In this document: positions 1-64,000 of the stretch, piece by piece
How positions within the stretch are numbered: the stretch's first letter is position 1
How the letters are laid out: every line of letters begins with the position of its first letter
Origin: Lishizhenia tianjinensis
GTDB lineage: Bacteria; Bacteroidota; Bacteroidia; Flavobacteriales_D; Crocinitomicaceae
NCBI RefSeq assembly: GCF_900116425.1
Contig: NZ_FPAS01000002.1
Span: 80,537-144,536 of the forward strand
Length of the DNA stretch: 64,000 bases
Direction: 5' to 3'
Made by a program: the position numbers and the translations under genes
The notes under the pieces: model-generated
Database searches by the model: none
What the model was told of the DNA's origin: nothing
Seen by the model: only the letters and a program-made list of their open reading frames with translations

Positions 1-60
1 AAATCCCTCAAATCCCTCAAATCCCTCAAATCCCTCAAATCCCTCAAATCCCTCAAATCA
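1..60. repeat. 9-bp tandem repeat AAATCCCTC
   Basis: Six exact head-to-tail copies of AAATCCCTC followed by a partial copy. The array starts at the window edge, so its true length is unknown. It lies upstream of the radA promoter. The word resembles the TTGAATCCT arrays found in other gaps of this window. Confidence 0.95.
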
Positions 61-89
61 TAAATAGATTACGCTTTCCTCATTTATAC

Positions 90-119
90 TTGTTCTCTAA
101 GTAGTTCCTGCTAAATTTG
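90..119 (+). promoter_or_regulatory. radA promoter, Bacteroidota type
   Basis: TTG at 90-92, a 19-bp spacer, then TAAATTTG at 112-119, which fits TAnnTTTG exactly. This is the best-spaced -33/-7 pair I found. Transcription would start near 125, about 40 bases before the radA ATG. Confidence 0.6.
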
Positions 120-167
120 AGCGGGGGTTGTTTTTGAACCTTGAATTTTAATTTTTGATTTTCTTTT

Positions 168-1529
168 ATGGCTAAGATGAAGTCGGCATATTTTTGCCAA
201 AGTTGTGGTTATGAAACTCCAAAGTGGTTGGGGAAATGTCCTTCGTGTTCGGAGTGGAACTCTTTTGTGGAGGAAGTGGTGAGTACTTCAAAGAAAGAGG
301 TAGTGGCCTTTTCATCGTCATCCGGTCGTACGGCGAAACCACAAAAATTAGGTGAAATTGAAACACGTAAAGAAGAACGTATTCAATTACAAGATAAAGA
401 ATTGAACCGCGTATTGGGTAACGGACTTGTGCCTGGATCCCTTATTTTATTTGGGGGAGAGCCGGGAATTGGAAAGTCAACCTTACTCTTACAAATGGCT
501 GTTGCGGAGAAAAAATCCATCCTCTATGTATCGGGTGAGGAGAGTGATCAACAAATTCGCATGCGAGCAGAACGTATAGGGAATACGAATGAAGACTGTT
601 ATATATTAACGGAAACCAATGTTCAGAACATCTTCAAACAAGCTGAAATTTTAGAACCAGATATTTTAATCATTGACTCTATACAAACCATTTTTTCGCA
701 ACACATAGAAAGCTCTCCTGGAAGTATTTCTCAGATTAGGGAATGTACAGCGGCATTGTTGCGTTTTGCCAAACAAACTGAGACGCCTGTGTTTTTAATT
801 GGTCATATTACTAAAGAAGGATCTTTGGCCGGACCAAAGGTTTTGGAGCACATGGTGGATGCCGTATTGCAGTTTGAGGGAGACAGAAATCACGTTTATC
901 GTTTGTTGCGTAGCATCAAGAATAGGTTTGGATCTACCAATGAATTGGGGATCTATGAAATGTTGGGCAATGGATTGCGCCAAGTAGAAAATCCATCCGA
1001 AATATTAATATCGGATTCGGATACGTCCTTAAGTGGGGTGTCGATTGCCGCTACTTTAGAAGGTTTGCGACCTATGTTAATAGAGATACAAGCTTTGGTG
1101 AGTACTGCTGCTTATGGTACACCTCAAAGAAGTGCCACTGGTTTTGATTTACGTCGTTTGAACATGCTCTTGGCGGTGATGGAAAAGCGCTGTGGATTTA
1201 AGCTCGCAGCGAAAGATGTTTTCTTAAATATTGCTGGAGGTATTAAAGTAGATGACCCAGCGATTGACCTAGCGGTAGTGGCAGCTATTTTGTCTTCAAA
1301 TTTTGACATCAGTGTAGAGCGAAATATTTGTTTGAGTGCCGAAGTAGGTTTGGCTGGAGAGATACGTCCTGTGAATAGAATAGACCAACGTATACACGAA
1401 GCGCAAAAACTCGGTTTTGATAAGATTATTATCTCCAAACACAACAAGGGAATCGATCAAAAGAACTTCAAGATAGAAATCGTGATGTGTAGTAGAATAG
1501 AGGAGGTACTAAAGGAATTGTTTTCTTAG
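168..1529 (+). CDS. radA: DNA repair protein RadA
   Basis: RadA is a RecA-like ATPase that helps process recombination intermediates and acts as a branch-migration helicase in the cytoplasm. The 453-residue protein has the family order. An N-terminal C4 zinc finger uses Cys10, Cys13, Cys24 and Cys27. The Walker A motif GEPGIGKST lies near residues 97-105, the RadA signature KNRFG at 251-255, and a Lon-protease-like C-terminal domain fills the rest. Length is typical of the family. The ATG at 168 is chosen because it precedes the zinc finger closely and sits about 40 bases downstream of a good promoter. It is monocistronic; the next gene, dxs, is convergent and far away. Confidence 0.97.
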   Translation: MAKMKSAYFCQSCGYETPKWLGKCPSCSEWNSFVEEVVSTSKKEVVAFSSSSGRTAKPQKLGEIETRKEERIQLQDKELNRVLGNGLVPGSLILFGGEPGIGKSTLLLQMAVAEKKSILYVSGEESDQQIRMRAERIGNTNEDCYILTETNVQNIFKQAEILEPDILIIDSIQTIFSQHIESSPGSISQIRECTAALLRFAKQTETPVFLIGHITKEGSLAGPKVLEHMVDAVLQFEGDRNHVYRLLRSIKNRFGSTNELGIYEMLGNGLRQVENPSEILISDSDTSLSGVSIAATLEGLRPMLIEIQALVSTAAYGTPQRSATGFDLRRLNMLLAVMEKRCGFKLAAKDVFLNIAGGIKVDDPAIDLAVVAAILSSNFDISVERNICLSAEVGLAGEIRPVNRIDQRIHEAQKLGFDKIIISKHNKGIDQKNFKIEIVMCSRIEEVLKELFS

Positions 1530-2068
1530 ACGCCTAGATAGCGAGATGTCTAGATTTCTAGATAGTTAGTGTTTGTTGATTTCTTTTCCATTGTTAAAAA
1601 GAAACGAACCAAAGAAAACGTTAGGCTGGGATGATTTAAAGATTCAACAAATCAACAATTCAATGATTCAAAGATTCAAGAATTCAAATTTGATTGATTT
1701 GATACGGTCTACGGACCATAATTTGAAGGTTTGATTATTGGACAAAAATGTATTGTGTACTCGTCTTCGTTCAATAGGTTCATGTGATTACCTCAGGACT
1801 AATTAACCACGTTTAAGTGGCTTTTGAGGCCTGAGGTTCGAGGTAGGAGAAGTCTCGAAGGTCGATATGAGGGATTCTTCCATACTCTCTACTCTTGCTC
1901 AAAACTGTTCTTCCTTAGCGATAGCAGTGGCAGCCCGCTGGGAGGAAGACTATAAAAACAAAGTGCAGCTTTGGCGACTTTAGAAGCCAAGTGCGCACGT
2001 AGTTTTTAAGTTTTGCTACTAAGGACTATAACGTATAGCGCGACCTGTAGTTTACGGAAGGTAAGGGC
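1530..2068. other. Repeat-rich gap between radA and dxs
   Basis: No coding frame is credible here. From the left the gap holds a short TCTAGAT-word run (1537-1570), an array of the GATTCAA word (1639-1690, the 9-bp family in reverse orientation), and a GC-richer stretch at about 1911-2068. That stretch contains the core GGCGACTTTAGAAGCC and is shared with two other gaps near 52200 and 59850. Both flanking genes point into the gap. Confidence 0.6.
1639..1690. repeat. Degenerate 9-bp repeat array (GATTCAA word)
   Basis: Several imperfect copies of GATTCAANN spaced 8-9 bases apart. This is the reverse complement of the TTGAATCNT word seen in arrays at 14951, 18549, 20022, 34810 and 36543. Confidence 0.75.
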
Positions 2069-2101
2069 CAAAAAAAAGACCCAAGAAAATCTCAGGTCTT
2101 A
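2069..2101 (-). terminator. Terminator of dxs
   Basis: Read on the minus strand, AAGACCT pairs with GGGTCTT (one G-T pair) around a loop of about 10 bases, followed by a run of eight T. It lies about 80 bases after the dxs stop. Confidence 0.7.
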
Positions 2102-2154
2102 TTCTATTTTTTTTCAGTTCTAATAAGGAGCTTTCACCACGTTTAAGCGTCATT

Positions 2155-2180
2155 ACTCAATACTCTTGCTCAATACTCTT
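2155..2180. repeat. CTCAATACTCTT word repeat
   Basis: Two close copies of the word CTCAATACTCTT separated by TG. Similar words recur at 10241-10264, 14900-14928 and, in reverse, 52097-52136. They lie next to stop codons or in gaps. Confidence 0.5.
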
Positions 2181-4130
2181 TTATCCTACGTTCTTTTGTT
2201 CTTCAGCAATCTGTTGGGGTAAATTCAACTCTTTACGCACTGTGTTGGCAATACCTATGGCATCAAAACCACAATCTGCGTACAATTCGTCTTGCGTACC
2301 GTGGTGAACATAAGCGTCAGGAATACCTAAACGCGTTAAATCTGCCTTGTACTTGTTATCGGCCATGAATTCTAAAATTGCAGAACCCATACCACCCATA
2401 ATTGTTCCGTCTTCAACAGTAATAACTTTGTCGAATTTGCTGAATACTTCGTGCAATAAAGTTTCATCTAAAGGTTTCACAAATCGCATGTCGTAATGTG
2501 CCACACTTGCTTCTCCTTTAAGCATTTCAACGGCTTTCTGCACGTAATTTCCGTGGTGACCAATAGAAAGAATAGCGATGTCTTCTCCTGAAGTAATTTT
2601 TCTACCTGTTCCTACCTTAATGGCTTTCATTTTTGTTTTCCACTCTGGCATCACACCTTTACCTCTTGGGTAACGTATGCTGAATGGCCCCATGTTTTCT
2701 TGCTGAGCGGTGTACATCATGTTACGCAATTCAGCTTCGTTCATAGGAGATGCTACAATCATGTTTGGAATACTTCGCATGTAGGCAATATCTAAAGCTC
2801 CGTGGTGCGTTGCTCCATCGGCCCCTGCAAAACCTGCACGGTCTAAACAGAACACAACATTTAAATTCTGCAAAGCTACATCGTGCACCACTTGGTCGTA
2901 GGCACGCTGCATAAATGAAGAGTAAATGTTACAGAATGGAACCATACCTTGCGTTGCCAAACCTGCTGAGAAGGTTACCGCGTGTTGTTCTGCGATACCC
3001 ACGTCAAAGGCTCTGTCTGGCATGGCTTTCATCATGATGTTTAGCGAAGAACCTGTTGGCATGGCTGGAGTAATCCCCATGATTTTGTCATTTTCTTCTG
3101 CTAATTCAACGATGGTGTGTCCGAATACATCTTGGTATTTCGGCGCTTGTGGAGATTTAGGAACCACTTTTACAATTTCACCTGTGTGCTTGTTAAATAC
3201 ACCTGGAGCGTGCCATTGTGTTGGATTTCCTTCCTCTGAGTATTTGTATCCTTTTCCCTTTTTGGTTAAAATGTGTAACAACTTAGGACCAGGGATATCT
3301 TTTAAATCTTCTAATATTTTTGCTAAACCGATAACGTCGTGACCATCAACTGGACCAAAGTATCTAAAATTCAAGGCTTCGAACAAGTTACTTTGCTTCA
3401 ACAAACTTCCTTTTAAAGCCGTTGAAACTTTAGAAGCTACCGTTTGAGCATCTGGTCCGAATTTAGACATCTTGCCCAATAATTTCCAAACCTCATCTTT
3501 TACCTTATTATAGGTATGCGAAGTTGTGATGTCTGTTAAGTAATCTTTTAAAGCACCTACGTTAGGATCGATGGACATACAGTTATCATTCAAGACTACC
3601 AAAAGGTTAGCGTCTTTTTCGAAACCAGCATGGTTCATACCTTCGAAAGCCAAACCAGCGGTCATAGCTCCATCACCAATTACGGCAATGTGTTGTCTTT
3701 CTTTTTCTCCTTTATAGTTGTTGGCAACGGCCATACCTAAAGCACCAGAGATAGAAGTAGAAGAGTGACCTACACCAAAAGTATCGTATTCAGATTCACT
3801 TCTTTTTGGGAAACCTGAAATACCACCTTTCATTCTGTTGGTGTGGAATTGCTTCCTACGACCGGTAAGGATTTTGTGTCCATAAGCTTGGTGACCAACG
3901 TCCCAAACCAATTGATCATAAGGTGTATTAAATACATAGTGTAAAGCAACCGTTAGTTCCACTACACCCAAACTAGCACCGAAGTGAGAGTTTCCAATTT
4001 CTGAAATTACATCTATGATATACTGACGAACTTCGTCCGAAACTTGAGGTAAATCCTCTACCGATAAATTTCTCAAATCTTCCGGTATATCTATTTTGTC
4101 CAATAAAGGACCTGCTTTAAATTCTTTCAT
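2181..4130 (-). CDS. dxs: 1-deoxy-D-xylulose-5-phosphate synthase
   Basis: Makes 1-deoxy-D-xylulose 5-phosphate from pyruvate and glyceraldehyde 3-phosphate, the first step of the non-mevalonate isoprenoid pathway and a branch to thiamine and pyridoxal. The thiamine-diphosphate motif starts with GDG at residues 152-154 and ends at the Asn near 183 (NDN). The transketolase-like pyrimidine domain and C-terminal domain follow. I start at the ATG at 4130 (649 residues). An open frame runs on to 4181, but a perfect -7 element lies at 4151-4158, so that longer start would be upstream of transcription. The shorter product also has the usual family N-terminus. Single gene with its own terminator. Confidence 0.96.
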   Translation of the reverse strand: MKEFKAGPLLDKIDIPEDLRNLSVEDLPQVSDEVRQYIIDVISEIGNSHFGASLGVVELTVALHYVFNTPYDQLVWDVGHQAYGHKILTGRRKQFHTNRMKGGISGFPKRSESEYDTFGVGHSSTSISGALGMAVANNYKGEKERQHIAVIGDGAMTAGLAFEGMNHAGFEKDANLLVVLNDNCMSIDPNVGALKDYLTDITTSHTYNKVKDEVWKLLGKMSKFGPDAQTVASKVSTALKGSLLKQSNLFEALNFRYFGPVDGHDVIGLAKILEDLKDIPGPKLLHILTKKGKGYKYSEEGNPTQWHAPGVFNKHTGEIVKVVPKSPQAPKYQDVFGHTIVELAEENDKIMGITPAMPTGSSLNIMMKAMPDRAFDVGIAEQHAVTFSAGLATQGMVPFCNIYSSFMQRAYDQVVHDVALQNLNVVFCLDRAGFAGADGATHHGALDIAYMRSIPNMIVASPMNEAELRNMMYTAQQENMGPFSIRYPRGKGVMPEWKTKMKAIKVGTGRKITSGEDIAILSIGHHGNYVQKAVEMLKGEASVAHYDMRFVKPLDETLLHEVFSKFDKVITVEDGTIMGGMGSAILEFMADNKYKADLTRLGIPDAYVHHGTQDELYADCGFDAIGIANTVRKELNLPQQIAEEQKNVG

Positions 4131-4150
4131 ATGGCACTCGTTCCAATCTA

Positions 4151-4158
4151 CAAAAATA
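4151..4158 (-). promoter_or_regulatory. dxs -7 promoter element
   Basis: TATTTTTG on the minus strand (CAAAAATA on plus) matches TAnnTTTG. It lies 20 bases upstream of the chosen dxs ATG and decides the start. Confidence 0.55.
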
Positions 4159-4419
4159 CGCTTCCCGCCTTTTACTAACAAACAAAGGGTTGATATATTT
4201 TGTTCGCTCGAGAAATTAACGAAAGTTAGGAAGAATTGGATGCCCTTCTTGGCGTGTATTTATGATTGCCTCTATCAACTTTTTGCTACTGATTAGATCA
4301 AGTGTAATGAGGACGAAGAGGTTGAGAAATTAAAAACATTCTATTTCGTTCATTCGGAGTTGTTTACCCCCTTTGGGTAAGGGGTGATTTCCTAGGTGGG
4401 AAATAGGGGTAGATATGTA

Positions 4420-4690
4420 TACTTTTGAAGGGTGTTCAAGGGTTTTGATCTAAATCCAAAACTAATTTTGTAATTGGTAACTATATGCATGTCATTCGCA
4501 ACAATTTTTATGCTAGCTCAAAAGCTTAGAATACATTTACTCCGTTATTAAAAGGCCCGAAAAATGAAAGCCCTTTAACGCACTGCTACTAGTTAGGGAG
4601 AGGCTTTGTCCTCTCTTTAACACTCTGCCGCTAAGTGTCTAACACTTCTGTGCAGCTGAACCGAAATTTTTTTAACCAATAAATTTTTTT
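4420..4690 (+). promoter_or_regulatory. Possible promoter and structured leader of the lectin adhesin gene
   Basis: Two TAnnTTTG matches, TACTTTTG at 4420-4427 and TAATTTTG at 4463-4470, could start a leader of 210-260 bases. Near its end are two simple hairpins: GAGAGG/CCTCTC with a 6-base loop at 4598-4615, and AAGTGT/ACACTT with a 3-base loop at 4633-4647. The sequence just before the ATG is very T-rich. I do not recognise a known riboswitch. The rest of the gap back to 4159 holds no gene; a CCCC/GGGG inverted repeat sits at 4366-4385. Confidence 0.35.
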
Positions 4691-7063
4691 ATGAAAACAC
4701 ACGCACGTTTTCTGAACAGGTTCTTGCTGCTATTAAGTATCTGTTTAGTTTCATTAACCTCCTTGGCCAGTCACTTTAGACATGGTACCATTTCGTGGAG
4801 GGTACTCTCGGGAAACACCATAGAGTTTAAAGTTTCACAAGCTTATGCTGGGTATAGAGCTATAGGTACTTCCAGTAACTATGATGTTCTCCACTTTGGG
4901 GATGGAACGTCACAAAGTTTTAATGTAACAGTTACCTCATCTAGTTCTGCTGAAAATTGGCATTATGGTGAAACAACTTTTACGCATACTTACGCCAATG
5001 CTGGAGATTACATTGCTTATTTCCAAAGTTGTTGTAAGATTTATGGTATGGTGAACAACTCTTCAGCAAGTTGGAGAAATGAAACCAAGGTAAATGTTGG
5101 AGCAGGAAATGATGCGCCAGTAGTTACAATGGCACCTATTATTGCCATGCAAACCAATAGTGCTACGGCAACTTTCCAGGTGCCAGCTACAGATCCAGAT
5201 AATGATGCTTTGACTTATAGATTAGCTACGTACAATGAGTTTTTAGGGTCACAACCAGCAGGTTTGAGTATTCATCCTACCACTGGGGTGTTGACATTTA
5301 ATACTACCAATGCATCTGTAGGACAATTGTATAATGCTGCCATTGTTGTAGAGGATGGGCAGTCGAAAGTTATCAATGATTTTATCATTCGTATTGTACA
5401 ACAATCAAATCCACCTGAGTTTGACTACGCTGTAACGCCAAGTGCTGGATACGTATATCAAACATCACCAGGACAAACGGTAACCTTTAATGTAAAAGCA
5501 TTGGATACAGATGCAGGATCAACAGTTCAGTTGTCAGCAATCGGAGCTCCATTAGGTTCTTCTTTTTCACCTGCTTTACCTACAACGGCAAACCCTGTTT
5601 TAACAACGTTTACTTGGACGCCAACAGCGAGTAACTTAGGAACAAATGTAATTAACTTCATTGCACAAGATAATGTGGGATCTCAAATCAACACATCAGT
5701 ATCTATCATTGTAAGTTTGAAACCACAATTTGATGTTCCTCCAACACCTGCAACTGGTTCTCATGATATTGCCATTGCACCAGGTAGTACCTACACGTAC
5801 ACGGTTCAAGCTTCAGATCCAGATCCTTTGGATGTTGTACAAATTGTAAACGTACAAGGAAAGGATATGATGGGGAACAAAATTCCTTTATATGCAGGAG
5901 CTAGTTTCAGTAACTTACCTACAGCTGCAGCAAACCCAACTTCAGGAACTTTTACATGGACACCTACAGCAGATCAGTGGGGACACCGTCACGTTTTCTT
6001 TACAGCAGAAGATAGCTATGGAGATAAAACAGTACACGAAGTTTACCAAGTAGTAAACTCAGCTCCAGCTTTCACTTCATCACCAGTTACTACAGCTGAC
6101 GTTGGAAGCACTTACACCTATAATGTTGTAGTCGCTGACCAAGATATGACTTACGGTGATCACTTAGAAATTGTAGGATTGAATTTGCCAAGTTGGTTAA
6201 CACTAACAGATAATGGAGATGGAACTGCAACTTTATCAGGTACACCTTCATCTGCTGATGCAGGAACAGTAAATATTCAGTTGAGAGCAGAGGATGATTT
6301 ACATCACCAAGACCCAGCGGGTACTGTTTTCCAAAACTTTGCTTTAGTGGTAAACAATTGTTCTGTAAATGCAATTGCACAAAATATTACCGTTGCCTTA
6401 GATGCTGCTGGTAATGCAAGTATTGCGGCAAGTGATGTGAACAATGGTTCAACGGCTACTTGTGGTATAGCAAGTATGTCTGTAAGTCCATCTGCATTTA
6501 CGTGTGCCGATCTTGGAGCAAACACAGTAACCTTAACGGTAACAGATGTTAACGGTTTTACGGGAACAGCAACAGCTACAGTAAATGTAAGTAATGCAAA
6601 TATTGTAAACACTTTCAACGCTGCAGATTACGTAGTGAATGGAAATGCTGTATACCAAGGAAGTGAAACCTTTAGGTTAACACAAGCGGTTGGTGCGCAA
6701 TTCGGATCGATGTGGTACCAAAATAAATTAGATTTAACTACAGACTTCACCTTAGATTTTGATATCTACGCAGGTAACCAAGATTGGGGAGCAGACGGTA
6801 TGGCCTTTGTTCTTCAGCCTTTAAGTACAGGACAAGGTTCTGCTGGAGGAGGTCTAGGTTATTTAGGTATTCCTACTTCTTTGGCGGTAGAGTTTGATAC
6901 CTACACCAACCCATCAGACCCAGCTGCAGATCACATTGCACTTCAAAAGAATGGAGACGTGAGTCACTACGGTTCAAATACTTTAGTTAATCCAGTTTCT
7001 GTAGCAAATATGGAAGATGGACAATACCACCATGTAGTTATTTCTTGGAATGCCGCTAATTAA
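4691..7063 (+). CDS. Secreted adhesin with L-type lectin-like domain, N-terminal part (ends at in-frame TAA)
   Basis: Encodes 790 residues with a signal peptide (about 1-26, ending in SLAS). Several cadherin-like or putative-Ig beta-sandwich modules follow from about 140 to 550. An HYR-like module with repeated DAAGNASI sequence comes next, then the start of an L-type lectin-like domain from about 636, with GADGMAFVL and VEFDTYTN motifs. The frame stops at TAA (7061-7063) in the middle of the lectin fold. The codons after the TAA continue the same fold in the same frame up to 10081, so this is the front half of one 1796-codon gene. Cargo of the T9SS is inferred from the C-terminal half. Adhesion or glycan binding is inferred from domain type only. 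Confidence 0.8.
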   Translation: MKTHARFLNRFLLLLSICLVSLTSLASHFRHGTISWRVLSGNTIEFKVSQAYAGYRAIGTSSNYDVLHFGDGTSQSFNVTVTSSSSAENWHYGETTFTHTYANAGDYIAYFQSCCKIYGMVNNSSASWRNETKVNVGAGNDAPVVTMAPIIAMQTNSATATFQVPATDPDNDALTYRLATYNEFLGSQPAGLSIHPTTGVLTFNTTNASVGQLYNAAIVVEDGQSKVINDFIIRIVQQSNPPEFDYAVTPSAGYVYQTSPGQTVTFNVKALDTDAGSTVQLSAIGAPLGSSFSPALPTTANPVLTTFTWTPTASNLGTNVINFIAQDNVGSQINTSVSIIVSLKPQFDVPPTPATGSHDIAIAPGSTYTYTVQASDPDPLDVVQIVNVQGKDMMGNKIPLYAGASFSNLPTAAANPTSGTFTWTPTADQWGHRHVFFTAEDSYGDKTVHEVYQVVNSAPAFTSSPVTTADVGSTYTYNVVVADQDMTYGDHLEIVGLNLPSWLTLTDNGDGTATLSGTPSSADAGTVNIQLRAEDDLHHQDPAGTVFQNFALVVNNCSVNAIAQNITVALDAAGNASIAASDVNNGSTATCGIASMSVSPSAFTCADLGANTVTLTVTDVNGFTGTATATVNVSNANIVNTFNAADYVVNGNAVYQGSETFRLTQAVGAQFGSMWYQNKLDLTTDFTLDFDIYAGNQDWGADGMAFVLQPLSTGQGSAGGGLGYLGIPTSLAVEFDTYTNPSDPAADHIALQKNGDVSHYGSNTLVNPVSVANMEDGQYHHVVISWNAAN

Positions 7064-7180
7064 AACTACCAAGTAATTTACGACGGTACTACGGTAATTC
7101 ACTATACGGGAAATATTGCTTCAACAATTTTCGGAGGAAATACAGGTGTTTATTGGGGTTGGACAGCTGCTACTGGTGGC

Positions 7181-10081
7181 TTGAATAACGAACACAGAGT
7201 AAAAGTAAACAGCTTAACCTTTACAGAAAACTTTGCTATTACATCGGCGAACGTATCAAATGCAAGTTGTGCAAACAATGCAGATGGAAGTATAGATGTT
7301 GAAGTATCTTACAACAAGCCTTGTATTTCTTACGCTTGGAGTAATGGAGCTACAACGCAAGATGTTTCAGGACTTTTACCAGGAACTTACAGCTTAACAA
7401 TCACAAACCCTGGAGCGGCAGATATCACGCAAACGTATACAGTTGGTGTGGAAGATATTACCAACCCATTAGCGGTAGCGCAAGACATTAATGTAATTTT
7501 AGATGCTGCAGGAAATGCTTCAATCGCTGCTGCAGATGTAGATGGTGGATCATCAGATGCATGTGGAATTGCTGCGTTAGCCATTGACAAGTCTAACTTT
7601 ACATGTGCTGATCAAGGTGCTAATTCAGTTACATTAACGGTTACGGATGTAAATGGAAATACTTCTACAGCTTCAGCTATAGTTACAGTAATAGATAGCA
7701 CTGCTCCTGCAATGGCTACACAAGATGTTACGGTTTATTTAGATGGATCTGGAAGTGCATCAATTACAGCTGCAGATGTAGACAATGGTTCTACTGATGC
7801 GTGTGGAGTTACTTTATCAGTTTCTCCTGCAAATTTTGATTGTTCAGCTACAGGAAATAACACTGTTACCTTAACGGCTATAGATGCAAGTGGAAATGCA
7901 AATACAGCTACAGCTACAGTTACTGTAATTGATTCAATAGCGCCAGCTGCAAACACGCAAGATGTAACGGTTTACTTAGATGCTACAGGAAACGCTTCTA
8001 TTCTTGGAGCTACTTCAACGCAGCAAGTATTTAATGGAAACTTTGCTAATGAAACACAAGGGTTTAACCTTACTTCATTAACGGACTGGAATGTAATTTC
8101 GGGTAGTGTAGATATTTGGTCGACTTTCATCCCGGGTTCTGCAAGTGGAGTTAGTGTTGATTTATCAGGAAACAACAATGCTCACTTAGAATCAGTTCAA
8201 AGTGTAGTGTTTACACCTGGATCTTACACAATTAGCTTCTTACACAAAAACAACAGTGGAAGCGGTGAATACCAGCAAAACTTTAGTTTAAGTGTAGGAT
8301 CTTTATTCAATCAAACTTTTACTTCAACAAACGCAACGCAAACCGAAACAATCAACTTTACTGTTACAAATACAACTACTGCAAACGTGCTTCTTCAACA
8401 ATTGGGAGGAAATGATGCAAGTGGATGTTTCATTGCAGATTTAAGTATAGATAAAACTATTCCTGCTTCATTAATGATAGATAACGGAAGTAATGATAAC
8501 TGTGGAGTAGCTTCAATTACTGCTTCTCAAACCAACTTTACTTGTGCGAATATCGGAGCAAATACAGTTACGTTAACTGTGGTTGATAACAGCAACAATA
8601 CGGCTTCTAATACTGCTACGGTTACGGTTGTAGACTCTACAGCTCCTGTGGCACAGGCCCAAGATTTTGTAGTTGCTTTAGATGCAAATGGACTTGCTTC
8701 AATTTCTACAGCTGATATTGATAACGGTTCTAGCGATGTTTGTGGTGTTACTTTAGCACTTTCTCAAACAAACTTTACATGTGCAGATTTAGGAAATAAC
8801 ACGGTAGTACTTACGGTTACCGATCCTTCTGGAAATACAAGTACAGCTACAGCAGTTGTAACGGTAGAAGATAACATTGCACCAACGATTACGTGTCCTG
8901 CAAATATTTCTTACCAAGCACAACCGAACGATTGTAGTCCATCAATTTCATGGAATGCGCCTCAAGTTTGGGATAACTGTTCATACACAGTTACTTCTTC
9001 GCATCAGTCAGGTGACAACTTTGAAGAAGGGATAACTACAGTTTCTTACACAATAACAGATGCTGCAGGAAACACAGCAACATGTAGTTTTGATGTTGAA
9101 ATTACCACTGTTCCTTTAAGCTTGAACTTGAATGCTGCTACTTATGTAGGTGGTGTGAATATTTCTTGTAACGGATTAACAGATGGAAGTATAGATGCTA
9201 CGATGGATGGAGGATGTCTTCCTTACTCTTACGCTTGGTCTGATGGTCAAACAACGGAGGATGCAGCGAATTTAGGAGCTGGAACATATACCTTAACCGT
9301 TACGGATGCAAAAGGAAGAACGATTTCTGAAACCGTTACTTTAACTGAGCCAGAAGTATTAGCTACATCTTTAGTGATGTCGCCAGACTTCCCAGTAGCT
9401 GGTCAGAACCAATACACGATTTACTTAGGTTACGGAACGCAAACAGTTAATTTGGCGTCAACTACTACAGGTGGAATTCAAGGGTATACTTACGCTTGGA
9501 CAAACCAAGATGGTGTGAACGTTGGAAATACTGCAAGTATAGATGTATCTCCTATGGTTCCTACAAATTATACTTTATTGGTTACAGATGCCAATGGATG
9601 TACAACTACAGCTTCTTTCTTTGTAGATGTGATAGACGCAAGATGTGGGAATAACTTAAACAAAGTAATGGTGTGTCACAAAGAATCTAAAACGAAAAAA
9701 GGAGTTACAACTGTAGAGTACCACAACATTTGTGTTAGTGCAAATGCAGTTCCAGCTCACTTGGCTCATGGAGATTATTTAGGACCATGTATCAGTGCTA
9801 AAATGGAAGCTATAGAAGTTGTTGAAGAAGAGAACATTGTTTTGTTCCCTAACCCGAACAACGGATCTTTCAGTTTATTCTTTACGGGAGAAGACCATGA
9901 AGTAAATGCACAAGTAACAATTTACAGCATGGACGGTAGAGTAATCATGACAAGAACGATTAGCAGTGATGAATTAGATCACGATGTTGAATTTGATTTC
10001 ACAAACAATAGCGCCGGTATGTACTTATTAGTGGTACAACAAGGTGATCATGTTCAAACGATTAAATTTTCTAAAAACTAA
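7181..10081 (+). pseudogene. C-terminal part of the same adhesin: lectin end, SprB/HYR-like modules, T9SS type A domain
   Basis: The frame is open from 7064, directly after the TAA. The first possible start is a weak TTG at 7181, inside the lectin domain and without a signal peptide, so I do not think this is an independent gene. Order: end of the lectin domain, an SprB-like repeat, cadherin-like modules with DATGNASI and DNGS motifs, one HYR module, a second SprB-like repeat, a small Cys/His module ending AHLAHGDYLGPC, and a T9SS type A sorting domain (LFPNPNNGSFSL to the end). One cadherin-like module is split by an inserted domain of about 155 residues (about 8003-8476). Without suppression of the TAA this half would not be secreted. 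Confidence 0.75.
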
Positions 10082-10108
10082 TCACCCGTTTACATATTGA
10101 TTTTCAGA

Positions 10109-10143
10109 CAAAGGCCGATTCCTCAGGGAGTCGGTCTTTTTTT
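10109..10143 (+). terminator. Terminator after the adhesin gene
   Basis: AAAGGCCGATTCC pairs with GGAGTCGGTCTTT around a short TCAG-type loop with G-T pairs, followed by a run of T. It lies about 30 bases after the stop at 10081. Confidence 0.8.
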
Positions 10144-10257
10144 GGATTGAAGCATTTAAGGAGAATTAAAATTCTCTATTTAAAGATTTAAAAAGAAGAG
10201 GAAGTAAGGATTTAGAGATTAAAATCACACATTGCTTCTATTGCTCATTACTCAAAC

Positions 10258-11991
10258 TCAATACTGTATCACTATGCGATGCACCTCTCCATCATATTGA
10301 AGGATGTACACACCACTCGGAAGAGCGGATAGGTCTAGGGTTAAGCTGTGATCACTAACATCTATTATTTCTAGGTGATTGTTTATGTTTTCACCTGAAA
10401 GACTAGAAAAAAGTAAGCGGTCTAGGGTAATGATTTCTGTGGATTTTAAGTAAAGTACATCTTTACTCGGATTTGGGTAGGCCGACAAACGTTTTTCGCC
10501 TTTTTCTTGAAAAATAGAAATGGGATCGTAGTATTTAAAATCACCATTGTAGTCCACCTGTTTTAAACGATAGTAAGTTGTTCCAATTAAAGTTTTTTCA
10601 TCAACTATAGTGTAGTGCAATACTTGGTCACTGTAACCTGCACCTTCCACCTGTTCTACAAAACTCCATTGTTCTCCATCATAACTTTTCTCTACAACAA
10701 AATAGGCATTATTCATTTCGGTAGCGGTAACCCACGTAATTTCGTTGGTTCCGTTGTCCAGTGCTTTTCCCGAAAAAGATAGCAATTCAACAGGAAGTGG
10801 CACTCCACAAATGAAAATGGTTGCGGAGTCTATCATGAAGGTTGGGTTACCCGCTGTGGCAAGACTAATAAGGGTATTGCTATTGTCTTGACAACAGTAG
10901 TTTTGATTGGAAATGTCTGATCCCGATTTCAAGTCGAGAATACAAGTTGTAGTATACCCTCCACAAGTAACGGTACATCCATCGCAATCGTAGTTATTGC
11001 CCTGCGTCACTTGTATACTTCCTGAATTACAGGTGTACCCTTGGTCTAAAACCGTATTCGTATTCAAATAACCTGAATTGTTTACCGAGCCCGTATTGGT
11101 GTAATCGAGTGTAATGTTGATACTGCCATTTGTATTATTTTCTAGCGTTCCAGCATTTTCAAAATTTTCAGATACAGTGATATAGGCGTTGTTATCTGTA
11201 CTACCGTCATTTATAAAATCTAATAAAACAGTAACATAGGCTGAATTAATTAAAGATGCGTAATTAAAAAAATGTCCAGTCACATTAATGTATCCAGAAT
11301 TGGTAATACTACCGTTGTTGTTGAGGTTAATGATGACGTCTATAAGGCCATTGGAGACTATGGATCCTTCGTTATTAATGTCTTTTGAAGCGTTTACAGT
11401 ACCTGAGTTAATGAGCGTTCCAACATTTTCTAAATCAGTTTCCGTACTTAATTCTGCCGTGTTGGTAAGTGTAGCATCCCCGTAATTGATGAAAGTTCCA
11501 TTCGAGACATTAATAAATAGGATGTTGTAATTATTTAAAATTGAATGGTTGTGAAAGTACCTAGGATTAAGTGTTCCATACACATCTACCGTTCCTCCTT
11601 GATTATTTTCAAAGGTTTTAACAAGTAAAGAAGCAATGATTTCGCTGTATCCGTTATTGGTGTAACTCGTGCTTATGTTTACATTTCCATTCAAGTAAGC
11701 GGCGCCAATAATGTTTATCGTTACGCTCTTTGAATTGTCAAAAGTTCCCGTATTCTCTACGATGAAAACGCCATCAAAAAAGATGTTTTTGTTGTAGGTT
11801 ACGTCATGTGAAATGAACACGGTATCTCCAAAGGGTAAATAGTCAGGCGGAGCACTTGGGTTGACGCTAGGAACCGTAATCCAGGTTGAATTAGTTCCAT
11901 ACCCGCCCGGTTGGACTGAATAATAGTTTGTTGCATAACAAACATTTATAGTCCATAAGATAGTAATAATAGGAATTAAGAACCTTAACAT
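10258..11991 (-). CDS. T9SS-secreted Asn-rich beta-helix-like protein
   Basis: 577 residues with a signal peptide (MLRFLIPIITILWTINVCYA). The region from about 90 to 310 is very rich in N, S, T, G and I, with a loosely repeated pattern such as NNGSITNSGYINV every 18-22 residues, as in right-handed parallel beta-helix surface proteins. A Cys-rich stretch follows at about 330-395, then a fibronectin-like stretch with PVELLSFSGKA, typical of Bacteroidota secreted proteins. A T9SS type A sorting domain (AYPNPSKDVLYL to VIQY) ends the protein. Ligand unknown. It is convergent with the lectin adhesin gene and transcribed alone. Function beyond surface location cannot be assigned. Confidence 0.82.
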   Translation of the reverse strand: MLRFLIPIITILWTINVCYATNYYSVQPGGYGTNSTWITVPSVNPSAPPDYLPFGDTVFISHDVTYNKNIFFDGVFIVENTGTFDNSKSVTINIIGAAYLNGNVNISTSYTNNGYSEIIASLLVKTFENNQGGTVDVYGTLNPRYFHNHSILNNYNILFINVSNGTFINYGDATLTNTAELSTETDLENVGTLINSGTVNASKDINNEGSIVSNGLIDVIINLNNNGSITNSGYINVTGHFFNYASLINSAYVTVLLDFINDGSTDNNAYITVSENFENAGTLENNTNGSINITLDYTNTGSVNNSGYLNTNTVLDQGYTCNSGSIQVTQGNNYDCDGCTVTCGGYTTTCILDLKSGSDISNQNYCCQDNSNTLISLATAGNPTFMIDSATIFICGVPLPVELLSFSGKALDNGTNEITWVTATEMNNAYFVVEKSYDGEQWSFVEQVEGAGYSDQVLHYTIVDEKTLIGTTYYRLKQVDYNGDFKYYDPISIFQEKGEKRLSAYPNPSKDVLYLKSTEIITLDRLLFSSLSGENINNHLEIIDVSDHSLTLDLSALPSGVYILQYDGEVHRIVIQY

Positions 11992-12014
11992 TAAAACATA
12001 CGCCTTTACGCGAC

Positions 12015-12022
12015 CAAATGTA
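12015..12022 (-). promoter_or_regulatory. -7 element of the beta-helix protein gene
   Basis: TACATTTG on the minus strand, an exact TAnnTTTG match, 23 bases upstream of the ATG at 11991. No clear -33 TTG. Confidence 0.45.
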
Positions 12023-12139
12023 GAGAAAAGTGAATCTGTATTTTTGGAAAAGATTTGTATGAACCCTTATGCGGGACGAACAACTAATTATCATCGATGA
12101 GCTATATTTTTAAACGTTAAAAAAATAGTAGTCAAAGAG

Positions 12140-13012
12140 TTATTTTAACGAACAACTATCCACTTCTAACTCAATTTCTAGGGTGATGTGTTTGAAGTTA
12201 TAAGGTTTTAGTTTGTTTTTTATTTCTTTTTTGACAAGCAGGATTTGCGTTTGATTTAAGCTCGGATTCAAGGCAATATGTGTAGTAAATACGTAAGCCT
12301 CTCCTTCCAATGTCCAAATGTGTGTATGGTGTAAGTTTTTTACAGCCTCAACTTGCAGTATTTGATTTTTTATTTCGTCTACATCCATCCCTTTTGGTGA
12401 TCCTTGAAGGAAAATGTATAAGGTTTCTTTGAGTCGTTTAAAAACACCCCAAAGTATGAATAGGGTAATAAATAAGGATAAAATGGGGTCCAAGTAATAC
12501 GCGTCGGTAAACTGAAGGATTAAAGACAAAACCAAGATGGCTACCCATCCCAAAACATCTTCCAACAAGTGCCAGGAGACCACGCGTTCATTAAGTGTCT
12601 TTCCACGACCTACTTTCCATGCTGCATATCCATTTACCGCAATTCCAACCAATGCAAATACAAGCATTCCTGTGGCATTAGATGGTTCAGGTTCAAATAT
12701 CCTTTCGGCTGCTTCTTTGATTACGAATAGCGATCCTACAATTAATACCACACTATTGATCAAAGCCCCTAACAGTGAGAAGCGTTGATAGCCAAAGGTG
12801 TATTTTTTATTCGCTTTTTGTTTTGATTTCTTTTCCAAGTACCAGGCAGTACCGAGTGCCAACGAGTCGCCTAAATCGTGTATAGCATCAGAGTAGATGG
12901 CAACACTATTTACCCACTAACCTCCAATGAACTCCAATATTGTAAAGCACAAGTTAAGGAAGAATGCGAGTTTTAAATTTTCTCCACTGCCGTGATGAGG
13001 GTGTTCTGCCAT
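12140..13012 (-). pseudogene. Cation diffusion facilitator transporter broken by an in-frame TAG
   Basis: CDF proteins export Zn, Co or Fe/Mn ions across the inner membrane in exchange for protons. Reading from the ATG at 13012 gives a normal CDF start (MAEHPHHGSGENLKLAFF). Codon 32 is TAG (12917-12919), followed in the same frame by WVNSVAIYSDAIHDLGDS, the second transmembrane segment with its metal-binding Asp/His residues, and then the complete rest of the protein, including HLLEDVLGW and the cytoplasmic C-terminal domain. The uninterrupted gene would be 290 codons, the usual length. A single T-to-A change in TTG (Leu) would explain the TAG. The piece after the stop (12140-12862 from a TTG) would lack the first helix and half of the second, so it is probably inactive. 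Confidence 0.8.
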
Positions 13013-13058
13013 TTTTCTTGCTTTGTTAAAAGGTAAAAAATATTGCTAAGAACACATG

Positions 13059-13066
13059 TATTTTTG
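13059..13066 (+). promoter_or_regulatory. -7 element of the LytTR gene
   Basis: TATTTTTG matches TAnnTTTG and lies 48 bases before the chosen ATG at 13115. It argues against the upstream in-frame start at 13043. Confidence 0.4.
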
Positions 13067-13114
13067 TTGAATTTCAAATTATTAGGTGGAAGGATTATCT
13101 TCGTGCAACAAGAA

Positions 13115-13978
13115 ATGATGACTCAAAAGAAAAACATACTTCATCAACCCTATCCGGTAAACATTAAAAAATGGCCTATGATTATTGCCATTAGTGGTTT
13201 TATCGGACTCTTTTTAATGTTTTTTCAACCCTTCGGATTACAGTTTCTTGAGACATCTTATAAGTCACTTAAACTCTTAGGCTACGGAGGAGTTACTTTG
13301 TTGATATTAGCGCTAAACTTAGTTCTTTTATCCGCCTTATTTCCCAATTATTTTGAGGAGAAAAACTGGACAGTTGGTAAACAAATTCTTTGGTTGAATA
13401 TAGACGTGTTGATGATAGCTGTAGGAAATTACTTCTATTCTGTTGGGTTGCATATTTTTCCTTGGATAGGTTGGGAAGGACTCTTAACTTTTATTGGTTT
13501 TACCCTTCCTGTAGGTTTATTCCCTGCTGTTATCATAACATTTTTACAGCAGAACAAGTTGTTGAAACAAAACTTAAAATCGTCGGCTCAAATAAATGCA
13601 CAACTCCATGCTTCACAGGCCAAAGAGGATGAACCTGTAGAAAACATTGTGCTTGAATCTGGAACACAAACTTTCGTCTTTGATCCTGCAGCCATCATTT
13701 ATGTAGAATCCGTGGGGAATTATTTGTATGTTTTCCATCTCCAAGAAGGTGAGCTGCTGTCAACGCGGTTGAGAATGACACTTAAAAAGATGGATGAGAG
13801 CATTGAACAGACCTATTTATTTAAGTGTCATAGAGCATTTATTGTAAACCTCAATTGTGTAGAAGAGGTAGATGGAAATGCACAAGGTTATACCTTGTCT
13901 CTCAAGAATATCTTCGCAAAAATTCCTGTGTCTAGAACCTTCATTCCTACCTTCAAAGAAAGAATGGAGAAGCTTTAA
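13115..13978 (+). CDS. Membrane-anchored LytTR-family transcriptional regulator
   Basis: A 287-residue protein. Four hydrophobic segments lie in the first 140 residues (for example FIGLFLMFFQPFGLQFL and LLILALNLVLLSALF), then a linker, then a LytTR DNA-binding domain from about residue 178 to the end. That domain shows FDPAAIIYVESVGNYLYVF, a central RLRMTLKKMDES and the closing FKCHRAFIVNLNCVEEV and PVSRTFIPTFKERM. LytTR proteins usually bind direct repeats upstream of target promoters. Here the sensor is the membrane part and there is no receiver domain. The start at ATG ATG (13115) is chosen because a -7 element lies at 13059-13066. Targets and signal unknown; it stands alone. Confidence 0.88.
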   Translation: MMTQKKNILHQPYPVNIKKWPMIIAISGFIGLFLMFFQPFGLQFLETSYKSLKLLGYGGVTLLILALNLVLLSALFPNYFEEKNWTVGKQILWLNIDVLMIAVGNYFYSVGLHIFPWIGWEGLLTFIGFTLPVGLFPAVIITFLQQNKLLKQNLKSSAQINAQLHASQAKEDEPVENIVLESGTQTFVFDPAAIIYVESVGNYLYVFHLQEGELLSTRLRMTLKKMDESIEQTYLFKCHRAFIVNLNCVEEVDGNAQGYTLSLKNIFAKIPVSRTFIPTFKERMEKL

Positions 13979-14017
13979 TAAACCACTCCGAAGCATTCAG
14001 AATATCCTAACTCCAGC

Positions 14018-14057
14018 GCGTTTGTAACGCCGTTGCTCCTGCGCGATTGTATAGCGC
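14018..14057. repeat. Paired REP-like palindromes
   Basis: Two adjacent short palindromes with the same TGT loop: GCGTT-TGT-AACGC at 14018-14030, and GCGCGAT-TGT-ATAGCGC at 14041-14057. They are GC-rich islands in an AT-rich gap, as in dispersed REP-like elements of Bacteroidota. Confidence 0.6.
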
Positions 14058-14213
14058 AGAACCCAGCAAACTTTGTTTTTCATCCCAACCCTATGGTAAA
14101 CATCCCAACCCTCAGGTTTTACGGTGGTTTCCATATAAACTTGTAATGTCATAACAAGGTTCTCTACAATTGTTGAATCTTTAGATTATTAAATTTTTGA
14201 ATTTCAGAATGTC

Positions 14214-14849
14214 ATGATTACAGCGTTAATTGTTACCCATGCAGCTTTTGGAGGAATCGCTCTTTTATCCGCTACCTTAGCCGTCATTTTTAAAAAAGGA
14301 GGGAAGCAACACAAGGGGTGGGGAAGGGTTTTCTTCTATACCATGTTATTGTGCAGTATTTCGGCCATGATAACTGCATGTTTACCCGACCATGAAAGTC
14401 CTTTTTTATTTAGTGTGGGTATTTTCTCTTTTTACTTTTTATTCACCGGTTGGCGTGCGTTGAAATACAAGGAAGCCGATGTTAACCTCAAATGGGATAA
14501 AGCCTTGGCTTTCTTCATGCTCGTTTTTGCACCTGTAATGATGGTGGCTCCAATATTTATGTTCGGTGTAATTAACATCGTCCAAGCCGTATTTGGAGGA
14601 GCATTACTTGTGTTTGCTATTCAGGATTTACGCTTGTTTCGAAATCCCGAGAAGTTGAAAAAGAACTGGTTAGTCCAACATTTGAGTAGAATGCTCGGCG
14701 CTTATATTTCTGCCATTACCGCCTTTATAGTAGTGAATCAGTTAGTACCCGGAATTGTAGGTTGGCTATTGCCCGGTGTAATCGGGAGTATTTTGATTAC
14801 CTACTGGAATGTGAGGTTGGGAAGGAAGAATAAAAAAGAAGTAGTTTAG
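14214..14849 (+). CDS. DUF2306-like multispanning membrane protein
   Basis: 211 residues with seven or so hydrophobic segments and few charged residues. An early His lies in a helix (ALIVTHAAFGGIALLSATLAV) and a conserved-looking HKGWGRVFFYTML segment follows. This pattern resembles the DUF2306 family of predicted membrane proteins; the family call is from memory of its features and not from a search. Reaction and partners are unknown. It stands alone, with a short 9-bp-type TTGAATC run just upstream (14172-14207). Confidence 0.65.
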   Translation: MITALIVTHAAFGGIALLSATLAVIFKKGGKQHKGWGRVFFYTMLLCSISAMITACLPDHESPFLFSVGIFSFYFLFTGWRALKYKEADVNLKWDKALAFFMLVFAPVMMVAPIFMFGVINIVQAVFGGALLVFAIQDLRLFRNPEKLKKNWLVQHLSRMLGAYISAITAFIVVNQLVPGIVGWLLPGVIGSILITYWNVRLGRKNKKEVV

Positions 14850-14950
14850 TTTTATTGAAGAGATTTTATCCTGAAGTGATGTTTTAGAAATAAGCCTTTA
14901 TCTCAATACTCTTATCTCACACTCGATTCTGTTTTAAGTGGAGGTGTCAA

Positions 14951-14992
14951 TCTTTGAATCCTCGAATCCTTGAATTTTTGAATTTTTCAATC
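14951..14992. repeat. 9-bp TTGAATCNT array before ileS
   Basis: About four degenerate copies of the TTGAATCCT word followed by a C-rich run (14996-15010). The array ends about 40 bases before the ileS -7 element. Confidence 0.75.
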
Positions 14993-15030
14993 TTCCCGCC
15001 CCCCTATCCTCCCTAATTCCATGAATTCCT

Positions 15031-15038
15031 TATTTTTG
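15031..15038 (+). promoter_or_regulatory. ileS -7 promoter element
   Basis: TATTTTTG, an exact TAnnTTTG match, 27 bases before the ATG at 15066. It lies inside the alternative 15021 reading and so rules out that longer start. Confidence 0.55.
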
Positions 15039-15065
15039 CAAGTCATAATTAAAACGACGAGCGAA

Positions 15066-18000
15066 ATGAGCGCTAAATACAAGGAATATAAAGGATTAAA
15101 CTTGCCGAATGTGGCAACACGTGTGCTAGAGAAATGGGAAAAAGAAAACGTTTTCGAAAAGTCTATTAGCTCTCGCGACGAAAATAAGCCTTTTGTGTTT
15201 TTTGAGGGACCACCCTCAGCAAATGGTTTACCAGGTATTCACCACGTAATGGCGCGTTCGATTAAAGACATTTTTTGTCGTTACAAAACCCTAAAAGGTT
15301 TCCAAGTTAAGCGTAAAGCAGGTTGGGATACGCACGGTTTACCGGTAGAATTAGGGGTTGAGAAAGAATTAGGAATCACCAAAGAAGATATTGGTAAAAA
15401 GATAACGGTTGACGAGTACAACAAAGCGTGTAAAGAAGCAGTAATGCGTTACACAGATGTATGGAACAAGTTAACCAAAGACATGGGATACTGGGTGGAT
15501 ATGGAAAATCCATACATCACTTACGAATCTAAATACATGGAATCTGTATGGTGGTTGTTGGGTCAGTTGTACAACAAAGACATGATGTACAAAGGATATA
15601 CTATCCAGCCTTACTCGCCAGCTGCAGGTACAGGTTTGTCTTCTCACGAATTGAACCAACCAGGATGTTACCAAGACGTAACAGACACGACGGTTGTAGC
15701 GCAATTCAAAGTGAAAGCAGATACCTGGAACAAGCCTTTCTCTATGGTAGATTTATCTGCTGAAGAGTTAGAAAGAACTTTCTTCTTGGCGTGGACAACT
15801 ACTCCTTGGACATTGCCTTCGAATACAGCGTTAACGGTTGGACCAAAAATTACTTACGTTATCGTAAAAACTTGGAACCAATACACGCATCAGCCGGTAA
15901 ACTTAATTTTAGCAGAGCCATTGGTTGCAAAGCAATTCAAAGGGAAATTTGTTTCTGTTGAAACCAGAGAAGAAGTAGACAACTACAAAGAAGGGGATAA
16001 GAAAATTCCTTACGCAGTAATCGGAGAATGTACGGGTGCTGATTTAGTAGGAAATAAATACGAGCAATTGTTACCGTTTGCACAACCTTGTGAGGATGCA
16101 GACAAAGCATTTGCGGTTATTCCGGGTGACTTCGTTACGACGGAAGATGGTACAGGTATCGTACACACAGCGCCGACTTTTGGTGCAGATGATGCCAAAG
16201 TAGCGAAAGATGCTGGAGTACCAGGATTGTTAGTGTTGGATGAAAAAGGAAATCAAGTTCCTTTGGTTGACTTGCAAGGTAAATTCAGACCAGAAATGGG
16301 TGAGTTTGCAGGTATGTTCGTAAAGAATGAATACTACAACGAAGGAGAAGCTCCTGAGAAGTCGGTAGACGTTCAAATCGCCATCCAATTAAAAGAGCAA
16401 AACAGAGCCTTTAAGGTTGAAAAATATGTCCACAGTTACCCACACTGTTGGAGAACAGACAAGCCAGTATTGTATTATCCATTAGATTCTTGGTTCATCA
16501 AAGCTACACAGGTGAAGGAAAGAATGATGGAGTTGAATACAACCATTAACTGGAAACCAGAAAGTACAGGTACAGGTCGTTTCGGGAAATGGTTAGAAAA
16601 CCTAAACGATTGGAACTTGTCGCGTTCGCGTTACTGGGGTATTCCAATTCCAATTTGGAGTACAGCAGAGGGAGATGAGCAAATTTGTATCTCTTCTGTA
16701 GAACAGTTAAAGGCAGAATGTGAAAAAGCAGTAGCTGCAGGTGTGATGGAAAGCAATCCATTGGCAGATTTTGAAGTAGGTAACATGTCGAAAGAAAACT
16801 ATGACAAGGTTGACTTACACAAAAACTACGTAGATGAAATCACTTTGGCGTCTTCTAAAGGAGAGCCAATGAAGCGTGAAGCAGATTTGATCGACGTTTG
16901 GTTTGATTCAGGATCTATGCCGTATGCACAGTGGCACTACCCATTTGAAAACAAAGAATTAATCGATAACTCAGGTGCTCACCCTGCAGATTTTATTGCA
17001 GAAGGTGTGGACCAAACCAGAGGTTGGTTCTATACATTGCACGCTATCTCTACGATGGTGTTCGATAAAGTAGCCTACAAAAACGTTATTTCTAACGGTT
17101 TGGTATTGGATAAGAACGGACAGAAGATGTCGAAGCGTTTAGGTAACGCCGTAGATCCATTTACTACTTTGGAGAAATACGGACCAGATGCTACACGTTG
17201 GTACATGATTACAAACGCGCAGCCTTGGGATAACTTAAGATTCGATTTAGATGGAATTACGGAAGTGCAACGTAAGTTCTTCGGTACTTTATACAATACC
17301 TACTCTTTCTTTGGTTTATATGCAAACATCGATGGATTTAGCTATGCTGAAGACGATATCGCGTTGGCGGACAGACCAGAGATTGATAGATGGATCATTT
17401 CTAAATTAAACTCTTTGGTGAAAAACGTAGATGCAGCATTTGCAGCGTTTGAACCTACAAAAGCAGGTCGTTTAATAAACGAGTTTGTGAACGATCAAAT
17501 GAGTAACTGGTATGTACGTTTATGTAGAAGACGTTTCTGGAAAGGGGATTACTCTACAGACAAAATCTCTGCTTACCAGACTTTATACAAGTGTTTAGAA
17601 ACGATAGCTATCATTTCTTCACCTATCGCTCCTTTCTTTACAGATGAGTTGTTTAGTGATTTAAATGCAGTTTCAGGTAAACACAATTTGGAGTCTGTTC
17701 ACTTGGCAGACTTCCCAGCAGTAGATGAAGCAGCGATTGATTTAGAGTTAGAAGCACAAATGGAAATTGCACAGAAAGTAAGTTCTATGGCTTTGAGCTT
17801 GAGAAAGAAAGAGAAGATCAAAGTGCGTCAGCCTTTGCAGAAGATTATGGTGCCTATTTTAGATGCCAACTTCAAAAAGAATATAGAGCACGTAAGTGAT
17901 TTGATTCTTTCTGAAATCAACGTAAAGGAAATCGAATTGTTAGAAGATACTGCAGGTATTTTGGTGAAGAAAATTAAGCCAAACTTCAAAACAATTGGAC

Positions 18001-18488
18001 CTAAATACGGGAAACAAATGAAGGCGATTGCCGGAATGGTAAACCAATGGGGACAAGAAGAGATAGCTTTAGTTGAGAAAAACAACGGTTGGTCAGGTGA
18101 AGTAAATGGTGAAAACATTGCCTTAGATATGGCCGATTTCGAAATCTTGACAGATGATATCCCAGGATGGTTAGTGACTACAGAAGGTGGTTTAACTGTG
18201 GCGATGGATATTACTTTATCAGAAGAATTGAAACAAGAAGGTATTGCCAGAGAATTGGTGAATCGTATTCAGAACTTCAGAAAAGAAGCAGGATTAGAAG
18301 TAACAGATAAAATTGCCTTAACGATAGAAACATCGGATAACATCGCCAAAGCAATTGCTGAAAATACATCTTACATCTGTGATGAGGTATTGGCTACAGG
18401 AATCGTAGTTGGAGCCGTAGAAAACACAGATATGATTGCAGACATAGAAGCCGAAGCAGATACCAAATTCTTATTGGTTAAAGCCTAA
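15066..18488 (+). CDS. ileS: Isoleucyl-tRNA synthetase
   Basis: Charges tRNA-Ile with isoleucine in the cytoplasm. The class I motifs are present: a HIGH-type motif in GLPGIHHV (residues 55-61) and KMSKR at 687-691. Between them lies a large editing (CP1) domain that includes the TTPWTLPSNTAL segment. A tRNA-binding anticodon domain follows. At 1140 residues it is the long eukaryote-like type found in many Bacteroidota, which is often mupirocin-tolerant (family knowledge, not shown here). The start MSAKYKEYKG is chosen over an in-frame ATG at 15021 because of the promoter at 15031-15038. Monocistronic, ending in a strong terminator. Confidence 0.97.
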   Translation: MSAKYKEYKGLNLPNVATRVLEKWEKENVFEKSISSRDENKPFVFFEGPPSANGLPGIHHVMARSIKDIFCRYKTLKGFQVKRKAGWDTHGLPVELGVEKELGITKEDIGKKITVDEYNKACKEAVMRYTDVWNKLTKDMGYWVDMENPYITYESKYMESVWWLLGQLYNKDMMYKGYTIQPYSPAAGTGLSSHELNQPGCYQDVTDTTVVAQFKVKADTWNKPFSMVDLSAEELERTFFLAWTTTPWTLPSNTALTVGPKITYVIVKTWNQYTHQPVNLILAEPLVAKQFKGKFVSVETREEVDNYKEGDKKIPYAVIGECTGADLVGNKYEQLLPFAQPCEDADKAFAVIPGDFVTTEDGTGIVHTAPTFGADDAKVAKDAGVPGLLVLDEKGNQVPLVDLQGKFRPEMGEFAGMFVKNEYYNEGEAPEKSVDVQIAIQLKEQNRAFKVEKYVHSYPHCWRTDKPVLYYPLDSWFIKATQVKERMMELNTTINWKPESTGTGRFGKWLENLNDWNLSRSRYWGIPIPIWSTAEGDEQICISSVEQLKAECEKAVAAGVMESNPLADFEVGNMSKENYDKVDLHKNYVDEITLASSKGEPMKREADLIDVWFDSGSMPYAQWHYPFENKELIDNSGAHPADFIAEGVDQTRGWFYTLHAISTMVFDKVAYKNVISNGLVLDKNGQKMSKRLGNAVDPFTTLEKYGPDATRWYMITNAQPWDNLRFDLDGITEVQRKFFGTLYNTYSFFGLYANIDGFSYAEDDIALADRPEIDRWIISKLNSLVKNVDAAFAAFEPTKAGRLINEFVNDQMSNWYVRLCRRRFWKGDYSTDKISAYQTLYKCLETIAIISSPIAPFFTDELFSDLNAVSGKHNLESVHLADFPAVDEAAIDLELEAQMEIAQKVSSMALSLRKKEKIKVRQPLQKIMVPILDANFKKNIEHVSDLILSEINVKEIELLEDTAGILVKKIKPNFKTIGPKYGKQMKAIAGMVNQWGQEEIALVEKNNGWSGEVNGENIALDMADFEILTDDIPGWLVTTEGGLTVAMDITLSEELKQEGIARELVNRIQNFRKEAGLEVTDKIALTIETSDNIAKAIAENTSYICDEVLATGIVVGAVENTDMIADIEAEADTKFLLVKA

Positions 18489-18508
18489 GCAAAAACATAA
18501 AAGTTAAT

Positions 18509-18545
18509 AAAGGGTTGATTCGTCTAGAGTCAACCCTTTTTGTTT
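18509..18545 (+). terminator. Terminator of ileS
   Basis: AAAGGGTTGA at 18509-18518 pairs perfectly with TCAACCCTTT at 18530-18539 around an 11-base loop, followed by a T run. It starts 20 bases after the stop. Confidence 0.9.
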
Positions 18546-18548
18546 GCT

Positions 18549-18611
18549 TAAATCTTTGAATTCTTGAATCCTTGAATCCTTGAATTATTGAATTCTTGAA
18601 TCCCTGAATCG
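18549..18611. repeat. 9-bp TTGAATCNT array after ileS
   Basis: About seven degenerate 9-bp copies (TTGAATTCT, TTGAATCCT, TTGAATTAT), directly after the ileS terminator and followed by GCCCCG. Confidence 0.85.
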
Positions 18612-18631
18612 CCCCGTCTAGCGCTCTAAGA

Positions 18632-18666
18632 CAAAAACTCCCCAACCTTTTACAAAGTTGAGGAGC
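18632..18666 (-). terminator. Minus-strand terminator
   Basis: On the minus strand CTCCTCAAC (18657-18665) pairs with GTTGGGGAG (18638-18646), with one mismatch, followed by TTTTTG. A related hairpin without a T run lies at 18872-18898. This one may end transcription of the T9SS protein gene at 18950 or of the short remnant at 18704. Confidence 0.6.
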
Positions 18667-18703
18667 AATAAGCTTATAAATTTACGACGGTGTTAGGCTA
18701 AGC

Positions 18704-18870
18704 TTATTCCATGTATTTCCTTACAGCATTAATTACAGTACAAGTGCCGTGGTTAAGTACAGGTTTCCTTAAATGTACTTCGTTTTCTTCAAAAACAAGA
18801 GGACAAATAAGTTGAATTTTAGATTTGTTTACAGGTCTAATTAATTTTCTAGTTGCTTGTTCTTCAGCAG
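18704..18870 (-). pseudogene. Short coding-like remnant without a start codon
   Basis: The minus strand is open for 77 codons between TAA codons (18938-18940 and 18704-18706). The last 53 or so codons read like real protein, with balanced composition (for example LVFEENEVHLRKPVL and NHGTCTVINAVRKYME). There is no ATG, GTG or TTG in frame. It lies between two similar hairpins (18638-18665 and 18872-18898). I read it as the tail of a lost small gene; an uncommon start codon is the alternative. No family recognised. Confidence 0.35.
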
Positions 18871-18949
18871 CCCCCTCAACCCAGTTAAGGTTGAGGAGAT
18901 TTGCTAAAACAATTAGTAATGAAGAATGCAGGTGTGATTAGTAGTTTTG

Positions 18950-19927
18950 TTATTCTATTATAAGTCTTTGCGTGTGAGAGCCCGATGCACCTGTAAAAGT
19001 TAAGAGGTATCCACCGCTTTCTAGGTAACCCAGGTCTATTTGCTGGTTTCCTTTTTCTAAGGTGTAAGTAGCCACTCTTTTTCCAAGTAAATTATGAACC
19101 TCCAAGCTATAGTTCTCTTGCAAATCGTTTAAGTAAACAATTCCCTTAGAGGGGTTAGGGTGAATTTTTAGTGCATAAAGATCAGCTTTCGAGGTCGATA
19201 AATTTTCAATGAGTCTAAATGAATTATAGTAATAGGTTTGTTGGTTGGCTGCAGAGTAATTGATACTTATGCTCAATACGGGTTCAGGAAAATTCGCATT
19301 AAACCAAAAGTAAGTGGTGTCGCTAGAGTAAACTACTGCCTGCGTGCTAACAGCAGAGTCTTTAAAGTTGCGTACCACTTTAGTTTTTATACAATCCTCT
19401 AAGTGCCATTCAGGGGTAAACAAGGTACCTACACCTTCTACGCTTTGTATGCTTTCTACTGTTCTTATAGTAGTAGCTCCGGGCAGACTAAGTACACCTG
19501 TATAGTAGTTGGTATCTACATTTCCGTAGGTCATAGGTAAATTAAAAAGGATGGCATAATCGTAGATAAAACTATAGTTTTGGTAAGGATGGTAATAGTC
19601 GTGCACATAAGCGCTGTCGTTTAAAGTGACAAAAAGCTCCCCGCTGTTGTAGCGCTTTACATAGCTTGCATTGGGTGCCAGGTTGGGGTTTTGTGCATCG
19701 GCAACATTGATGTAGGTAAAGCTGTCTATTTGACTGGCAAATACTTGAGATAAATCCCACAGGACATTTATTCCATTGGGAAGATAATTTATCGGTTCTA
19801 TGGTACTTGATCTTGTTTTTACCGTCGATCCAATAGTGGGTGTAAGGGTACTTGCTGTGATTTGGGTTTGGGCAAAGTTGAAATAGATAAAAGAAAAGCT
19901 TACTGCGAGTGTAAAGAGTGTTTTCAT
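18950..19927 (-). CDS. Small T9SS type A cargo protein
   Basis: 325 residues. A signal peptide of about 19 residues ends in FNFAQ. A beta-rich middle without a recognised domain follows (IEPINYLPNGINVLWDLSQ onward). A T9SS type A sorting domain starts at about 250 (LKIHPNPSKGIVYL) and ends QRLIIE. Secreted to the cell surface or medium by inference. Middle-domain function unknown. It is divergent from the GNAT gene, with a long 9-bp repeat array in the shared gap. Confidence 0.8.
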   Translation of the reverse strand: MKTLFTLAVSFSFIYFNFAQTQITASTLTPTIGSTVKTRSSTIEPINYLPNGINVLWDLSQVFASQIDSFTYINVADAQNPNLAPNASYVKRYNSGELFVTLNDSAYVHDYYHPYQNYSFIYDYAILFNLPMTYGNVDTNYYTGVLSLPGATTIRTVESIQSVEGVGTLFTPEWHLEDCIKTKVVRNFKDSAVSTQAVVYSSDTTYFWFNANFPEPVLSISINYSAANQQTYYYNSFRLIENLSTSKADLYALKIHPNPSKGIVYLNDLQENYSLEVHNLLGKRVATYTLEKGNQQIDLGYLESGGYLLTFTGASGSHTQRLIIE

Positions 19928-20021
19928 AGTGTGATGTTTTGATGAGCTAATTTATTGGCTTAGAATCAGTTGTTGGATTGGTTTTCTAGATGTTTTTAAG
20001 AATCTTATACCAGTCAAAATT

Positions 20022-20120
20022 GAACCTCCTTGAATCCTTGAATTGTTGAATTGTTGAATCTTCGAATCATTGAATCATTGAATTCTTGAATCGTTGAATC
20101 ATCGAATCGTTGAATCCTTG
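20022..20120. repeat. Longest 9-bp TTGAATCNT array
   Basis: About ten to eleven degenerate copies (TTGAATCCT, TTGAATTGT, TCGAATCAT, TTGAATCGT) in phase, ending in a run of six C. It fills the gap between divergent genes and stops about 20 bases before the likely GNAT promoter. Confidence 0.9.
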
Positions 20121-20141
20121 CCCCCCAACATGTAATTTCCT

Positions 20142-20149
20142 TATTTTTA
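20142..20149 (+). promoter_or_regulatory. Probable -7 element of the GNAT gene
   Basis: TATTTTTA, one mismatch to TAnnTTTG, 21 bases before the ATG at 20171. Confidence 0.35.
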
Positions 20150-20170
20150 CCTCCGCTAGAAAAAAGGATC

Positions 20171-20656
20171 ATGATAGAACAAATTGCGCCCGAAGAAATC
20201 CAAAGAGTGGAACGTTTAGCACGTGCCACTTGGCCAGATACTTTTAAAGAAATATTGACCCCGGATCAAATAACCTACATGCTCAATTGGATGTACAACG
20301 TCGACACCCTTAAAGAGCAAATTGCAAAGGGACATGAATTCTACATCTTAAAGGATCAAGAAGATTTGGGCTTTATAGGGTTAGAACCGAATTACCAAGG
20401 AACCACCAAATTGCGCATTCATAAAATTTACGTTTTACCTGCGGCTCAAGGCAAAAAAGTGGGGAAGCAACTCATAGATTTTGCAGAGAAACGCGCCAAA
20501 GATCTAAACTTAGATTGCCTAAATTTAAACGTAAACCGCTACAATGCGGCCGTAGATTTTTATAAGCATATCGGGTTTGAAATTACCAAGACAGAAGACA
20601 TAGACATAGGTCAAGGTTTCTTTATGAACGACTATGTGATGGAGAAACCTCTCTAG
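20171..20656 (+). CDS. GNAT family N-acetyltransferase
   Basis: 161 residues with the GNAT fold. The acetyl-CoA loop is seen in IYVLPAAQGKKVGKQLIDFA (about residues 93-112; Q/RxxGxG/A type), followed by LNVNRYNAAVDFYKHIGFE, the usual C-terminal alpha-beta segment. It transfers an acetyl group from acetyl-CoA to an amine of a small molecule or protein; the substrate is not predictable. It lies between a T9SS cargo gene and the giant adhesin operon and is probably transcribed alone. Confidence 0.88.
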   Translation: MIEQIAPEEIQRVERLARATWPDTFKEILTPDQITYMLNWMYNVDTLKEQIAKGHEFYILKDQEDLGFIGLEPNYQGTTKLRIHKIYVLPAAQGKKVGKQLIDFAEKRAKDLNLDCLNLNVNRYNAAVDFYKHIGFEITKTEDIDIGQGFFMNDYVMEKPL

Positions 20657-20745
20657 CTCCAACTTGGTAGGTTGTAGGTTTATAGTTGCCTGAAAAACAG
20701 TTGTTGTACGAAAATTACTTCCTAAGTGACGGATATTAACTGAAC

Positions 20746-20777
20746 TTGGAATATGATGGTTTAGTTCTTCATCTTTG
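20746..20777 (+). promoter_or_regulatory. Probable promoter of the giant adhesin operon
   Basis: TTG at 20746-20748, a 21-base spacer and CATCTTTG at 20770-20777 (one mismatch to TAnnTTTG), 26 bases before the ATG at 20803. Confidence 0.4.
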
Positions 20778-20802
20778 CCGGTTACAATTAAACCAATAAA
20801 GA

Positions 20803-23800
20803 ATGAAGATTTTTAACAAGATTTTCACTCTACTATTCCTATTAACTTCCTTTTACCATTATAGTTTGGCGACAGACTATTTCTGGGTGGGAGGTTCTGG
20901 GGATTGGAGTGATCTTACTCACTGGGCAACAACCTCAGGTGGTACCACAACACATTTTATTCCTCCAAGTCCAACCGACGACGTCTACTTTGATGCGAAC
21001 AGTGGTTTTGTTGCAGGAGATGCAACAGTAACAACCTCCAGTAGTATTTATTGTAGAAACATGGTGTGGGATGGAGCACCACACTCTCCAAATTTCTTAG
21101 AGAGTTTAGCCGAAGACTTTTTGATCTACGGCTCCTTAACCTTGCAGGCCGATATGTATTTTGAAGCCAAGGCTTACTTTACAGGAAGTAACCCGGCAAC
21201 CATTACCTGTAATGGAAATTACATTGAGGGGGCCGTGCTAATCGAAAAAGGAGGGACATCCTTAACTTTATTAGATGATTTAACGGTTACGTACGACAAC
21301 GGTACTGCAGCTTATGCTGTTACGGGAGATATCAATCATATCTCAGGAACCTTTGATTTAAATGGGTTTGATGTTTACGCAGCTAACTACTGGACATGGA
21401 ACAACAATACCCGTCACCTAGACATGGAAAACTCAACGTTTTTCATACGTCACTCTGAATCGGGTTATGTTGGTTCTGGTTTTCATTACCCAGAGCCAAG
21501 TAATTCAGAAAACTGGAGTTTCAGCTTGTATGGTAGCGGAATTACTGTTAATGCCGCAAATTCTATGATAGATATAGATGGAGGTAGACACCCGTTATAT
21601 GTATATGGTCTGGATGATACATTAAAGTTTCACAACGTTCGATTACGTAAAAGGTATTCTAATACCTCTTTCTACAGTTACGTTGTAAACTGTACTTTTC
21701 ACAGGGTGACTTCAGATGAAGGTTTCAACGATTTTAGAGCATATTCTCCTTGTGTTATCGACTCAGTTGAATTCAATACAGAAGATGATGCGTGGTATGG
21801 GACTACTAGTGCTTACAATAATAGATTGTATGGTTCTAGCGCAGTATTTAAAACTGTTATTTTTAACGGAATCGGTAATACTCCAGCAGTTACAGCCAAT
21901 GAAATTGCCGGTGGGAACAATACTATCGGACATGTAGAATTTAGGAATTACGACGGATTGATTTCTGCTGGTTCTAATACCATTGGATATGCAGAATTTT
22001 TCGATCATGGTTACATAACGGGGAACAACAATTCATTGGATACTATGGTGTTCTCACCAGGATACTCTTACCGTTTTGGAACGAATATTAATACGACAAT
22101 TAATGATGCAATTTATGGAAATGGAAACCCTTGTTATTTAACGGAGTTTTTAAATGTAAATACATCCAACACTTCAACTTTAACAGTAAATACAGGGACA
22201 CAATTAGTATTAGACTATGTTCGTATTCGTGGCCTTATAGCCGCAGGGTCAGATGCGCCTTTTCAAATCAATGAGCACAGTTTAGATTTAGGAAATAACA
22301 CGAATATTAATTTTGATGCATATAATCCAGGTGCTCCTTTAGAAGGGATAGGACCTGATTCCATTGTTTGTCCTTCCATTTTCCCATATACACTAGATGC
22401 TTCGGGTATGGTGGGTAACCTGTACACTACCTATTTCTGGTACGATGGAACTTCTGAAATTACCAATGAAGTTACGCAGCCAGGTACTTACTGGGTAAGC
22501 GCAGATTACGGTAGAGGATGTTTATTAACAGATTCTGTTACCTTAATTAATGCTTTTGATATAAGTTTTGAATCGCACGAGCCTGTTTGTGATCTTTCAA
22601 ATCCAGATGGATCTGTAGTTGCAAATGTTACAGGTAGTACAGGACCTTTTACCTACAGCTGGAATGCTAACCCAGTCCAAACAGATGATACCTTAGTAAA
22701 TGTTGGAGCTGGAACCTACGTTTTAACAGTCACGGATGATATAGGCTGTGTTTACCAAGATAGTACAACCTTGGTTGGGCCGACAACAGGTACTTCACTG
22801 GCCATCAATATTCCATCAGGAAAAGTTTTTGACGATTGTGGAACGGGAACAGGGTCTGCTCGTGCTGTGGTAGGAGGAGGTTCTCCAGACTACCAATTTA
22901 CGTGGAACACAACTCCTGTAACTTCTGGTAATGAAGTCTACAATTTAACTGCTGGTACCTATACCGCTTATGTAACAGATAGCTTGGGTTGTATAGACAG
23001 TGCTTCTGTAACAATTAACTCTGTTGCAGTTTCTGGTTACAGTGCAAGCATTAACGTTGTAGATCCTTCTGGATGTGATACCGTTGGTTTTGCAAGTTTA
23101 AACGTTTCGGGAGGTTCTTCTCCTTTTGATTATGAATGGTCGCACGATAGTACAGTAACTTTATCTACTGCTAATGATATTCCAATTGGAAATCATTATG
23201 TCAATATTATTGATAACCAGAATTGTTTGTTGAACGTCCCATTTGATGTAGAAAGTGGTGACCTAACAGCGCCTGTTGCTACGGGATGTTTAAATGATAC
23301 TGTAATCTCAACAGAACCGGGAATGTGTGAGGCTGTCTTTACGTGGACACCACCAACTTATGCAGATGATTGTTTCTTGAAATCTGTTGTTGCTTCACAT
23401 CAGCCAGGACATGTTTTTAAATTAGGTTCAACAACTGTTAGCTATATCGCAACGGATTATGCTGGGAATATAGATACTTGTTCTTTCGTTGTAACAGTAG
23501 AAGACCAAGAGGCTCCTATGTTTACGGCTTGTCCAACAAATAGAACCTTAACAGCTACAATTGGTAACTGTTTGGCGAGTGTAAATTGGGCGCCACCAAT
23601 TGCTTCCGATAATTGTTCGGGTGTAGTAAGTGTGGTAGGAGATTTTTCCCCAGGTGATGCTTTCCCAGTAGGTGCTACAACGGTAACTTATGTTGCTACA
23701 GATGCTGCTGGAAATACAGATACCTGTAGATTCAATATTTACGTAAAAGCGAATCCAAGTAACTTCTATTTCATTTCTACGGTAGGTAATACTTCTACAG

Positions 23801-26800
23801 GGTTTACATCGAACCAAGAATGTGTTCGATCATTAACTTTAGGTACGCCCCAAATCAGTAATTTATGTGGTAATTATTGGTTAATTCCCGGTGCTTATTT
23901 ACCAGGTGGAACCTATGATTTTCCAATAGGTCAAACAGATATAGAGTTTGCTTACACCAATGGAGCAGACACCATCGTTAATGCATTCTATGTATTGATT
24001 AATGATAATTACAACCCAACTTTTACAGATTTCCCTCCTTATTTGTATGAAACGGCAGATACTTGTGGAGGAGCTAATGTAACTTGGACGGAACCTGTAC
24101 CCTTTGATGCTTGTGGTATTGATACTATGTACAGTACCCATCAATCAGGTGATTTCTTTCCTTTGGGAAATACTTACGTTTACTATACCGTTATTGATGT
24201 TAACGGAAGGTCTTATTCAAGAAACTTTAGAATTCACGTCTCAGATCCTTATCCGGTAATTTCTAATTGTCCTTCGAACATTGTAGTTAATGCAGATACC
24301 TGTGGTGGTGCCATAGTACAATGGGTAGAACCAACAGTTGAAGATAATTGTTTGGCTTCATTTACTTCTAATTACTCACCAGGAGATGTTTTCCCGTTTG
24401 GGTCAACTCAAGTTACCTATACAGCTACTGATGTATCGGGTTATGTTAGAACGTGTAATTTCTGGGTAACGGTTAATCAAGTGGCAGTTCAAATTACGAA
24501 CTCTTGTCCTTCAGATATTGTTGTGAATTTAGATTCTACAGTTTGTGACACTGCCTTGTTCTGGACAGAGCCAACATTTAATCATCCTTGTGGATTCGAT
24601 ACTATTTATCAAACACATACACCAGGTGATGTATTTGCTCCAGGAAATTACACAGTAGAATATGAAGCTGTCACTTTTGATGGGCTTACAAAAACCTGTA
24701 GTTTTAACATTACAGTAAACAAATCTACCAACCTTGTTGATGTCGTAGACTGTCAGCCTTATGCTACCTTAACGTATCAAGTGGATACTGCAGCAATGTG
24801 TGGTGAAGTTTATGCAGCATGGGTGGAGCCATCATTTATTACTTCCTTCTGTTCTAATCCTTTAGATACAGTAGTATTTACGTCAACGATAGAAAATAAC
24901 GATACCATTCCTTTAGGGTTTTATTACGTTAATTATGAAGCCCGTGATGAATTTGGTAATGCCTTAGCAAATTGTAACTTCTATGTAAATGTTGTTGATA
25001 CAATATCAGGCGTGCAAAAAGATATCTGTCCTACTCAACCTGTAATTAATTATGTAGATATCTCTGTAAATTGTGATTCTGCGGCTATTCAATTTGATGA
25101 GCCAATGTTCTCAGCTCAAGGTTGTTTAAATGATTTTGATACAGTGGTAGGGAATTATTATCCAGGAGACTTGCTACCAACAGGTACGCACTATATTTAC
25201 TATGAAGCAAGAGATGGTTTAGGATTTCCTTTAAGTACATGTAGTTTCGAGTTACAGGTGATAGATACATCAACCTACTTGGAAGTAACATGTCCAGAAA
25301 CTACCTACGATTACTTAACCGGTTATTTTTCTTATGAAATTATTGGTGATACAAGTATTTGTGGAGGTATCGTAGATTGGGACATGCCTGTATTTACACC
25401 GCATGGGTGTATGGCAGAAGTAGATACCATAGTTGGGAATTATTACCCGGGTGACACATTAGGTTTTGGTTTAAAATACATTGAGTATTATGCCTTAGAT
25501 GCTGCAGGTAACGTGTTAGGTTCATGTAGTTTCCAAACGAATGTTTTTTATGATATTGATGATGTGTTTATCTTGCCTATGGACACCGTTTTAATTACCA
25601 ATTCAGGGTCGTGTACGGTCGATTTCATGTGGGATCCACCTCAAGTTATTGAAGCCTGTCAAATCCATAATGGAAATTCATATTACTGGGTGAATAATTA
25701 TTCCACGAATTGGATGTCAAATGGATTGTCGCCATTTAATTATTTGTCTCCCCAGAGTTTCCCTATTGGATCTTATTCTATAGATTATTGGCTATACATG
25801 AATGGACATTATGTTATATATACCTTTAACATAGAGGTAATTGAGGGTACAGCTCCTACTTTTAACTCAACTTGTCCGTCAGACACGGTTACTTTATACG
25901 CTCAAAACAATATTTGTGATGGTATTGCAACGTGGACTAACCCTACTGCAGTTAATTCAAATTGTTCGGGTAGTTCCTCAAGTAACATAACACTTACTTC
26001 TAATTATTACTCGGGAGATTTAGTTCCTGTTGGATATAATGATGTTGTTTATACAGCTACAAACGCCAGTGGAGCTTCATCAACGTGTGAGTTTGTTGCG
26101 CATGTAATAGATGTTCAGGCACCTATGTTTACGAACTGTCCGTTAGATAAAGTGGTCTATACAACAGATTCTACTTGTTCTAAGGTAGTTACATGGAAAA
26201 AGCCAGGCGTGTTTGATAACTGTCCTAGCCCAACGGTAACCTCTACACACAATTCAGGAGATGAATTCCCATTGGGAGTTACGGAAGTGAAGTACTTCGT
26301 AGTGGATGACGCTGGACAAATGGATAGCTGTATTTTCACGGTTACGGTGATAGACAATGTTTCTCCAGTTATTGAAAACTGTCCTTCTGATATTATCGTA
26401 AACGCTACTACAGGTAATTGTGGAACTAATGTAACTTGGACAGCACCGACAGCATCAGATAACTGTTCTATCAGTTCATTTGTAAGCAGTCATGCTCCAG
26501 GAAGTTTCTTCCCAGTAGGAAATACTACAGTTACCTATACAGCAATAGACGGTAGTGGTGTTACTACTCAATGTTCTTTTGTTGTTACGGTACAAGATGT
26601 AGAAGCTCCAACATTTGTAGGTTGTCCTTCAGATATTACGGTAAATACAAATTATAACTTATGTACAGCTATCGTAGGATGGACTCCCCCAACTGTGAGC
26701 GATAATTGTGGAGGAAATGTTGTGGTAACCAGTACTCATGTTCCGGGAAGTGCATTTAACTTAGGTACAACTCAGGTAGTATATTACGTACAAGATGCCA

Positions 26801-29800
26801 ATGGAAACCAAGATTCTTGTAGTTTCAATGTAACAGTTCAGGATGTAACAGCACCTCAGATAACAGGTTGTCCAAACAATATAGTGGTAAGTGCAAGTGC
26901 CGGACAATGTTCTGCAGATGTTACTTGGATGGCGCCATTGGTATTTGATAACTGTGCAGGAGCTAATATGCTTTCTTCTCACAACAGTGGAGATACTTTT
27001 AATGTAGGTACAACTACTGTAACCTATACTGCTACTGATGCTCAAGGTTTGGTTTCAACTTGCAGCTTCACTGTAACGGTTCTTGATGATCAGGCACCGG
27101 AGCTTACGTGTCCTTCTGATATAGTAGTTGATGTAATCGCAAATTGTGATACCAATGTAGTGTGGACAGCACCAACAGCAACAGATAACTGTGGTTTAGA
27201 TGGAAATGTTGTTGCGAGTCATACAAGTGGAGATGTATTCTCTGTGGGAACTACTCAAGTGAGTTACACCTTTACAGATCTTTCTGGAAACTCATCAACG
27301 TGTACTTTCAACGTAACGGTGAATGATGCTAGTGTTCCGGAAATTGTTTGTCCTGCAGATATTACAGTATCCAGCGATCCTTCAGAATGCGGAGCTATCG
27401 TTACGTGGACAGCGCCTGTTACTTATGATAACTGTAATGTAGCAACTGTAACAAGTAACTATGATTCTGGTGACTTCTTTGGCGTAGGTACTACCACGGT
27501 AACTTACACGGTAACGGATGTAAATGGTTTAACAACAAACTGTAGTTTCACCGTAACGGTAGAAGATCAAGAAGCACCGAGTTTATTGAACTGTCCTACT
27601 GATATAACCGTAAATAATACGTATAACTTATGTGCTACCAATGTGGTATGGACTGCACCGGTTGGTTTAGATAACTGTTCTTCAACAACGATTACGTCTA
27701 CGCACAATCCAGGAGATGAGTTTGAAATTGGAACTACTTTGGTAACTTACTATGTAGAGGATGCAGCAGGAAATGTAGATTCTTGTAGTTTCAATGTTAT
27801 CGTAGAAGATACACAAGCTCCTCAAATTTCTGCTTGTCCAGGAAACATTACTGTAAACGCAGATTCTACAATCTGTGGAGCAGAAGTAACTTGGGTATTG
27901 CCAGTGGCATTAGATAACTGTGCAGGAGTTACTTTGACGAGTAATTACAATTCAGGAGATGTTTTCCCAGTAGGTACAACAACTGTAACCTACACGGCAA
28001 CAGATGTAACGGGACTTACTGCTACATGTTCATTCAACGTAACAGTAGTTGATGTCATGGCACCTGTACTTACGGCTTGTCCGTCAGACATTCATTTAAC
28101 ATTAGGCAATGCATGTGATGTAGTGGCCACATGGACAGAACCATCTGTGATGGATAACTGTGCTGGAGTTACATTAACATCTACATATAGTAGTGGTGAT
28201 AGCTTCGGAGTAGGAATTACAACGGTTACCTACACAGCTACAGATGCATCAGGTAATCAAACAACGTGTAGCTTTAATGTTGTAGTTACAGATGATAGCG
28301 CACCAGTTATCAATGCTTGTCCTACAAATATTACTACAGGTAATGATGCTGGTAGTTGTAATGCAAGTGTAACATGGACAGTTCCTACAGCAACAGATAA
28401 CTGTGGAACACCAACCATGACAAGCACGCACAACCCAGGAGATATTTTCCCTATCGGTACAACAACAGTTACCTATACCTTTACCGATGTTAATGGCTTA
28501 AGTTCTACGTGCAGTTTTACGGTAACCGTAGAAGATACTGAAGCACCAAGTGTATTAAACTGTCCTTCGGATATTGTAGTAGCAAGTGCATACAACACAT
28601 GTTCTGCGAATGTTTCTTGGATAGCTCCAACGGCAGGTGATAATTGTAGTGGAGTTTCGGCTTTAACCAGTTCTCACGCACCAGGAAATAACTTCCCTGT
28701 AGGTGTAACAACGGTTTACTATTACGTTTCTGATGCTGCAGGTAATCAAGATACATGTAGTTTTACGGTAACGGTTCTAGATAATGAAGCACCACATTTT
28801 ACGATATGTCCAAATGATATTGTTGTAAATGCAGGAGCTACAGCGTGTGAGAAACAAGTTTCATGGACATTACCTATAGCTGCCGATAACTGCTCGGGGG
28901 TAATAGTAACGAGTACACATAATAGTGGAGCTACTTTCCCTGTGGGTACTACTGTGGTAACCTACACTGCAACAGATGCATCTGGAAATACGGCAACCTG
29001 TGTGTTTAATGTAACAGTAGAGGACAATACAGCACCAATTATTTCAGGTTGTCCTTCTAACATAACGGTAAGTAATGATGCCAATGATTGTGGAGCGGTG
29101 GTAACATGGACAGCTCCTTCAGCAGCAGATAACTGTAACTTAGCATCCTTTACGAGTACGCATAACTCTGGAGCTTTCTTCCCTATAGGATCTACAGTTG
29201 TAACCTATACAGCAGTGGATAATAATGGATTAAGTTCTACGTGTAGCTTCACAGTAACAGTTACGGATAATGATGTGCCATTCTTTACGGCTTGTCCATC
29301 TGATATAGTAGTCAACAGTGATTTAAGTTCTTGTTCAGCACAAGCTACATGGACAGCACCTATACTAAACGATAACTGTCCAACAAGTGCAACCATTGTA
29401 AGTACACATACACCAGGAAGTATATTCCCGCTAGGAACCACAACGGTTACCTATACAGTTACTGACGCTTCAGGAAACATAGCTACTTGTTCGTTCAATG
29501 TAACCGTTCAAGATGCTACAGCACCAGAGATTACGGCTTGTCCGTCTAACTTAACAGTATTTACAGATCCTGGTTCATGTGATGCAACCGTGTATTGGAT
29601 TAGTCCAATAGCAATCGATAATTGTTCTGGTGTAACGCTTTCAAGTAACTATCCAAATGGATCTGTGTTGCCTTTAGGAACAACTACCATTACATATACA
29701 GCTACAGATGCTGTAGGATTAACTTCTACGTGTAGCTTCAATGTTACAGTGGTAGATAATCAAGCTCCAGTTTTTGACGATTGTCCTGCAGACATCGTAG

Positions 29801-30555
29801 TGGATAATGATAGTGCCTTATGTGAAGCAATTGTGACATGGACAACGCCTACCGCAACCGATAACTGTGGTAACGTAACTGTGAGTTCTAATTACCAAAG
29901 TGGAGATGTATTCCCTGTGGGTACTTCATTGGTAACCTACACAGCTGTAGATGAAAATGGTTTAAGTTCTACATGTAGCTTCACTGTTACTGTGGAAGAT
30001 AGGGAGGCGCCATTGATCACTGATTGTCCAAAAGACATTTTTGTAGACGCCAACTTAGACTCTTGTGGAACTACAGTTACTTGGACAATTCCATCAGGAA
30101 CAGATAACTGTGGGTTGTCTTCAGTAAGTTCTAATTACAGCCCTGGAGATTTCTTCGAAATTGGAAACTATGAAGTGGTTTACACCTTTACAGATGTGCA
30201 CGGAAATACAGAGACATGTATTTTCTATGTGGAAGTAGCAGGTGATGAAAATAACTGTTTCAAGGGAGCTCAAATCAATGTGCCTGAAGCCTTTACTCCA
30301 GATGGAGACGGCGTTAACGACGTATTGGTGATTGAGGGAATTGAAGATTATCCAGATAACCGTATTGTCATCTTTAACAGATGGGGGACGGAAGTTTACG
30401 AGATGGTAGCTTACCAAAATGATTGGGACGGTACAGTAAATAAAGGTTCTCAAATGGTAGGTGAAGATTTACCAACAGGTACTTACTTCTACGTGCTTTA
30501 TACAGGCGATGTGGAAGCTGGTATAGTTAAGGGCTTTATTTACTTACAACGATAA
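20803..30555 (+). CDS. Giant HYR-repeat adhesin with gliding-type (type B) T9SS sorting domain
   Basis: 3250 residues (about 340 kDa). A signal peptide (about 1-23) is followed by a beta-strand-rich N-terminal region starting with DYFWVGGSGDWSDLTHW. Three SprB-like repeats lie at about 585-825. About 27 HYR-like beta-sandwich modules of roughly 80 residues follow, each typically reading CPSDIVV, then VTWTAP, DNC, GTTTVTYTATD and CSFTVTV. The last 17 (from about 1770) are very regular; the earlier ones are divergent. The end (VPEAFTPDGDGVNDVLVIEG to FIYLQR) is the gliding motility-associated C-terminal domain. Such proteins are exported by the T9SS and often held at the surface by an SprF-type partner. 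The next gene, 12 bases on, encodes exactly that. Role in adhesion or gliding is inferred. Confidence 0.93.
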   Translation: MKIFNKIFTLLFLLTSFYHYSLATDYFWVGGSGDWSDLTHWATTSGGTTTHFIPPSPTDDVYFDANSGFVAGDATVTTSSSIYCRNMVWDGAPHSPNFLESLAEDFLIYGSLTLQADMYFEAKAYFTGSNPATITCNGNYIEGAVLIEKGGTSLTLLDDLTVTYDNGTAAYAVTGDINHISGTFDLNGFDVYAANYWTWNNNTRHLDMENSTFFIRHSESGYVGSGFHYPEPSNSENWSFSLYGSGITVNAANSMIDIDGGRHPLYVYGLDDTLKFHNVRLRKRYSNTSFYSYVVNCTFHRVTSDEGFNDFRAYSPCVIDSVEFNTEDDAWYGTTSAYNNRLYGSSAVFKTVIFNGIGNTPAVTANEIAGGNNTIGHVEFRNYDGLISAGSNTIGYAEFFDHGYITGNNNSLDTMVFSPGYSYRFGTNINTTINDAIYGNGNPCYLTEFLNVNTSNTSTLTVNTGTQLVLDYVRIRGLIAAGSDAPFQINEHSLDLGNNTNINFDAYNPGAPLEGIGPDSIVCPSIFPYTLDASGMVGNLYTTYFWYDGTSEITNEVTQPGTYWVSADYGRGCLLTDSVTLINAFDISFESHEPVCDLSNPDGSVVANVTGSTGPFTYSWNANPVQTDDTLVNVGAGTYVLTVTDDIGCVYQDSTTLVGPTTGTSLAINIPSGKVFDDCGTGTGSARAVVGGGSPDYQFTWNTTPVTSGNEVYNLTAGTYTAYVTDSLGCIDSASVTINSVAVSGYSASINVVDPSGCDTVGFASLNVSGGSSPFDYEWSHDSTVTLSTANDIPIGNHYVNIIDNQNCLLNVPFDVESGDLTAPVATGCLNDTVISTEPGMCEAVFTWTPPTYADDCFLKSVVASHQPGHVFKLGSTTVSYIATDYAGNIDTCSFVVTVEDQEAPMFTACPTNRTLTATIGNCLASVNWAPPIASDNCSGVVSVVGDFSPGDAFPVGATTVTYVATDAAGNTDTCRFNIYVKANPSNFYFISTVGNTSTGFTSNQECVRSLTLGTPQISNLCGNYWLIPGAYLPGGTYDFPIGQTDIEFAYTNGADTIVNAFYVLINDNYNPTFTDFPPYLYETADTCGGANVTWTEPVPFDACGIDTMYSTHQSGDFFPLGNTYVYYTVIDVNGRSYSRNFRIHVSDPYPVISNCPSNIVVNADTCGGAIVQWVEPTVEDNCLASFTSNYSPGDVFPFGSTQVTYTATDVSGYVRTCNFWVTVNQVAVQITNSCPSDIVVNLDSTVCDTALFWTEPTFNHPCGFDTIYQTHTPGDVFAPGNYTVEYEAVTFDGLTKTCSFNITVNKSTNLVDVVDCQPYATLTYQVDTAAMCGEVYAAWVEPSFITSFCSNPLDTVVFTSTIENNDTIPLGFYYVNYEARDEFGNALANCNFYVNVVDTISGVQKDICPTQPVINYVDISVNCDSAAIQFDEPMFSAQGCLNDFDTVVGNYYPGDLLPTGTHYIYYEARDGLGFPLSTCSFELQVIDTSTYLEVTCPETTYDYLTGYFSYEIIGDTSICGGIVDWDMPVFTPHGCMAEVDTIVGNYYPGDTLGFGLKYIEYYALDAAGNVLGSCSFQTNVFYDIDDVFILPMDTVLITNSGSCTVDFMWDPPQVIEACQIHNGNSYYWVNNYSTNWMSNGLSPFNYLSPQSFPIGSYSIDYWLYMNGHYVIYTFNIEVIEGTAPTFNSTCPSDTVTLYAQNNICDGIATWTNPTAVNSNCSGSSSSNITLTSNYYSGDLVPVGYNDVVYTATNASGASSTCEFVAHVIDVQAPMFTNCPLDKVVYTTDSTCSKVVTWKKPGVFDNCPSPTVTSTHNSGDEFPLGVTEVKYFVVDDAGQMDSCIFTVTVIDNVSPVIENCPSDIIVNATTGNCGTNVTWTAPTASDNCSISSFVSSHAPGSFFPVGNTTVTYTAIDGSGVTTQCSFVVTVQDVEAPTFVGCPSDITVNTNYNLCTAIVGWTPPTVSDNCGGNVVVTSTHVPGSAFNLGTTQVVYYVQDANGNQDSCSFNVTVQDVTAPQITGCPNNIVVSASAGQCSADVTWMAPLVFDNCAGANMLSSHNSGDTFNVGTTTVTYTATDAQGLVSTCSFTVTVLDDQAPELTCPSDIVVDVIANCDTNVVWTAPTATDNCGLDGNVVASHTSGDVFSVGTTQVSYTFTDLSGNSSTCTFNVTVNDASVPEIVCPADITVSSDPSECGAIVTWTAPVTYDNCNVATVTSNYDSGDFFGVGTTTVTYTVTDVNGLTTNCSFTVTVEDQEAPSLLNCPTDITVNNTYNLCATNVVWTAPVGLDNCSSTTITSTHNPGDEFEIGTTLVTYYVEDAAGNVDSCSFNVIVEDTQAPQISACPGNITVNADSTICGAEVTWVLPVALDNCAGVTLTSNYNSGDVFPVGTTTVTYTATDVTGLTATCSFNVTVVDVMAPVLTACPSDIHLTLGNACDVVATWTEPSVMDNCAGVTLTSTYSSGDSFGVGITTVTYTATDASGNQTTCSFNVVVTDDSAPVINACPTNITTGNDAGSCNASVTWTVPTATDNCGTPTMTSTHNPGDIFPIGTTTVTYTFTDVNGLSSTCSFTVTVEDTEAPSVLNCPSDIVVASAYNTCSANVSWIAPTAGDNCSGVSALTSSHAPGNNFPVGVTTVYYYVSDAAGNQDTCSFTVTVLDNEAPHFTICPNDIVVNAGATACEKQVSWTLPIAADNCSGVIVTSTHNSGATFPVGTTVVTYTATDASGNTATCVFNVTVEDNTAPIISGCPSNITVSNDANDCGAVVTWTAPSAADNCNLASFTSTHNSGAFFPIGSTVVTYTAVDNNGLSSTCSFTVTVTDNDVPFFTACPSDIVVNSDLSSCSAQATWTAPILNDNCPTSATIVSTHTPGSIFPLGTTTVTYTVTDASGNIATCSFNVTVQDATAPEITACPSNLTVFTDPGSCDATVYWISPIAIDNCSGVTLSSNYPNGSVLPLGTTTITYTATDAVGLTSTCSFNVTVVDNQAPVFDDCPADIVVDNDSALCEAIVTWTTPTATDNCGNVTVSSNYQSGDVFPVGTSLVTYTAVDENGLSSTCSFTVTVEDREAPLITDCPKDIFVDANLDSCGTTVTWTIPSGTDNCGLSSVSSNYSPGDFFEIGNYEVVYTFTDVHGNTETCIFYVEVAGDENNCFKGAQINVPEAFTPDGDGVNDVLVIEGIEDYPDNRIVIFNRWGTEVYEMVAYQNDWDGTVNKGSQMVGEDLPTGTYFYVLYTGDVEAGIVKGFIYLQR

Positions 30556-30567
30556 TATTTAGAAATT

Positions 30568-31482
30568 ATGTATAAAATAATCATAACGCTTATTGGTCTT
30601 TTGAGTTCAGGGATTTTTTCCTGGGCTCAGCAAGACCCACAGTTTACGCAGTATTTTGATAATACTTTGTTTATAAACTCTGCCTATGCGGGGAGTAGGG
30701 ATATGCTAAATGTAACCGCAATTCACAGAGAACAGTGGGCGGGTTTCGATGGACATCCAAGAACTACAACCATAGGAATGCATACGCCTTTGGCTTATCG
30801 TTCTGTGGGGCTAGGTTTTTCGGCGGTAAATGATGCCATTGGTCCGCTAAACCAAACCATGGTGAATCTAGATTTTTCATATTCGCTAAGGTTTAAAAGG
30901 AGTAAGAGCAAATTGTCTTTTGGTTTAAAGGCTGGAGCGAATATCATTAACGTCAATTCGAGTGAGTTAGAAACAACCACGGGGAATGACGGACATTTAA
31001 TGAACAACGTGAAAAACAACGTCAACCCAAATTTTGGTTTTGGAATTTTATACCATTCGGATAGGTTTTTTGTGGGGGCAAGCATCCCAAAGTTGTTGCA
31101 AAATAGTTACGATGGATTCAGTGCGTCAAACATAGAGATCAGACACTATTATGCAATAATTGGAGGGGTCGCAACTTTGTCAGATCAATGGAAGTTAAGA
31201 CCAACGGCGCAAGTTAAAATTGCTGAAGGTTCTCCCTTGAGTGTAGACCTAAGTGCAGCTTTTATTCACAGCGATAAAATTTACCTCGGTGCTATGTATA
31301 GATGGGATGCCGCGGCAGGTGTCTTTTTCCAAATTCAAGTGAATCCCCAGTTTAAAGTGGGATTGGCAACAGATTTTGGAGTACAAGAAATTAGAACCTA
31401 TAACGAAGGAACTTTTGAGTTAATGTTGTCTTATGATTTCAACTTTAACAGAGAAGGAATTAAATCACCTAGATATTTCTAA
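30568..31482 (+). CDS. PorP/SprF family outer membrane protein
   Basis: 304 residues. A signal peptide of about 20 residues ends in SWA. The typical family start QQDPQFTQYFDNTLFINSAYAGSRDMLNVTAIHR follows, then a beta-barrel rich in alternating hydrophobic residues, ending in YDFNFNREGIKSPRYF. In Flavobacterium, SprF is needed for secretion or surface attachment of the partner adhesin SprB and is encoded right after it. Here the gene follows the giant HYR adhesin by 12 bases, so a dedicated partner role is the natural inference. Co-transcribed with the genes on both sides. Confidence 0.93.
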   Translation: MYKIIITLIGLLSSGIFSWAQQDPQFTQYFDNTLFINSAYAGSRDMLNVTAIHREQWAGFDGHPRTTTIGMHTPLAYRSVGLGFSAVNDAIGPLNQTMVNLDFSYSLRFKRSKSKLSFGLKAGANIINVNSSELETTTGNDGHLMNNVKNNVNPNFGFGILYHSDRFFVGASIPKLLQNSYDGFSASNIEIRHYYAIIGGVATLSDQWKLRPTAQVKIAEGSPLSVDLSAAFIHSDKIYLGAMYRWDAAAGVFFQIQVNPQFKVGLATDFGVQEIRTYNEGTFELMLSYDFNFNREGIKSPRYF

Positions 31483-31494
31483 ACCTAAAAACAT

Positions 31495-33759
31495 ATGAAA
31501 TTAGCAATAGTATATATAGGGTTATTTATTTCCCTAGGAGCTTGGGGACAACTTGCAAAATTTGATAAAGCAACGATGCACTTTCAAAATTTTGCCTACT
31601 CCACAGCCATTCCTTTATTCGAGGAATTAATTGGAAGCAAGGTAGATGATGCGAAGTTGAAGTCTATGTTGGCTTTTAGTTACTTCCAGGTTGGGAATAC
31701 AGAAAAAGCAGAGGCGTATTACAGTCAAATGATACTCTCGCCAATCGTAAATAATGAAGATTACTACAACTACGCCCAAGTATTAAAAGAGAATGGGAAA
31801 TACAAGCAAAGTGATCAGTGGATGATGACTTTTGCAGAAAATGAACCTTTGGATACCCGAGCGCAACGTTTTCAATTGGAGCAAAATTATTTAAAAGCCA
31901 TCTCAGAACAAGAACCTTTCTTTCAGGTAGAAGAGACGGAGTTAAATACGGAGGGTTCTGATTTTGGAGGGTATTTCTCTACGAATAATGATGAGGTTTA
32001 CTTCATAACTTCAAAATATAGAAGAGCATTGATCAATAGTCAATGGGCCTGGGATGGAAACAACTTCTTGGATGTGTTTAAAGGTGAATTGAAAGAGAAT
32101 CACAAAGCTTTGAAGAACATCTCTAGGGTGAAGAAAATCAATACCAAATTCCATGAAGGACCACTGTGTTTTTCGCCCGATGGCAAACGCGTCTACTATA
32201 CGCGAAATAATGCTTCGTATGGTGAGGAAGATAAAAATAGAGAGATTAAAAAGTTGTCGATTTACATCCGAGAGATAGATGAAGAGGGAGCTTGGGGGAA
32301 AGAAAAGGAAATCTCCTTCGCTTCTCCAGAGTTTTCTGTAGGGCACCCATGTATTAGTAAGGATGGAAAAACGCTTTACTTTAGTTCTGATATGCCTGGA
32401 GGTTTTGGCCGCGCTGATATTTACAGCGTTGAGATTATGTCGGATGGGTCTTTTGGTAACCCAGTGAATTTAGGAGGAGTCATCAATACGGAAGGACAAG
32501 AGATGTTCCCTTGGATGGATGAAAAAGGGAATTTGTATTACGCATCAGACGGATTAATTGGTTTAGGAGGTTTGGATGTCTACATCGTGAAAAATTTAAA
32601 GGAGAGTGCTTCACCGGCAAAGCCTATAAATTTAGGTAGACCCCTGAACAGTAGAAATGATGATTTTGCTTTTGTAATGAGCCACGATGGTAAAACTGGC
32701 TTTGTTTCTTCTAACCGCATCGGTGGCGTTGGAAACGATGACATCTACACCTTCACGCAGCTGAGAGAAATTTCTGATGAAATTAACATAGATGGAGTCG
32801 TAAGAGACGAGAAGGGTGATATACTAGTGAATGCTAAATTGTACATTCTAGACAGCTTAGGAACTGTTTTAGACAGTACGAATTCCAGTGATAAAGGAGA
32901 TTATAGTTTTCGCGTGAAACCCAATCAATCCTATACAGTTTGGGGTAAAAAACCGAAGTATTTCGACGATAAGAAGAATTTAGATACGCAAGGAGTTAAA
33001 GATGATCTAACGGCAGATTTGGTGTTGGAGAAAGATCCGGGTATTTCTATGTACGGACTTGTTGCCGACGCTAAGTCAGGTGCGCCTTTAGAAGGTGTGA
33101 AAATGACCATCATTGATAATATGACGGGTAAAAAATCAAGCTTCTCAACCCCAGAAGATGGTTTGTATAGGAGTGCCTTGCCCAACAAGAAAAAAGGAGA
33201 CAGAGGAAGTTACAACTTCGTGTTGGAAAAAGACGGTTATTTCTCCAAGGTGCTTACGTATAATGTTGAGTTCGATGAAAATGGTCAGTTCAATATAAAT
33301 GATGAGGTAGATTTATCCTTAGATCCTATCGTGAAGAATTTGGAGGAGATGATTACCATCAACCCTATCAATTTCGATTATGGTAAATACAACATCAGAC
33401 CTGATGCAGCGGTGGAATTAGATAAGATTGTTGCCATCATGAATAAATATCCAGAGATGGTAATTGAGCTGGGGGCACATACAGATTGTAGAGGTTCTGC
33501 ACGTTTCAATGAGAAATTATCAGATAGAAGAGCAAAGGCTTCTGCCAATTATATTAAGCAACGTATTAGTAACCCAGAGAGGATTTACGGTAAAGGTTAC
33601 GGAGAGTACAGATTGTTAAATGATTGTGGATGTGAAGGAAGTCAGAAATCTGATTGTACAGAAGCACAACACCAAGAAAATAGAAGAACTGAGTTTAGAG
33701 TGATAGCTACCGGAAACGATAAAGTGAAGGTGGAAAATCAAAGTTCTGACTCATTTTAA
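31495..33759 (+). CDS. OmpA-family protein with TPR and PD40 repeats
   Basis: 754 residues. A signal peptide is followed by tetratricopeptide-like helices (about 25-135) and PD40/WD40-like beta-propeller repeats (about 150-430, for example GPLCFSPDGKRVYYTRN and GKTLYFSSDMPGG). Two carboxypeptidase-regulatory-like folds follow (about 435-600), then a peptidoglycan-binding OmpA domain from about 620 with INFDYGKYNIRPDA and HTDCRGSARFNEKLSDRRA. Proteins of this design commonly follow PorP/SprF genes in Bacteroidota and probably tie the outer membrane complex to the cell wall. Starts 12 bases after the previous stop; last gene of the operon. Confidence 0.93.
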   Translation: MKLAIVYIGLFISLGAWGQLAKFDKATMHFQNFAYSTAIPLFEELIGSKVDDAKLKSMLAFSYFQVGNTEKAEAYYSQMILSPIVNNEDYYNYAQVLKENGKYKQSDQWMMTFAENEPLDTRAQRFQLEQNYLKAISEQEPFFQVEETELNTEGSDFGGYFSTNNDEVYFITSKYRRALINSQWAWDGNNFLDVFKGELKENHKALKNISRVKKINTKFHEGPLCFSPDGKRVYYTRNNASYGEEDKNREIKKLSIYIREIDEEGAWGKEKEISFASPEFSVGHPCISKDGKTLYFSSDMPGGFGRADIYSVEIMSDGSFGNPVNLGGVINTEGQEMFPWMDEKGNLYYASDGLIGLGGLDVYIVKNLKESASPAKPINLGRPLNSRNDDFAFVMSHDGKTGFVSSNRIGGVGNDDIYTFTQLREISDEINIDGVVRDEKGDILVNAKLYILDSLGTVLDSTNSSDKGDYSFRVKPNQSYTVWGKKPKYFDDKKNLDTQGVKDDLTADLVLEKDPGISMYGLVADAKSGAPLEGVKMTIIDNMTGKKSSFSTPEDGLYRSALPNKKKGDRGSYNFVLEKDGYFSKVLTYNVEFDENGQFNINDEVDLSLDPIVKNLEEMITINPINFDYGKYNIRPDAAVELDKIVAIMNKYPEMVIELGAHTDCRGSARFNEKLSDRRAKASANYIKQRISNPERIYGKGYGEYRLLNDCGCEGSQKSDCTEAQHQENRRTEFRVIATGNDKVKVENQSSDSF

Positions 33760-33778
33760 TAGTTAGCGATGGAAAAGA

Positions 33779-33812
33779 AAACGGAGGACTCAAATCATTG
33801 GATCCTCCGTTT
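33779..33812. terminator. Bidirectional terminator between convergent genes
   Basis: AAACGGAGGA pairs perfectly with TCCTCCGTTT around a 14-base loop, flanked by A-rich DNA on the left and T-rich DNA on the right. It sits between the stops at 33759 (plus) and 33831 (minus). Confidence 0.8.
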
Positions 33813-33830
33813 ATGTATGCGTAATATTTT

Positions 33831-34106
33831 TTACTGAATCTTTATTCCTTCACAATTGGCGCGTTCCTTTTCAAGTTCCATAGGATCTATGTCTATAAAC
33901 TCCTTACAAATGCTATCACGCTCTTCTAACAGGGCATCTAAACTGTCTTTCTTTGCTTGATTAGCTTCTTGTGTAACCAAGATTTCTTGTGCCAAAGCAT
34001 CTACCTGTGCACCTTTTTCTACACAGTCACACAAGGTGTTTTCATTAGAGCTTGAACAAGCGCTAAAGAGTAAAATTGCCGAAATGGAAGTTAGGAATAG
34101 TTTCAT
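33831..34106 (-). CDS. Small lipoprotein, coupled to gatC
   Basis: 91 residues with a lipoprotein signal (lipobox LFSAC, Cys at 17). A short polar helix-forming region with Cys residues follows (CDCVEKG, SICKEF, NCEG). No family recognised. Its ATG overlaps the gatC stop by one base (TAATG), so it is probably translated by ribosomes finishing gatC. Most likely outer-membrane attached, facing the periplasm. Confidence 0.8.
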   Translation of the reverse strand: MKLFLTSISAILLFSACSSSNENTLCDCVEKGAQVDALAQEILVTQEANQAKKDSLDALLEERDSICKEFIDIDPMELEKERANCEGIKIQ

Positions 34107-34396
34107 TATTTGTCGAGTACTTTAGGAATACGGAAGTAATCAGAATCTTTCTTTGGAGCATTTCTTAATGCTTCTTCATGGGTTACAGTTTGCGCTGGAA
34201 CATCTTCACGTAGACGGTTAATTTCGTCTGACATAAAAATCAAAGGCTCAACATTATCTGTATCAACTGCGTTCAACTTATCCATGAAGTCTGTAATCTT
34301 CTTCATGTCAGCAATAATCGCATCCTTCGCTTCTCCTTCGAACGACAAACGCGCCAAGTGCGCAATGTGATCTACTAATTCTTCATTGATATTCAT
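34106..34396 (-). CDS. gatC: Aspartyl/glutamyl-tRNA amidotransferase subunit C
   Basis: 96 residues, the full family length. GatC helps GatA and GatB convert misacylated Glu-tRNA-Gln (or Asp-tRNA-Asn) to the amide form. Typical features are HIAHLARLSF near the N-terminus, a helix with FMDKLNAVDTDNVEPLIF, and the C-terminal LREDVPAQTV and KDSDYFRIPKVLDK. gatA and gatB are not in this window, as is common in Bacteroidota. A -7 element ends only 4 bases before the ATG. Confidence 0.93.
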   Translation of the reverse strand: MNINEELVDHIAHLARLSFEGEAKDAIIADMKKITDFMDKLNAVDTDNVEPLIFMSDEINRLREDVPAQTVTHEEALRNAPKKDSDYFRIPKVLDK

Positions 34397-34400
34397 ACCA

Positions 34401-34408
34401 CAAAATTA
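34401..34408 (-). promoter_or_regulatory. gatC -7 element, possibly leaderless start
   Basis: TAATTTTG on the minus strand, an exact TAnnTTTG match ending 4 bases before the gatC ATG. A start at the usual distance would fall on or just inside the ATG, implying a leaderless mRNA. Confidence 0.4.
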
Positions 34409-34895
34409 ATAAGGATTCTTATCATAGCTTAAAAAAGACAAGATTTATTTGGTTTCGCAGACGGTTAGACCTATAGATTCTTAGACTTTTAGAGTGGTTA
34501 GGGTTAACAGATTTAAAAATTTAAGCATGAACTGCGTTCATATTTAAAAATTTAAAAAAGATGAACTGCTCATCAGGATGGGAAGTATAACCTAAATCTA
34601 TGAATACTCGAAACCTTGATACCATTTCATTAAATCTTTAAATATCAGGCGTAAGCCTGAACTTAAATTTTTAAATATTCCACCGGTAGCTATCGCTTGA
34701 TTATACCGCAGGAAGGCAAAACAATATAAAAAACACTCTTCCTTTTAACAACGCGTCTTTACAACATCTCAAATCCTTGAATTAAGGTTCTCAATCGATA
34801 ATAGAGAGATGAATTTTTGAATCCTTGAATCTTTGAATCCTTGAATTATTGAATCCTTGAATTATTGAATCTTTGAATTGTTGAATCCTTAAATC
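34409..34895. other. Repeat-rich gap upstream of gatC
   Basis: No credible gene. The gap holds TTAGAC-word runs (34460-34500), several AT-palindromes such as TTAAATTTTTAAAT and ATTTAAAAATTTAAA (34510-34680), a short GC-richer stretch at 34683-34715, and a 9-bp TTGAATCNT array at 34810-34890 that ends right at the stop of the acyltransferase gene. Confidence 0.55.
34810..34890. repeat. 9-bp TTGAATCNT array
   Basis: About nine in-phase degenerate copies (TTGAATCCT, TTGAATCTT, TTGAATTAT, TTGAATTGT), ending within 6 bases of the minus-strand stop at 34896. Confidence 0.9.
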
Positions 34896-35636
34896 TCAAT
34901 TCTCAATAGCACTCTCTATCTGAGCCCTAACTTTCAACTTCAATTCTTCCACACTCATAGCAGCAACTTCTTCCTTGCTTATGGTTGCATGAAATTTCAC
35001 ACGTGATAAACCAGGTCCTGAAGGACTCAGCACATGATCCGGATCTGAGAAAAGTTTGTAGTTATTAATGAAGGTTAAATTAACGATAGGAACCTTACAT
35101 TTTTTAGCCAATTGAAAAGCACCCTCTTTAAATTCCATCATTTGAGGCAGGTTTTCATCAGGAATTCCACCTTCTGGGAAAATGGCCAAACTCCAACCTT
35201 TGTCCACTGCTTTTTTACATTCAATAAATGATTTTGCAGCTTTTAATCTGTCCTTTCTAAATACGGGAATGTTGTAGTTCTTAAAAAAGGTCTTCACCAA
35301 AGGGTAGGAGAGTATCTCGCTTTTTCCCAAAAACAAAAACTTGTGTTCGGGAAGTATGCTGTACATTAAAAAGATGTCGAGGTAAGAAGTATGGTTGGCA
35401 CATATAATATAAGGTCCTTCAGGAATGTTTTTCTTTCCTTCCACACGAACGGCATAAAAGCAAAAGATGCGCATGCAGTACGACCATAACACACTGATTT
35501 TAAAAGCGTGTTTCTGCCAAGCTTTTACTTTGATGCATAAAAACAGGAAGGGATAAAACAGCAGCAAAAAGAAAGCGAACACCAAACCGATGTACAGTTT
35601 CCATAGATTAAAAAATACAGCTGCTATATATTTCAC
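34896..35636 (-). CDS. 1-acyl-sn-glycerol-3-phosphate acyltransferase (PlsC family)
   Basis: 246 residues. PlsC enzymes add the second fatty acid to lysophosphatidic acid at the inner membrane to make phosphatidic acid. The catalytic HX4D is seen as His82 and Asp87 (NHTSYLD), and the glycerol-phosphate motif as FPEGG (153-157). Two N-terminal hydrophobic segments (about 5-35 and 45-62) anchor it. A related lyso-lipid acyltransferase is possible. Alone on the minus strand. Confidence 0.9.
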   Translation of the reverse strand: MKYIAAVFFNLWKLYIGLVFAFFLLLFYPFLFLCIKVKAWQKHAFKISVLWSYCMRIFCFYAVRVEGKKNIPEGPYIICANHTSYLDIFLMYSILPEHKFLFLGKSEILSYPLVKTFFKNYNIPVFRKDRLKAAKSFIECKKAVDKGWSLAIFPEGGIPDENLPQMMEFKEGAFQLAKKCKVPIVNLTFINNYKLFSDPDHVLSPSGPGLSRVKFHATISKEEVAAMSVEELKLKVRAQIESAIEN

Positions 35637-35753
35637 CGTTAATACAAATTTTGGTGGCTAAAGTAGCTAAAATCTAATTTTCTATCTAGGAAAGTAGTAG
35701 CGATTTTACAGTATTATTTTCTTTTTGCTTTCTGATTTTTAAGGGGTGATGAA

Positions 35754-36473
35754 TTAGGCCTCTGTATCCAAAAGTTCCGCGTTTTTAGGTGCTTTGGCCT
35801 TCATCATTTCTTCAACTTGGTGATGGGGGATTACGCGGAAAGCAAATTTATAGCCTTCACCTATACCTACTGCCCAAAAAATAAGCGTCCATAAGTCTAA
35901 GTTTTCGAGAAAAAGATCCATCAAAATACCAAAGTTTCCTCCGAAGATTATTTCCATAAAAGATATTTCGAACTCAGAAGAAATCATAAAGATGATGCTT
36001 AGGAAATCACCCAAAATAATACTTAAAAGAGTTAAAACTCCTCCGGTGATTCCAAATTTTTCATCTATACCTTTTCCTGTAAAACGTATGCTAAATCCAA
36101 TTAACAAGCCTATTCCTATGGCTACTAAACTTAAGTTATAACCAGAGATTACGGCTATTCCTGCCCAAACCAAAGCTCCCACTATAGCGGCAGCTATACC
36201 ACCGAGTAAGCCCATTTTGTAATTCTGTTCTTTGTAAAGTGTATCTCTAACGGCTTTCGGTAAAAAGTTTACGGCATCTTTGGAGTATTCTGCTCTAAGG
36301 TGACCATCATTCATTTGATTTTCTCGCACAATGGCAGGATCGGCTTTAAAGCTTTCACAATTTTCATCGAAATCAGCTTTTTCTTGCGTTAGGTTACATA
36401 CAACTCCCAAGTTAGGGTTAAACCCACGGTTGATACATTGTTTACAGTAGTAGAGTCTATCGTTTTGGTCCAT
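35754..36473 (-). CDS. Membrane protein with N-terminal Cys cluster
   Basis: 239 residues. The N-terminus has CKQC...C...C (YYCKQCINRGFNPNLGVVC and NCESF), which looks like a small metal-binding or zinc-ribbon motif. Four hydrophobic segments follow at about 88-115, 117-130, 143-165 and 195-215, interrupted by charged loops. No family recognised with confidence and no function assigned. Alone on the minus strand, divergent from sdhC. Confidence 0.75.
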   Translation of the reverse strand: MDQNDRLYYCKQCINRGFNPNLGVVCNLTQEKADFDENCESFKADPAIVRENQMNDGHLRAEYSKDAVNFLPKAVRDTLYKEQNYKMGLLGGIAAAIVGALVWAGIAVISGYNLSLVAIGIGLLIGFSIRFTGKGIDEKFGITGGVLTLLSIILGDFLSIIFMISSEFEISFMEIIFGGNFGILMDLFLENLDLWTLIFWAVGIGEGYKFAFRVIPHHQVEEMMKAKAPKNAELLDTEA

Positions 36474-36542
36474 AGTGATTAGTTTTTGGGTCAGGAAAAT
36501 ACAAAGTTTTCTTGAAATAGCGATGAATGCCTCCTACTCCTT

Positions 36543-36625
36543 GTCCTTGAATCTTTGAATTCTTGAATCATTGAATCCTTGAATCCTTTAATAGTTGAAT
36601 TGTTGAATCTTTGAATCGTTGACTC
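36543..36625. repeat. 9-bp TTGAATCNT array upstream of sdhC
   Basis: About nine in-phase degenerate copies (TTGAATCTT, TTGAATTCT, TTGAATCAT, TTGAATCCT), followed by a C-rich stretch (36638-36650). It sits between the divergent membrane-protein gene and the sdh operon. Confidence 0.9.
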
Positions 36626-36729
36626 CCAAATTTGTTCACTCCACCCCCTTGGTTTTCCCTAGAACGTAGCGCAATTAACTAAACTGATTCTAAATAAGCA
36701 GAGAATTACCCATTTTCGGTGAACATCGT

Positions 36730-36737
36730 TAAATTTG
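36730..36737 (+). promoter_or_regulatory. sdh operon -7 element
   Basis: TAAATTTG, an exact TAnnTTTG match, 32 bases before the sdhC ATG. No clear -33 TTG. Confidence 0.5.
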
Positions 36738-36769
36738 CGATGTTTAGATTATAAATTACTACAAATACT

Positions 36770-37456
36770 ATGAGTAACTCATTTTTTAGTTCGTCTCTAG
36801 GAAGAAAATATGCCATGGCGTTATCGGCGTTCTTCCTAATGTTATTCTTATTGCAGCATTTTGCCATAAACATGATGTCTGTAGTAAGTCCAGAAATGTT
36901 CAACGAAACATCTCACTTCATGGGAACAAATCCTATGATTCAGTACTTAATGCAGCCTATCTTGATTTTTGCTGTTGTATTCCACTTTGTGATGGGATTC
37001 ATTTTAGAAGCAAGAAATAAAGCGGCAAGAAACGTAAAGTACGCGAAGTACAACGGTGCAGCAAATGCTTCTTGGTTCTCAAGAAACATGTTAGTTTCTG
37101 GATTGGTTGTATTGGCTTTCTTAGGATTGCACTTCTACGATTTCTGGTTGCCAGAGGTAACTACGAAGTTTGTTGAAGGAGACATGACTGGATTAAATGC
37201 AGCCGGAGAATTTAGATACTTCGAAGAGTTACAACACAAGTTTGTGGATGGATGGAGAGTAGCAATTTACTGTGTTGCTTTTGTTTTATTAGCAATGCAC
37301 TTGATGCATGGATTTAACTCAGCATTCCAATCTACAGGTATAGACGGTAAAATGGCTGCGGGAAGAAAGAAATTCGGAACAGCTTTCGCTATCATCGTTC
37401 CTTTAGGATTCGTCTTCATCGCATTGTTTCATTTCTTAACTCAAACAGGACATTAA
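36770..37456 (+). CDS. sdhC: Succinate dehydrogenase cytochrome b subunit
   Basis: 228 residues, the b558-type single membrane subunit that binds heme and quinone and anchors the SdhAB enzyme in the inner membrane. Five hydrophobic helices are visible, with His residues suited to heme ligation in [29 protein letters not shown] and LAMHLMHGF. It is followed after 2 bases by sdhA. First gene of the operon. Confidence 0.94.
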
Positions 37457-37458
37457 TC

Positions 37459-39459
37459 ATGGCAATATTAGATTCAAAAGTACCAAAGGGTCCAATTAAA
37501 ACGAAGTGGACTGATTACAAGAACAAAATTAATTTGGTAAACCCAGCAAACAAGCGTTTGATTGACGTTATTGTTGTTGGAACTGGATTGGCTGGTGGTT
37601 CTGCTGCAGCTACTTTGGCTGAGTTAGGATACAACGTAAAAGCATTCGCTTTCCAAGATTCACCACGTAGAGCGCACTCTATTGCAGCGCAAGGAGGTAT
37701 CAACGCCGCTAAAAACTACCAAGGTGATGGTGACTCAACTTACCGTTTATTTTACGATACGGTTAAAGGGGGTGACTACCGTTCTAGAGAAGCAAACGTA
37801 TATCGTTTAGCAGAAGTTTCTGCAAACATTATAGACCAGTGTGTAGCACAAGGTGTACCATTCGCACGTGATTACGGAGGGTTATTGGATAACCGTTCTT
37901 TCGGTGGGGTATTGGTATCTCGTACCTTCTACGCAAAAGGTCAAACAGGTCAACAGTTATTATTAGGAGCTTACTCTGCATTGAACAGACAAATCGGTAG
38001 AGGTAAAGTGAAAATGTACAACCGTCACGAAATGATGGATGTAGTTATTGTTGACGGAAAAGCAAGAGGAATTATTGCTCGTAACTTGGTTACAGGAGAA
38101 TTAGAGAAGCATTCAGCACACGCTGTAGTTTTAGGAACAGGTGGTTACGGTAACGTATTCTTCCTTTCTACAAACGCAATGGGATCTAACGTTTCTGCAG
38201 CTTGGAAAGCACACAAAAAAGGAGCTTTCTTCGCGAACCCATGTTACACACAAATTCACCCAACATGTATCCCAGTTTCTGGAGATCACCAATCTAAATT
38301 GACATTGATGTCTGAGTCGTTAAGAAACGATGGTAGAATTTGGGTTCCTAAGAAAATGGAAGATGTTGAAGCGATTAGAGCTGGTAAATTAAAACCAACA
38401 CAAATTGCTGAAGGAGATAGAGATTACTACTTAGAAAGAAGATACCCTGCATTCGGTAACTTAGTACCACGTGATGTTGCCTCTAGAGCAGCAAAAGAAA
38501 GATGTGATGCTGGTTACGGTGTGAATGCAACAGGAGAAGCAGTTTACTTAGACTTCTCATCTGCTATTCAACGTTACGGAAAAGAGCAAGCAATCGTGAA
38601 GCACTTAGACGTAAACGATAAAGCATTAGTAACACAATTAGGTAAAGACGTAGTTAAGGCGAAATACGGAAACTTATTCCAAATGTATGAGAAGATCGTT
38701 GACGAGAACCCATACGAAACGCCAATGATGATTTATCCAGCAGTTCACTACACTATGGGTGGATTATGGGTAGATTACAACTTGATGACAACTGTACCAG
38801 GTTTATACGCGATTGGAGAGGCGAACTTCTCAGATCACGGAGCAAACAGATTGGGAGCATCTGCATTGATGCAAGGTTTGGCGGATGGTTACTTCGTATT
38901 GCCTTACACAATCGGAGACTACTTATCTCAAGATATTAGAACAGGAGCTATTTCTACAGAAACGAAAGAGTTCGACGAAGCATTGAAAGCGGTGGAAGAC
39001 CAAATCAACAAATTCGTGAACAACAACGGTTCTCAGTCGGTTGACTACTTCCACAAGAAGTTAGGAAAAATCATGTGGAACAAAGTAGGTATGGCTAGAA
39101 ACGAGCAAGGACTTAAAGAAGCAATCGAAGAGATTTCTGCTTTAAGAGCTGAATTCTACAAAGAAGTTCGTGTTCCAGGTGGAGCTAACGAATTTAACGA
39201 GGAATTAGCAAAAGCTTGTAGAGTTGCCGACTTCTTAGAGTTAGGAGAATTGTTCGCTAAAGATGCATTACACAGAAACGAATCTTGTGGAGGTCACTTT
39301 AGAGAGGAGTACCAAACAGAAGAAGGAGAAGCATTAAGACAACCGGAATTCCAATATGTAGCAGCTTGGGAATACAAAGGTGAGCCTAAAGATGCAGTTA
39401 TGCACAAGGAAGACTTAGTGTTCGAAGATATCGAAGTAAAAGAGAGAAGTTATAAATAG
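37459..39459 (+). CDS. sdhA: Succinate dehydrogenase/fumarate reductase flavoprotein subunit
   Basis: 666 residues. Oxidises succinate to fumarate using covalently bound FAD. The dinucleotide motif [15 protein letters not shown] lies near residues 42-56. The FAD-linking His lies in [12 protein letters not shown], and substrate residues in CYTQIHPTC and in HYTMGGLW. Length fits the Bacteroidota b558-type enzyme. It is normally followed at once by sdhB, but here a four-helix-bundle gene and repeats intervene (39460-39912). Confidence 0.97.
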
Positions 39460-39465
39460 TGATTG

Positions 39466-39489
39466 GTGATAAGTGATAAGTCAAAAGTG
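39466..39489. repeat. Left flank repeat of the four-helix-bundle insert
   Basis: Built of GTGATAAGTGATAAGTC and CAAAAGTG. An inverted, slightly longer relative lies at 39883-39906. It starts 7 bases after the sdhA stop. Confidence 0.75.
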
Positions 39490-39497
39490 ATTTAGAA

Positions 39498-39860
39498 TTG
39501 GGTGAAATTAAGTCATACAAAGATTTAAAAGTTTGGCAGAAAGGAATACAAATCGTTAAGTTGGTTTACATCCTTACAGAACAGATTTCAGAATCAGAAA
39601 AGTATAATTTAAAGTCACAAATCAAAAGAAGTGCAACTTCTATCTCCTCGAATATTGCTGAGGGTTATGGTAGAGAAAGTACAACAGACTTTTGTAGATT
39701 CTTAAGAAACGCTAGAGGCTCTCTCTTTGAACTTGAAACACAATTGATAATTATTAAAGAAGTAGGTCTGAATTTTAATGAAGTTGTAATGACAGATTTG
39801 GAAGGCCTACTTGAAGAAGAAAATAAGATGTTAAATGCCTTATTAAAGTCTCTAAAGTAA
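39498..39860 (+). CDS. Four-helix-bundle protein (S23/23S rRNA intervening-sequence family)
   Basis: 120 residues with the family landmarks: SYKDLKVWQKG at the start, SQIKRSATSISSNIAEG in the middle, FCRFLRNARGSLFELETQL, and a C-terminal helix. Relatives are encoded in intervening sequences of some 23S rRNA genes and as free-standing genes in many Bacteroidota; they form pentameric helical bundles, and their cellular role is not established. The only in-frame start is TTG at 39498. It sits between sdhA and sdhB in the same direction, inside inverted repeats, which looks like an insertion. Confidence 0.88.
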   Translation: MGEIKSYKDLKVWQKGIQIVKLVYILTEQISESEKYNLKSQIKRSATSISSNIAEGYGRESTTDFCRFLRNARGSLFELETQLIIIKEVGLNFNEVVMTDLEGLLEEENKMLNALLKSLK

Positions 39861-39882
39861 GTAAACGAGTTACGAGTCTTAT

Positions 39883-39906
39883 GACTTATCACTCTTCACT
39901 TATCAC
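39883..39906. repeat. Right flank repeat of the four-helix-bundle insert
   Basis: Its reverse complement reads GTGATAAGTGAAGAG then TGATAAGTC, matching the left flank at 39466-39482 with one extra 7-base word. Confidence 0.75.
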
Positions 39907-39935
39907 ATGAGCCGAAGGCGAAATAACTAAAAAAG

Positions 39936-40682
39936 ATGAATCTTAATTTAAAAATTTGGCGTCAAAAGAATAGTAATGATAAAGGTGGAATGCACAGCTA
40001 CCAAATTAGCGATGTATCTCCAGACATGTCATTCTTAGAAATGTTGGATGTTTTAAACCAACAATTAAACGATAAAGGTGAAGAGCCTATTGCTTTTGAC
40101 CACGACTGTAGAGAAGGTATTTGTGGAATGTGTTCATTACAAATTAATGGTGAACCACACGGACCAGATAGAGGTGTAACTACGTGTCAGTTGCACATGC
40201 GTAAATTCAACGATGGAGATACAATTTACATTGAGCCATTTAGAGCGAAAGCTTTTCCTGTAATCAAGGATTTGGTAGTAGATAGATCTGCATTCGATAG
40301 AATTCAGCACGCAGGTGGTTTCGTTTCTGTAAACACTTCTGGTAATACACAAGATGCAAACGCAATTCCTATTCCTAAGGCTGATGCTGACAAAGCATTC
40401 GACGCGGCGACGTGTATTGGATGTGGAGCATGTGTTGCTTCATGTAAAAACGCTTCTGCTATGTTATATGTTTCTGCAAAAGTTTCTCAGTTTGCTTTGT
40501 TGCCACAAGGTAAAGTTGAAGCGAAAGACAGAGTATTGAACATGGTGAAAGCTATGGATGAAGAAGGATTCGGTAACTGTACAAATACAGGAGCATGTGA
40601 AGTAGAGTGTCCAAAAGGAATCTCTTTAGAAAACATCGCTCGTATGAACAGAGAATACCTTTCTGCTTCATTGAAGAAATAA
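39936..40682 (+). CDS. sdhB: Succinate dehydrogenase iron-sulfur subunit
   Basis: 248 residues. Carries electrons from the SdhA FAD to the membrane heme and quinone. The [2Fe-2S] ligands are Cys58, Cys63, Cys66 and Cys84 (CREGICGMC). The second domain has [11 protein letters not shown] (Cys160-Cys170) and a further Cys set at 215, 221 and 225 for the 4Fe and 3Fe clusters. Third core gene of the operon, ending in a strong terminator. Its distance from sdhA (476 bases) is unusual and is explained by the inserted four-helix-bundle gene. Confidence 0.96.
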
Positions 40683-40704
40683 GACGCAAAATTTCTGATA
40701 TATC

Positions 40705-40739
40705 AAAGGCAAGTTCAATTCGTTGGACTTGCCTTTTTG
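40705..40739 (+). terminator. Terminator of the sdh operon
   Basis: A 12-base stem AGGCAAGTTCAA/TTGGACTTGCCT (one G-T pair) closes a TTCG tetraloop, with flanking A and T runs. It starts 23 bases after the sdhB stop. Confidence 0.92.
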
Positions 40740-40752
40740 TGTTTATTTGGGA

Positions 40753-40783
40753 GTGATAAGTGACTAGAGATAAGTCAAAAGTG
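40753..40783. repeat. Solo copy of the GATAAGTCAAAAGTG word
   Basis: GTGATAAGTGACTAGAGATAAG then TCAAAAGTG: the same word as the left flank of the four-helix-bundle insert, without any gene, just after the sdh terminator. The rest of the gap to 41020 holds an inverted repeat pairing TTGACCTTTTA (about 40929) with TAAAGGTCAA (about 40986) and no gene. Confidence 0.7.
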
Positions 40784-41020
40784 GGAGAGATATAGGATAA
40801 CTTTTTACAACTTAGTCGTTGAGTACTTGCACCCCTCAATCAAAAAATCAACTTAGTCTAAAAGTAACCAAGTAAAAAAGTTTTCTCAGATCACCTTATT
40901 TTTCGTTTACTCCAGCGTTTATAGGGACTTTGACCTTTTATTTTAACTCAATTTTACGCCATTTTTTACCGCAGAATCCCTATTTTAAAGGTCAATATAC
41001 CTTAAACTAAACTTTATAAT

Positions 41021-41452
41021 ATGTTAGACCTTAAAGATCTACTGAACAAAGATGCAATACACGGCATTTTAAGTAAACTAGGCGTTGACCAAGAAAACTC
41101 TGGTGATGTAATCAATGCGGCTCTGGAAACCATCAATGAAAAATTTTCTTCCAATGGTACGCAAATGGTGAGCATGCTTTCGCAGGAGAGCAATACTGCA
41201 GACGATGAGATACTCGAGGCCCAAATTGAAGAAGGATTCTTAAACAAACTTTCCTCTGGTGGAGCTAGTGAAAGCCTGATACAAAAATTAAAAGGTGCAG
41301 CCATTCCAATGATTTTAAATTTCCTGAGAGAAAAAATCGGAGGAGAAAGTGGCGGCATGTCCATTTTAAGCACTTTCCTTTCAAAGGATGAAAACGACAA
41401 AGATGGCGGATTACTCGGAGGCTTAGGAGACAAGATTTCAAAGTTATTTTAA
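41021..41452 (+). CDS. Hypothetical small soluble protein
   Basis: 143 residues, acidic and helical, with no signal peptide. The N-terminal half reads like a helical repeat (LLNKDAIHGILSKLGVDQENSGDVINAAL). The end is Gly-rich (GGLLGGLGDKISKLF), vaguely like DUF937 proteins, but I cannot assign that family. Followed directly by a terminator, so a single-gene unit. Function unknown. Confidence 0.72.
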   Translation: MLDLKDLLNKDAIHGILSKLGVDQENSGDVINAALETINEKFSSNGTQMVSMLSQESNTADDEILEAQIEEGFLNKLSSGGASESLIQKLKGAAIPMILNFLREKIGGESGGMSILSTFLSKDENDKDGGLLGGLGDKISKLF

Positions 41453-41470
41453 CATCTAATCCCTTTAAAA

Positions 41471-41504
41471 AAAAGAGTCGACTTTGGTTGGCTCTTTTGT
41501 TTTT
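41471..41504 (+). terminator. Terminator
   Basis: AAAAGAGTC pairs with GGCTCTTTT (one G-T pair) around a 10-base loop, followed by a T-rich run, 18 bases after the stop at 41452. Confidence 0.8.
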
Positions 41505-41558
41505 AAACAACTTTTTTACCCCTAAAAATTGCTTTCCTTTTCAACCGATGGCTCCCCT

Positions 41559-41602
41559 ATGGATAGAGTATGGATAAAGTATGGATAGTGTATGGTTAAT
41601 GT
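41559..41602. repeat. 11-bp tandem repeat ATGGATAAAGT
   Basis: Four head-to-tail 11-base copies: ATGGATAGAGT, ATGGATAAAGT, ATGGATAGTGT, ATGGTTAATGT, then a partial ATG. It lies 200 bases upstream of the TonB-type receptor promoter. The rest of the gap (41505-41800) shows no gene. Confidence 0.9.
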
Positions 41603-41802
41603 ATGAAAACCCCACCTTGCTTTTCCACCTGCTTAGACTTCCCTGTTCAACTCCCTTTTTAATGCAAAATGTTAAGAGCAGACAAAATTAATTGAACGAT
41701 GCATTAAACCCTTTTGTTAATTCTTAGTCTTATAGGCGAACATAAGAAATTGTAAGATTGAAATACCCTTTTTTAGGGTAGAGCAGGAGATAATTGAAAC
41801 TG

Positions 41803-41810
41803 TATTTTTG
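41803..41810 (+). promoter_or_regulatory. -7 element of the TonB-type receptor gene
   Basis: TATTTTTG, an exact TAnnTTTG match, 30 bases before the ATG at 41841. Confidence 0.5.
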
Positions 41811-41840
41811 CAAACATAAAATAGAAACATAGGCAAAGGA

Positions 41841-44219
41841 ATGAAGACAAACTACTTAAGGTTGATGATGGGAATAGTGAGTATATGCTTTTTTAATACA
41901 CTCACATGGGGACAAAAGGGGTTAACCATAGAAGGAAAAATCCAGGATGCAGATTCTCAACAACCCATACCTTATGCTACAGTGAAAATTGTAAACGCCA
42001 TAGATTCTGCTGTAGTTGGAGGTACAACCACCAATGATTCGGGTCAGTTTGAACTACAAGTAAAAGTACCCAACTTCTTTTTAGAGCTTAGTTTCATAGG
42101 TTATTTTAAAGACACCATCTCAGAGTTCCCTTCAGAAAATGGTTATGTAGATCTTGGTACAATATACCTGAACAAATCTGTACAAGAGTTAGACGGAGTA
42201 AACATCCAAGCCGAAAAGTCTACCGTCGAATTCCAATTAGACAAGAAAGTATTTAATGTAGGTAAGGATTTAAGCAGCACAGGAGCCAGTGCTTTAGAAG
42301 TGTTGAACAATGTTCCTTCTGTTAATGTAAGTATAGAGGGTGAAATCAACCTGAGAGGAGCAAGCGGAGCACAAATCTTAATTAACGGAAAACCCAGTGT
42401 CATAGCCGGTGAACAAGGAAACGCTTTAGGTACAATTACAGCCGACATGATTGAGCGCATAGAGGTAATCACCAATCCATCTGCCAAGTATGATGCAGAA
42501 GGTACAGCGGGTATCATCAATATTGTATTGAAAAAGGAAGAGAAGAAAGGATTAAATGGTTCCATTTCTTTAAATACAGGTGCACCACATAACCACAGTC
42601 TTGGACTTTCTTTGAACTATAGAACAGAGAAGTTTAATTTGTTTAGTCAGTTAGGAGCAGGTTACCGTTCTATGCCGAGATACAGTGAGAACATTAGTAC
42701 AGATTTAATCAACAATACTTCTGTAATTAGTGATGGATTGAACTACAGAAATGAGAACTTTTACAACCTAAACCTCGGAACGGATTACCACATTAACGAT
42801 AGAAATGTGTTGACTTTATCAGGTTCTGTAGCTTTGGAATTAGAACAACAACCCTCAACTACGAATTTTTCTTTTCAAGATTCAACAGGGAACATAGTTT
42901 CTACGTGGCAACGAACAGAAACCACTGAAGCCGTGAACCCAAAATATCAATATGATTTAATTTACAAGAGCACGTTTAAGGATAACAAGGAGCACACCTT
43001 GTTGATGAGTGCGCAAGGTAATTTCTTTGGGAAGGATCAGTCGTCTGAATTCTTTAACAGAATAGTAAGTGGAAGTGATGACAACAGTCAGCAGCGAACC
43101 AGTACTAACTTTCAAGAGCGTAAACAAACCTTTAGTGTAGATTACATCAAACCTTTTAAAAAGAACTTTAAGCTGGAAGCCGGATCGCAGTATGTGATAC
43201 AAGATGTGAGTAATGATTATGCTGTTTCTGATTTCGTAAATGGTGAGTGGGTACAAGACTTGGGCTTGACCAATGTTTTTGATTACAACCAGAATGTACT
43301 CGGACTTTATGCTACCGGTGCTTATGAAGGAAAGAAATATGGTTTAAAAATGGGACTGAGAGCTGAAAATACAGATCTGTTAACCGTCTTGAAAACGACC
43401 AATGAAAAAAATGATGTAAACTACAGTAATTTATTCCCAAGTGTGCATACTTCATACAAAATCAATAAAAGATTTTCATTGCAAGCAGGGTATTCTAAGC
43501 GTATTTACCGACCAAGATTGTGGGATTTGAATCCTTTCTTCAACATTTCAAATACCTACAATATTAGAACAGGTAACCCCAACTTGATGCCTGAGTTTAC
43601 GGATTCATACGAGTTGTCAAGTATTTTCATCTTCAAGAAAATGAGCTTGAATGTAAATGCCTTCCAATTGTATACTACAGATGTGGTTGAGCGTATTGCA
43701 AGTTTTGAAAATAATGTAACCACTACCATGCCGGAGAATGTGGGTACAAAACGTTCTACAGGTTTAGAAATGAATATGAAATATACGCCTTGGAAAAAAT
43801 TGGATATTCAAGGAGATGTGAATTACAGTTATTTCAAGAGAGATGGAGAATTGAACGGAACTGTTTTCGATTTCAATGCCTCTCAATGGTCAACCAAATG
43901 GACAGCAAAAGTTAAATTACCTCATAATTTTGATCTAGAAGTAACGGGGAATTACCAGTCGAAATACCAAACCGTACAAGGTAATGTAAGTGATATGTTA
44001 TTCATGGATGCAGGAGTGCGTAAGAAATTGAAAAAAGGAAAAGCCGTATTTAGTTTGTCCGTTCGCGACGTTTTCGCATCTCGTATACGAACAGTTGAGA
44101 CTTTTCAAGGTAATTTTTACAATTTTAGCGAAAGCTATAGAGGTAGATTTATCACACTTGGATTTAGCTATGGTTTCGGTAAAGGAGAAGCCATGCAGTA
44201 TACAGGAGGAAGAAGGTAA
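41841..44219 (+). CDS. TonB-dependent receptor-like outer membrane beta-barrel protein
   Basis: 792 residues. Signal peptide (about 1-24, ending in TWG). A carboxypeptidase-regulatory-like domain (about 27-110, GKIQDADSQQPIPYATVKI) is followed by a plug domain (about 115-225, ASALEVLNNVPSVNV and GASGAQILINGKP). A long beta-barrel ends in FSYGFGKGEAMQYTGGRR. This is the outer-membrane beta-barrel family common in Bacteroidota. No SusD partner is adjacent, so it is not a SusCD glycan system; the substrate is unknown. Monocistronic with its own terminator. Confidence 0.92.
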   Translation: MKTNYLRLMMGIVSICFFNTLTWGQKGLTIEGKIQDADSQQPIPYATVKIVNAIDSAVVGGTTTNDSGQFELQVKVPNFFLELSFIGYFKDTISEFPSENGYVDLGTIYLNKSVQELDGVNIQAEKSTVEFQLDKKVFNVGKDLSSTGASALEVLNNVPSVNVSIEGEINLRGASGAQILINGKPSVIAGEQGNALGTITADMIERIEVITNPSAKYDAEGTAGIINIVLKKEEKKGLNGSISLNTGAPHNHSLGLSLNYRTEKFNLFSQLGAGYRSMPRYSENISTDLINNTSVISDGLNYRNENFYNLNLGTDYHINDRNVLTLSGSVALELEQQPSTTNFSFQDSTGNIVSTWQRTETTEAVNPKYQYDLIYKSTFKDNKEHTLLMSAQGNFFGKDQSSEFFNRIVSGSDDNSQQRTSTNFQERKQTFSVDYIKPFKKNFKLEAGSQYVIQDVSNDYAVSDFVNGEWVQDLGLTNVFDYNQNVLGLYATGAYEGKKYGLKMGLRAENTDLLTVLKTTNEKNDVNYSNLFPSVHTSYKINKRFSLQAGYSKRIYRPRLWDLNPFFNISNTYNIRTGNPNLMPEFTDSYELSSIFIFKKMSLNVNAFQLYTTDVVERIASFENNVTTTMPENVGTKRSTGLEMNMKYTPWKKLDIQGDVNYSYFKRDGELNGTVFDFNASQWSTKWTAKVKLPHNFDLEVTGNYQSKYQTVQGNVSDMLFMDAGVRKKLKKGKAVFSLSVRDVFASRIRTVETFQGNFYNFSESYRGRFITLGFSYGFGKGEAMQYTGGRR

Positions 44220-44255
44220 GCCCTACTTTTTCTGGTTTTGATTTTTTTAAGTTTT

Positions 44256-44286
44256 ACCAACTTCCTTTTGGGAGTTGGTTTTTTTG
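44256..44286 (+). terminator. Terminator of the TonB-type receptor gene
   Basis: ACCAACTTCC pairs with GGGAGTTGGT around a TTTT loop, followed by a run of T, 37 bases after the stop. Confidence 0.92.
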
Positions 44287-44411
44287 TGCTCCAATTTCCT
44301 GTAACCGTTTATATCAAACTTGCATCTTTTCATAAGGCATCTAGCGCTTTCAACTGAATTTAATATGTGACATAGTTGCTTTTCTGTATCTTCGAAAGAA
44401 AATACAATCTT

Positions 44412-47381
44412 ATGCGTCATATTTTTACTTTTTTAAGTGTGCTGTTGGCAGCAAATGTTGCACTTGCGCAAGACTACTTTCAACAAGAAGTGAATTATAA
44501 AATAGATGTGAAACTGGACGACCAAAATCACATGCTTCGTGGTTTCGAATACATCGAATACTACAACAATTCTTCAGACACGCTCAAGGCTATTAAAATG
44601 CACTTGTGGCCCAATACCTACAAAAATGCATCTACTGCCTTGGCTAAACAAAAGCAGAAAAGAGGAGATAACGGACTCATCTTTGCCGAAGAAGCAGATA
44701 GAGGTTGGATAGATTCTTTAGATTTTAAAGCGAATGGAAAAGCACTTGCTTTAACCTATGATGAAAAACACATAGATGTGGCTACTTTGACTTTAAATGA
44801 AGCCTTGTTACCAGGACAAAAAATCATCATTTCTACGCCTTTCAAAGTAAAATTACCCAATGCAAAATACTCGCGTTTGGGTCACGTAGAAGAATCTTAC
44901 ATGATTACACAATGGTATCCTAAACCAGCGGTATATGACAAAGACGGTTGGCATGCTATGCCTTACTTAAACCAAGGAGAGTTTTACTCAGAATACGGTT
45001 CATTTGAGGTGAGTATTACCCTACCTAAAAACTACGTAGTTGGAGCAACAGGAGATTTACAAAACCCTGCAGAAAAAGCTTGGTTAAAAGCGAAAGCAGA
45101 TTCTACACTACAACAATTTAAAGATGCCGCTTTCAAAAATGGAGCGAGTATGGATTTCCCTGCTTCTTCGAAAGAATACAAAACTTTGACTTACAAACAA
45201 GCTAAGGTACACGACTTTGCCTGGTTTGCCGATAAGCGATTTGAAGTACTACAAGGTGAAGTAGAGTTGCCACATTCTAAAAGAAAGGTGACTTCTTATG
45301 CCATGTTTACACCAAAAAACAGAATGTTGTGGGAAGATGCCATCGAATACATCAATGATGGGACGTACTATTATTCTTTATGGAATGGAGATTACCCATA
45401 TAACCAAGTAACGGCTGTGGATGGAACTATAGCTGCAGGTGGTGGAATGGAATACCCGAACGTAACTGTAATTGGAAATACGGGGAATAAAGAAGCCTTG
45501 GAAGTAGTAATCGTGCACGAAGTGGGACACAACTGGTTTTACGGTATCTTAGGTTCTAATGAACGTACACATCCTTGGATGGATGAAGGATTGAACACCT
45601 TAAATGAAGTACGATACATCCAAACGAAATACCCAGACAATACGCGTTTAGCAGACATGGTTGCCAACGGTAGATTCCGTTTCCACGGGTGTGATTACCA
45701 CGACCAAAATGACGTAATGTTCAGAACCGTTCAAGGGTTGGGTATAGATCAGCCGATGGATTTACATTCAGATGATTTTGCCTCTGTGAATTACGGGATA
45801 ATCGTTTACCAAAAAACTGGGTTAGTTTTCGATTACCTGAAAGAATATTTGGGAGAAGAAAAGTTCGATGCCATCATGCATGCTTACTACCAAAAATGGA
45901 AGTTTAAACACCCACAGCCCGAAGATTTACGAGCGTGTTTTGAGGAAGCAACTGGAGAAGATTTTACTTGGTTGTTCGAAGATATTATCAAGACAGCGAA
46001 TGAAATAGATTACAAGTTGAAACGTGTAAAAGCGAAAGATGGAAATACAGAAGTTGTGGTAAAACACAAAGGTCATGTTCACGGACCAATTCCTGTACAA
46101 CTAATTACGCCAGAAGGTGATACCCTTACAAAATGGGCTACTTCAGAAGGTAGGAAAGAACGTGTGACTTTTGAAAATGCTGAAGCTGCAGAAGTTGTTG
46201 TAGACATAAATACGCAAGTTCCAGAATTGAACAGAACCAACAACACCTGGAAGAAAGATTGGTTCATTAACAAAGTAGAGCCTTTTAAACTGAATCCTAT
46301 GTTTACGGCCAACCGTAGAGATGAAAGTAACTTGGCTTGGTCTCCAGCCATTGGATTTAACACCAGCGATAAGTTTATGATAGGAGCAAGTTTGCATAAC
46401 CTGCAATTGGCACCCAATAAATTTACTTTCTTGTTAACGCCTATGTATTCTATAGGTCGACAAAATTTGAGTGGTATGGGTGAATTGATTTACACCTTTA
46501 GACCAGCCAATGTAGTTCGTTTAGGGAAAGCAGGTTTGTCTATGAAGACCTTTAAAGATGTAGATTCATTAAGCAGAAACAACGCGAACTACTACGCCTT
46601 AAACCCTTACTTAAATTTGACCTTAGGAAAGCGAGGAGCACAAAGTAAACACCACAACCGTTTGTTGTTGCAGGGGATGTATAAAATGACGCGTAGAACG
46701 GCTACCAATATTGAGGAGATTGGAGCGTTTGCAGATTATAAGTATACCTATAAGCGTCCGAACCACTTGTTTGTGGCAAATGCTAGAGCGAGTTACTTGC
46801 AATCTAACTTGAACGATGAAATGGCAAGAGCTTCTATAGAATTGAAATACAAATGGAACTACTACATCAAAAAGAAAAGAAACTACATAGAGCTTCGTGC
46901 CTTTGCGTTGAATAACTTTATTTACGCTGTAAACAGCGCCTACAATGCCAATAGGTATGCAGCACCTGTTTCTGGTAAAACGGGAGCGCAAGATTTGTTT
47001 ATGGAAGAGTACTACTTTGGTAGAAATGAAGTAAACGGAATGTGGGCCAACCAACACAACAACGATATGGGTGGGTTTGGTTCAGCTAGCGGACTTACAG
47101 CCAATGAAAGCATGGTGATGGCAAACTTCTATGCGCCACTGCCTGTATTAACACATTTAGTAGGTGTGTTTGCAGATTATGGTATGATTTCTAACAACGG
47201 AGTGCAACAAGAAGTGTATGATCTTGGTTTAGGTATAAGAATGGGAGATGTTTTCGGAATTTATTTTCCATTGGTACAAAGCACCAATTTACAGAATAGC
47301 AATTACGCACAAAGCATAAAATTCTCATTAAAGTTCAATTTGACCAATAAAGGTTTAATAGAACAAATTTTGGATAAATAG
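44412..47381 (+). CDS. M1 family metallopeptidase
   Basis: 989 residues with a signal peptide (MRHIFTFLSVLLAANVALAQ). The M1 zinc site HEVGHNWFYG lies near residues 367-376, with the third ligand Glu downstream (HPWMDEGLNTLNEVR). An exopeptidase GGGMEYPNV motif (GAMEN-type) precedes it. The C-terminal 350 residues are rich in alternating beta-strand patterns and may form a barrel-like or sandwich domain. Probably a periplasmic or surface aminopeptidase. I start at the ATG at 44412, which begins the signal peptide; an in-frame start at 44376 would add residues before it. Confidence 0.92.
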   Translation: MRHIFTFLSVLLAANVALAQDYFQQEVNYKIDVKLDDQNHMLRGFEYIEYYNNSSDTLKAIKMHLWPNTYKNASTALAKQKQKRGDNGLIFAEEADRGWIDSLDFKANGKALALTYDEKHIDVATLTLNEALLPGQKIIISTPFKVKLPNAKYSRLGHVEESYMITQWYPKPAVYDKDGWHAMPYLNQGEFYSEYGSFEVSITLPKNYVVGATGDLQNPAEKAWLKAKADSTLQQFKDAAFKNGASMDFPASSKEYKTLTYKQAKVHDFAWFADKRFEVLQGEVELPHSKRKVTSYAMFTPKNRMLWEDAIEYINDGTYYYSLWNGDYPYNQVTAVDGTIAAGGGMEYPNVTVIGNTGNKEALEVVIVHEVGHNWFYGILGSNERTHPWMDEGLNTLNEVRYIQTKYPDNTRLADMVANGRFRFHGCDYHDQNDVMFRTVQGLGIDQPMDLHSDDFASVNYGIIVYQKTGLVFDYLKEYLGEEKFDAIMHAYYQKWKFKHPQPEDLRACFEEATGEDFTWLFEDIIKTANEIDYKLKRVKAKDGNTEVVVKHKGHVHGPIPVQLITPEGDTLTKWATSEGRKERVTFENAEAAEVVVDINTQVPELNRTNNTWKKDWFINKVEPFKLNPMFTANRRDESNLAWSPAIGFNTSDKFMIGASLHNLQLAPNKFTFLLTPMYSIGRQNLSGMGELIYTFRPANVVRLGKAGLSMKTFKDVDSLSRNNANYYALNPYLNLTLGKRGAQSKHHNRLLLQGMYKMTRRTATNIEEIGAFADYKYTYKRPNHLFVANARASYLQSNLNDEMARASIELKYKWNYYIKKKRNYIELRAFALNNFIYAVNSAYNANRYAAPVSGKTGAQDLFMEEYYFGRNEVNGMWANQHNNDMGGFGSASGLTANESMVMANFYAPLPVLTHLVGVFADYGMISNNGVQQEVYDLGLGIRMGDVFGIYFPLVQSTNLQNSNYAQSIKFSLKFNLTNKGLIEQILDK

Positions 47382-47403
47382 TCCGAAATCTTTTGTTGAT
47401 TTT

Positions 47404-47436
47404 CTCCGCTTCAGTTTTCTGGGGCGGAGTTTTTTG
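47404..47436 (+). terminator. Terminator of the M1 peptidase gene
   Basis: CTCCGC-TT-CAG pairs with CTG-GG-GCGGAG around a TTTT loop, followed by TTTTTT, 23 bases after the stop. Confidence 0.92.
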
Positions 47437-47462
47437 TTTAAGGATGGAATGATAAAGGAGAA

Positions 47463-47479
47463 GAGATAAGTCAAAAGTG
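47463..47479. repeat. Solo copy of the GATAAGTCAAAAGTG word
   Basis: GAGATAAGTCAAAAGTG, the same word as at 39466-39489 and 40753-40783, again about 27 bases after a terminator and with no gene attached. Confidence 0.7.
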
Positions 47480-47570
47480 CTCAATGAATTTAGACGTAGT
47501 CTCAGGCTTTTACGAGTTACATTTTATTAAAGATTTATGTATATTGTTGCAGCTAATTTAATCACTACAC

Positions 47571-47984
47571 ATGGAAAATGAAATACTAGACGACCATCAC
47601 ACGGATGGTATAGCTGTAAATTACGACCTTAGAAAGGTCTTGTTTAAACTCATCAATAACAGCAAGTTTTTAGGAATAACTTATTTATTCGTGGCGAGTA
47701 TTTATGCCATTTTACTTTTAAAGCAATTTGTAAATTCCGATTTTCTGGGCATTTTCATCGGGGTAATGTTGGCCATTCTTTTATTTCTTTTGTACTACGT
47801 ATTATTTCATTTTCTCAACACGGCAGCGAATAAAATGAAAGTTGCATTGGAAAACGAAGAGCAAAAAGATCTAGATACTGCACTTAATAACTTGCGTTTG
47901 TACTATAAAATGAAGGGGATAATAATTATTTCAATTTTATCCTTACTTGTTGTAGTGTTTGCCATATTCTTGTTTAACAACTAA
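47571..47984 (+). CDS. Small membrane protein, DUF5362-like
   Basis: 137 residues with three hydrophobic segments (about 33-52, 58-82, 115-134) and a charged loop with NEEQKDLDTALNNLRLYYKMKG between the second and third. This loop (a short acidic or polar run then a helix before the last membrane span) resembles DUF5362 proteins; tentative. Paired with the next gene, which has a matching layout. Function unknown. Confidence 0.68.
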   Translation: MENEILDDHHTDGIAVNYDLRKVLFKLINNSKFLGITYLFVASIYAILLLKQFVNSDFLGIFIGVMLAILLFLLYYVLFHFLNTAANKMKVALENEEQKDLDTALNNLRLYYKMKGIIIISILSLLVVVFAIFLFNN

Positions 47985-47996
47985 AACTATTACCAA

Positions 47997-48461
47997 ATGG
48001 AAAGTACTGCAAATACCAAGGTGAAACAGCCTTTGTTGAACATCGGTCAACATACCGAAAACATTTTGTTATCTACGGGGAAGTGGTCGAAAATTATAAG
48101 TATCATTCTACTCGCTTTGTCGGTTATTTATTTTCTTTCTTTGATGATAGATGTTTTTTCTTCTTACAGTAGGTACAATAGTAATTTCTATTCCACATCG
48201 GGTGGAAATAAAAATGTCTTGCTGCGCATAATTTTTAGAAAACTTCCAGAACTAATAACGGGTGCTATAGTTTTGTCTATTTACCTCTATATGTTCGCCT
48301 TGTACAACAAGTTTGCGCGTCGTATTAAGTTGGCATTAAGTAATAAAGATCAAAGAGAATTGTTGGTTGCTGTAAAAAGTATGAGTGTTTTATTCTTAGT
48401 GCAAGCCACACTAATTTGTGTGTCGGTAACCCTGATGCTTCTTTTGATGTTTGTTATTTAG
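47997..48461 (+). CDS. Small membrane protein, relative of the upstream gene
   Basis: 154 residues with three hydrophobic segments and the loop SNKDQRELLVAVKSMSVLF in the same place as NEEQKDLDTALNNLRLYY in the upstream protein. The two are probably diverged tandem copies, 12 bases apart and co-transcribed. Function unknown. Confidence 0.68.
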   Translation: MESTANTKVKQPLLNIGQHTENILLSTGKWSKIISIILLALSVIYFLSLMIDVFSSYSRYNSNFYSTSGGNKNVLLRIIFRKLPELITGAIVLSIYLYMFALYNKFARRIKLALSNKDQRELLVAVKSMSVLFLVQATLICVSVTLMLLLMFVI

Positions 48462-48581
48462 GGGAGGATTGTCAATACCACTTACTCCTGCGAAATACCG
48501 TTTTCACTGCTTCTCGAGAAAATACTTGTGGTAAGATGTGCTTCGTGTTTTCGAAATAATTAGTCCTCTAGAAATCTAAAT

Positions 48582-49187
48582 TTATCCTTTATAAAAATTC
48601 ATCTCATCGATGTATTTCAACACGGGTTGGGGAAGGAGGTAACGGACGTCTCGTTCATTTTTAATGGCTTTGCGTATGTAACTACTACTGATTTTCATCA
48701 AAGGAGCATCGGCGCAAAAATGTACGTTGGGATGGTCTTGTAAGGTATTATATTCGGTTTTTTCTTTTTCTAATTCCTGTACAGTAAGCACACGGGGATA
48801 AACGTAGATTTCATAGCGCTCTAGAATTTGTTCATAGTTTTTCCATTTGTGGAAAGTGCGCAAATTGTCTTCTCCCATTATAAGTACAAACTCATGCGTA
48901 GGATGTTTTTCTTTAAGGTAGGCCAGGGTGTTGGCGGTGTAGGAAGGTTGTTCGAGTTTAAACTCAATGTCAGAAGCTCTAAGATTATCATTATCCTCGA
49001 TGGCCTCGTTTACCAAGGCCAATCGGTGATAATCTTCTAATAAACTTTTCTTCTTTTTCAGTGGATTGTGGGGAGAAACAACCATCCAAACTTGGTCCAT
49101 GTCTGTTGTGTCAACCATGTGGTTGGCAATAATTAAATGACCAATGTGTATGGGGTTAAAACTTCCGAAATACAATCCTACTTTCAT
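48582..49187 (-). CDS. nadD: Nicotinate-nucleotide adenylyltransferase
   Basis: 201 residues. Transfers AMP from ATP to nicotinate mononucleotide in NAD synthesis. The nucleotidyltransferase signature GSFNPIHIGH is at residues 8-17, and the C-terminal SSSYIRKAI holds the second conserved motif. Family length is normal. Last gene of a minus-strand run, 3 bases after gmk. Confidence 0.95.
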   Translation of the reverse strand: MKVGLYFGSFNPIHIGHLIIANHMVDTTDMDQVWMVVSPHNPLKKKKSLLEDYHRLALVNEAIEDNDNLRASDIEFKLEQPSYTANTLAYLKEKHPTHEFVLIMGEDNLRTFHKWKNYEQILERYEIYVYPRVLTVQELEKEKTEYNTLQDHPNVHFCADAPLMKISSSYIRKAIKNERDVRYLLPQPVLKYIDEMNFYKG

Positions 49188-49190
49188 AAC

Positions 49191-49763
49191 TTATGCTTTG
49201 ATGAATGCCCCAACTAATTTCTCTGCTTCTTCCAAAGCATGCTCTAGGTTGTCATTCACTAAAATATGATCAAATTCTGGCGCGTAAGAAAGCTCTTCTC
49301 TGGCTTTCGACATACGTTGGTTGATCTTCTCTTCACTTTCTGTACTTCTGTAGCGCAAACGCTTCTCTAATTCATCGTAAGAAGGGGGTTGAACGAAGAT
49401 GGCCAAAGCTTTGTCACCAAAGTATTTCTTCAAGTTCAATCCTCCAATAACATCTACGTCAAAAATTACGGTTTTACCTTCGTTCCAAATGCGTTCGATT
49501 TCGCTTTTCAAGGTTCCGTAGTAATTGTTGGTGTAAACTTCTTCCCACTCTAAAAAGGCATTGTCTAAAATTGCTTGTTGAAATTTTGCCAATCCTAAAA
49601 AGTGGTAATCTTTCCCATCCACTTCATTGGGTCTAGGATCTCTAGAACACGCCGAAATAGAAAAAGATAAACCTAAATCTTGTTTCAATAAATGTTGTAC
49701 GATGGTCGTTTTCCCTGCTCCAGATGGCGCTGAGAATATGATGCATTTTCCTTCTTTGTTCAT
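49191..49763 (-). CDS. gmk: Guanylate kinase
   Basis: 190 residues. Phosphorylates GMP to GDP with ATP. The P-loop SAPSGAGKTT is at residues 11-20, and the GMP-binding part is seen in SISACSRDPRPNEVDGKDYHFL. The lid and C-terminal helix are present. Neighbours yicC and nadD are the usual partners of gmk in Bacteroidota. Confidence 0.96.
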   Translation of the reverse strand: MNKEGKCIIFSAPSGAGKTTIVQHLLKQDLGLSFSISACSRDPRPNEVDGKDYHFLGLAKFQQAILDNAFLEWEEVYTNNYYGTLKSEIERIWNEGKTVIFDVDVIGGLNLKKYFGDKALAIFVQPPSYDELEKRLRYRSTESEEKINQRMSKAREELSYAPEFDHILVNDNLEHALEEAEKLVGAFIKA

Positions 49764-49840
49764 TCTGTACTAATTAAGAATGAAGAATACAGAATTAAGA
49801 ATATTGGCTAATTCTTAACTCTTAATTCTAAATTCTGAAT
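49764..49840. repeat. Imperfect inverted repeat of AATTAAGAAT words between yicC and gmk
   Basis: The left arm ATTAAGAATGAAGAATACAG and following bases pair with the right arm ATTCTTAACTCTTAATTCTA around TTGGCTA. This AT-rich word repeat is the longest spacer in an otherwise tight gene run. Confidence 0.65.
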
Positions 49841-50710
49841 TTAAAGTGTGTTTAACACTTGTTCTTTAATCTTCTCTAAATTATCTTTCATGTTCACTAC
49901 GATTTTCTGTAAATCAACATGGTAAGATTTACTTCCTAGGGTATTGATTTCTCTACCAATTTCTTGAGAGATGAAACCTAATTTTTTACCCACAGGAATG
50001 TCTGATTGGTTCATGGTTTCTATGAAGTAATCCAAGTGGTTGGCCAACCTTACTTTTTCTTCAGAAACATCCAATTTTTCGATGTAATAGATCAACTCTT
50101 GTTCAAATCTGTTCTCATCTATGCTTTGTGCATTGTTGTCTTCAAAACCTTTACGCATACGCTCTTTGATGATGTCTATACGTAAATCTTCGTACTTCGG
50201 AACTTCATCTAACAAGGTTTTGATGGTCGTAATTCTATCCGTAAAATCTTGGGCCAATGAAACACCTTCTTGAGCTCTAAAATCAACCAATTTTTGTAAA
50301 GCTTCATCTAATAACTCCATCAAGTAGTTACTTTCTTCTTCGCTTAATTCTTCGGTTTGGTTAATGTAGATTTCTGGCATGCGCAATACCATAGGCAAGA
50401 GGTCTTGCTCTTCTTCTAAGTCGGCAGACAATTGCTTTAAATCTTTGTAATAAGCCTTGGCCAAAGCTTGGTTAATGACATAGTTTGCCGTAGCTCCGGT
50501 GTTTTCTATGTTAATGCTTAACTCTGTTTTACCACGGTCTAAAACTTGACCTACTTTCTTACGTAGCTCTAATTCTAGCGGTTTGTAAAGTGGTGCTATA
50601 CGCGCAGTTAAATCTAAATTCTTGCTGTTTAAAGAACGAACTTCAACAACAATTTTTTTATCCTTATAATTTCCTGTGGCTTTTCCGTAGCCTGTCATGG
50701 ATTGAAGCAT
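49841..50710 (-). CDS. YicC/YloC family endoribonuclease
   Basis: 289 residues with the family start MLQSMTGYGKA and end DIPVGKKLGFISQEIGREINTLGSKS, both hallmarks of YicC. Members are metal-dependent RNases that affect small-RNA and mRNA turnover. Starts 9 bases after the EamA transporter gene and precedes gmk, a common order. Confidence 0.94.
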   Translation of the reverse strand: MLQSMTGYGKATGNYKDKKIVVEVRSLNSKNLDLTARIAPLYKPLELELRKKVGQVLDRGKTELSINIENTGATANYVINQALAKAYYKDLKQLSADLEEEQDLLPMVLRMPEIYINQTEELSEEESNYLMELLDEALQKLVDFRAQEGVSLAQDFTDRITTIKTLLDEVPKYEDLRIDIIKERMRKGFEDNNAQSIDENRFEQELIYYIEKLDVSEEKVRLANHLDYFIETMNQSDIPVGKKLGFISQEIGREINTLGSKSYHVDLQKIVVNMKDNLEKIKEQVLNTL

Positions 50711-50719
50711 ACTCTAATC

Positions 50720-51706
50720 TCAATTTTGCTGGTCAACAGCATTAATAGTTGGTTCAACTTTGGCATTGTTATGCGCCAAAGCTTTACGTTTTTTATTTTC
50801 GAGGTAGGTAGAACGTGAAGTAATAAAAACTCCCGCAAATACCAATAACATATACAGCACTTTTTCTAGGGATACACTTCCAGAATCATCATCAGAAATA
50901 CCGATGTAGAAAAAGAAGAAGGCGAAGAAAATGGCCAGTATAGGTTGCAAATATATGTAAGATCCAGAAACTGTTGGACTTACATGTTGCAATGCAAATA
51001 TATTAAAGAGGTAGGCCACAAAGGTAACCCCTACAATTACAAAGATGATTTTTCCTATGATGGGTCCCGTGAAACTGGCAAAATCAGTTGCCAAAAGTTC
51101 GGGTACGGTTAAAGGGAAAAGTGTTATTAAGATAAGTCCAAAGGTCATTACATAGGTTAAAACCGTTAGAGGTTTATATTTTTCCATGAGTGACTTGGCC
51201 AAGATAAGGTAGATACTGTAGCTCGCCGCATTGATGAAGATGAACAAATCACCTAAGGCAGAATCTACAGCAGGATTGCTCCCTGCTAAAGTCAAACTAA
51301 TAGCGCCAATAGCACCGATGATAATTCCAGATATCTTCATTTTGCTCAGTGCTTCCTTACGAATAAAGAAAGCCAAAACTGCCACAATAATAGGGGTGCT
51401 GGTCATAATAATAGACGCGTTAATTCCCGAGGTTAAACTCAATCCATTAAAAAAGAAGAGCTGGTTCATGGCAATACCAAACAAGCCGCAGGCTGCTATG
51501 GTTAACCAATCTTTTTTGGCAATTTTCTCTCGTTTTTGGAACATTAAAATAATCCAAAAGAGAAGAGAGGCTCCTGCCACACGCATGAAGATAAAGGCAT
51601 TTGGACCTAAATAATTCGGCATAACATCTTTGGCCAATATGTAATTGGCACCGTAAATCATGTTTACGCAGAAAAGGGCCAGATGGGCAATGATTACATT
51701 TCTCAC
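50720..51706 (-). CDS. EamA/DMT family transporter
   Basis: 328 residues with ten hydrophobic segments arranged as two EamA repeats (first about 5-140, second about 155-300). The drug/metabolite transporter superfamily usually exports amino acids or other metabolites; the substrate is unknown. The GTG start at 51706 overlaps the upstream stop by one base (TAGTG), which indicates coupling. Confidence 0.88.
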   Translation of the reverse strand: MRNVIIAHLALFCVNMIYGANYILAKDVMPNYLGPNAFIFMRVAGASLLFWIILMFQKREKIAKKDWLTIAACGLFGIAMNQLFFFNGLSLTSGINASIIMTSTPIIVAVLAFFIRKEALSKMKISGIIIGAIGAISLTLAGSNPAVDSALGDLFIFINAASYSIYLILAKSLMEKYKPLTVLTYVMTFGLILITLFPLTVPELLATDFASFTGPIIGKIIFVIVGVTFVAYLFNIFALQHVSPTVSGSYIYLQPILAIFFAFFFFYIGISDDDSGSVSLEKVLYMLLVFAGVFITSRSTYLENKKRKALAHNNAKVEPTINAVDQQN

Positions 51707-52059
51707 TAAGCTTGGTACGCTTTTTTGGCAGCCTCTACTACCTTTTTAGAATTTCCTACAAACACTTCATCTTCTAAGATAATGAATGGACGTTTTAAGA
51801 AGGTGTATTCTTCTAACATGTACTTTTTGTAATCAGCCTCTGATAAATTCATTTCATTCAAGCCCATAGATCTATACTTCATAGCACGTTTGCTAAACAG
51901 GGCTTCGTAAGATCCTACTTTTTCTTTGATCATGTCTAAAGTAGCTTCGTCTATGTTCTCTTGTTTGATGTCTTGTAACTCAACATCACCCTTTAATTCT
52001 AGGTCGCTGATGATGCGTTGACAAGTGTTACACGATGATAAATGATATATTTTTTTCAT
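51706..52059 (-). CDS. ArsC/Spx-family thioredoxin-fold protein
   Basis: 117 residues with the CNTC motif near the N-terminus (YHLSSCNTCQRI) and the C-terminal RPFIILEDEVFVG segment of the ArsC/Spx fold. It could be an arsenate reductase-like enzyme or an Spx-like or YffB-like thiol protein. No ars genes are nearby, so arsenic resistance is not supported. I start at the ATG at 52059 because a perfect -7 element lies at 52078-52085; the frame stays open further upstream through repeat DNA, but that extension is not protein-like. First gene of the run to nadD. Confidence 0.88.
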   Translation of the reverse strand: MKKIYHLSSCNTCQRIISDLELKGDVELQDIKQENIDEATLDMIKEKVGSYEALFSKRAMKYRSMGLNEMNLSEADYKKYMLEEYTFLKRPFIILEDEVFVGNSKKVVEAAKKAYQA

Positions 52060-52077
52060 AGCCTTTTCTTGAAGGGG

Positions 52078-52085
52078 CAAAGATA
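52078..52085 (-). promoter_or_regulatory. -7 element of the arsC-like to nadD operon
   Basis: TATCTTTG on the minus strand, an exact TAnnTTTG match, 18 bases before the ATG at 52059. Confidence 0.5.
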
Positions 52086-52343
52086 AGAGAAAAACAGTAT
52101 TGAGCGTGAGCAAAGGCAGTATTGAGTGTGAGTTGGGAGTAGAGGACAAACAAGGATAGGATGGAAAGTGAGTGAAGCGAAGGCTTAGGTTGAACTGGTT
52201 TAAAGCGGCGACTAAAAGAAGCCCCTGTAAGCCTTGTGAATACTTAGCCTTGGGGAGTGAGCTTGGAAGGATAGCCTGGCCGTTTGCCAGCATCAGTTAA
52301 TAATTCAAAATTTAAGGTTTAAAATTCAAAAATTATAGGGTGC
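52086..52343. other. Repeat-rich gap with a GC-richer dispersed element
   Basis: Contains CAGTATTGAG word repeats (52097-52136), a GC-richer stretch (about 52140-52290) with the core GCGGCGACTAAAAGAAGCC that resembles parts of 1911-2068 and 59775-59925, and AT-rich AATTCAAAATTTAAGG words (52298-52336). An open frame crosses it in continuation of the arsC-like gene but looks non-coding. Confidence 0.55.
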
Positions 52344-52374
52344 AAAAAAGGCTGCCTTGTGGAAGACAGCCTTT
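52344..52374 (-). terminator. Terminator of the beta-barrel gene at 52398
   Basis: On the minus strand AAAGGCTGTC pairs with GGCAGCCTTT around an 8-base loop, followed by a T run, about 25 bases after the stop. Confidence 0.88.
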
Positions 52375-52397
52375 CTAATTATTATTTGGGATAAGGA

Positions 52398-53252
52398 TTA
52401 AAACCTGTAGTATGCACCAAAGTTGAACCCTACACTTGCTGATGATATTGTTTCCAAATTGTTGATGTTGCGCATCGTAAAATTAGGAGTGATTTCGGTG
52501 TACAAATGCATTTTGTTAAAGAAGGCATTGTTGTTAGCAATTCTAAAATCTACACCAATTGGAACATATGCAGTTAGTGAGGTATTGCTTCCGTTGGTAT
52601 ACGTTTCGCTTTCAGAATTATTAGTACTCCAGCTATGAGAGTTGCCACTTTGTGCACCAATAGTATATCCGTTTGAACCACTTCTTAAGTAGGTTTTACT
52701 GAATAAAGATGATCCGAACGATGCTCCAAGACCACCGTATAATGACCACCTTGCCTCTGAATTTGTTCTGAAAATGAGTGATGCATCAATAGATAACATG
52801 TCAAAATTGTGATGTACTGTAGTGTATTCAGAGTAGATAGAATCTATGTAGTACTCTTGACCGGTTTGTTGAGAAACAAGTGTGTCGTATGGATGTTTTG
52901 TTGAATTTCCTGATGAAGAATAATAACCTAAGGAATTGCTGTATGCAAGTCCTACACGTAATTCCATGTGTTTTCTAAAACCTGATTTTTCACGATCTCT
53001 AAATTGAAGTCCTACTCCTAATTTAAACGTGTTATTTCCAAAGTAGGTGTAAGAAGAACCAATGTTATCAGGTAATAATGTTGAATTTTCGCTTAATTTT
53101 TCGAAAGTTGCTTGTGATAGACCTGGTTCGAAAGAGCCTTGTGCACCGAGTGACATAAAGGCCTCATTAATTCTTAATGCTGGTGTAGTTGTTTGGGCAG
53201 CACCTAAAAAAGGAAGGCAGAGTCCCAAAACCAATAATTTGATAGTTTTCAT
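52398..53252 (-). CDS. Outer membrane beta-barrel protein
   Basis: 284 residues from the ATG at 53252, which begins a clear signal peptide (MKTIKLLVLGLCLPFLGAAQ). The rest is a series of amphipathic beta-strands (for example TFKLGVGLQFRD, MELRVGLAYS, WSLYGGLGASFGSSLF), ending in ASVGFNFGAYYRF with the terminal aromatic residue typical of barrel proteins. Function unknown. A longer in-frame start at 53282 would put residues before the signal peptide and was rejected. Confidence 0.85.
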   Translation of the reverse strand: MKTIKLLVLGLCLPFLGAAQTTTPALRINEAFMSLGAQGSFEPGLSQATFEKLSENSTLLPDNIGSSYTYFGNNTFKLGVGLQFRDREKSGFRKHMELRVGLAYSNSLGYYSSSGNSTKHPYDTLVSQQTGQEYYIDSIYSEYTTVHHNFDMLSIDASLIFRTNSEARWSLYGGLGASFGSSLFSKTYLRSGSNGYTIGAQSGNSHSWSTNNSESETYTNGSNTSLTAYVPIGVDFRIANNNAFFNKMHLYTEITPNFTMRNINNLETISSASVGFNFGAYYRF

Positions 53253-53309
53253 GATTTTTAAGTTTGAAGCAAAACGCTTCATGTGTGATTATATTTTAAG
53301 TTGAAATGT

Positions 53310-53343
53310 TAAAAACGTCAATGACCCCTAAGCCATTGACGCT
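53310..53343 (-). terminator. Terminator of the M42 peptidase gene
   Basis: On the minus strand CGTCAATG pairs perfectly with CATTGACG around a 10-base loop, followed by TTTTTAAC, 9 bases after the stop. Confidence 0.88.
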
Positions 53344-53351
53344 TTATAGTT

Positions 53352-54404
53352 TTATTTAAAACTCCAATCGTGAGTATCAATTTCTTGTATACACTTCGAA
53401 AGCAATTCTATAGAGTATTTAATGTCTTCTTTGTGGGCCATTTCTATAACTTGGTGCAAGTGACGTGTAGGAATACTCACGGCTCCGGCGATAGATCCAC
53501 CTTCAGTCATACGTTGAATTCCTGCAGTATCTGTTCCTCCACCCGTTAAGATTTCTGGCTGCCATTTAATGCTGTGCTTGTTGGCTGTGTTCTTCATAAA
53601 TTCTACCATACGGTAATCACAAATCGTAGAAGAGTCCATAATCTTGATGGCTGTTCCATCTCCTAAACTTGTAATTTTCTCATGCGGTTGAGCACCTGGT
53701 AAATCGTAGGCAATGGTAGTGTCTAATCCAAATCCAAAGTCTGGGTTAATTCTTAAAGCTGCTACGTTTGCCCCTCTAATACCTACTTCTTCCTGCACGG
53801 TAAATACTCCGTAGAAATCGTAAGGAATTTCTTTGTCCTTAAGGTATCTCAAGGTTTCGATAAGAATAAAAACAGCCAAACGGTTATCTAAAGATTTACA
53901 GTTTACACAATCTCCCATTTCTATTAGTCCGCGCTCACGAGTAATTGGGTCACCTACTTTTACCAATTTTTCAACTTCTTCTTTGGGTAGACCTGTGTCT
54001 ATGAAGTAGTCGGTAATTTTTGAGACTTTGTTTCTTTCTTCGGTGGACATTACGTGTATAGGTTTAGAAGCCATAACACCCATAACATCTTCTTTACCGT
54101 GGATAATTACACGTTGAGCGGTTAAGGTTTTAGGGTCGAATCCACCTAAAGTATGAAAACGAATAAATCCTTTTTCGTCTATGTGGGTAACGATAAATCC
54201 TATTTCATCCATGTGGGCCCCCACCATCACGCGCTTGTCATTTTTTCCACGCTTGATGGCATATACATTCCCCATGTTGTCGAGTTCTACCTCGTCTGCT
54301 AGGTCTTTGATTTCTTCTAATACAACTTGTCTAATGCGTTGCTCAAACCCAGGAGCTCCTGGAGCCTCACATACGCGTTTCAATAAATCTATGTTAAAAC
54401 TCAT
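53352..54404 (-). CDS. M42 family metallopeptidase (glutamyl aminopeptidase type)
   Basis: 350 residues. M42 enzymes are dodecameric cytosolic aminopeptidases with two metal ions. Metal and catalytic residues are seen as His64 and Asp66 (GAHMDEIGF), Asp173 (SLDNRLAV), Glu205 and Glu206 (VQEEVGIRGA) and Asp228 (GLDTT), with a C-terminal His in PTRHLHQ. A cellulase (endoglucanase) label is sometimes given to this family but is not supported. Confidence 0.94.
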   Translation of the reverse strand: MSFNIDLLKRVCEAPGAPGFEQRIRQVVLEEIKDLADEVELDNMGNVYAIKRGKNDKRVMVGAHMDEIGFIVTHIDEKGFIRFHTLGGFDPKTLTAQRVIIHGKEDVMGVMASKPIHVMSTEERNKVSKITDYFIDTGLPKEEVEKLVKVGDPITRERGLIEMGDCVNCKSLDNRLAVFILIETLRYLKDKEIPYDFYGVFTVQEEVGIRGANVAALRINPDFGFGLDTTIAYDLPGAQPHEKITSLGDGTAIKIMDSSTICDYRMVEFMKNTANKHSIKWQPEILTGGGTDTAGIQRMTEGGSIAGAVSIPTRHLHQVIEMAHKEDIKYSIELLSKCIQEIDTHDWSFK

Positions 54405-54484
54405 TTTTTCGGTTTTGACTTAAAGTTAATCTTCCTATTTGTTTTTTCTTATTTGATGAGCTGCAAGTATAACCTGAGTAAAGG

Positions 54485-54931
54485 CTATTTGCGCTTATTG
54501 GCAAAAAAACGTTGCATGATTTCGCTGCATTCTTCGGCCATGATACCCCCAGAAATTTCTGTTTTAGGATGGTAGAGCGAAGTATCGAACCTTCCAGCTC
54601 CTCGTTTATCATCGCTAGCACCATATACAATTTTACTGATTTGTGCCCAAGACAATGCTCCGGCACACATTACACAAGGCTCAAGTGTAACGTAGAGTGT
54701 ACAATCAATGAGGTATTTTCCTCCTAAATGATTTGCCGCAGCGGTAATGGCTTGCATTTCTGCATGGGCGGTTACATCGTTGAGGACTTCGCTTAAATTA
54801 TGACTACGCGCTATAATTTTCTTATTGGCAACCACAACGGCTCCAACAGGTATTTCATCTCTGTCAAATGCCTTTTGAGCTTCGGCCAAAGCTTGTTTCA
54901 TAAAATACTCGTCGTTATACGGATCTATCAT
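54485..54931 (-). CDS. tadA: tRNA adenosine deaminase
   Basis: 148 residues. TadA converts A34 to inosine in tRNA-Arg. The zinc site is His56-Ala-Glu58 (HAEMQAI) and Cys86, Cys89 (PCVMC). The C-terminal ECSEIMQRFFANKR is typical. Its ATG overlaps the stop of the small membrane protein upstream (ATGA), so the two are translationally coupled. Confidence 0.94.
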   Translation of the reverse strand: MIDPYNDEYFMKQALAEAQKAFDRDEIPVGAVVVANKKIIARSHNLSEVLNDVTAHAEMQAITAAANHLGGKYLIDCTLYVTLEPCVMCAGALSWAQISKIVYGASDDKRGAGRFDTSLYHPKTEISGGIMAEECSEIMQRFFANKRK

Positions 54932-55101
54932 TCAGTTTCTATGCTAAAGTTTTCTATTTCTTGTGGAGTAACAGCTGTGGTTGGCTTTTCCATTTTGTTG
55001 CGTATCAAATACAAGAGTACAAGCAAGACAATACCGTAGATGAAATAACGGATAAAAAGTTTGTAGCTTTTTTTGTAATGCCTGTGTTGTTGTAAATCCA
55101 T
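54928..55101 (-). CDS. 57-residue single-pass membrane protein coupled to tadA
   Basis: Starts at the ATG at 55101 and ends with TGA at 54928-54930, overlapping the tadA ATG by 4 bases (ATGA). A basic N-terminus (MDLQQHRHYKKSYKLF) is followed by one hydrophobic helix (YFIYGIVLLVLLYLI) and a short polar tail ending NFSIETE. The positive-inside rule puts the N-terminus in the cytoplasm. No family recognised. Below the usual length cut-off but supported by the overlap and the membrane pattern. Confidence 0.7.
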   Translation of the reverse strand: MDLQQHRHYKKSYKLFIRYFIYGIVLLVLLYLIRNKMEKPTTAVTPQEIENFSIETE

Positions 55102-55190
55102 TGCAGCTGTGAAGATACTTAATTTAAGAGGAAGTTGAGGGATGAAAAAGGATAGAAAAAGCTTCTTTTTTTCGCATTGAAAAAATTCGT

Positions 55191-55198
55191 TAGATTTG
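55191..55198 (+). promoter_or_regulatory. -7 element of the small Cys protein gene
   Basis: TAGATTTG, an exact TAnnTTTG match, 17 bases before the ATG at 55216; it rules out the earlier in-frame TTG at 55177. Confidence 0.5.
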
Positions 55199-55215
55199 TA
55201 GGAAACGCGCTATTC

Positions 55216-55455
55216 ATGTTAAAAACATTACTACTTACTTCGGTAGTTGTACTTTTTTCTTCTTTCCAAGGGAAGGATGTGCCTGATCTGGCTGTACAAA
55301 ACCAAGTCTATATTTGTAAGAGTACCAGTGCTCAGCGCTATCACTTAAAGAAGTCGTGCCGTGGATTGAACGCCTGCACCCACGACATTATTGCGGTGAG
55401 TTTAGCCACAGCAAAAGGGACCTATCAACGCAGCCTTTGTAAGTGGGAAGATTAA
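55216..55455 (+). CDS. Small exported Cys-motif protein
   Basis: 79 residues from the ATG at 55216. An N-terminal signal peptide (MLKTLLLTSVVVLFSSFQG) is followed by a compact motif YICKS, YHLKKSCRGLNAC, then LCKWED, with five Cys and two His. Similar short proteins with a YHxxxxCRGLxxC core are familiar in Bacteroidota; I know no assigned function. The start is chosen by the promoter at 55191-55198 and the signal peptide. Confidence 0.72.
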   Translation: MLKTLLLTSVVVLFSSFQGKDVPDLAVQNQVYICKSTSAQRYHLKKSCRGLNACTHDIIAVSLATAKGTYQRSLCKWED

Positions 55456-55551
55456 CATAACGCGCAGCTATTCTACCCTTAACATTGATTTAAAAACTAA
55501 ACCCAAACTATTTATGTATTAATTATTTTATTTGCTAAAACTGACAAACTT

Positions 55552-55917
55552 ATGAAAGCAGTAATCTGTGAAAATTGCAAGGAAGAATTCAAAGGGAGAT
55601 CTAACAAGAAGTTTTGTTCTTCTTCATGTAAAAATCAATTTCACAATCAACGCAACAAAGAGAAGAACGCCCTCTTTACGGCCTTGAACAGACAATTACA
55701 ACGCAATTATTCCGTTTTAAATCAAACCTTTGATATTTACAGGTCATCACCGGTGAAGCTGGAGATATTGGAAAAACAGGGATTCTCAACCGATTACCAC
55801 ACCCACAATTTTAATGCACCAGATGGGTCGCGCTATGTGATGATTTATGATTTGGGTTACAAACATGCCTTTGATAATCAGGTGCAAATTGTACAAATGG
55901 AGGTGGAATTAAACTAA
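55552..55917 (+). CDS. Zinc-finger-like small protein
   Basis: 121 residues. The N-terminus has CENCKEEFKGRSNKKFC and CKNQFHNQ, a zinc-ribbon-like pattern (CxxC...CxxxC) like that in small zinc-binding Bacteroidota proteins. The remainder is helical then beta (RYVMIYDLGYKHAFDNQ). A nucleic-acid-binding role is possible but not shown. Followed by the lipoprotein gene after 5 bases, so probably co-transcribed. Confidence 0.72.
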   Translation: MKAVICENCKEEFKGRSNKKFCSSSCKNQFHNQRNKEKNALFTALNRQLQRNYSVLNQTFDIYRSSPVKLEILEKQGFSTDYHTHNFNAPDGSRYVMIYDLGYKHAFDNQVQIVQMEVELN

Positions 55918-55922
55918 GGAGT

Positions 55923-56813
55923 ATGAAAAAAACACTTGTATTTTCTTTGCTTGCATTGAGCTTGTTGGCCTGCAAGAAGGAAGATAATAATGACGACGGG
56001 ACAAATAGTAATGAAGCGCCTAAAGTGGTTTTCCGATTAAAGTTAGACCCCAATCAGGAACGTACAGATAATTTGGGTAATCCTGCAACAGTACCCGCAA
56101 ATCATGGAGCGCAAGATCCGAGTTACAATGCTTTTTCTATTCATTACATTGAGCTAGCACAAAATGCGTATACCCAATTGCAAGACGGGGAGGTGTGTTA
56201 TATAGGAGCGCAAACTACGGCAGGTGGCGATAACGCTATAGATTACGATAAGGCAATTCGCGTTAATGACGGTGAGGTGTTGGCTGAAATTCCGATTGCA
56301 GATTTGAAGGCAGATACTTATGAGTGGATACGTGTTTCTGTGAGTTATCAAAATGCGGATATAGAATTTAGGGCTAATGGTATAGATGCCACAGCAACTT
56401 TGGCGTGTTTTCTAGGTTTCAACACCTACATTACAGATCATGTTATAAAAACGCAAACGGAAACGGTTAACAGCAATAAATTACAAGGCTATTGGGCCTT
56501 GGAAATCCACCCAAATGATGTGATTCAAAATCCTATTGTAAGCACGGGTGAGTCGGGACAAATTACAGTTCCCAACCCCTTGGCGGCAACTTCGCCCATT
56601 CCTCCTGGAAGTTGTGTGTTAACGGGCGACTTTGATCAAGACTTAGTGATTACAGGCAATGAAACAGAAGACATTATTGTTGACGTATCTTTCAGTACAA
56701 ACAAAAGTATAGAATGGTACGACGCTGCCCAAAACAATATTTTTGAACCCTTGGATGGGGACTCTTTGGTGGACATGGGAATACGAGGAGTAAAGCCCAT
56801 AGTCGTACAATAA
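55923..56813 (+). CDS. Surface or periplasmic lipoprotein
   Basis: 296 residues with a lipoprotein signal (lipobox SLLAC, Cys at about 17) followed by an acidic KKEDNNDDGTN run, which resembles the lipoprotein export signal of Bacteroidota and suggests the outer face of the outer membrane. The rest (VVFRLKLDPNQERTDNLGNP onward) is beta-rich with no family I can name. Co-transcribed with the zinc-finger-like gene. Confidence 0.8.
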   Translation: MKKTLVFSLLALSLLACKKEDNNDDGTNSNEAPKVVFRLKLDPNQERTDNLGNPATVPANHGAQDPSYNAFSIHYIELAQNAYTQLQDGEVCYIGAQTTAGGDNAIDYDKAIRVNDGEVLAEIPIADLKADTYEWIRVSVSYQNADIEFRANGIDATATLACFLGFNTYITDHVIKTQTETVNSNKLQGYWALEIHPNDVIQNPIVSTGESGQITVPNPLAATSPIPPGSCVLTGDFDQDLVITGNETEDIIVDVSFSTNKSIEWYDAAQNNIFEPLDGDSLVDMGIRGVKPIVVQ

Positions 56814-56849
56814 AGTCTGTAGATCACCTCTTCCGGTTTCTATTTTTAT

Positions 56850-56857
56850 TACTTTTG
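56850..56857 (+). promoter_or_regulatory. galE -7 element, possibly leaderless start
   Basis: TACTTTTG, an exact TAnnTTTG match, ends only 5 bases before the galE ATG. A start at the usual distance falls at the ATG, implying a leaderless mRNA. Confidence 0.35.
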
Positions 56858-56862
56858 ATTTC

Positions 56863-57888
56863 ATGACCGAAAAGAAGTACGTTTTAGTAACTGGAGGAGC
56901 TGGTTATATTGGCTCTCACACCGTTTTAGCCTTAATCAATAATGGGTATGAACCTGTTATTTTAGATAATTATAGAAACGCAAATGAAAATGTTCCAGAT
57001 CGTTTAGAACGAATTTCAGGCAGAAAGATAATTGCCGTTAAGGGTGCTTGTCAGGATGAAGAGTTATTGAATGAACTTGGTCAACAATATAATTTCTGGG
57101 GAGTCATTCATTTTGCTGCGGATAAAGCGGTAGGTGAATCAGTTCAAAAACCCCTGAAGTACTATGATAATAATTTAACAAGCTTCTTATCTATACTTAA
57201 TTTCATGGAGAAATTTGAAATTAAGAATATTGTGTTTTCTAGCAGTTGTACCGTTTATGGAGCGGCAGATACAGCAATCGTAACCGAGGAAACACCCCTT
57301 GGAGCTCCGTTATCGCCATACGGTGCATCAAAGTTGTTTTGTGAGCAAATTTTAAAAGATAGTTTTGATAAAGGAACGGGTTTTAAGGTTGTATCATTAA
57401 GATATTTCAATCCAATAGGAGCTCATTCTTCAGGAATCATTGGAGAGGAACCACAGGGAGTACCGAATAATTTAATGCCCTATATAACCCAAACAGCAAT
57501 AGGAGAAAGAGAAGCCTTAACTGTTTTCGGAAATGATTACCCTACGCCAGACGGTACATGCGTAAGAGATTATATACATGTGGTTGATTTGGCTGAAGCC
57601 CATGTTTTGGCATTGAATTATTTAGACCATCAAGACAATAAGTTTTGGGATGCTTTTAATTTAGGAACAGGTGTTGGTACCAGCGTAAAAGAATGTATAG
57701 ATCTTTTCGCAAAAGTTACGGGAAAGGAAATTCCTTTTAAATACGGACCAAGAAGACCAGGAGATGTACCTCAAATTTATGCAAAGGTAGATAAGGCAAG
57801 AGATGTCTTAAAATGGGAAGCCAAATATGATGTTGCCTATGCCATAGAAACAGCTTGGAATTGGGAGCAAAAGAAAGATACTTTATGA
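56863..57888 (+). CDS. galE: UDP-glucose 4-epimerase
   Basis: 341 residues. Interconverts UDP-glucose and UDP-galactose with bound NAD. The Rossmann motif GGAGYIGSHT is at 11-20, and the catalytic Ser/Thr-Tyr-Lys set is at SSSCTVYG (126-133), Tyr153 and Lys157 (PYGASK). The substrate part includes YIHVVDLAEAHVLAL. The stop overlaps the next ATG (ATGA), linking it to a barrel protein gene. Confidence 0.95.
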   Translation: MTEKKYVLVTGGAGYIGSHTVLALINNGYEPVILDNYRNANENVPDRLERISGRKIIAVKGACQDEELLNELGQQYNFWGVIHFAADKAVGESVQKPLKYYDNNLTSFLSILNFMEKFEIKNIVFSSSCTVYGAADTAIVTEETPLGAPLSPYGASKLFCEQILKDSFDKGTGFKVVSLRYFNPIGAHSSGIIGEEPQGVPNNLMPYITQTAIGEREALTVFGNDYPTPDGTCVRDYIHVVDLAEAHVLALNYLDHQDNKFWDAFNLGTGVGTSVKECIDLFAKVTGKEIPFKYGPRRPGDVPQIYAKVDKARDVLKWEAKYDVAYAIETAWNWEQKKDTL

Positions 57889-58631
57889 AAATATTAATTG
57901 CATTATTGACTTTGATACTTGTAAGTACTGGTTTAAAAGCTCAGTATTTAGAGGAAGAACAAGGACTTGTTTCTCGATACAGACCGGGAGCCATGTGGTT
58001 TTACAGTGGTTTTAGTAATTATGATACCACTAAACTCCGCAAATACGATAGGTTAATTGTAGATATACTTTACAACGATTGGCAAGGAGATAGAAGCCCC
58101 CTAAAAAGTCCATGGAGTTCTATAGGTTTTAATGTGAACGTGATGTTTGATGTACCTTTTACCAAAGCCAATACCATAGGTTTAGGTTGGGGTGTGGCTT
58201 TTAGTCATTATAACAATAGAACACCCATAGGGTTTGAAAGTAACTACACGGAGGGCTCAACCACAACATTTCCCTTAATTTTTCCAAACAATTTAGATTG
58301 GAGTAAGTACAATGCCAATTATATTGAAATTCCATTGGAGTTGCGTTTTAGGACCAAAGGTTATCAGCATTTTAAATTTTTTGTAGGTGGTAAAATCGGT
58401 TATCAATTGAATGCGTATACCAAGACAAAAGAGACGATACAAGGAAAGAGTTACAAGTTTAAAAATTATAATTTTCCAGATAGAAACCCGCGGCGTTACG
58501 GACTAACGGCACGTGTAGGAATCAGAAATTGGAGTGTGTATGCGGCCTATTATTTTTCAGGTTTATTTACCCATGAGAACAGCGTGCAGTTATCGCCCAT
58601 TACAGCAGGAATAAGCATAGCTTTGTTCTAA
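57885..58631 (+). CDS. Outer membrane beta-barrel protein coupled to galE
   Basis: 248 residues from the ATG at 57885, which overlaps the galE stop (ATGA) and starts a signal peptide (MKILIALLTLILVSTGLKAQ). Then come barrel-type strands (SSIGFNVNVMFDVPF, NYIEIPLELRFRT, FKFFVGGKIGYQLNAY), ending in TAGISIALF. Resembles PorT-like or OMP beta-barrel proteins. A functional tie to galE is not evident beyond coupling. Confidence 0.85.
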   Translation: MKILIALLTLILVSTGLKAQYLEEEQGLVSRYRPGAMWFYSGFSNYDTTKLRKYDRLIVDILYNDWQGDRSPLKSPWSSIGFNVNVMFDVPFTKANTIGLGWGVAFSHYNNRTPIGFESNYTEGSTTTFPLIFPNNLDWSKYNANYIEIPLELRFRTKGYQHFKFFVGGKIGYQLNAYTKTKETIQGKSYKFKNYNFPDRNPRRYGLTARVGIRNWSVYAAYYFSGLFTHENSVQLSPITAGISIALF

Positions 58632-58712
58632 AAAAAATTATCTGGCACGGATTTCGTAATACCTAATTCGTCAGCACAAGTTGACATTAGGTTTCATAAG
58701 AATTTTGGGTTT

Positions 58713-58748
58713 AACGGAGGATGGCTTTTGCAGTTCTCCGTTTTTTTT
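58713..58748 (+). terminator. Terminator of the galE operon
   Basis: AACGGAG pairs with CTCCGTT around a 16-base loop, followed by a run of T. Confidence 0.82.
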
Positions 58749-58800
58749 GTGGCTGCTTTTACACGCTATCCATTTCTACTCTTCGGTATAAAATAGTTTC

Positions 58801-58852
58801 AGGTAGAAAAAAAGGGAAAAGCTTCTTTCGTCGCTCCTCCCTTTTTTACCTT
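58801..58852 (-). terminator. Terminator of the DUF3050 gene
   Basis: On the minus strand AGGTAAAAAAGGGA pairs with TCCCTTTTTTTCTACCT (one insertion) around about 20 bases. Long T runs follow; it may work in both directions. Confidence 0.6.
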
Positions 58853-58897
58853 CAATCTATTTTATCCCTGCGGGGTATACATTTCTATCGTTAGCAG

Positions 58898-59683
58898 TTA
58901 GGCTTCAACTTTTTTGTGGGCCTCAATTCTTGCATTAATTCCATTCCACAGTGCTATTCTATGATTCAGAGCTTCTTGAGCAATTTGTTCTACTTCTTGC
59001 CACTTCTGTTCGTCGTTACCACATAACTCAGCAATCATTTCTAAAGAAAGCGGACCATGTTCGTCTCCATCTAACTCTATGTGACGTTCAAGGTAATAGG
59101 TTAACTTGTTGTAGGCATCTTTACCTTCGTTTTGTTCAGCTTCTTTTACGATGGCTATGAACATATCCGGAATTACATCTTCTCTACCAAAGGTAAAGGC
59201 CGATGCAATTTTGTGTGCTTTCCCTTCTTCTAATAATGAAAAAGTGTAGTATACAAAGGCTTTTGTTGTGTCTGCAATCGCCAAATTCTCTAAAGCATTT
59301 GCTACAGGAGTACCTTGTTGTACGGCAGCAACAAATTGTTCAATTAGCAGTTTGTTTGCTCCAACTTGCTCCATAGCATCTAAGTACATTTCGTAGTGAC
59401 TCTTCGGCTCGTTCAATTCATTCAAATCACTTTCTTCACCATGTACAATTTCATTGATGAAACGCGCAATTTTTGGATTTGCTACAGGAACCCATGGGGT
59501 TGTAGTACACGTTAAACTTTGTTGTAAGGCTTTCAGTAAAGACATAAAATCCCATACGGCGTACACATGCTCCTCCATGAAGTGTTGAATATCTTCTATG
59601 TTGTTAAGGTTAGCGTATAGTTTATGACTACGCAATTGGTCTACCAATGGAGCGATGCTCTTCTCAATTCTTTCTAAATGCAT
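58898..59683 (-). CDS. DUF3050 family protein
   Basis: 261 residues, all-helical, in the style of heme-oxygenase or TenA-like bundles. Features include [20 protein letters not shown] near residues 34-53, [12 protein letters not shown] and [17 protein letters not shown] near 210-226. The layout and motifs match the DUF3050 proteins of Bacteroidota and Proteobacteria as I remember them. The enzyme activity is not established; His and Glu residues could bind metal. Confidence 0.82.
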
Positions 59684-59704
59684 GTACTACAATTTTACAG
59701 TTTG

Positions 59705-59712
59705 CAAAAATA
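59705..59712 (-). promoter_or_regulatory. -7 element of the DUF3050 gene
   Basis: TATTTTTG on the minus strand, an exact TAnnTTTG match, 21 bases before the ATG at 59683. Confidence 0.5.
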
Positions 59713-59924
59713 AGTTTTCTACCAAAGAACTACGTACAGTTTAGACTTTTGGATGTGACAAATGTTGAAAGTTTGATTTTCTACCAGCGGTAGGAGAGGA
59801 AACCCTGCAGGACTGAGAACCATGAAAGGGATTGGGGCTGTAGCGACCTTAGAAGCTGCTGGGCCAATTGTAGTTGAATTGTTTGAAGGCCGAAGCGTTG
59901 CAACGGATGACGCGATAGGGAGCC
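59713..59924. other. Gap with a GC-richer dispersed element
   Basis: From about 59775 the DNA is GC-richer and contains GCTGTAGCGACCTTAGAAGC, which aligns with GCTTTGGCGACTTTAGAAGC in the radA-dxs gap, plus AGGAGAGGAAACCCTGCAGG. Open frames on both strands cross it but do not look like proteins. The asd terminator lies just to the right. Confidence 0.55.
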
Positions 59925-59957
59925 ACAAAAAAAGGGAATACCTCAGCACTCCCTTTC
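59925..59957 (-). terminator. Terminator of asd
   Basis: On the minus strand AAAGGGA pairs with TCCCTTT around about 12 bases, followed by a T run, 30 bases after the asd stop. Confidence 0.75.
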
Positions 59958-59986
59958 TTTCGTTTATGAACAAAATCTTACGGTAT

Positions 59987-60988
59987 TTACGCCATTTCTA
60001 CGGTAAGAATATTATTTGCGATTAATTTTTTAGCGATCTGAACAGCGTTGGTTGCCGCACCTTTTCTAAGGTTATCTGCTACACACCACATGTTTAAAGT
60101 GTTGGCTTGAGATTCATCTCTACGGATACGTCCCACAAAAACATCGTCTTTACCAGCTGCGTATAAAGGCATTGGGTATGTGTTTGTTTCTGGAGAATCT
60201 TGTAAAGTTACCCCCTCTGTTTCGTGTAACATCTTGCGTACATCTGCCAAGTCGAAGTCCCTTTCGAACTCTACGTTGATCGCTTCTGAGTGTCCACCTT
60301 GAACAGGAACCCTAACTGCTGTAGCTGTAACGTTAATGTTGTTGTCCAAGATTTTCTTTGTTTCGTTGGTCAACTTCATTTCTTCTTTGGTATACCCGTT
60401 GTCTAAGAAAGAATCACAATGTGGCAAACAGTTTTGGTCAATAGGGTAAGGATAAGCCATTTCTCCGCTTTCTCCAGCTCTTTCATTCATCATTTGGTTT
60501 ACCGCTGCTACTCCTGTTCCTGAGATAGATTGGTAAGTAGAAACTACCACACGCTTGATTCCGTAAGCCTTGTGCAAAGGTGCAAGAGCCATCAACATTT
60601 GGATGGTGCTGCAGTTAGGGTTGGCAATGATTTTATCTTCTGCTGTGATGCTGTCTCCGTTGATTTCTGGGATAACCAATTTCTTGGTTGGGTCCATACG
60701 CCATGCCGAAGAGTTATCGATAACCACGGTTCCAACTTCTGCAAATTTCGGAGCCCAAGCTAAACTTGTTTCTCCACCTGCGCTAAAAATAGCTACATCA
60801 GGAGCCATTTCAACAGCTGTTTCCAAACCAACCACTTGGTAAGTACTTCCACCAAATGCTATTTCTTTTCCTACAGATCTTTCTGATGCTACAGGAATCA
60901 ACGTTGTGATCGGGAAATTTTGCTCGGCCAATACTTTTAACATTACTTGACCTACCATACCTGTTACACCAACAACCGCTACTCTCAT
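59987..60988 (-). CDS. asd: Aspartate-semialdehyde dehydrogenase
   Basis: 333 residues. Reduces aspartyl phosphate to aspartate semialdehyde with NADPH, feeding lysine/diaminopimelate, threonine and methionine. NADP motif GVTGMVGQ at 7-14, catalytic Cys126 in NPNCSTIQ, and the substrate region RVPVQGGHSEAINVEFER. The leader is about 70 bases with a small hairpin. Confidence 0.95.
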   Translation of the reverse strand: MRVAVVGVTGMVGQVMLKVLAEQNFPITTLIPVASERSVGKEIAFGGSTYQVVGLETAVEMAPDVAIFSAGGETSLAWAPKFAEVGTVVIDNSSAWRMDPTKKLVIPEINGDSITAEDKIIANPNCSTIQMLMALAPLHKAYGIKRVVVSTYQSISGTGVAAVNQMMNERAGESGEMAYPYPIDQNCLPHCDSFLDNGYTKEEMKLTNETKKILDNNINVTATAVRVPVQGGHSEAINVEFERDFDLADVRKMLHETEGVTLQDSPETNTYPMPLYAAGKDDVFVGRIRRDESQANTLNMWCVADNLRKGAATNAVQIAKKLIANNILTVEMA

Positions 60989-61027
60989 TATTTATTGCTT
61001 AAAAATTGTTCTACTTACGTGTTCTCG

Positions 61028-61073
61028 CAGGGTATAAACGCCCTGACCTCCATTAAATTTCGGGGCAAATGTA
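61028..61073 (-). promoter_or_regulatory. asd promoter and leader hairpin
   Basis: TACATTTG on the minus strand at 61066-61073 matches TAnnTTTG. Downstream in the leader, CAGGG (61041-61045 on minus) pairs with CCCTG (61028-61032) around 8 bases. The same short stretch also carries TAACTTTA on plus, which may serve the divergent gene at 61101. Confidence 0.4.
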
Positions 61074-61100
61074 CTAACTTTAAGTTTTAAAATAACCACC

Positions 61101-63629
61101 ATGAAAACATCAATCCTAGCTTTATCACTAATTTTCACGGTTAATATTGTATTTTCACAAATATCCGAATATTTTAACAGTGAATTTGTTTTTCAAACTT
61201 CTTTATGGAAGGGAGATAGCAGTAAATTTACGATTAATTCCTTGGAACAGTTGCAATTGAACGACAATCAGGCGGGAATAGCATCATTAACTAAGGTTCA
61301 CCAACTCGATACTTTGAATTGGAAGCAGTGGGAATTTCAGTTGCGTTTGAATTTTAGTCCTTCCAGCGGAAATTACGCCCGTATTTATTTGGCATCACCA
61401 GACAGTGTACTTAACTCGAGTTCTCAAGGTTTGTATTTACAATTTGGAGAATCGGGGAGTGGCGATATAATACGATTCATACATGATACGGGAACGACAA
61501 CCGAATTAATGACAGGGCCTCCTAACCTCATTAATTCTTCTTTTGATATCCAAGTAAGAATTAGGGTAGACAGCTCCAACCTTTGGCGCCTGGAAATCTA
61601 TGACGAGCTTTTGTTTGAATATATAGTAGTGGATAGTGCATATGGCAGTTACAGCGTACCTGGTGAATATTTCGGATTGTATTATCAATACACCAGCTCT
61701 AATGCCACAAAGTTTTACCTGGATAATGTGATCGTTGGAAGTATACCTGTAGACACCTTTCCTCCTCAACTTTTGTCCCTTGAATATACCTATTCAGATC
61801 TACTTAGCTTTCAGTTTGAAGAAGAGCTGGATACAATTTCTCTAGATAGTATAGTCTTATCAAGTCCTGTCGGCAATCTTCCCGCATATGAGTTAGCGTT
61901 TGGACCAAATAATAAAGAATTACAGTTTAGTTTTTCCTCTCCTTTAGAAAACGACAGTGTTTATACGTTTATACTATCAGGCTACAAAGATGTTCTTTTT
62001 AATGAAGGTGACACCAGTTTACAGCTACATGTTTTATATGGAGAGCCATGCTTACAGGGTGATGTTATTTTCAACGAGCTGATGATAGATCCTTCACCGA
62101 GTTTAGGTTTACCAGAGGTGGAATACATAGAGCTATACAATCGATCGGAGAAGTTGATTAATCTGCATCAGTTCTTATTGGTAAATGATGAGGATACACT
62201 GTCCTTAGCTCAAGGTTGGTTAAGGCCTAATACTTATGTTCTGCTATGTTCTCCAGCGGATACCACTTATTTTACCAACTGCATAGGTGTTGTTTCTTTT
62301 CCCAATTTGAGTAACAATGAAGATAAGTTTGTTTTGATAGATACTTTGGGAGAAGTATTGGATGAAATTGCCTACAATGCGGACTATTTTCAGGGAGAAG
62401 TTGAAGCCGGAAATGGTCGAAGTTTGGCCCTTAAATTTCCCAACTATTTCTGTAAATCATCCCAAGCGTGGGAGGGGAGTTCAGCTCCCGTGGGTGGGAG
62501 TCCTGGAAAGGCAAATTTTAATGTACACTGGGAGTATGACACACAAGTTCCTCGAGTAGAGTTTATAGAGATCCTTGACACTTCAAGCCTAGGTTTTCAT
62601 TTTAATGAAAGCATGGAATACGCAGATTTTTCAGGTGATACGCTAATAATACCAGACGTTGAGGTTGTGGCTAGTGCGTGGCTAGATAATACTCTCAAGC
62701 TCCGATGGGCGCAAGCCTTTCCTCTTAATGAATATATAACATTAAAATTCCATCCTATAGCTGATTGCAATGGCAATTTTATGGATACAACGGTAAGCGT
62801 ACTTATACCTGATCGCGTCCAAACGGGTGATGTGATTATAAGTGAGGTGTTGTTTAACCCCGTAACGGGTGGTAGTGATTACGTTGAACTTTACAATCGA
62901 AGCGAAAAATATATTTCACTCAAAGGTGTTGGACTTGGTAAGAGCGAGGAGGATATGATTTTTATTGATACCCCTTTGATTCTCGCTCCGTATGCCTATG
63001 TCTATTTTTCGGCAGATGTAAGTTTTCAAGAAAAGCATTATCCTTTTGTTGGGGTTCAAAATGGATGGGAAATGAATTTACCTAATTTTCCAAACGACAG
63101 TGGTCGCGTAATTTTAGCCGATTCTTTTACGATTTATGACGTGTTTGTTTATTCAGAAAAAATGCATTTTCAATATTTCGAGGATGTCAACGGTGTTTCC
63201 TTGGAGCGCGTAAATTTGATGGAAGATGAGGCGCAATGGTACAGTGCAGGTAGCGCAGTGAATTATGGTACTCCTGGGTATAAAAACTCTCAATTCTCAA
63301 CGGTGGAGGGTACGGCTTCTCTTACAGTTTCGCCTCAAATTATCACACCAAATGGCGATGGGGAAAAAGATTTTACATCAATTTATTATTCGTTTGAGGC
63401 CCTTAAATATATGTTAACCCTGAAAATATACAATGAAGAGGGTGTGTTGGTTAAGATATTGAAAAACAATGTTTTAAATGGCGATTCTGGTTTTTCTAAC
63501 TGGTCAGGGTTTGATGAAAATAATCACTTGTGTGGCATAGGAAATTACATAGTTGTTGCAGAATTTCTTGACCTGGAGACACAGCAATTGCAAGTATGTC
63601 GACAAATTCTTATCTTGAGTGGGAAATAA
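61101..63629 (+). CDS. Secreted lamin-tail-domain protein with gliding-type C-terminus
   Basis: 842 residues. Signal peptide (about 1-19). A concanavalin-like beta-sandwich lies at about 30-215 (FNSEFVFQTSLW). Ig-like segments and two lamin-tail domains follow, at about 315-450 (GDVIFNELMIDPSPSLGLPEVEYIELYN) and about 585-725 (GDVIISEVLFNPVTGGSDYVELYN). The end, from about 745, reads SPQIITPNGDGEKDFTSI to ILILSGK, related to FlgD/gliding motility C-terminal domains and probably a T9SS signal. Surface role inferred; ligand unknown. Confidence 0.85.
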   Translation: MKTSILALSLIFTVNIVFSQISEYFNSEFVFQTSLWKGDSSKFTINSLEQLQLNDNQAGIASLTKVHQLDTLNWKQWEFQLRLNFSPSSGNYARIYLASPDSVLNSSSQGLYLQFGESGSGDIIRFIHDTGTTTELMTGPPNLINSSFDIQVRIRVDSSNLWRLEIYDELLFEYIVVDSAYGSYSVPGEYFGLYYQYTSSNATKFYLDNVIVGSIPVDTFPPQLLSLEYTYSDLLSFQFEEELDTISLDSIVLSSPVGNLPAYELAFGPNNKELQFSFSSPLENDSVYTFILSGYKDVLFNEGDTSLQLHVLYGEPCLQGDVIFNELMIDPSPSLGLPEVEYIELYNRSEKLINLHQFLLVNDEDTLSLAQGWLRPNTYVLLCSPADTTYFTNCIGVVSFPNLSNNEDKFVLIDTLGEVLDEIAYNADYFQGEVEAGNGRSLALKFPNYFCKSSQAWEGSSAPVGGSPGKANFNVHWEYDTQVPRVEFIEILDTSSLGFHFNESMEYADFSGDTLIIPDVEVVASAWLDNTLKLRWAQAFPLNEYITLKFHPIADCNGNFMDTTVSVLIPDRVQTGDVIISEVLFNPVTGGSDYVELYNRSEKYISLKGVGLGKSEEDMIFIDTPLILAPYAYVYFSADVSFQEKHYPFVGVQNGWEMNLPNFPNDSGRVILADSFTIYDVFVYSEKMHFQYFEDVNGVSLERVNLMEDEAQWYSAGSAVNYGTPGYKNSQFSTVEGTASLTVSPQIITPNGDGEKDFTSIYYSFEALKYMLTLKIYNEEGVLVKILKNNVLNGDSGFSNWSGFDENNHLCGIGNYIVVAEFLDLETQQLQVCRQILILSGK

Positions 63630-63638
63630 AATCTACTT

Positions 63639-64000
63639 ATGATGAAAGGAATGAAGAAAATGTTGGTTGCGCTTGCATTTATTGCAGGTGGAATTGGAGT
63701 TGCATCGGCGCAGAATTACAATAATGCGCTTGGTTTGCGATTTGGTTCATACGGAGATGGAGCTTTAAACTTAAAGCACATGTTAGGAGGTTCTAATGCG
63801 ATTGAAGCTACTTTAGGAGGTGGATCACATCACCTTTACTTAGAAGGACTTTACGAATGGAACTGGGATTTAAGCGGAGGTTTAAATTGGTATTTAGGTG
63901 CAGGTGCTGGAGCCTTTATGTGGGGTGATGGTCACAACAATGATAAATTCGAAGATGGATTTGCATTAAGTGCACGTGGAGTTATCGGTCTTGAATACAC
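63639..64000 (+). CDS. Outer membrane protein, cut by the window end
   Basis: First 120 codons of a gene that runs off the window. A signal peptide (MMKGMKKMLVALAFIAGGIGVASA) is followed by barrel-like strands (ALGLRFGSYGDGALNLKHM, GGLNWYLGAGAGAFMWG). Starts 9 bases after the lamin-tail gene. Small OmpA-like or OMP beta-barrel protein; full length unknown. Confidence 0.8.
   Translation, partial: MMKGMKKMLVALAFIAGGIGVASAQNYNNALGLRFGSYGDGALNLKHMLGGSNAIEATLGGGSHHLYLEGLYEWNWDLSGGLNWYLGAGAGAFMWGDGHNNDKFEDGFALSARGVIGLEY

Follow-up and report, generated by a model that had tools for sequence, protein, structure and literature searches.

Anatomy of the sdhA-sdhB gap

The window, by which we mean the whole stretch of 64,000 nucleotides of Lishizhenia tianjinensis DNA analysed here (contig NZ_FPAS01000002.1), carries an S23 gene between sdhA and sdhB. 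The former ends at 39459 and the latter starts at 39936, which leaves a gap of 476 nt. The features in and around this gap are:

37459..39459, + strand: sdhA, host gene upstream of the cassette (FAD_binding_2, Succ_DH_flav_C)
39459..39491, + strand: left word arm (sequence; inverted repeat with the right arm; pairs in the predicted RNA fold)
39498..39860, + strand: gene for an S23 or 23S rRNA-intervening-sequence protein (four-helix bundle), 120 aa, TTG start (profiles; relatives 2GSC, 2RLD)
39877..39908, + strand: right word arm, related to the left arm in inverted orientation (sequence, word count, inverted repeat, predicted RNA fold)
39936..40682, + strand: sdhB, host gene downstream of the cassette (Fer2_3, Fer4)
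40752..40783, + strand, left-arm orientation: gene-less array of the cassette's words, just 3' of sdhB (word count, alignment)

The open reading frame matches PF05635 with E 6e-34 and 116.9 bits (cut-off 33.8) and TIGR02436 with 113.7 bits (cut-off 24), which places it in the S23 family by the curated profile cut-offs. Relatives by sequence with a solved structure are 2GSC and 2RLD, and the TTG start agrees with relatives beginning ATGGGTGAAATAAAATCA. An earlier note on this DNA had described a 476-nt spacing with an S23-family gene of TTG start, and the gap coordinates and both profile matches confirm it.

The left arm reads as the heptamers GTGATTG, GTGATAA, GTGATAA and GTCAAAA followed by GTGAT, and overlaps the end of the sdhA stop codon by a single base. 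Seven sites of GTGATAAGTGATAAG (at most two mismatches) are present in the window, six of them within the two arms; shuffling gives an expectation of 0.27, and seven sites are reached in none of 100 shuffles. The arms are 83% complementary across 29 nt (39459-39487 and 39878-39906). The repeat words and their inverted relative that the earlier note saw on either side of the gene are thus borne out by both the complementarity and the word count. Absent from that note is the array at 40752-40783, which has 84% identity to the left arm. In the predicted RNA fold, whose stability none of 100 shuffles reaches (z -2.7), the two arms pair at the base and enclose the gene.

By length, the open reading frames of at least 60 aa between the arms are the S23 gene and an antisense frame of 75 aa (39665-39892), and no transposase is recognisable among them. 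Inspection of the window element by eye gives no evident target-site duplication. A phage origin was considered and rejected: tblastn (1e-5) finds no match among 50,697 phage records.

Inverted word arms around S23 genes

Two sets of S23 loci were compared. The order-level set consists of S23 genes from relatives, taken in E-value order among the matches listed and chosen blind to their flanks; some loci with internal stops were left out and ten sdh-site elements were added by a separate route. Its 111 profile matches yield 104 elements after an E-value and duplicate filter, of which 99 have full flanks. The many-phyla set contains S23 loci of named genomes, the best 80 of 562 relatives. It leans to the sdh branch because the query consisted of sdh-gap proteins, and it includes many metagenome bins, which may be mislabelled. 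The many-phyla arm test covers 80 of 86 parsed elements and the control-gene test 177 of 190.

For the 99 order-level elements, the left flank scores on average 18.1 against the reverse complement of its own right flank, compared to 11.6 (sd 0.27) after permutation, with a maximum of 12.7 in 2000 permutations. In single elements the match is often modest: own pairs exceed the 99th percentile of swapped ones in just 19, and in 27 the element's own right arm is the best-scoring partner. The 80 many-phyla elements give 20.2 for own pairs against 10.9 (sd 0.33) when permuted. Clear arms are found in records labelled Clostridia (L240, L247), Planctomycetota (L223), Campylobacteraceae (L228), Chloroploca (L209), Patescibacteria (L197, L239) and Desulfosarcina (L199); some many-phyla loci have none, for example L225 (Acidobacteria).

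It might be argued that AT-rich intergenic repeats merely resemble inverted arms by chance, and the arm match of the window element (just 83% over 29 nt) would by itself fit such an explanation. Control genes already refute it, however. An inverted arm score of at least 17 is reached by 110 of 177 S23 genes against 17 of 177 control genes of the same loci (direct, non-inverted matches are likewise raised, 38 against 14). Neither the permutation results nor the uniform polarity and period agree with chance, which we consider a negligible explanation. Among 120 arms of score at least 16 the best period is 7 in 57 (and 14 in another 26) and 8 in 25 (15 in another 8), and on the left strand G exceeds C in 113 and C exceeds G in 6. 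The words themselves vary from element to element. PF05635 'four helix bundle' genes are found across many phyla (among the best 80 of 562 relatives), and a gene between inverted matching arms is the general design of S23 loci.

Operon setting and history at the junctions

Of 168 cassettes, 137 lie in sense between two codirectional genes, and another 12 have such neighbours but run antisense to them; for control genes, two codirectional neighbours are seen in 309 of 542 cases (57%). This placement supports the claim that the cassettes occupy transcribed gaps of operons. The junctions most often seen among 173 elements with both neighbours are sdhA-sdhB (21), a 3-hydroxyacyl-CoA-dehydrogenase-like gene followed by thiolase (17), sufB-sufC (7) and gmk-nadD (5), where orthologs sharing one junction are not independent events. 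The gene names other than sdh are those that we presume from the translated neighbours.

The sdhA-sdhB gap was compared over 50 loci including the window, 49 of them readable. S23 genes are present in 12, each with its own words (one of them, L063, is truncated and was identified by eye). The remaining gaps are short (1 to 123 nt), except in L055 (G013), where a different gene pair takes the place of S23 and no obvious word arms are seen by eye. We take this pair to be nucleotidyltransferase/HEPN-like.

In an IQ-TREE phylogeny of 120 rows, a single group (SH-aLRT 87, where the program stars at 95) takes in 20 of the 21 sdh-site S23 proteins, with the gmk-site proteins nested inside it. Both this tree and a FastTree of 190 rows have few columns and many open forks, and the latter gives more changes of site label (sdh 8, thiolase site 14) than IQ-TREE (4 and 13). 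In the 120-row tree the label changes 4 times for sdh (21 rows; 19.7 when shuffled), once for gmk (5.0) and 3 times for suf (6.9). Given the site group, sdh-site S23 genes seem mostly resident, with losses and rare moves, and judged from these sequences the window cassette is probably an old resident of its junction rather than a recent arrival. A recent insertion is disfavoured by the same group. As an argument against mobility, the earlier note had named the conservation of the same gene and flanks in place across distant genera. For the gene this argument applies in part, most sdh-site proteins of the order being one group; for the flanks it does not, their words differing between the relatives compared. 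Sdh-site words turn over and are not inherited unchanged, with the two arms remaining alike.

These data bear on an alternative in which S23 is a vertically kept, resident operon gene and the arms are fast-evolving UTR repeats, shaped by slippage and gene conversion, with no mobility involved. Clustering by junction at three sites (sdh, gmk and suf) would be expected under it. On the other hand, thiolase-site proteins hardly cluster (13 changes against 16.3 on shuffling), a sign that S23 arrived at that site several times; L037, although at the sdh site, pairs with thiolase-site S23 instead (support 89); and presence in the sdhA-sdhB gaps is patchy.

Joint drift of the arms

A sample of Flavobacterium, the genus of G061 (L173, Flavobacterium resistens), has the S23 clade in 35 of 121 genomes at the threshold used. 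For 34 elements, the score between the left arm of one element and the right arm of another decreases from 18.8 to 17.5, 14.2 and 12.0 with falling S23 identity; within elements the score stays at 17-18. Where S23 proteins from different genomes are at least 0.6 identical, their words match at a score of 17.1 (39 pairs, not independent). Paralogs of one genome reach 10.3 (n=122) at a baseline of 10.1 (n=4889), and words specific to the genome rather than to the element are therefore unsupported.

Four members of the clade occupy other junctions (L172, L341, L346 and L349, the junction of L349 being read by eye) and carry the clade words, scoring 16-18 where other S23 of the genus score 9-10. 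L172 and L341 occupy one site and may represent one event. The clade members at the sdh site have drifted in their words (L355 13.3; L356, L358 and L359 10.6-11.4). Since the clade words persist in members found elsewhere, gene and arms seem to travel together, though the weak resolution of the Flavobacterium tree (stars on 2 of 32 inner branches; 6 changes of site label) leaves the direction of these relocations unpolarised. A separate observation concerns one genus in which S23 cassettes with the same downstream gene (by eye) use two vocabularies, CTTAG words in L390-L394 and L402 and CCTTTG words in L396, L397, L399, L400, L406, L408 and L413.

The S23 protein itself is under purifying selection (median dN/dS 0.07, maximum 0.24 in 64 pairs; median dS 0.92). 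This low ratio also fits a resident gene, and the joint drift of the arms could be due to gene conversion between inverted repeats; joint inheritance alone would equally make words follow the S23 lineage. What a resident gene does not readily account for is one clade at several junctions with its words kept, nor the arms of the same kind around the unrelated GxxExxY family described below. Overall, we regard the resident gene as an unlikely explanation, though one to be taken seriously. Because the arms drift jointly, the words track the S23 protein and the clade words are kept, gene and arms appear to be one unit. The mobile cassette of about 450 bp put forward in the earlier note thus survives in part: own-pair matching and clade words at other junctions support the arms as its ends, but a fresh insertion at sdhA-sdhB is not favoured, given that most S23 there belong to a single site group spanning the order.

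Word arrays apart from the S23 gene

Scanning 464 kb of the host contig, 536 bases of it unread, yields 67 merged arrays of period 7 or 8 above score 14, cassette arms included, and the shuffled contig gives 2, counted before merging. The host arrays comprise several vocabularies, and 61 of 68 are without inverted partner in a test with a high threshold for the commonest words. Of the seven S23 cassettes in the host genome, six have their own words elsewhere in a 400-kb sample. Over all sampled genomes, cassette words give 27 matches in the own genome (4.8 per Mb per element), of which at least one (L004) is the element's own flank, and 25 in other genomes (0.35), 21 of them due to elements of the single genome G005; just 4 of 14 genomes have cassette words elsewhere in their own sample. 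Arrays of score at least 16 number 60 in 1158 kb of 14 S23-bearing genomes (42 in the host, none in 6 of the 14) and 0 in 431 kb of 7 S23-free genomes (1 at score 14). This contrast (one-sided p 0.009 per genome) depends largely on the host and G053, and some of the arrays in G018 and G012 are merely AT-rich.

Several further arrays can be pointed out in and near the window. Gene-less arrays of 8-nt TTGAATCN words lie at 36544-36625, 34810-34895, 20027-20120, 18548-18628 and 14945-15035; this is the commonest word family in the scanned host stretch, with related words at the S23 cassette L006 in another part of the genome. A gene-less inverted hairpin of AATTAAG-type words at 49738-49841 resembles a cassette lacking its gene. 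The vocabulary of an 8-nt CTAGA word array at 1525-1687 also flanks the S23 gene at the host thiolase junction (L002). Just outside the window, L253 (G000:C8:72300-75982) holds several GTGATAAGTGAAAAGTGA arrays, three of them at a spacing of about 390 nt.

At gmk-nadD, 30 Flavobacterium loci comprise 8 with an S23 cassette, 4 with another gene, 1 with gmk missing upstream and 17 with a short gap, so that closely related species differ at this junction in whether the cassette is present. The short gaps are inverted hairpins in 16 of 17 cases, above all 300 shuffles and mostly of CAGAGATTCGCAAAG-type words. Compared to arms of GxxExxY (PF13366) genes, three of these hairpins score at best 16.5-20.5 (mean 10.2); compared to S23 arms they score at best 10-11.5 (mean 7.6-8.0). 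For Flavobacterium columnare, a published table of phage elements (PMC5524665) has entries for guanylate kinase, four helix bundle protein and a nicotinate-nucleotide adenylyltransferase next to one another, which is the gmk-nadD arrangement found here.

GxxExxY genes have inverted word arms of their own. In 29 of 30 loci (L433, without open frame, was excluded) the arms score 22.9 against 13.6 when permuted (sd 0.89), with at least 17 in 18 loci and at most 12 in 7. S23 and PF13366 genes are both present in 13 of 13 hairpin-group genomes searched. PF13366 is found in none of 5 S23-free relatives, and is also absent from the S23-bearing G004, G037 and G053. In the host genome, L426 (G000:C2:97184-97534) is a GxxExxY gene between inverted GGCACAAAG-type word arms. 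The architecture common to S23 and GxxExxY suggests that operon gaps harbour a class of mobile or semi-mobile units so far overlooked.

One end design around two unrelated gene families could also mean that S23, GxxExxY and other small genes are passive cargo, lying between ends that are moved in trans, with S23 idle in mobility. The gene-less hairpins in the short gmk-nadD gaps, where the three compared resemble GxxExxY arm words, point in this direction. Nonetheless, words track the S23 protein, the sampled S23-free genomes are without arrays, and the host genome (99.99% complete) has no match to RVT_1 (PF00078) and none to Y1_Tnp (PF01797) at E <= 0.001, though another enzyme is possible. 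Passive cargo thus seems to us quite improbable. Mobility driven by a reverse transcriptase with Avd was likewise rejected, the host genome being without RVT_1 match.

A proposed S23 word-array cassette

The explanation we favour, and hold to be somewhat better than even, is an S23 word-array cassette: a gene with two inverted arms of degenerate 7- or 8-nt words that is heritable and occasionally relocates in operon gaps. What comparison at the level of sequence has shown in its favour is the anatomy across many phyla, apparent joint drift of the arms, words that follow the lineage, occurrence at several junctions, sense orientation and purifying selection. The cassette looks mobile, without a recognisable transposase; the sequences compared show neither a transposition event nor a target duplication or an intermediate.

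As to the mechanism, an S23 oligomer may bind its own words, in RNA or DNA, and may need them for transfer or upkeep, in which case protein and words would coevolve much as RAYTs do with REPs. The arms would pair within the operon transcript, and double-strand cleavage (by RNase III, as in the 23S rRNA intervening sequence) could free the S23 message with sdhA and sdhB still being made. Tests on pairing give a mixed outcome. Mismatches between arms are of G-U type and A-C type in 274 and 261 cases and, in a second comparison, in 172 and 149; swapped pairs give 2572 and 2890, a slight G-U lean for own arms (p 0.02-0.07, pairs not independent). Within one vocabulary, own arms do not score above swapped ones (p 0.44 by alignment, 0.055 by duplex energy). 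A word-order test (22.5 against 16.7 after word shuffling) is biased by the choice of best alignment and was set aside.

Papers bearing on PF05635 'four helix bundle' genes report, in the parts available, no known function. A gene with inverted arms and words that follow the protein ties these genes and the 23S rRNA intervening sequences to one type of unit, and the general anatomy of S23 loci makes word binding, transcript cutting and joint movement of gene and arms directly testable. It is tempting to go further and propose pan-bacterial, transposase-free micro-elements in which the gene for a small protein (S23 or nuclease-like GxxExxY) lies between inverted arrays of 7-9-nt words; the protein would recognise these words as its own and spread them through the genome, with or without the gene, into operon gaps, and the 23S intervening sequences would be ribosomal members. 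This extension is tentative, and we think it more doubtful than the cassette itself.

Comparison with known systems

REPIN/RAYT systems, as described in the accessible part of PMC3116915, resemble the cassettes in having inverted short-word ends, a word group per gene, gene-less copies and an extragenic location. They differ in that S23 is no tyrosine transposase and the words form degenerate 7-8-nt arrays. Membership of REPINs was rejected because the Y1_Tnp match is missing from the host genome and most host arrays are unpaired (61 of 68). On pairing the gene-less units give a mixed picture, since 16 of 17 short gmk-nadD gaps in Flavobacterium are inverted hairpins.

Tandem 7-mers in intergenic DNA, like those of the cassette arms, are known from heptamer direct repeats. 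TAACTGA repeats are reported for Beggiatoaceae, Cyanobacteria and five Bacteroidetes (extract of PMC4679880), and intergenic heptamer repeats also for Geobacter (extract of PMC2700814). Unlike the cassettes, these are described in the extracts without a link to S23 or to a gene enclosed by paired inverted arms, and the terms 'S23' and 'four helix' are absent from the main text of PMC4679880. PF05635 is further stated to resemble Avd of diversity-generating retroelements (PMC10053308, in part), from which the window host differs by having no RVT_1 match in its genome. For CPR bacteria, S23 frames within rRNA insertions are noted in the available section of PMC11270868. A literature search that scarcely covered subscription journals and preprints found no work linking word arms with S23 in protein operons. 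S23 intervening sequences, heptamer arrays and REPIN/RAYT pairs are each known apart, and joining them may be new.

The closest known system is the S23-bearing 23S rRNA intervening sequence. That of Coxiella, according to the excerpt at hand of PMC4990558, has complementary ends and, before the S23 frame, two or three tandem heptamers depending on the strain; it is excised by RNase III in vitro and its protein is seemingly untranslated, and the function and origin of such sequences are called unclear there. Like the window cassette, 23S intervening sequences combine an S23 frame with complementary, stem-forming ends (for the window, as predicted), and in Coxiella and the cassettes alike tandem heptamers stand directly 5' of the frame and the distribution is patchy. 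The cassette, in contrast, lies between protein genes of an operon (sdhA and sdhB) and not inside an rRNA gene; in the set tested S23 is under purifying selection, and the arms are element-specific and drift in concert. By analogy, the window cassette is best described as a probable protein-gene counterpart of the S23-bearing 23S rRNA intervening sequence.
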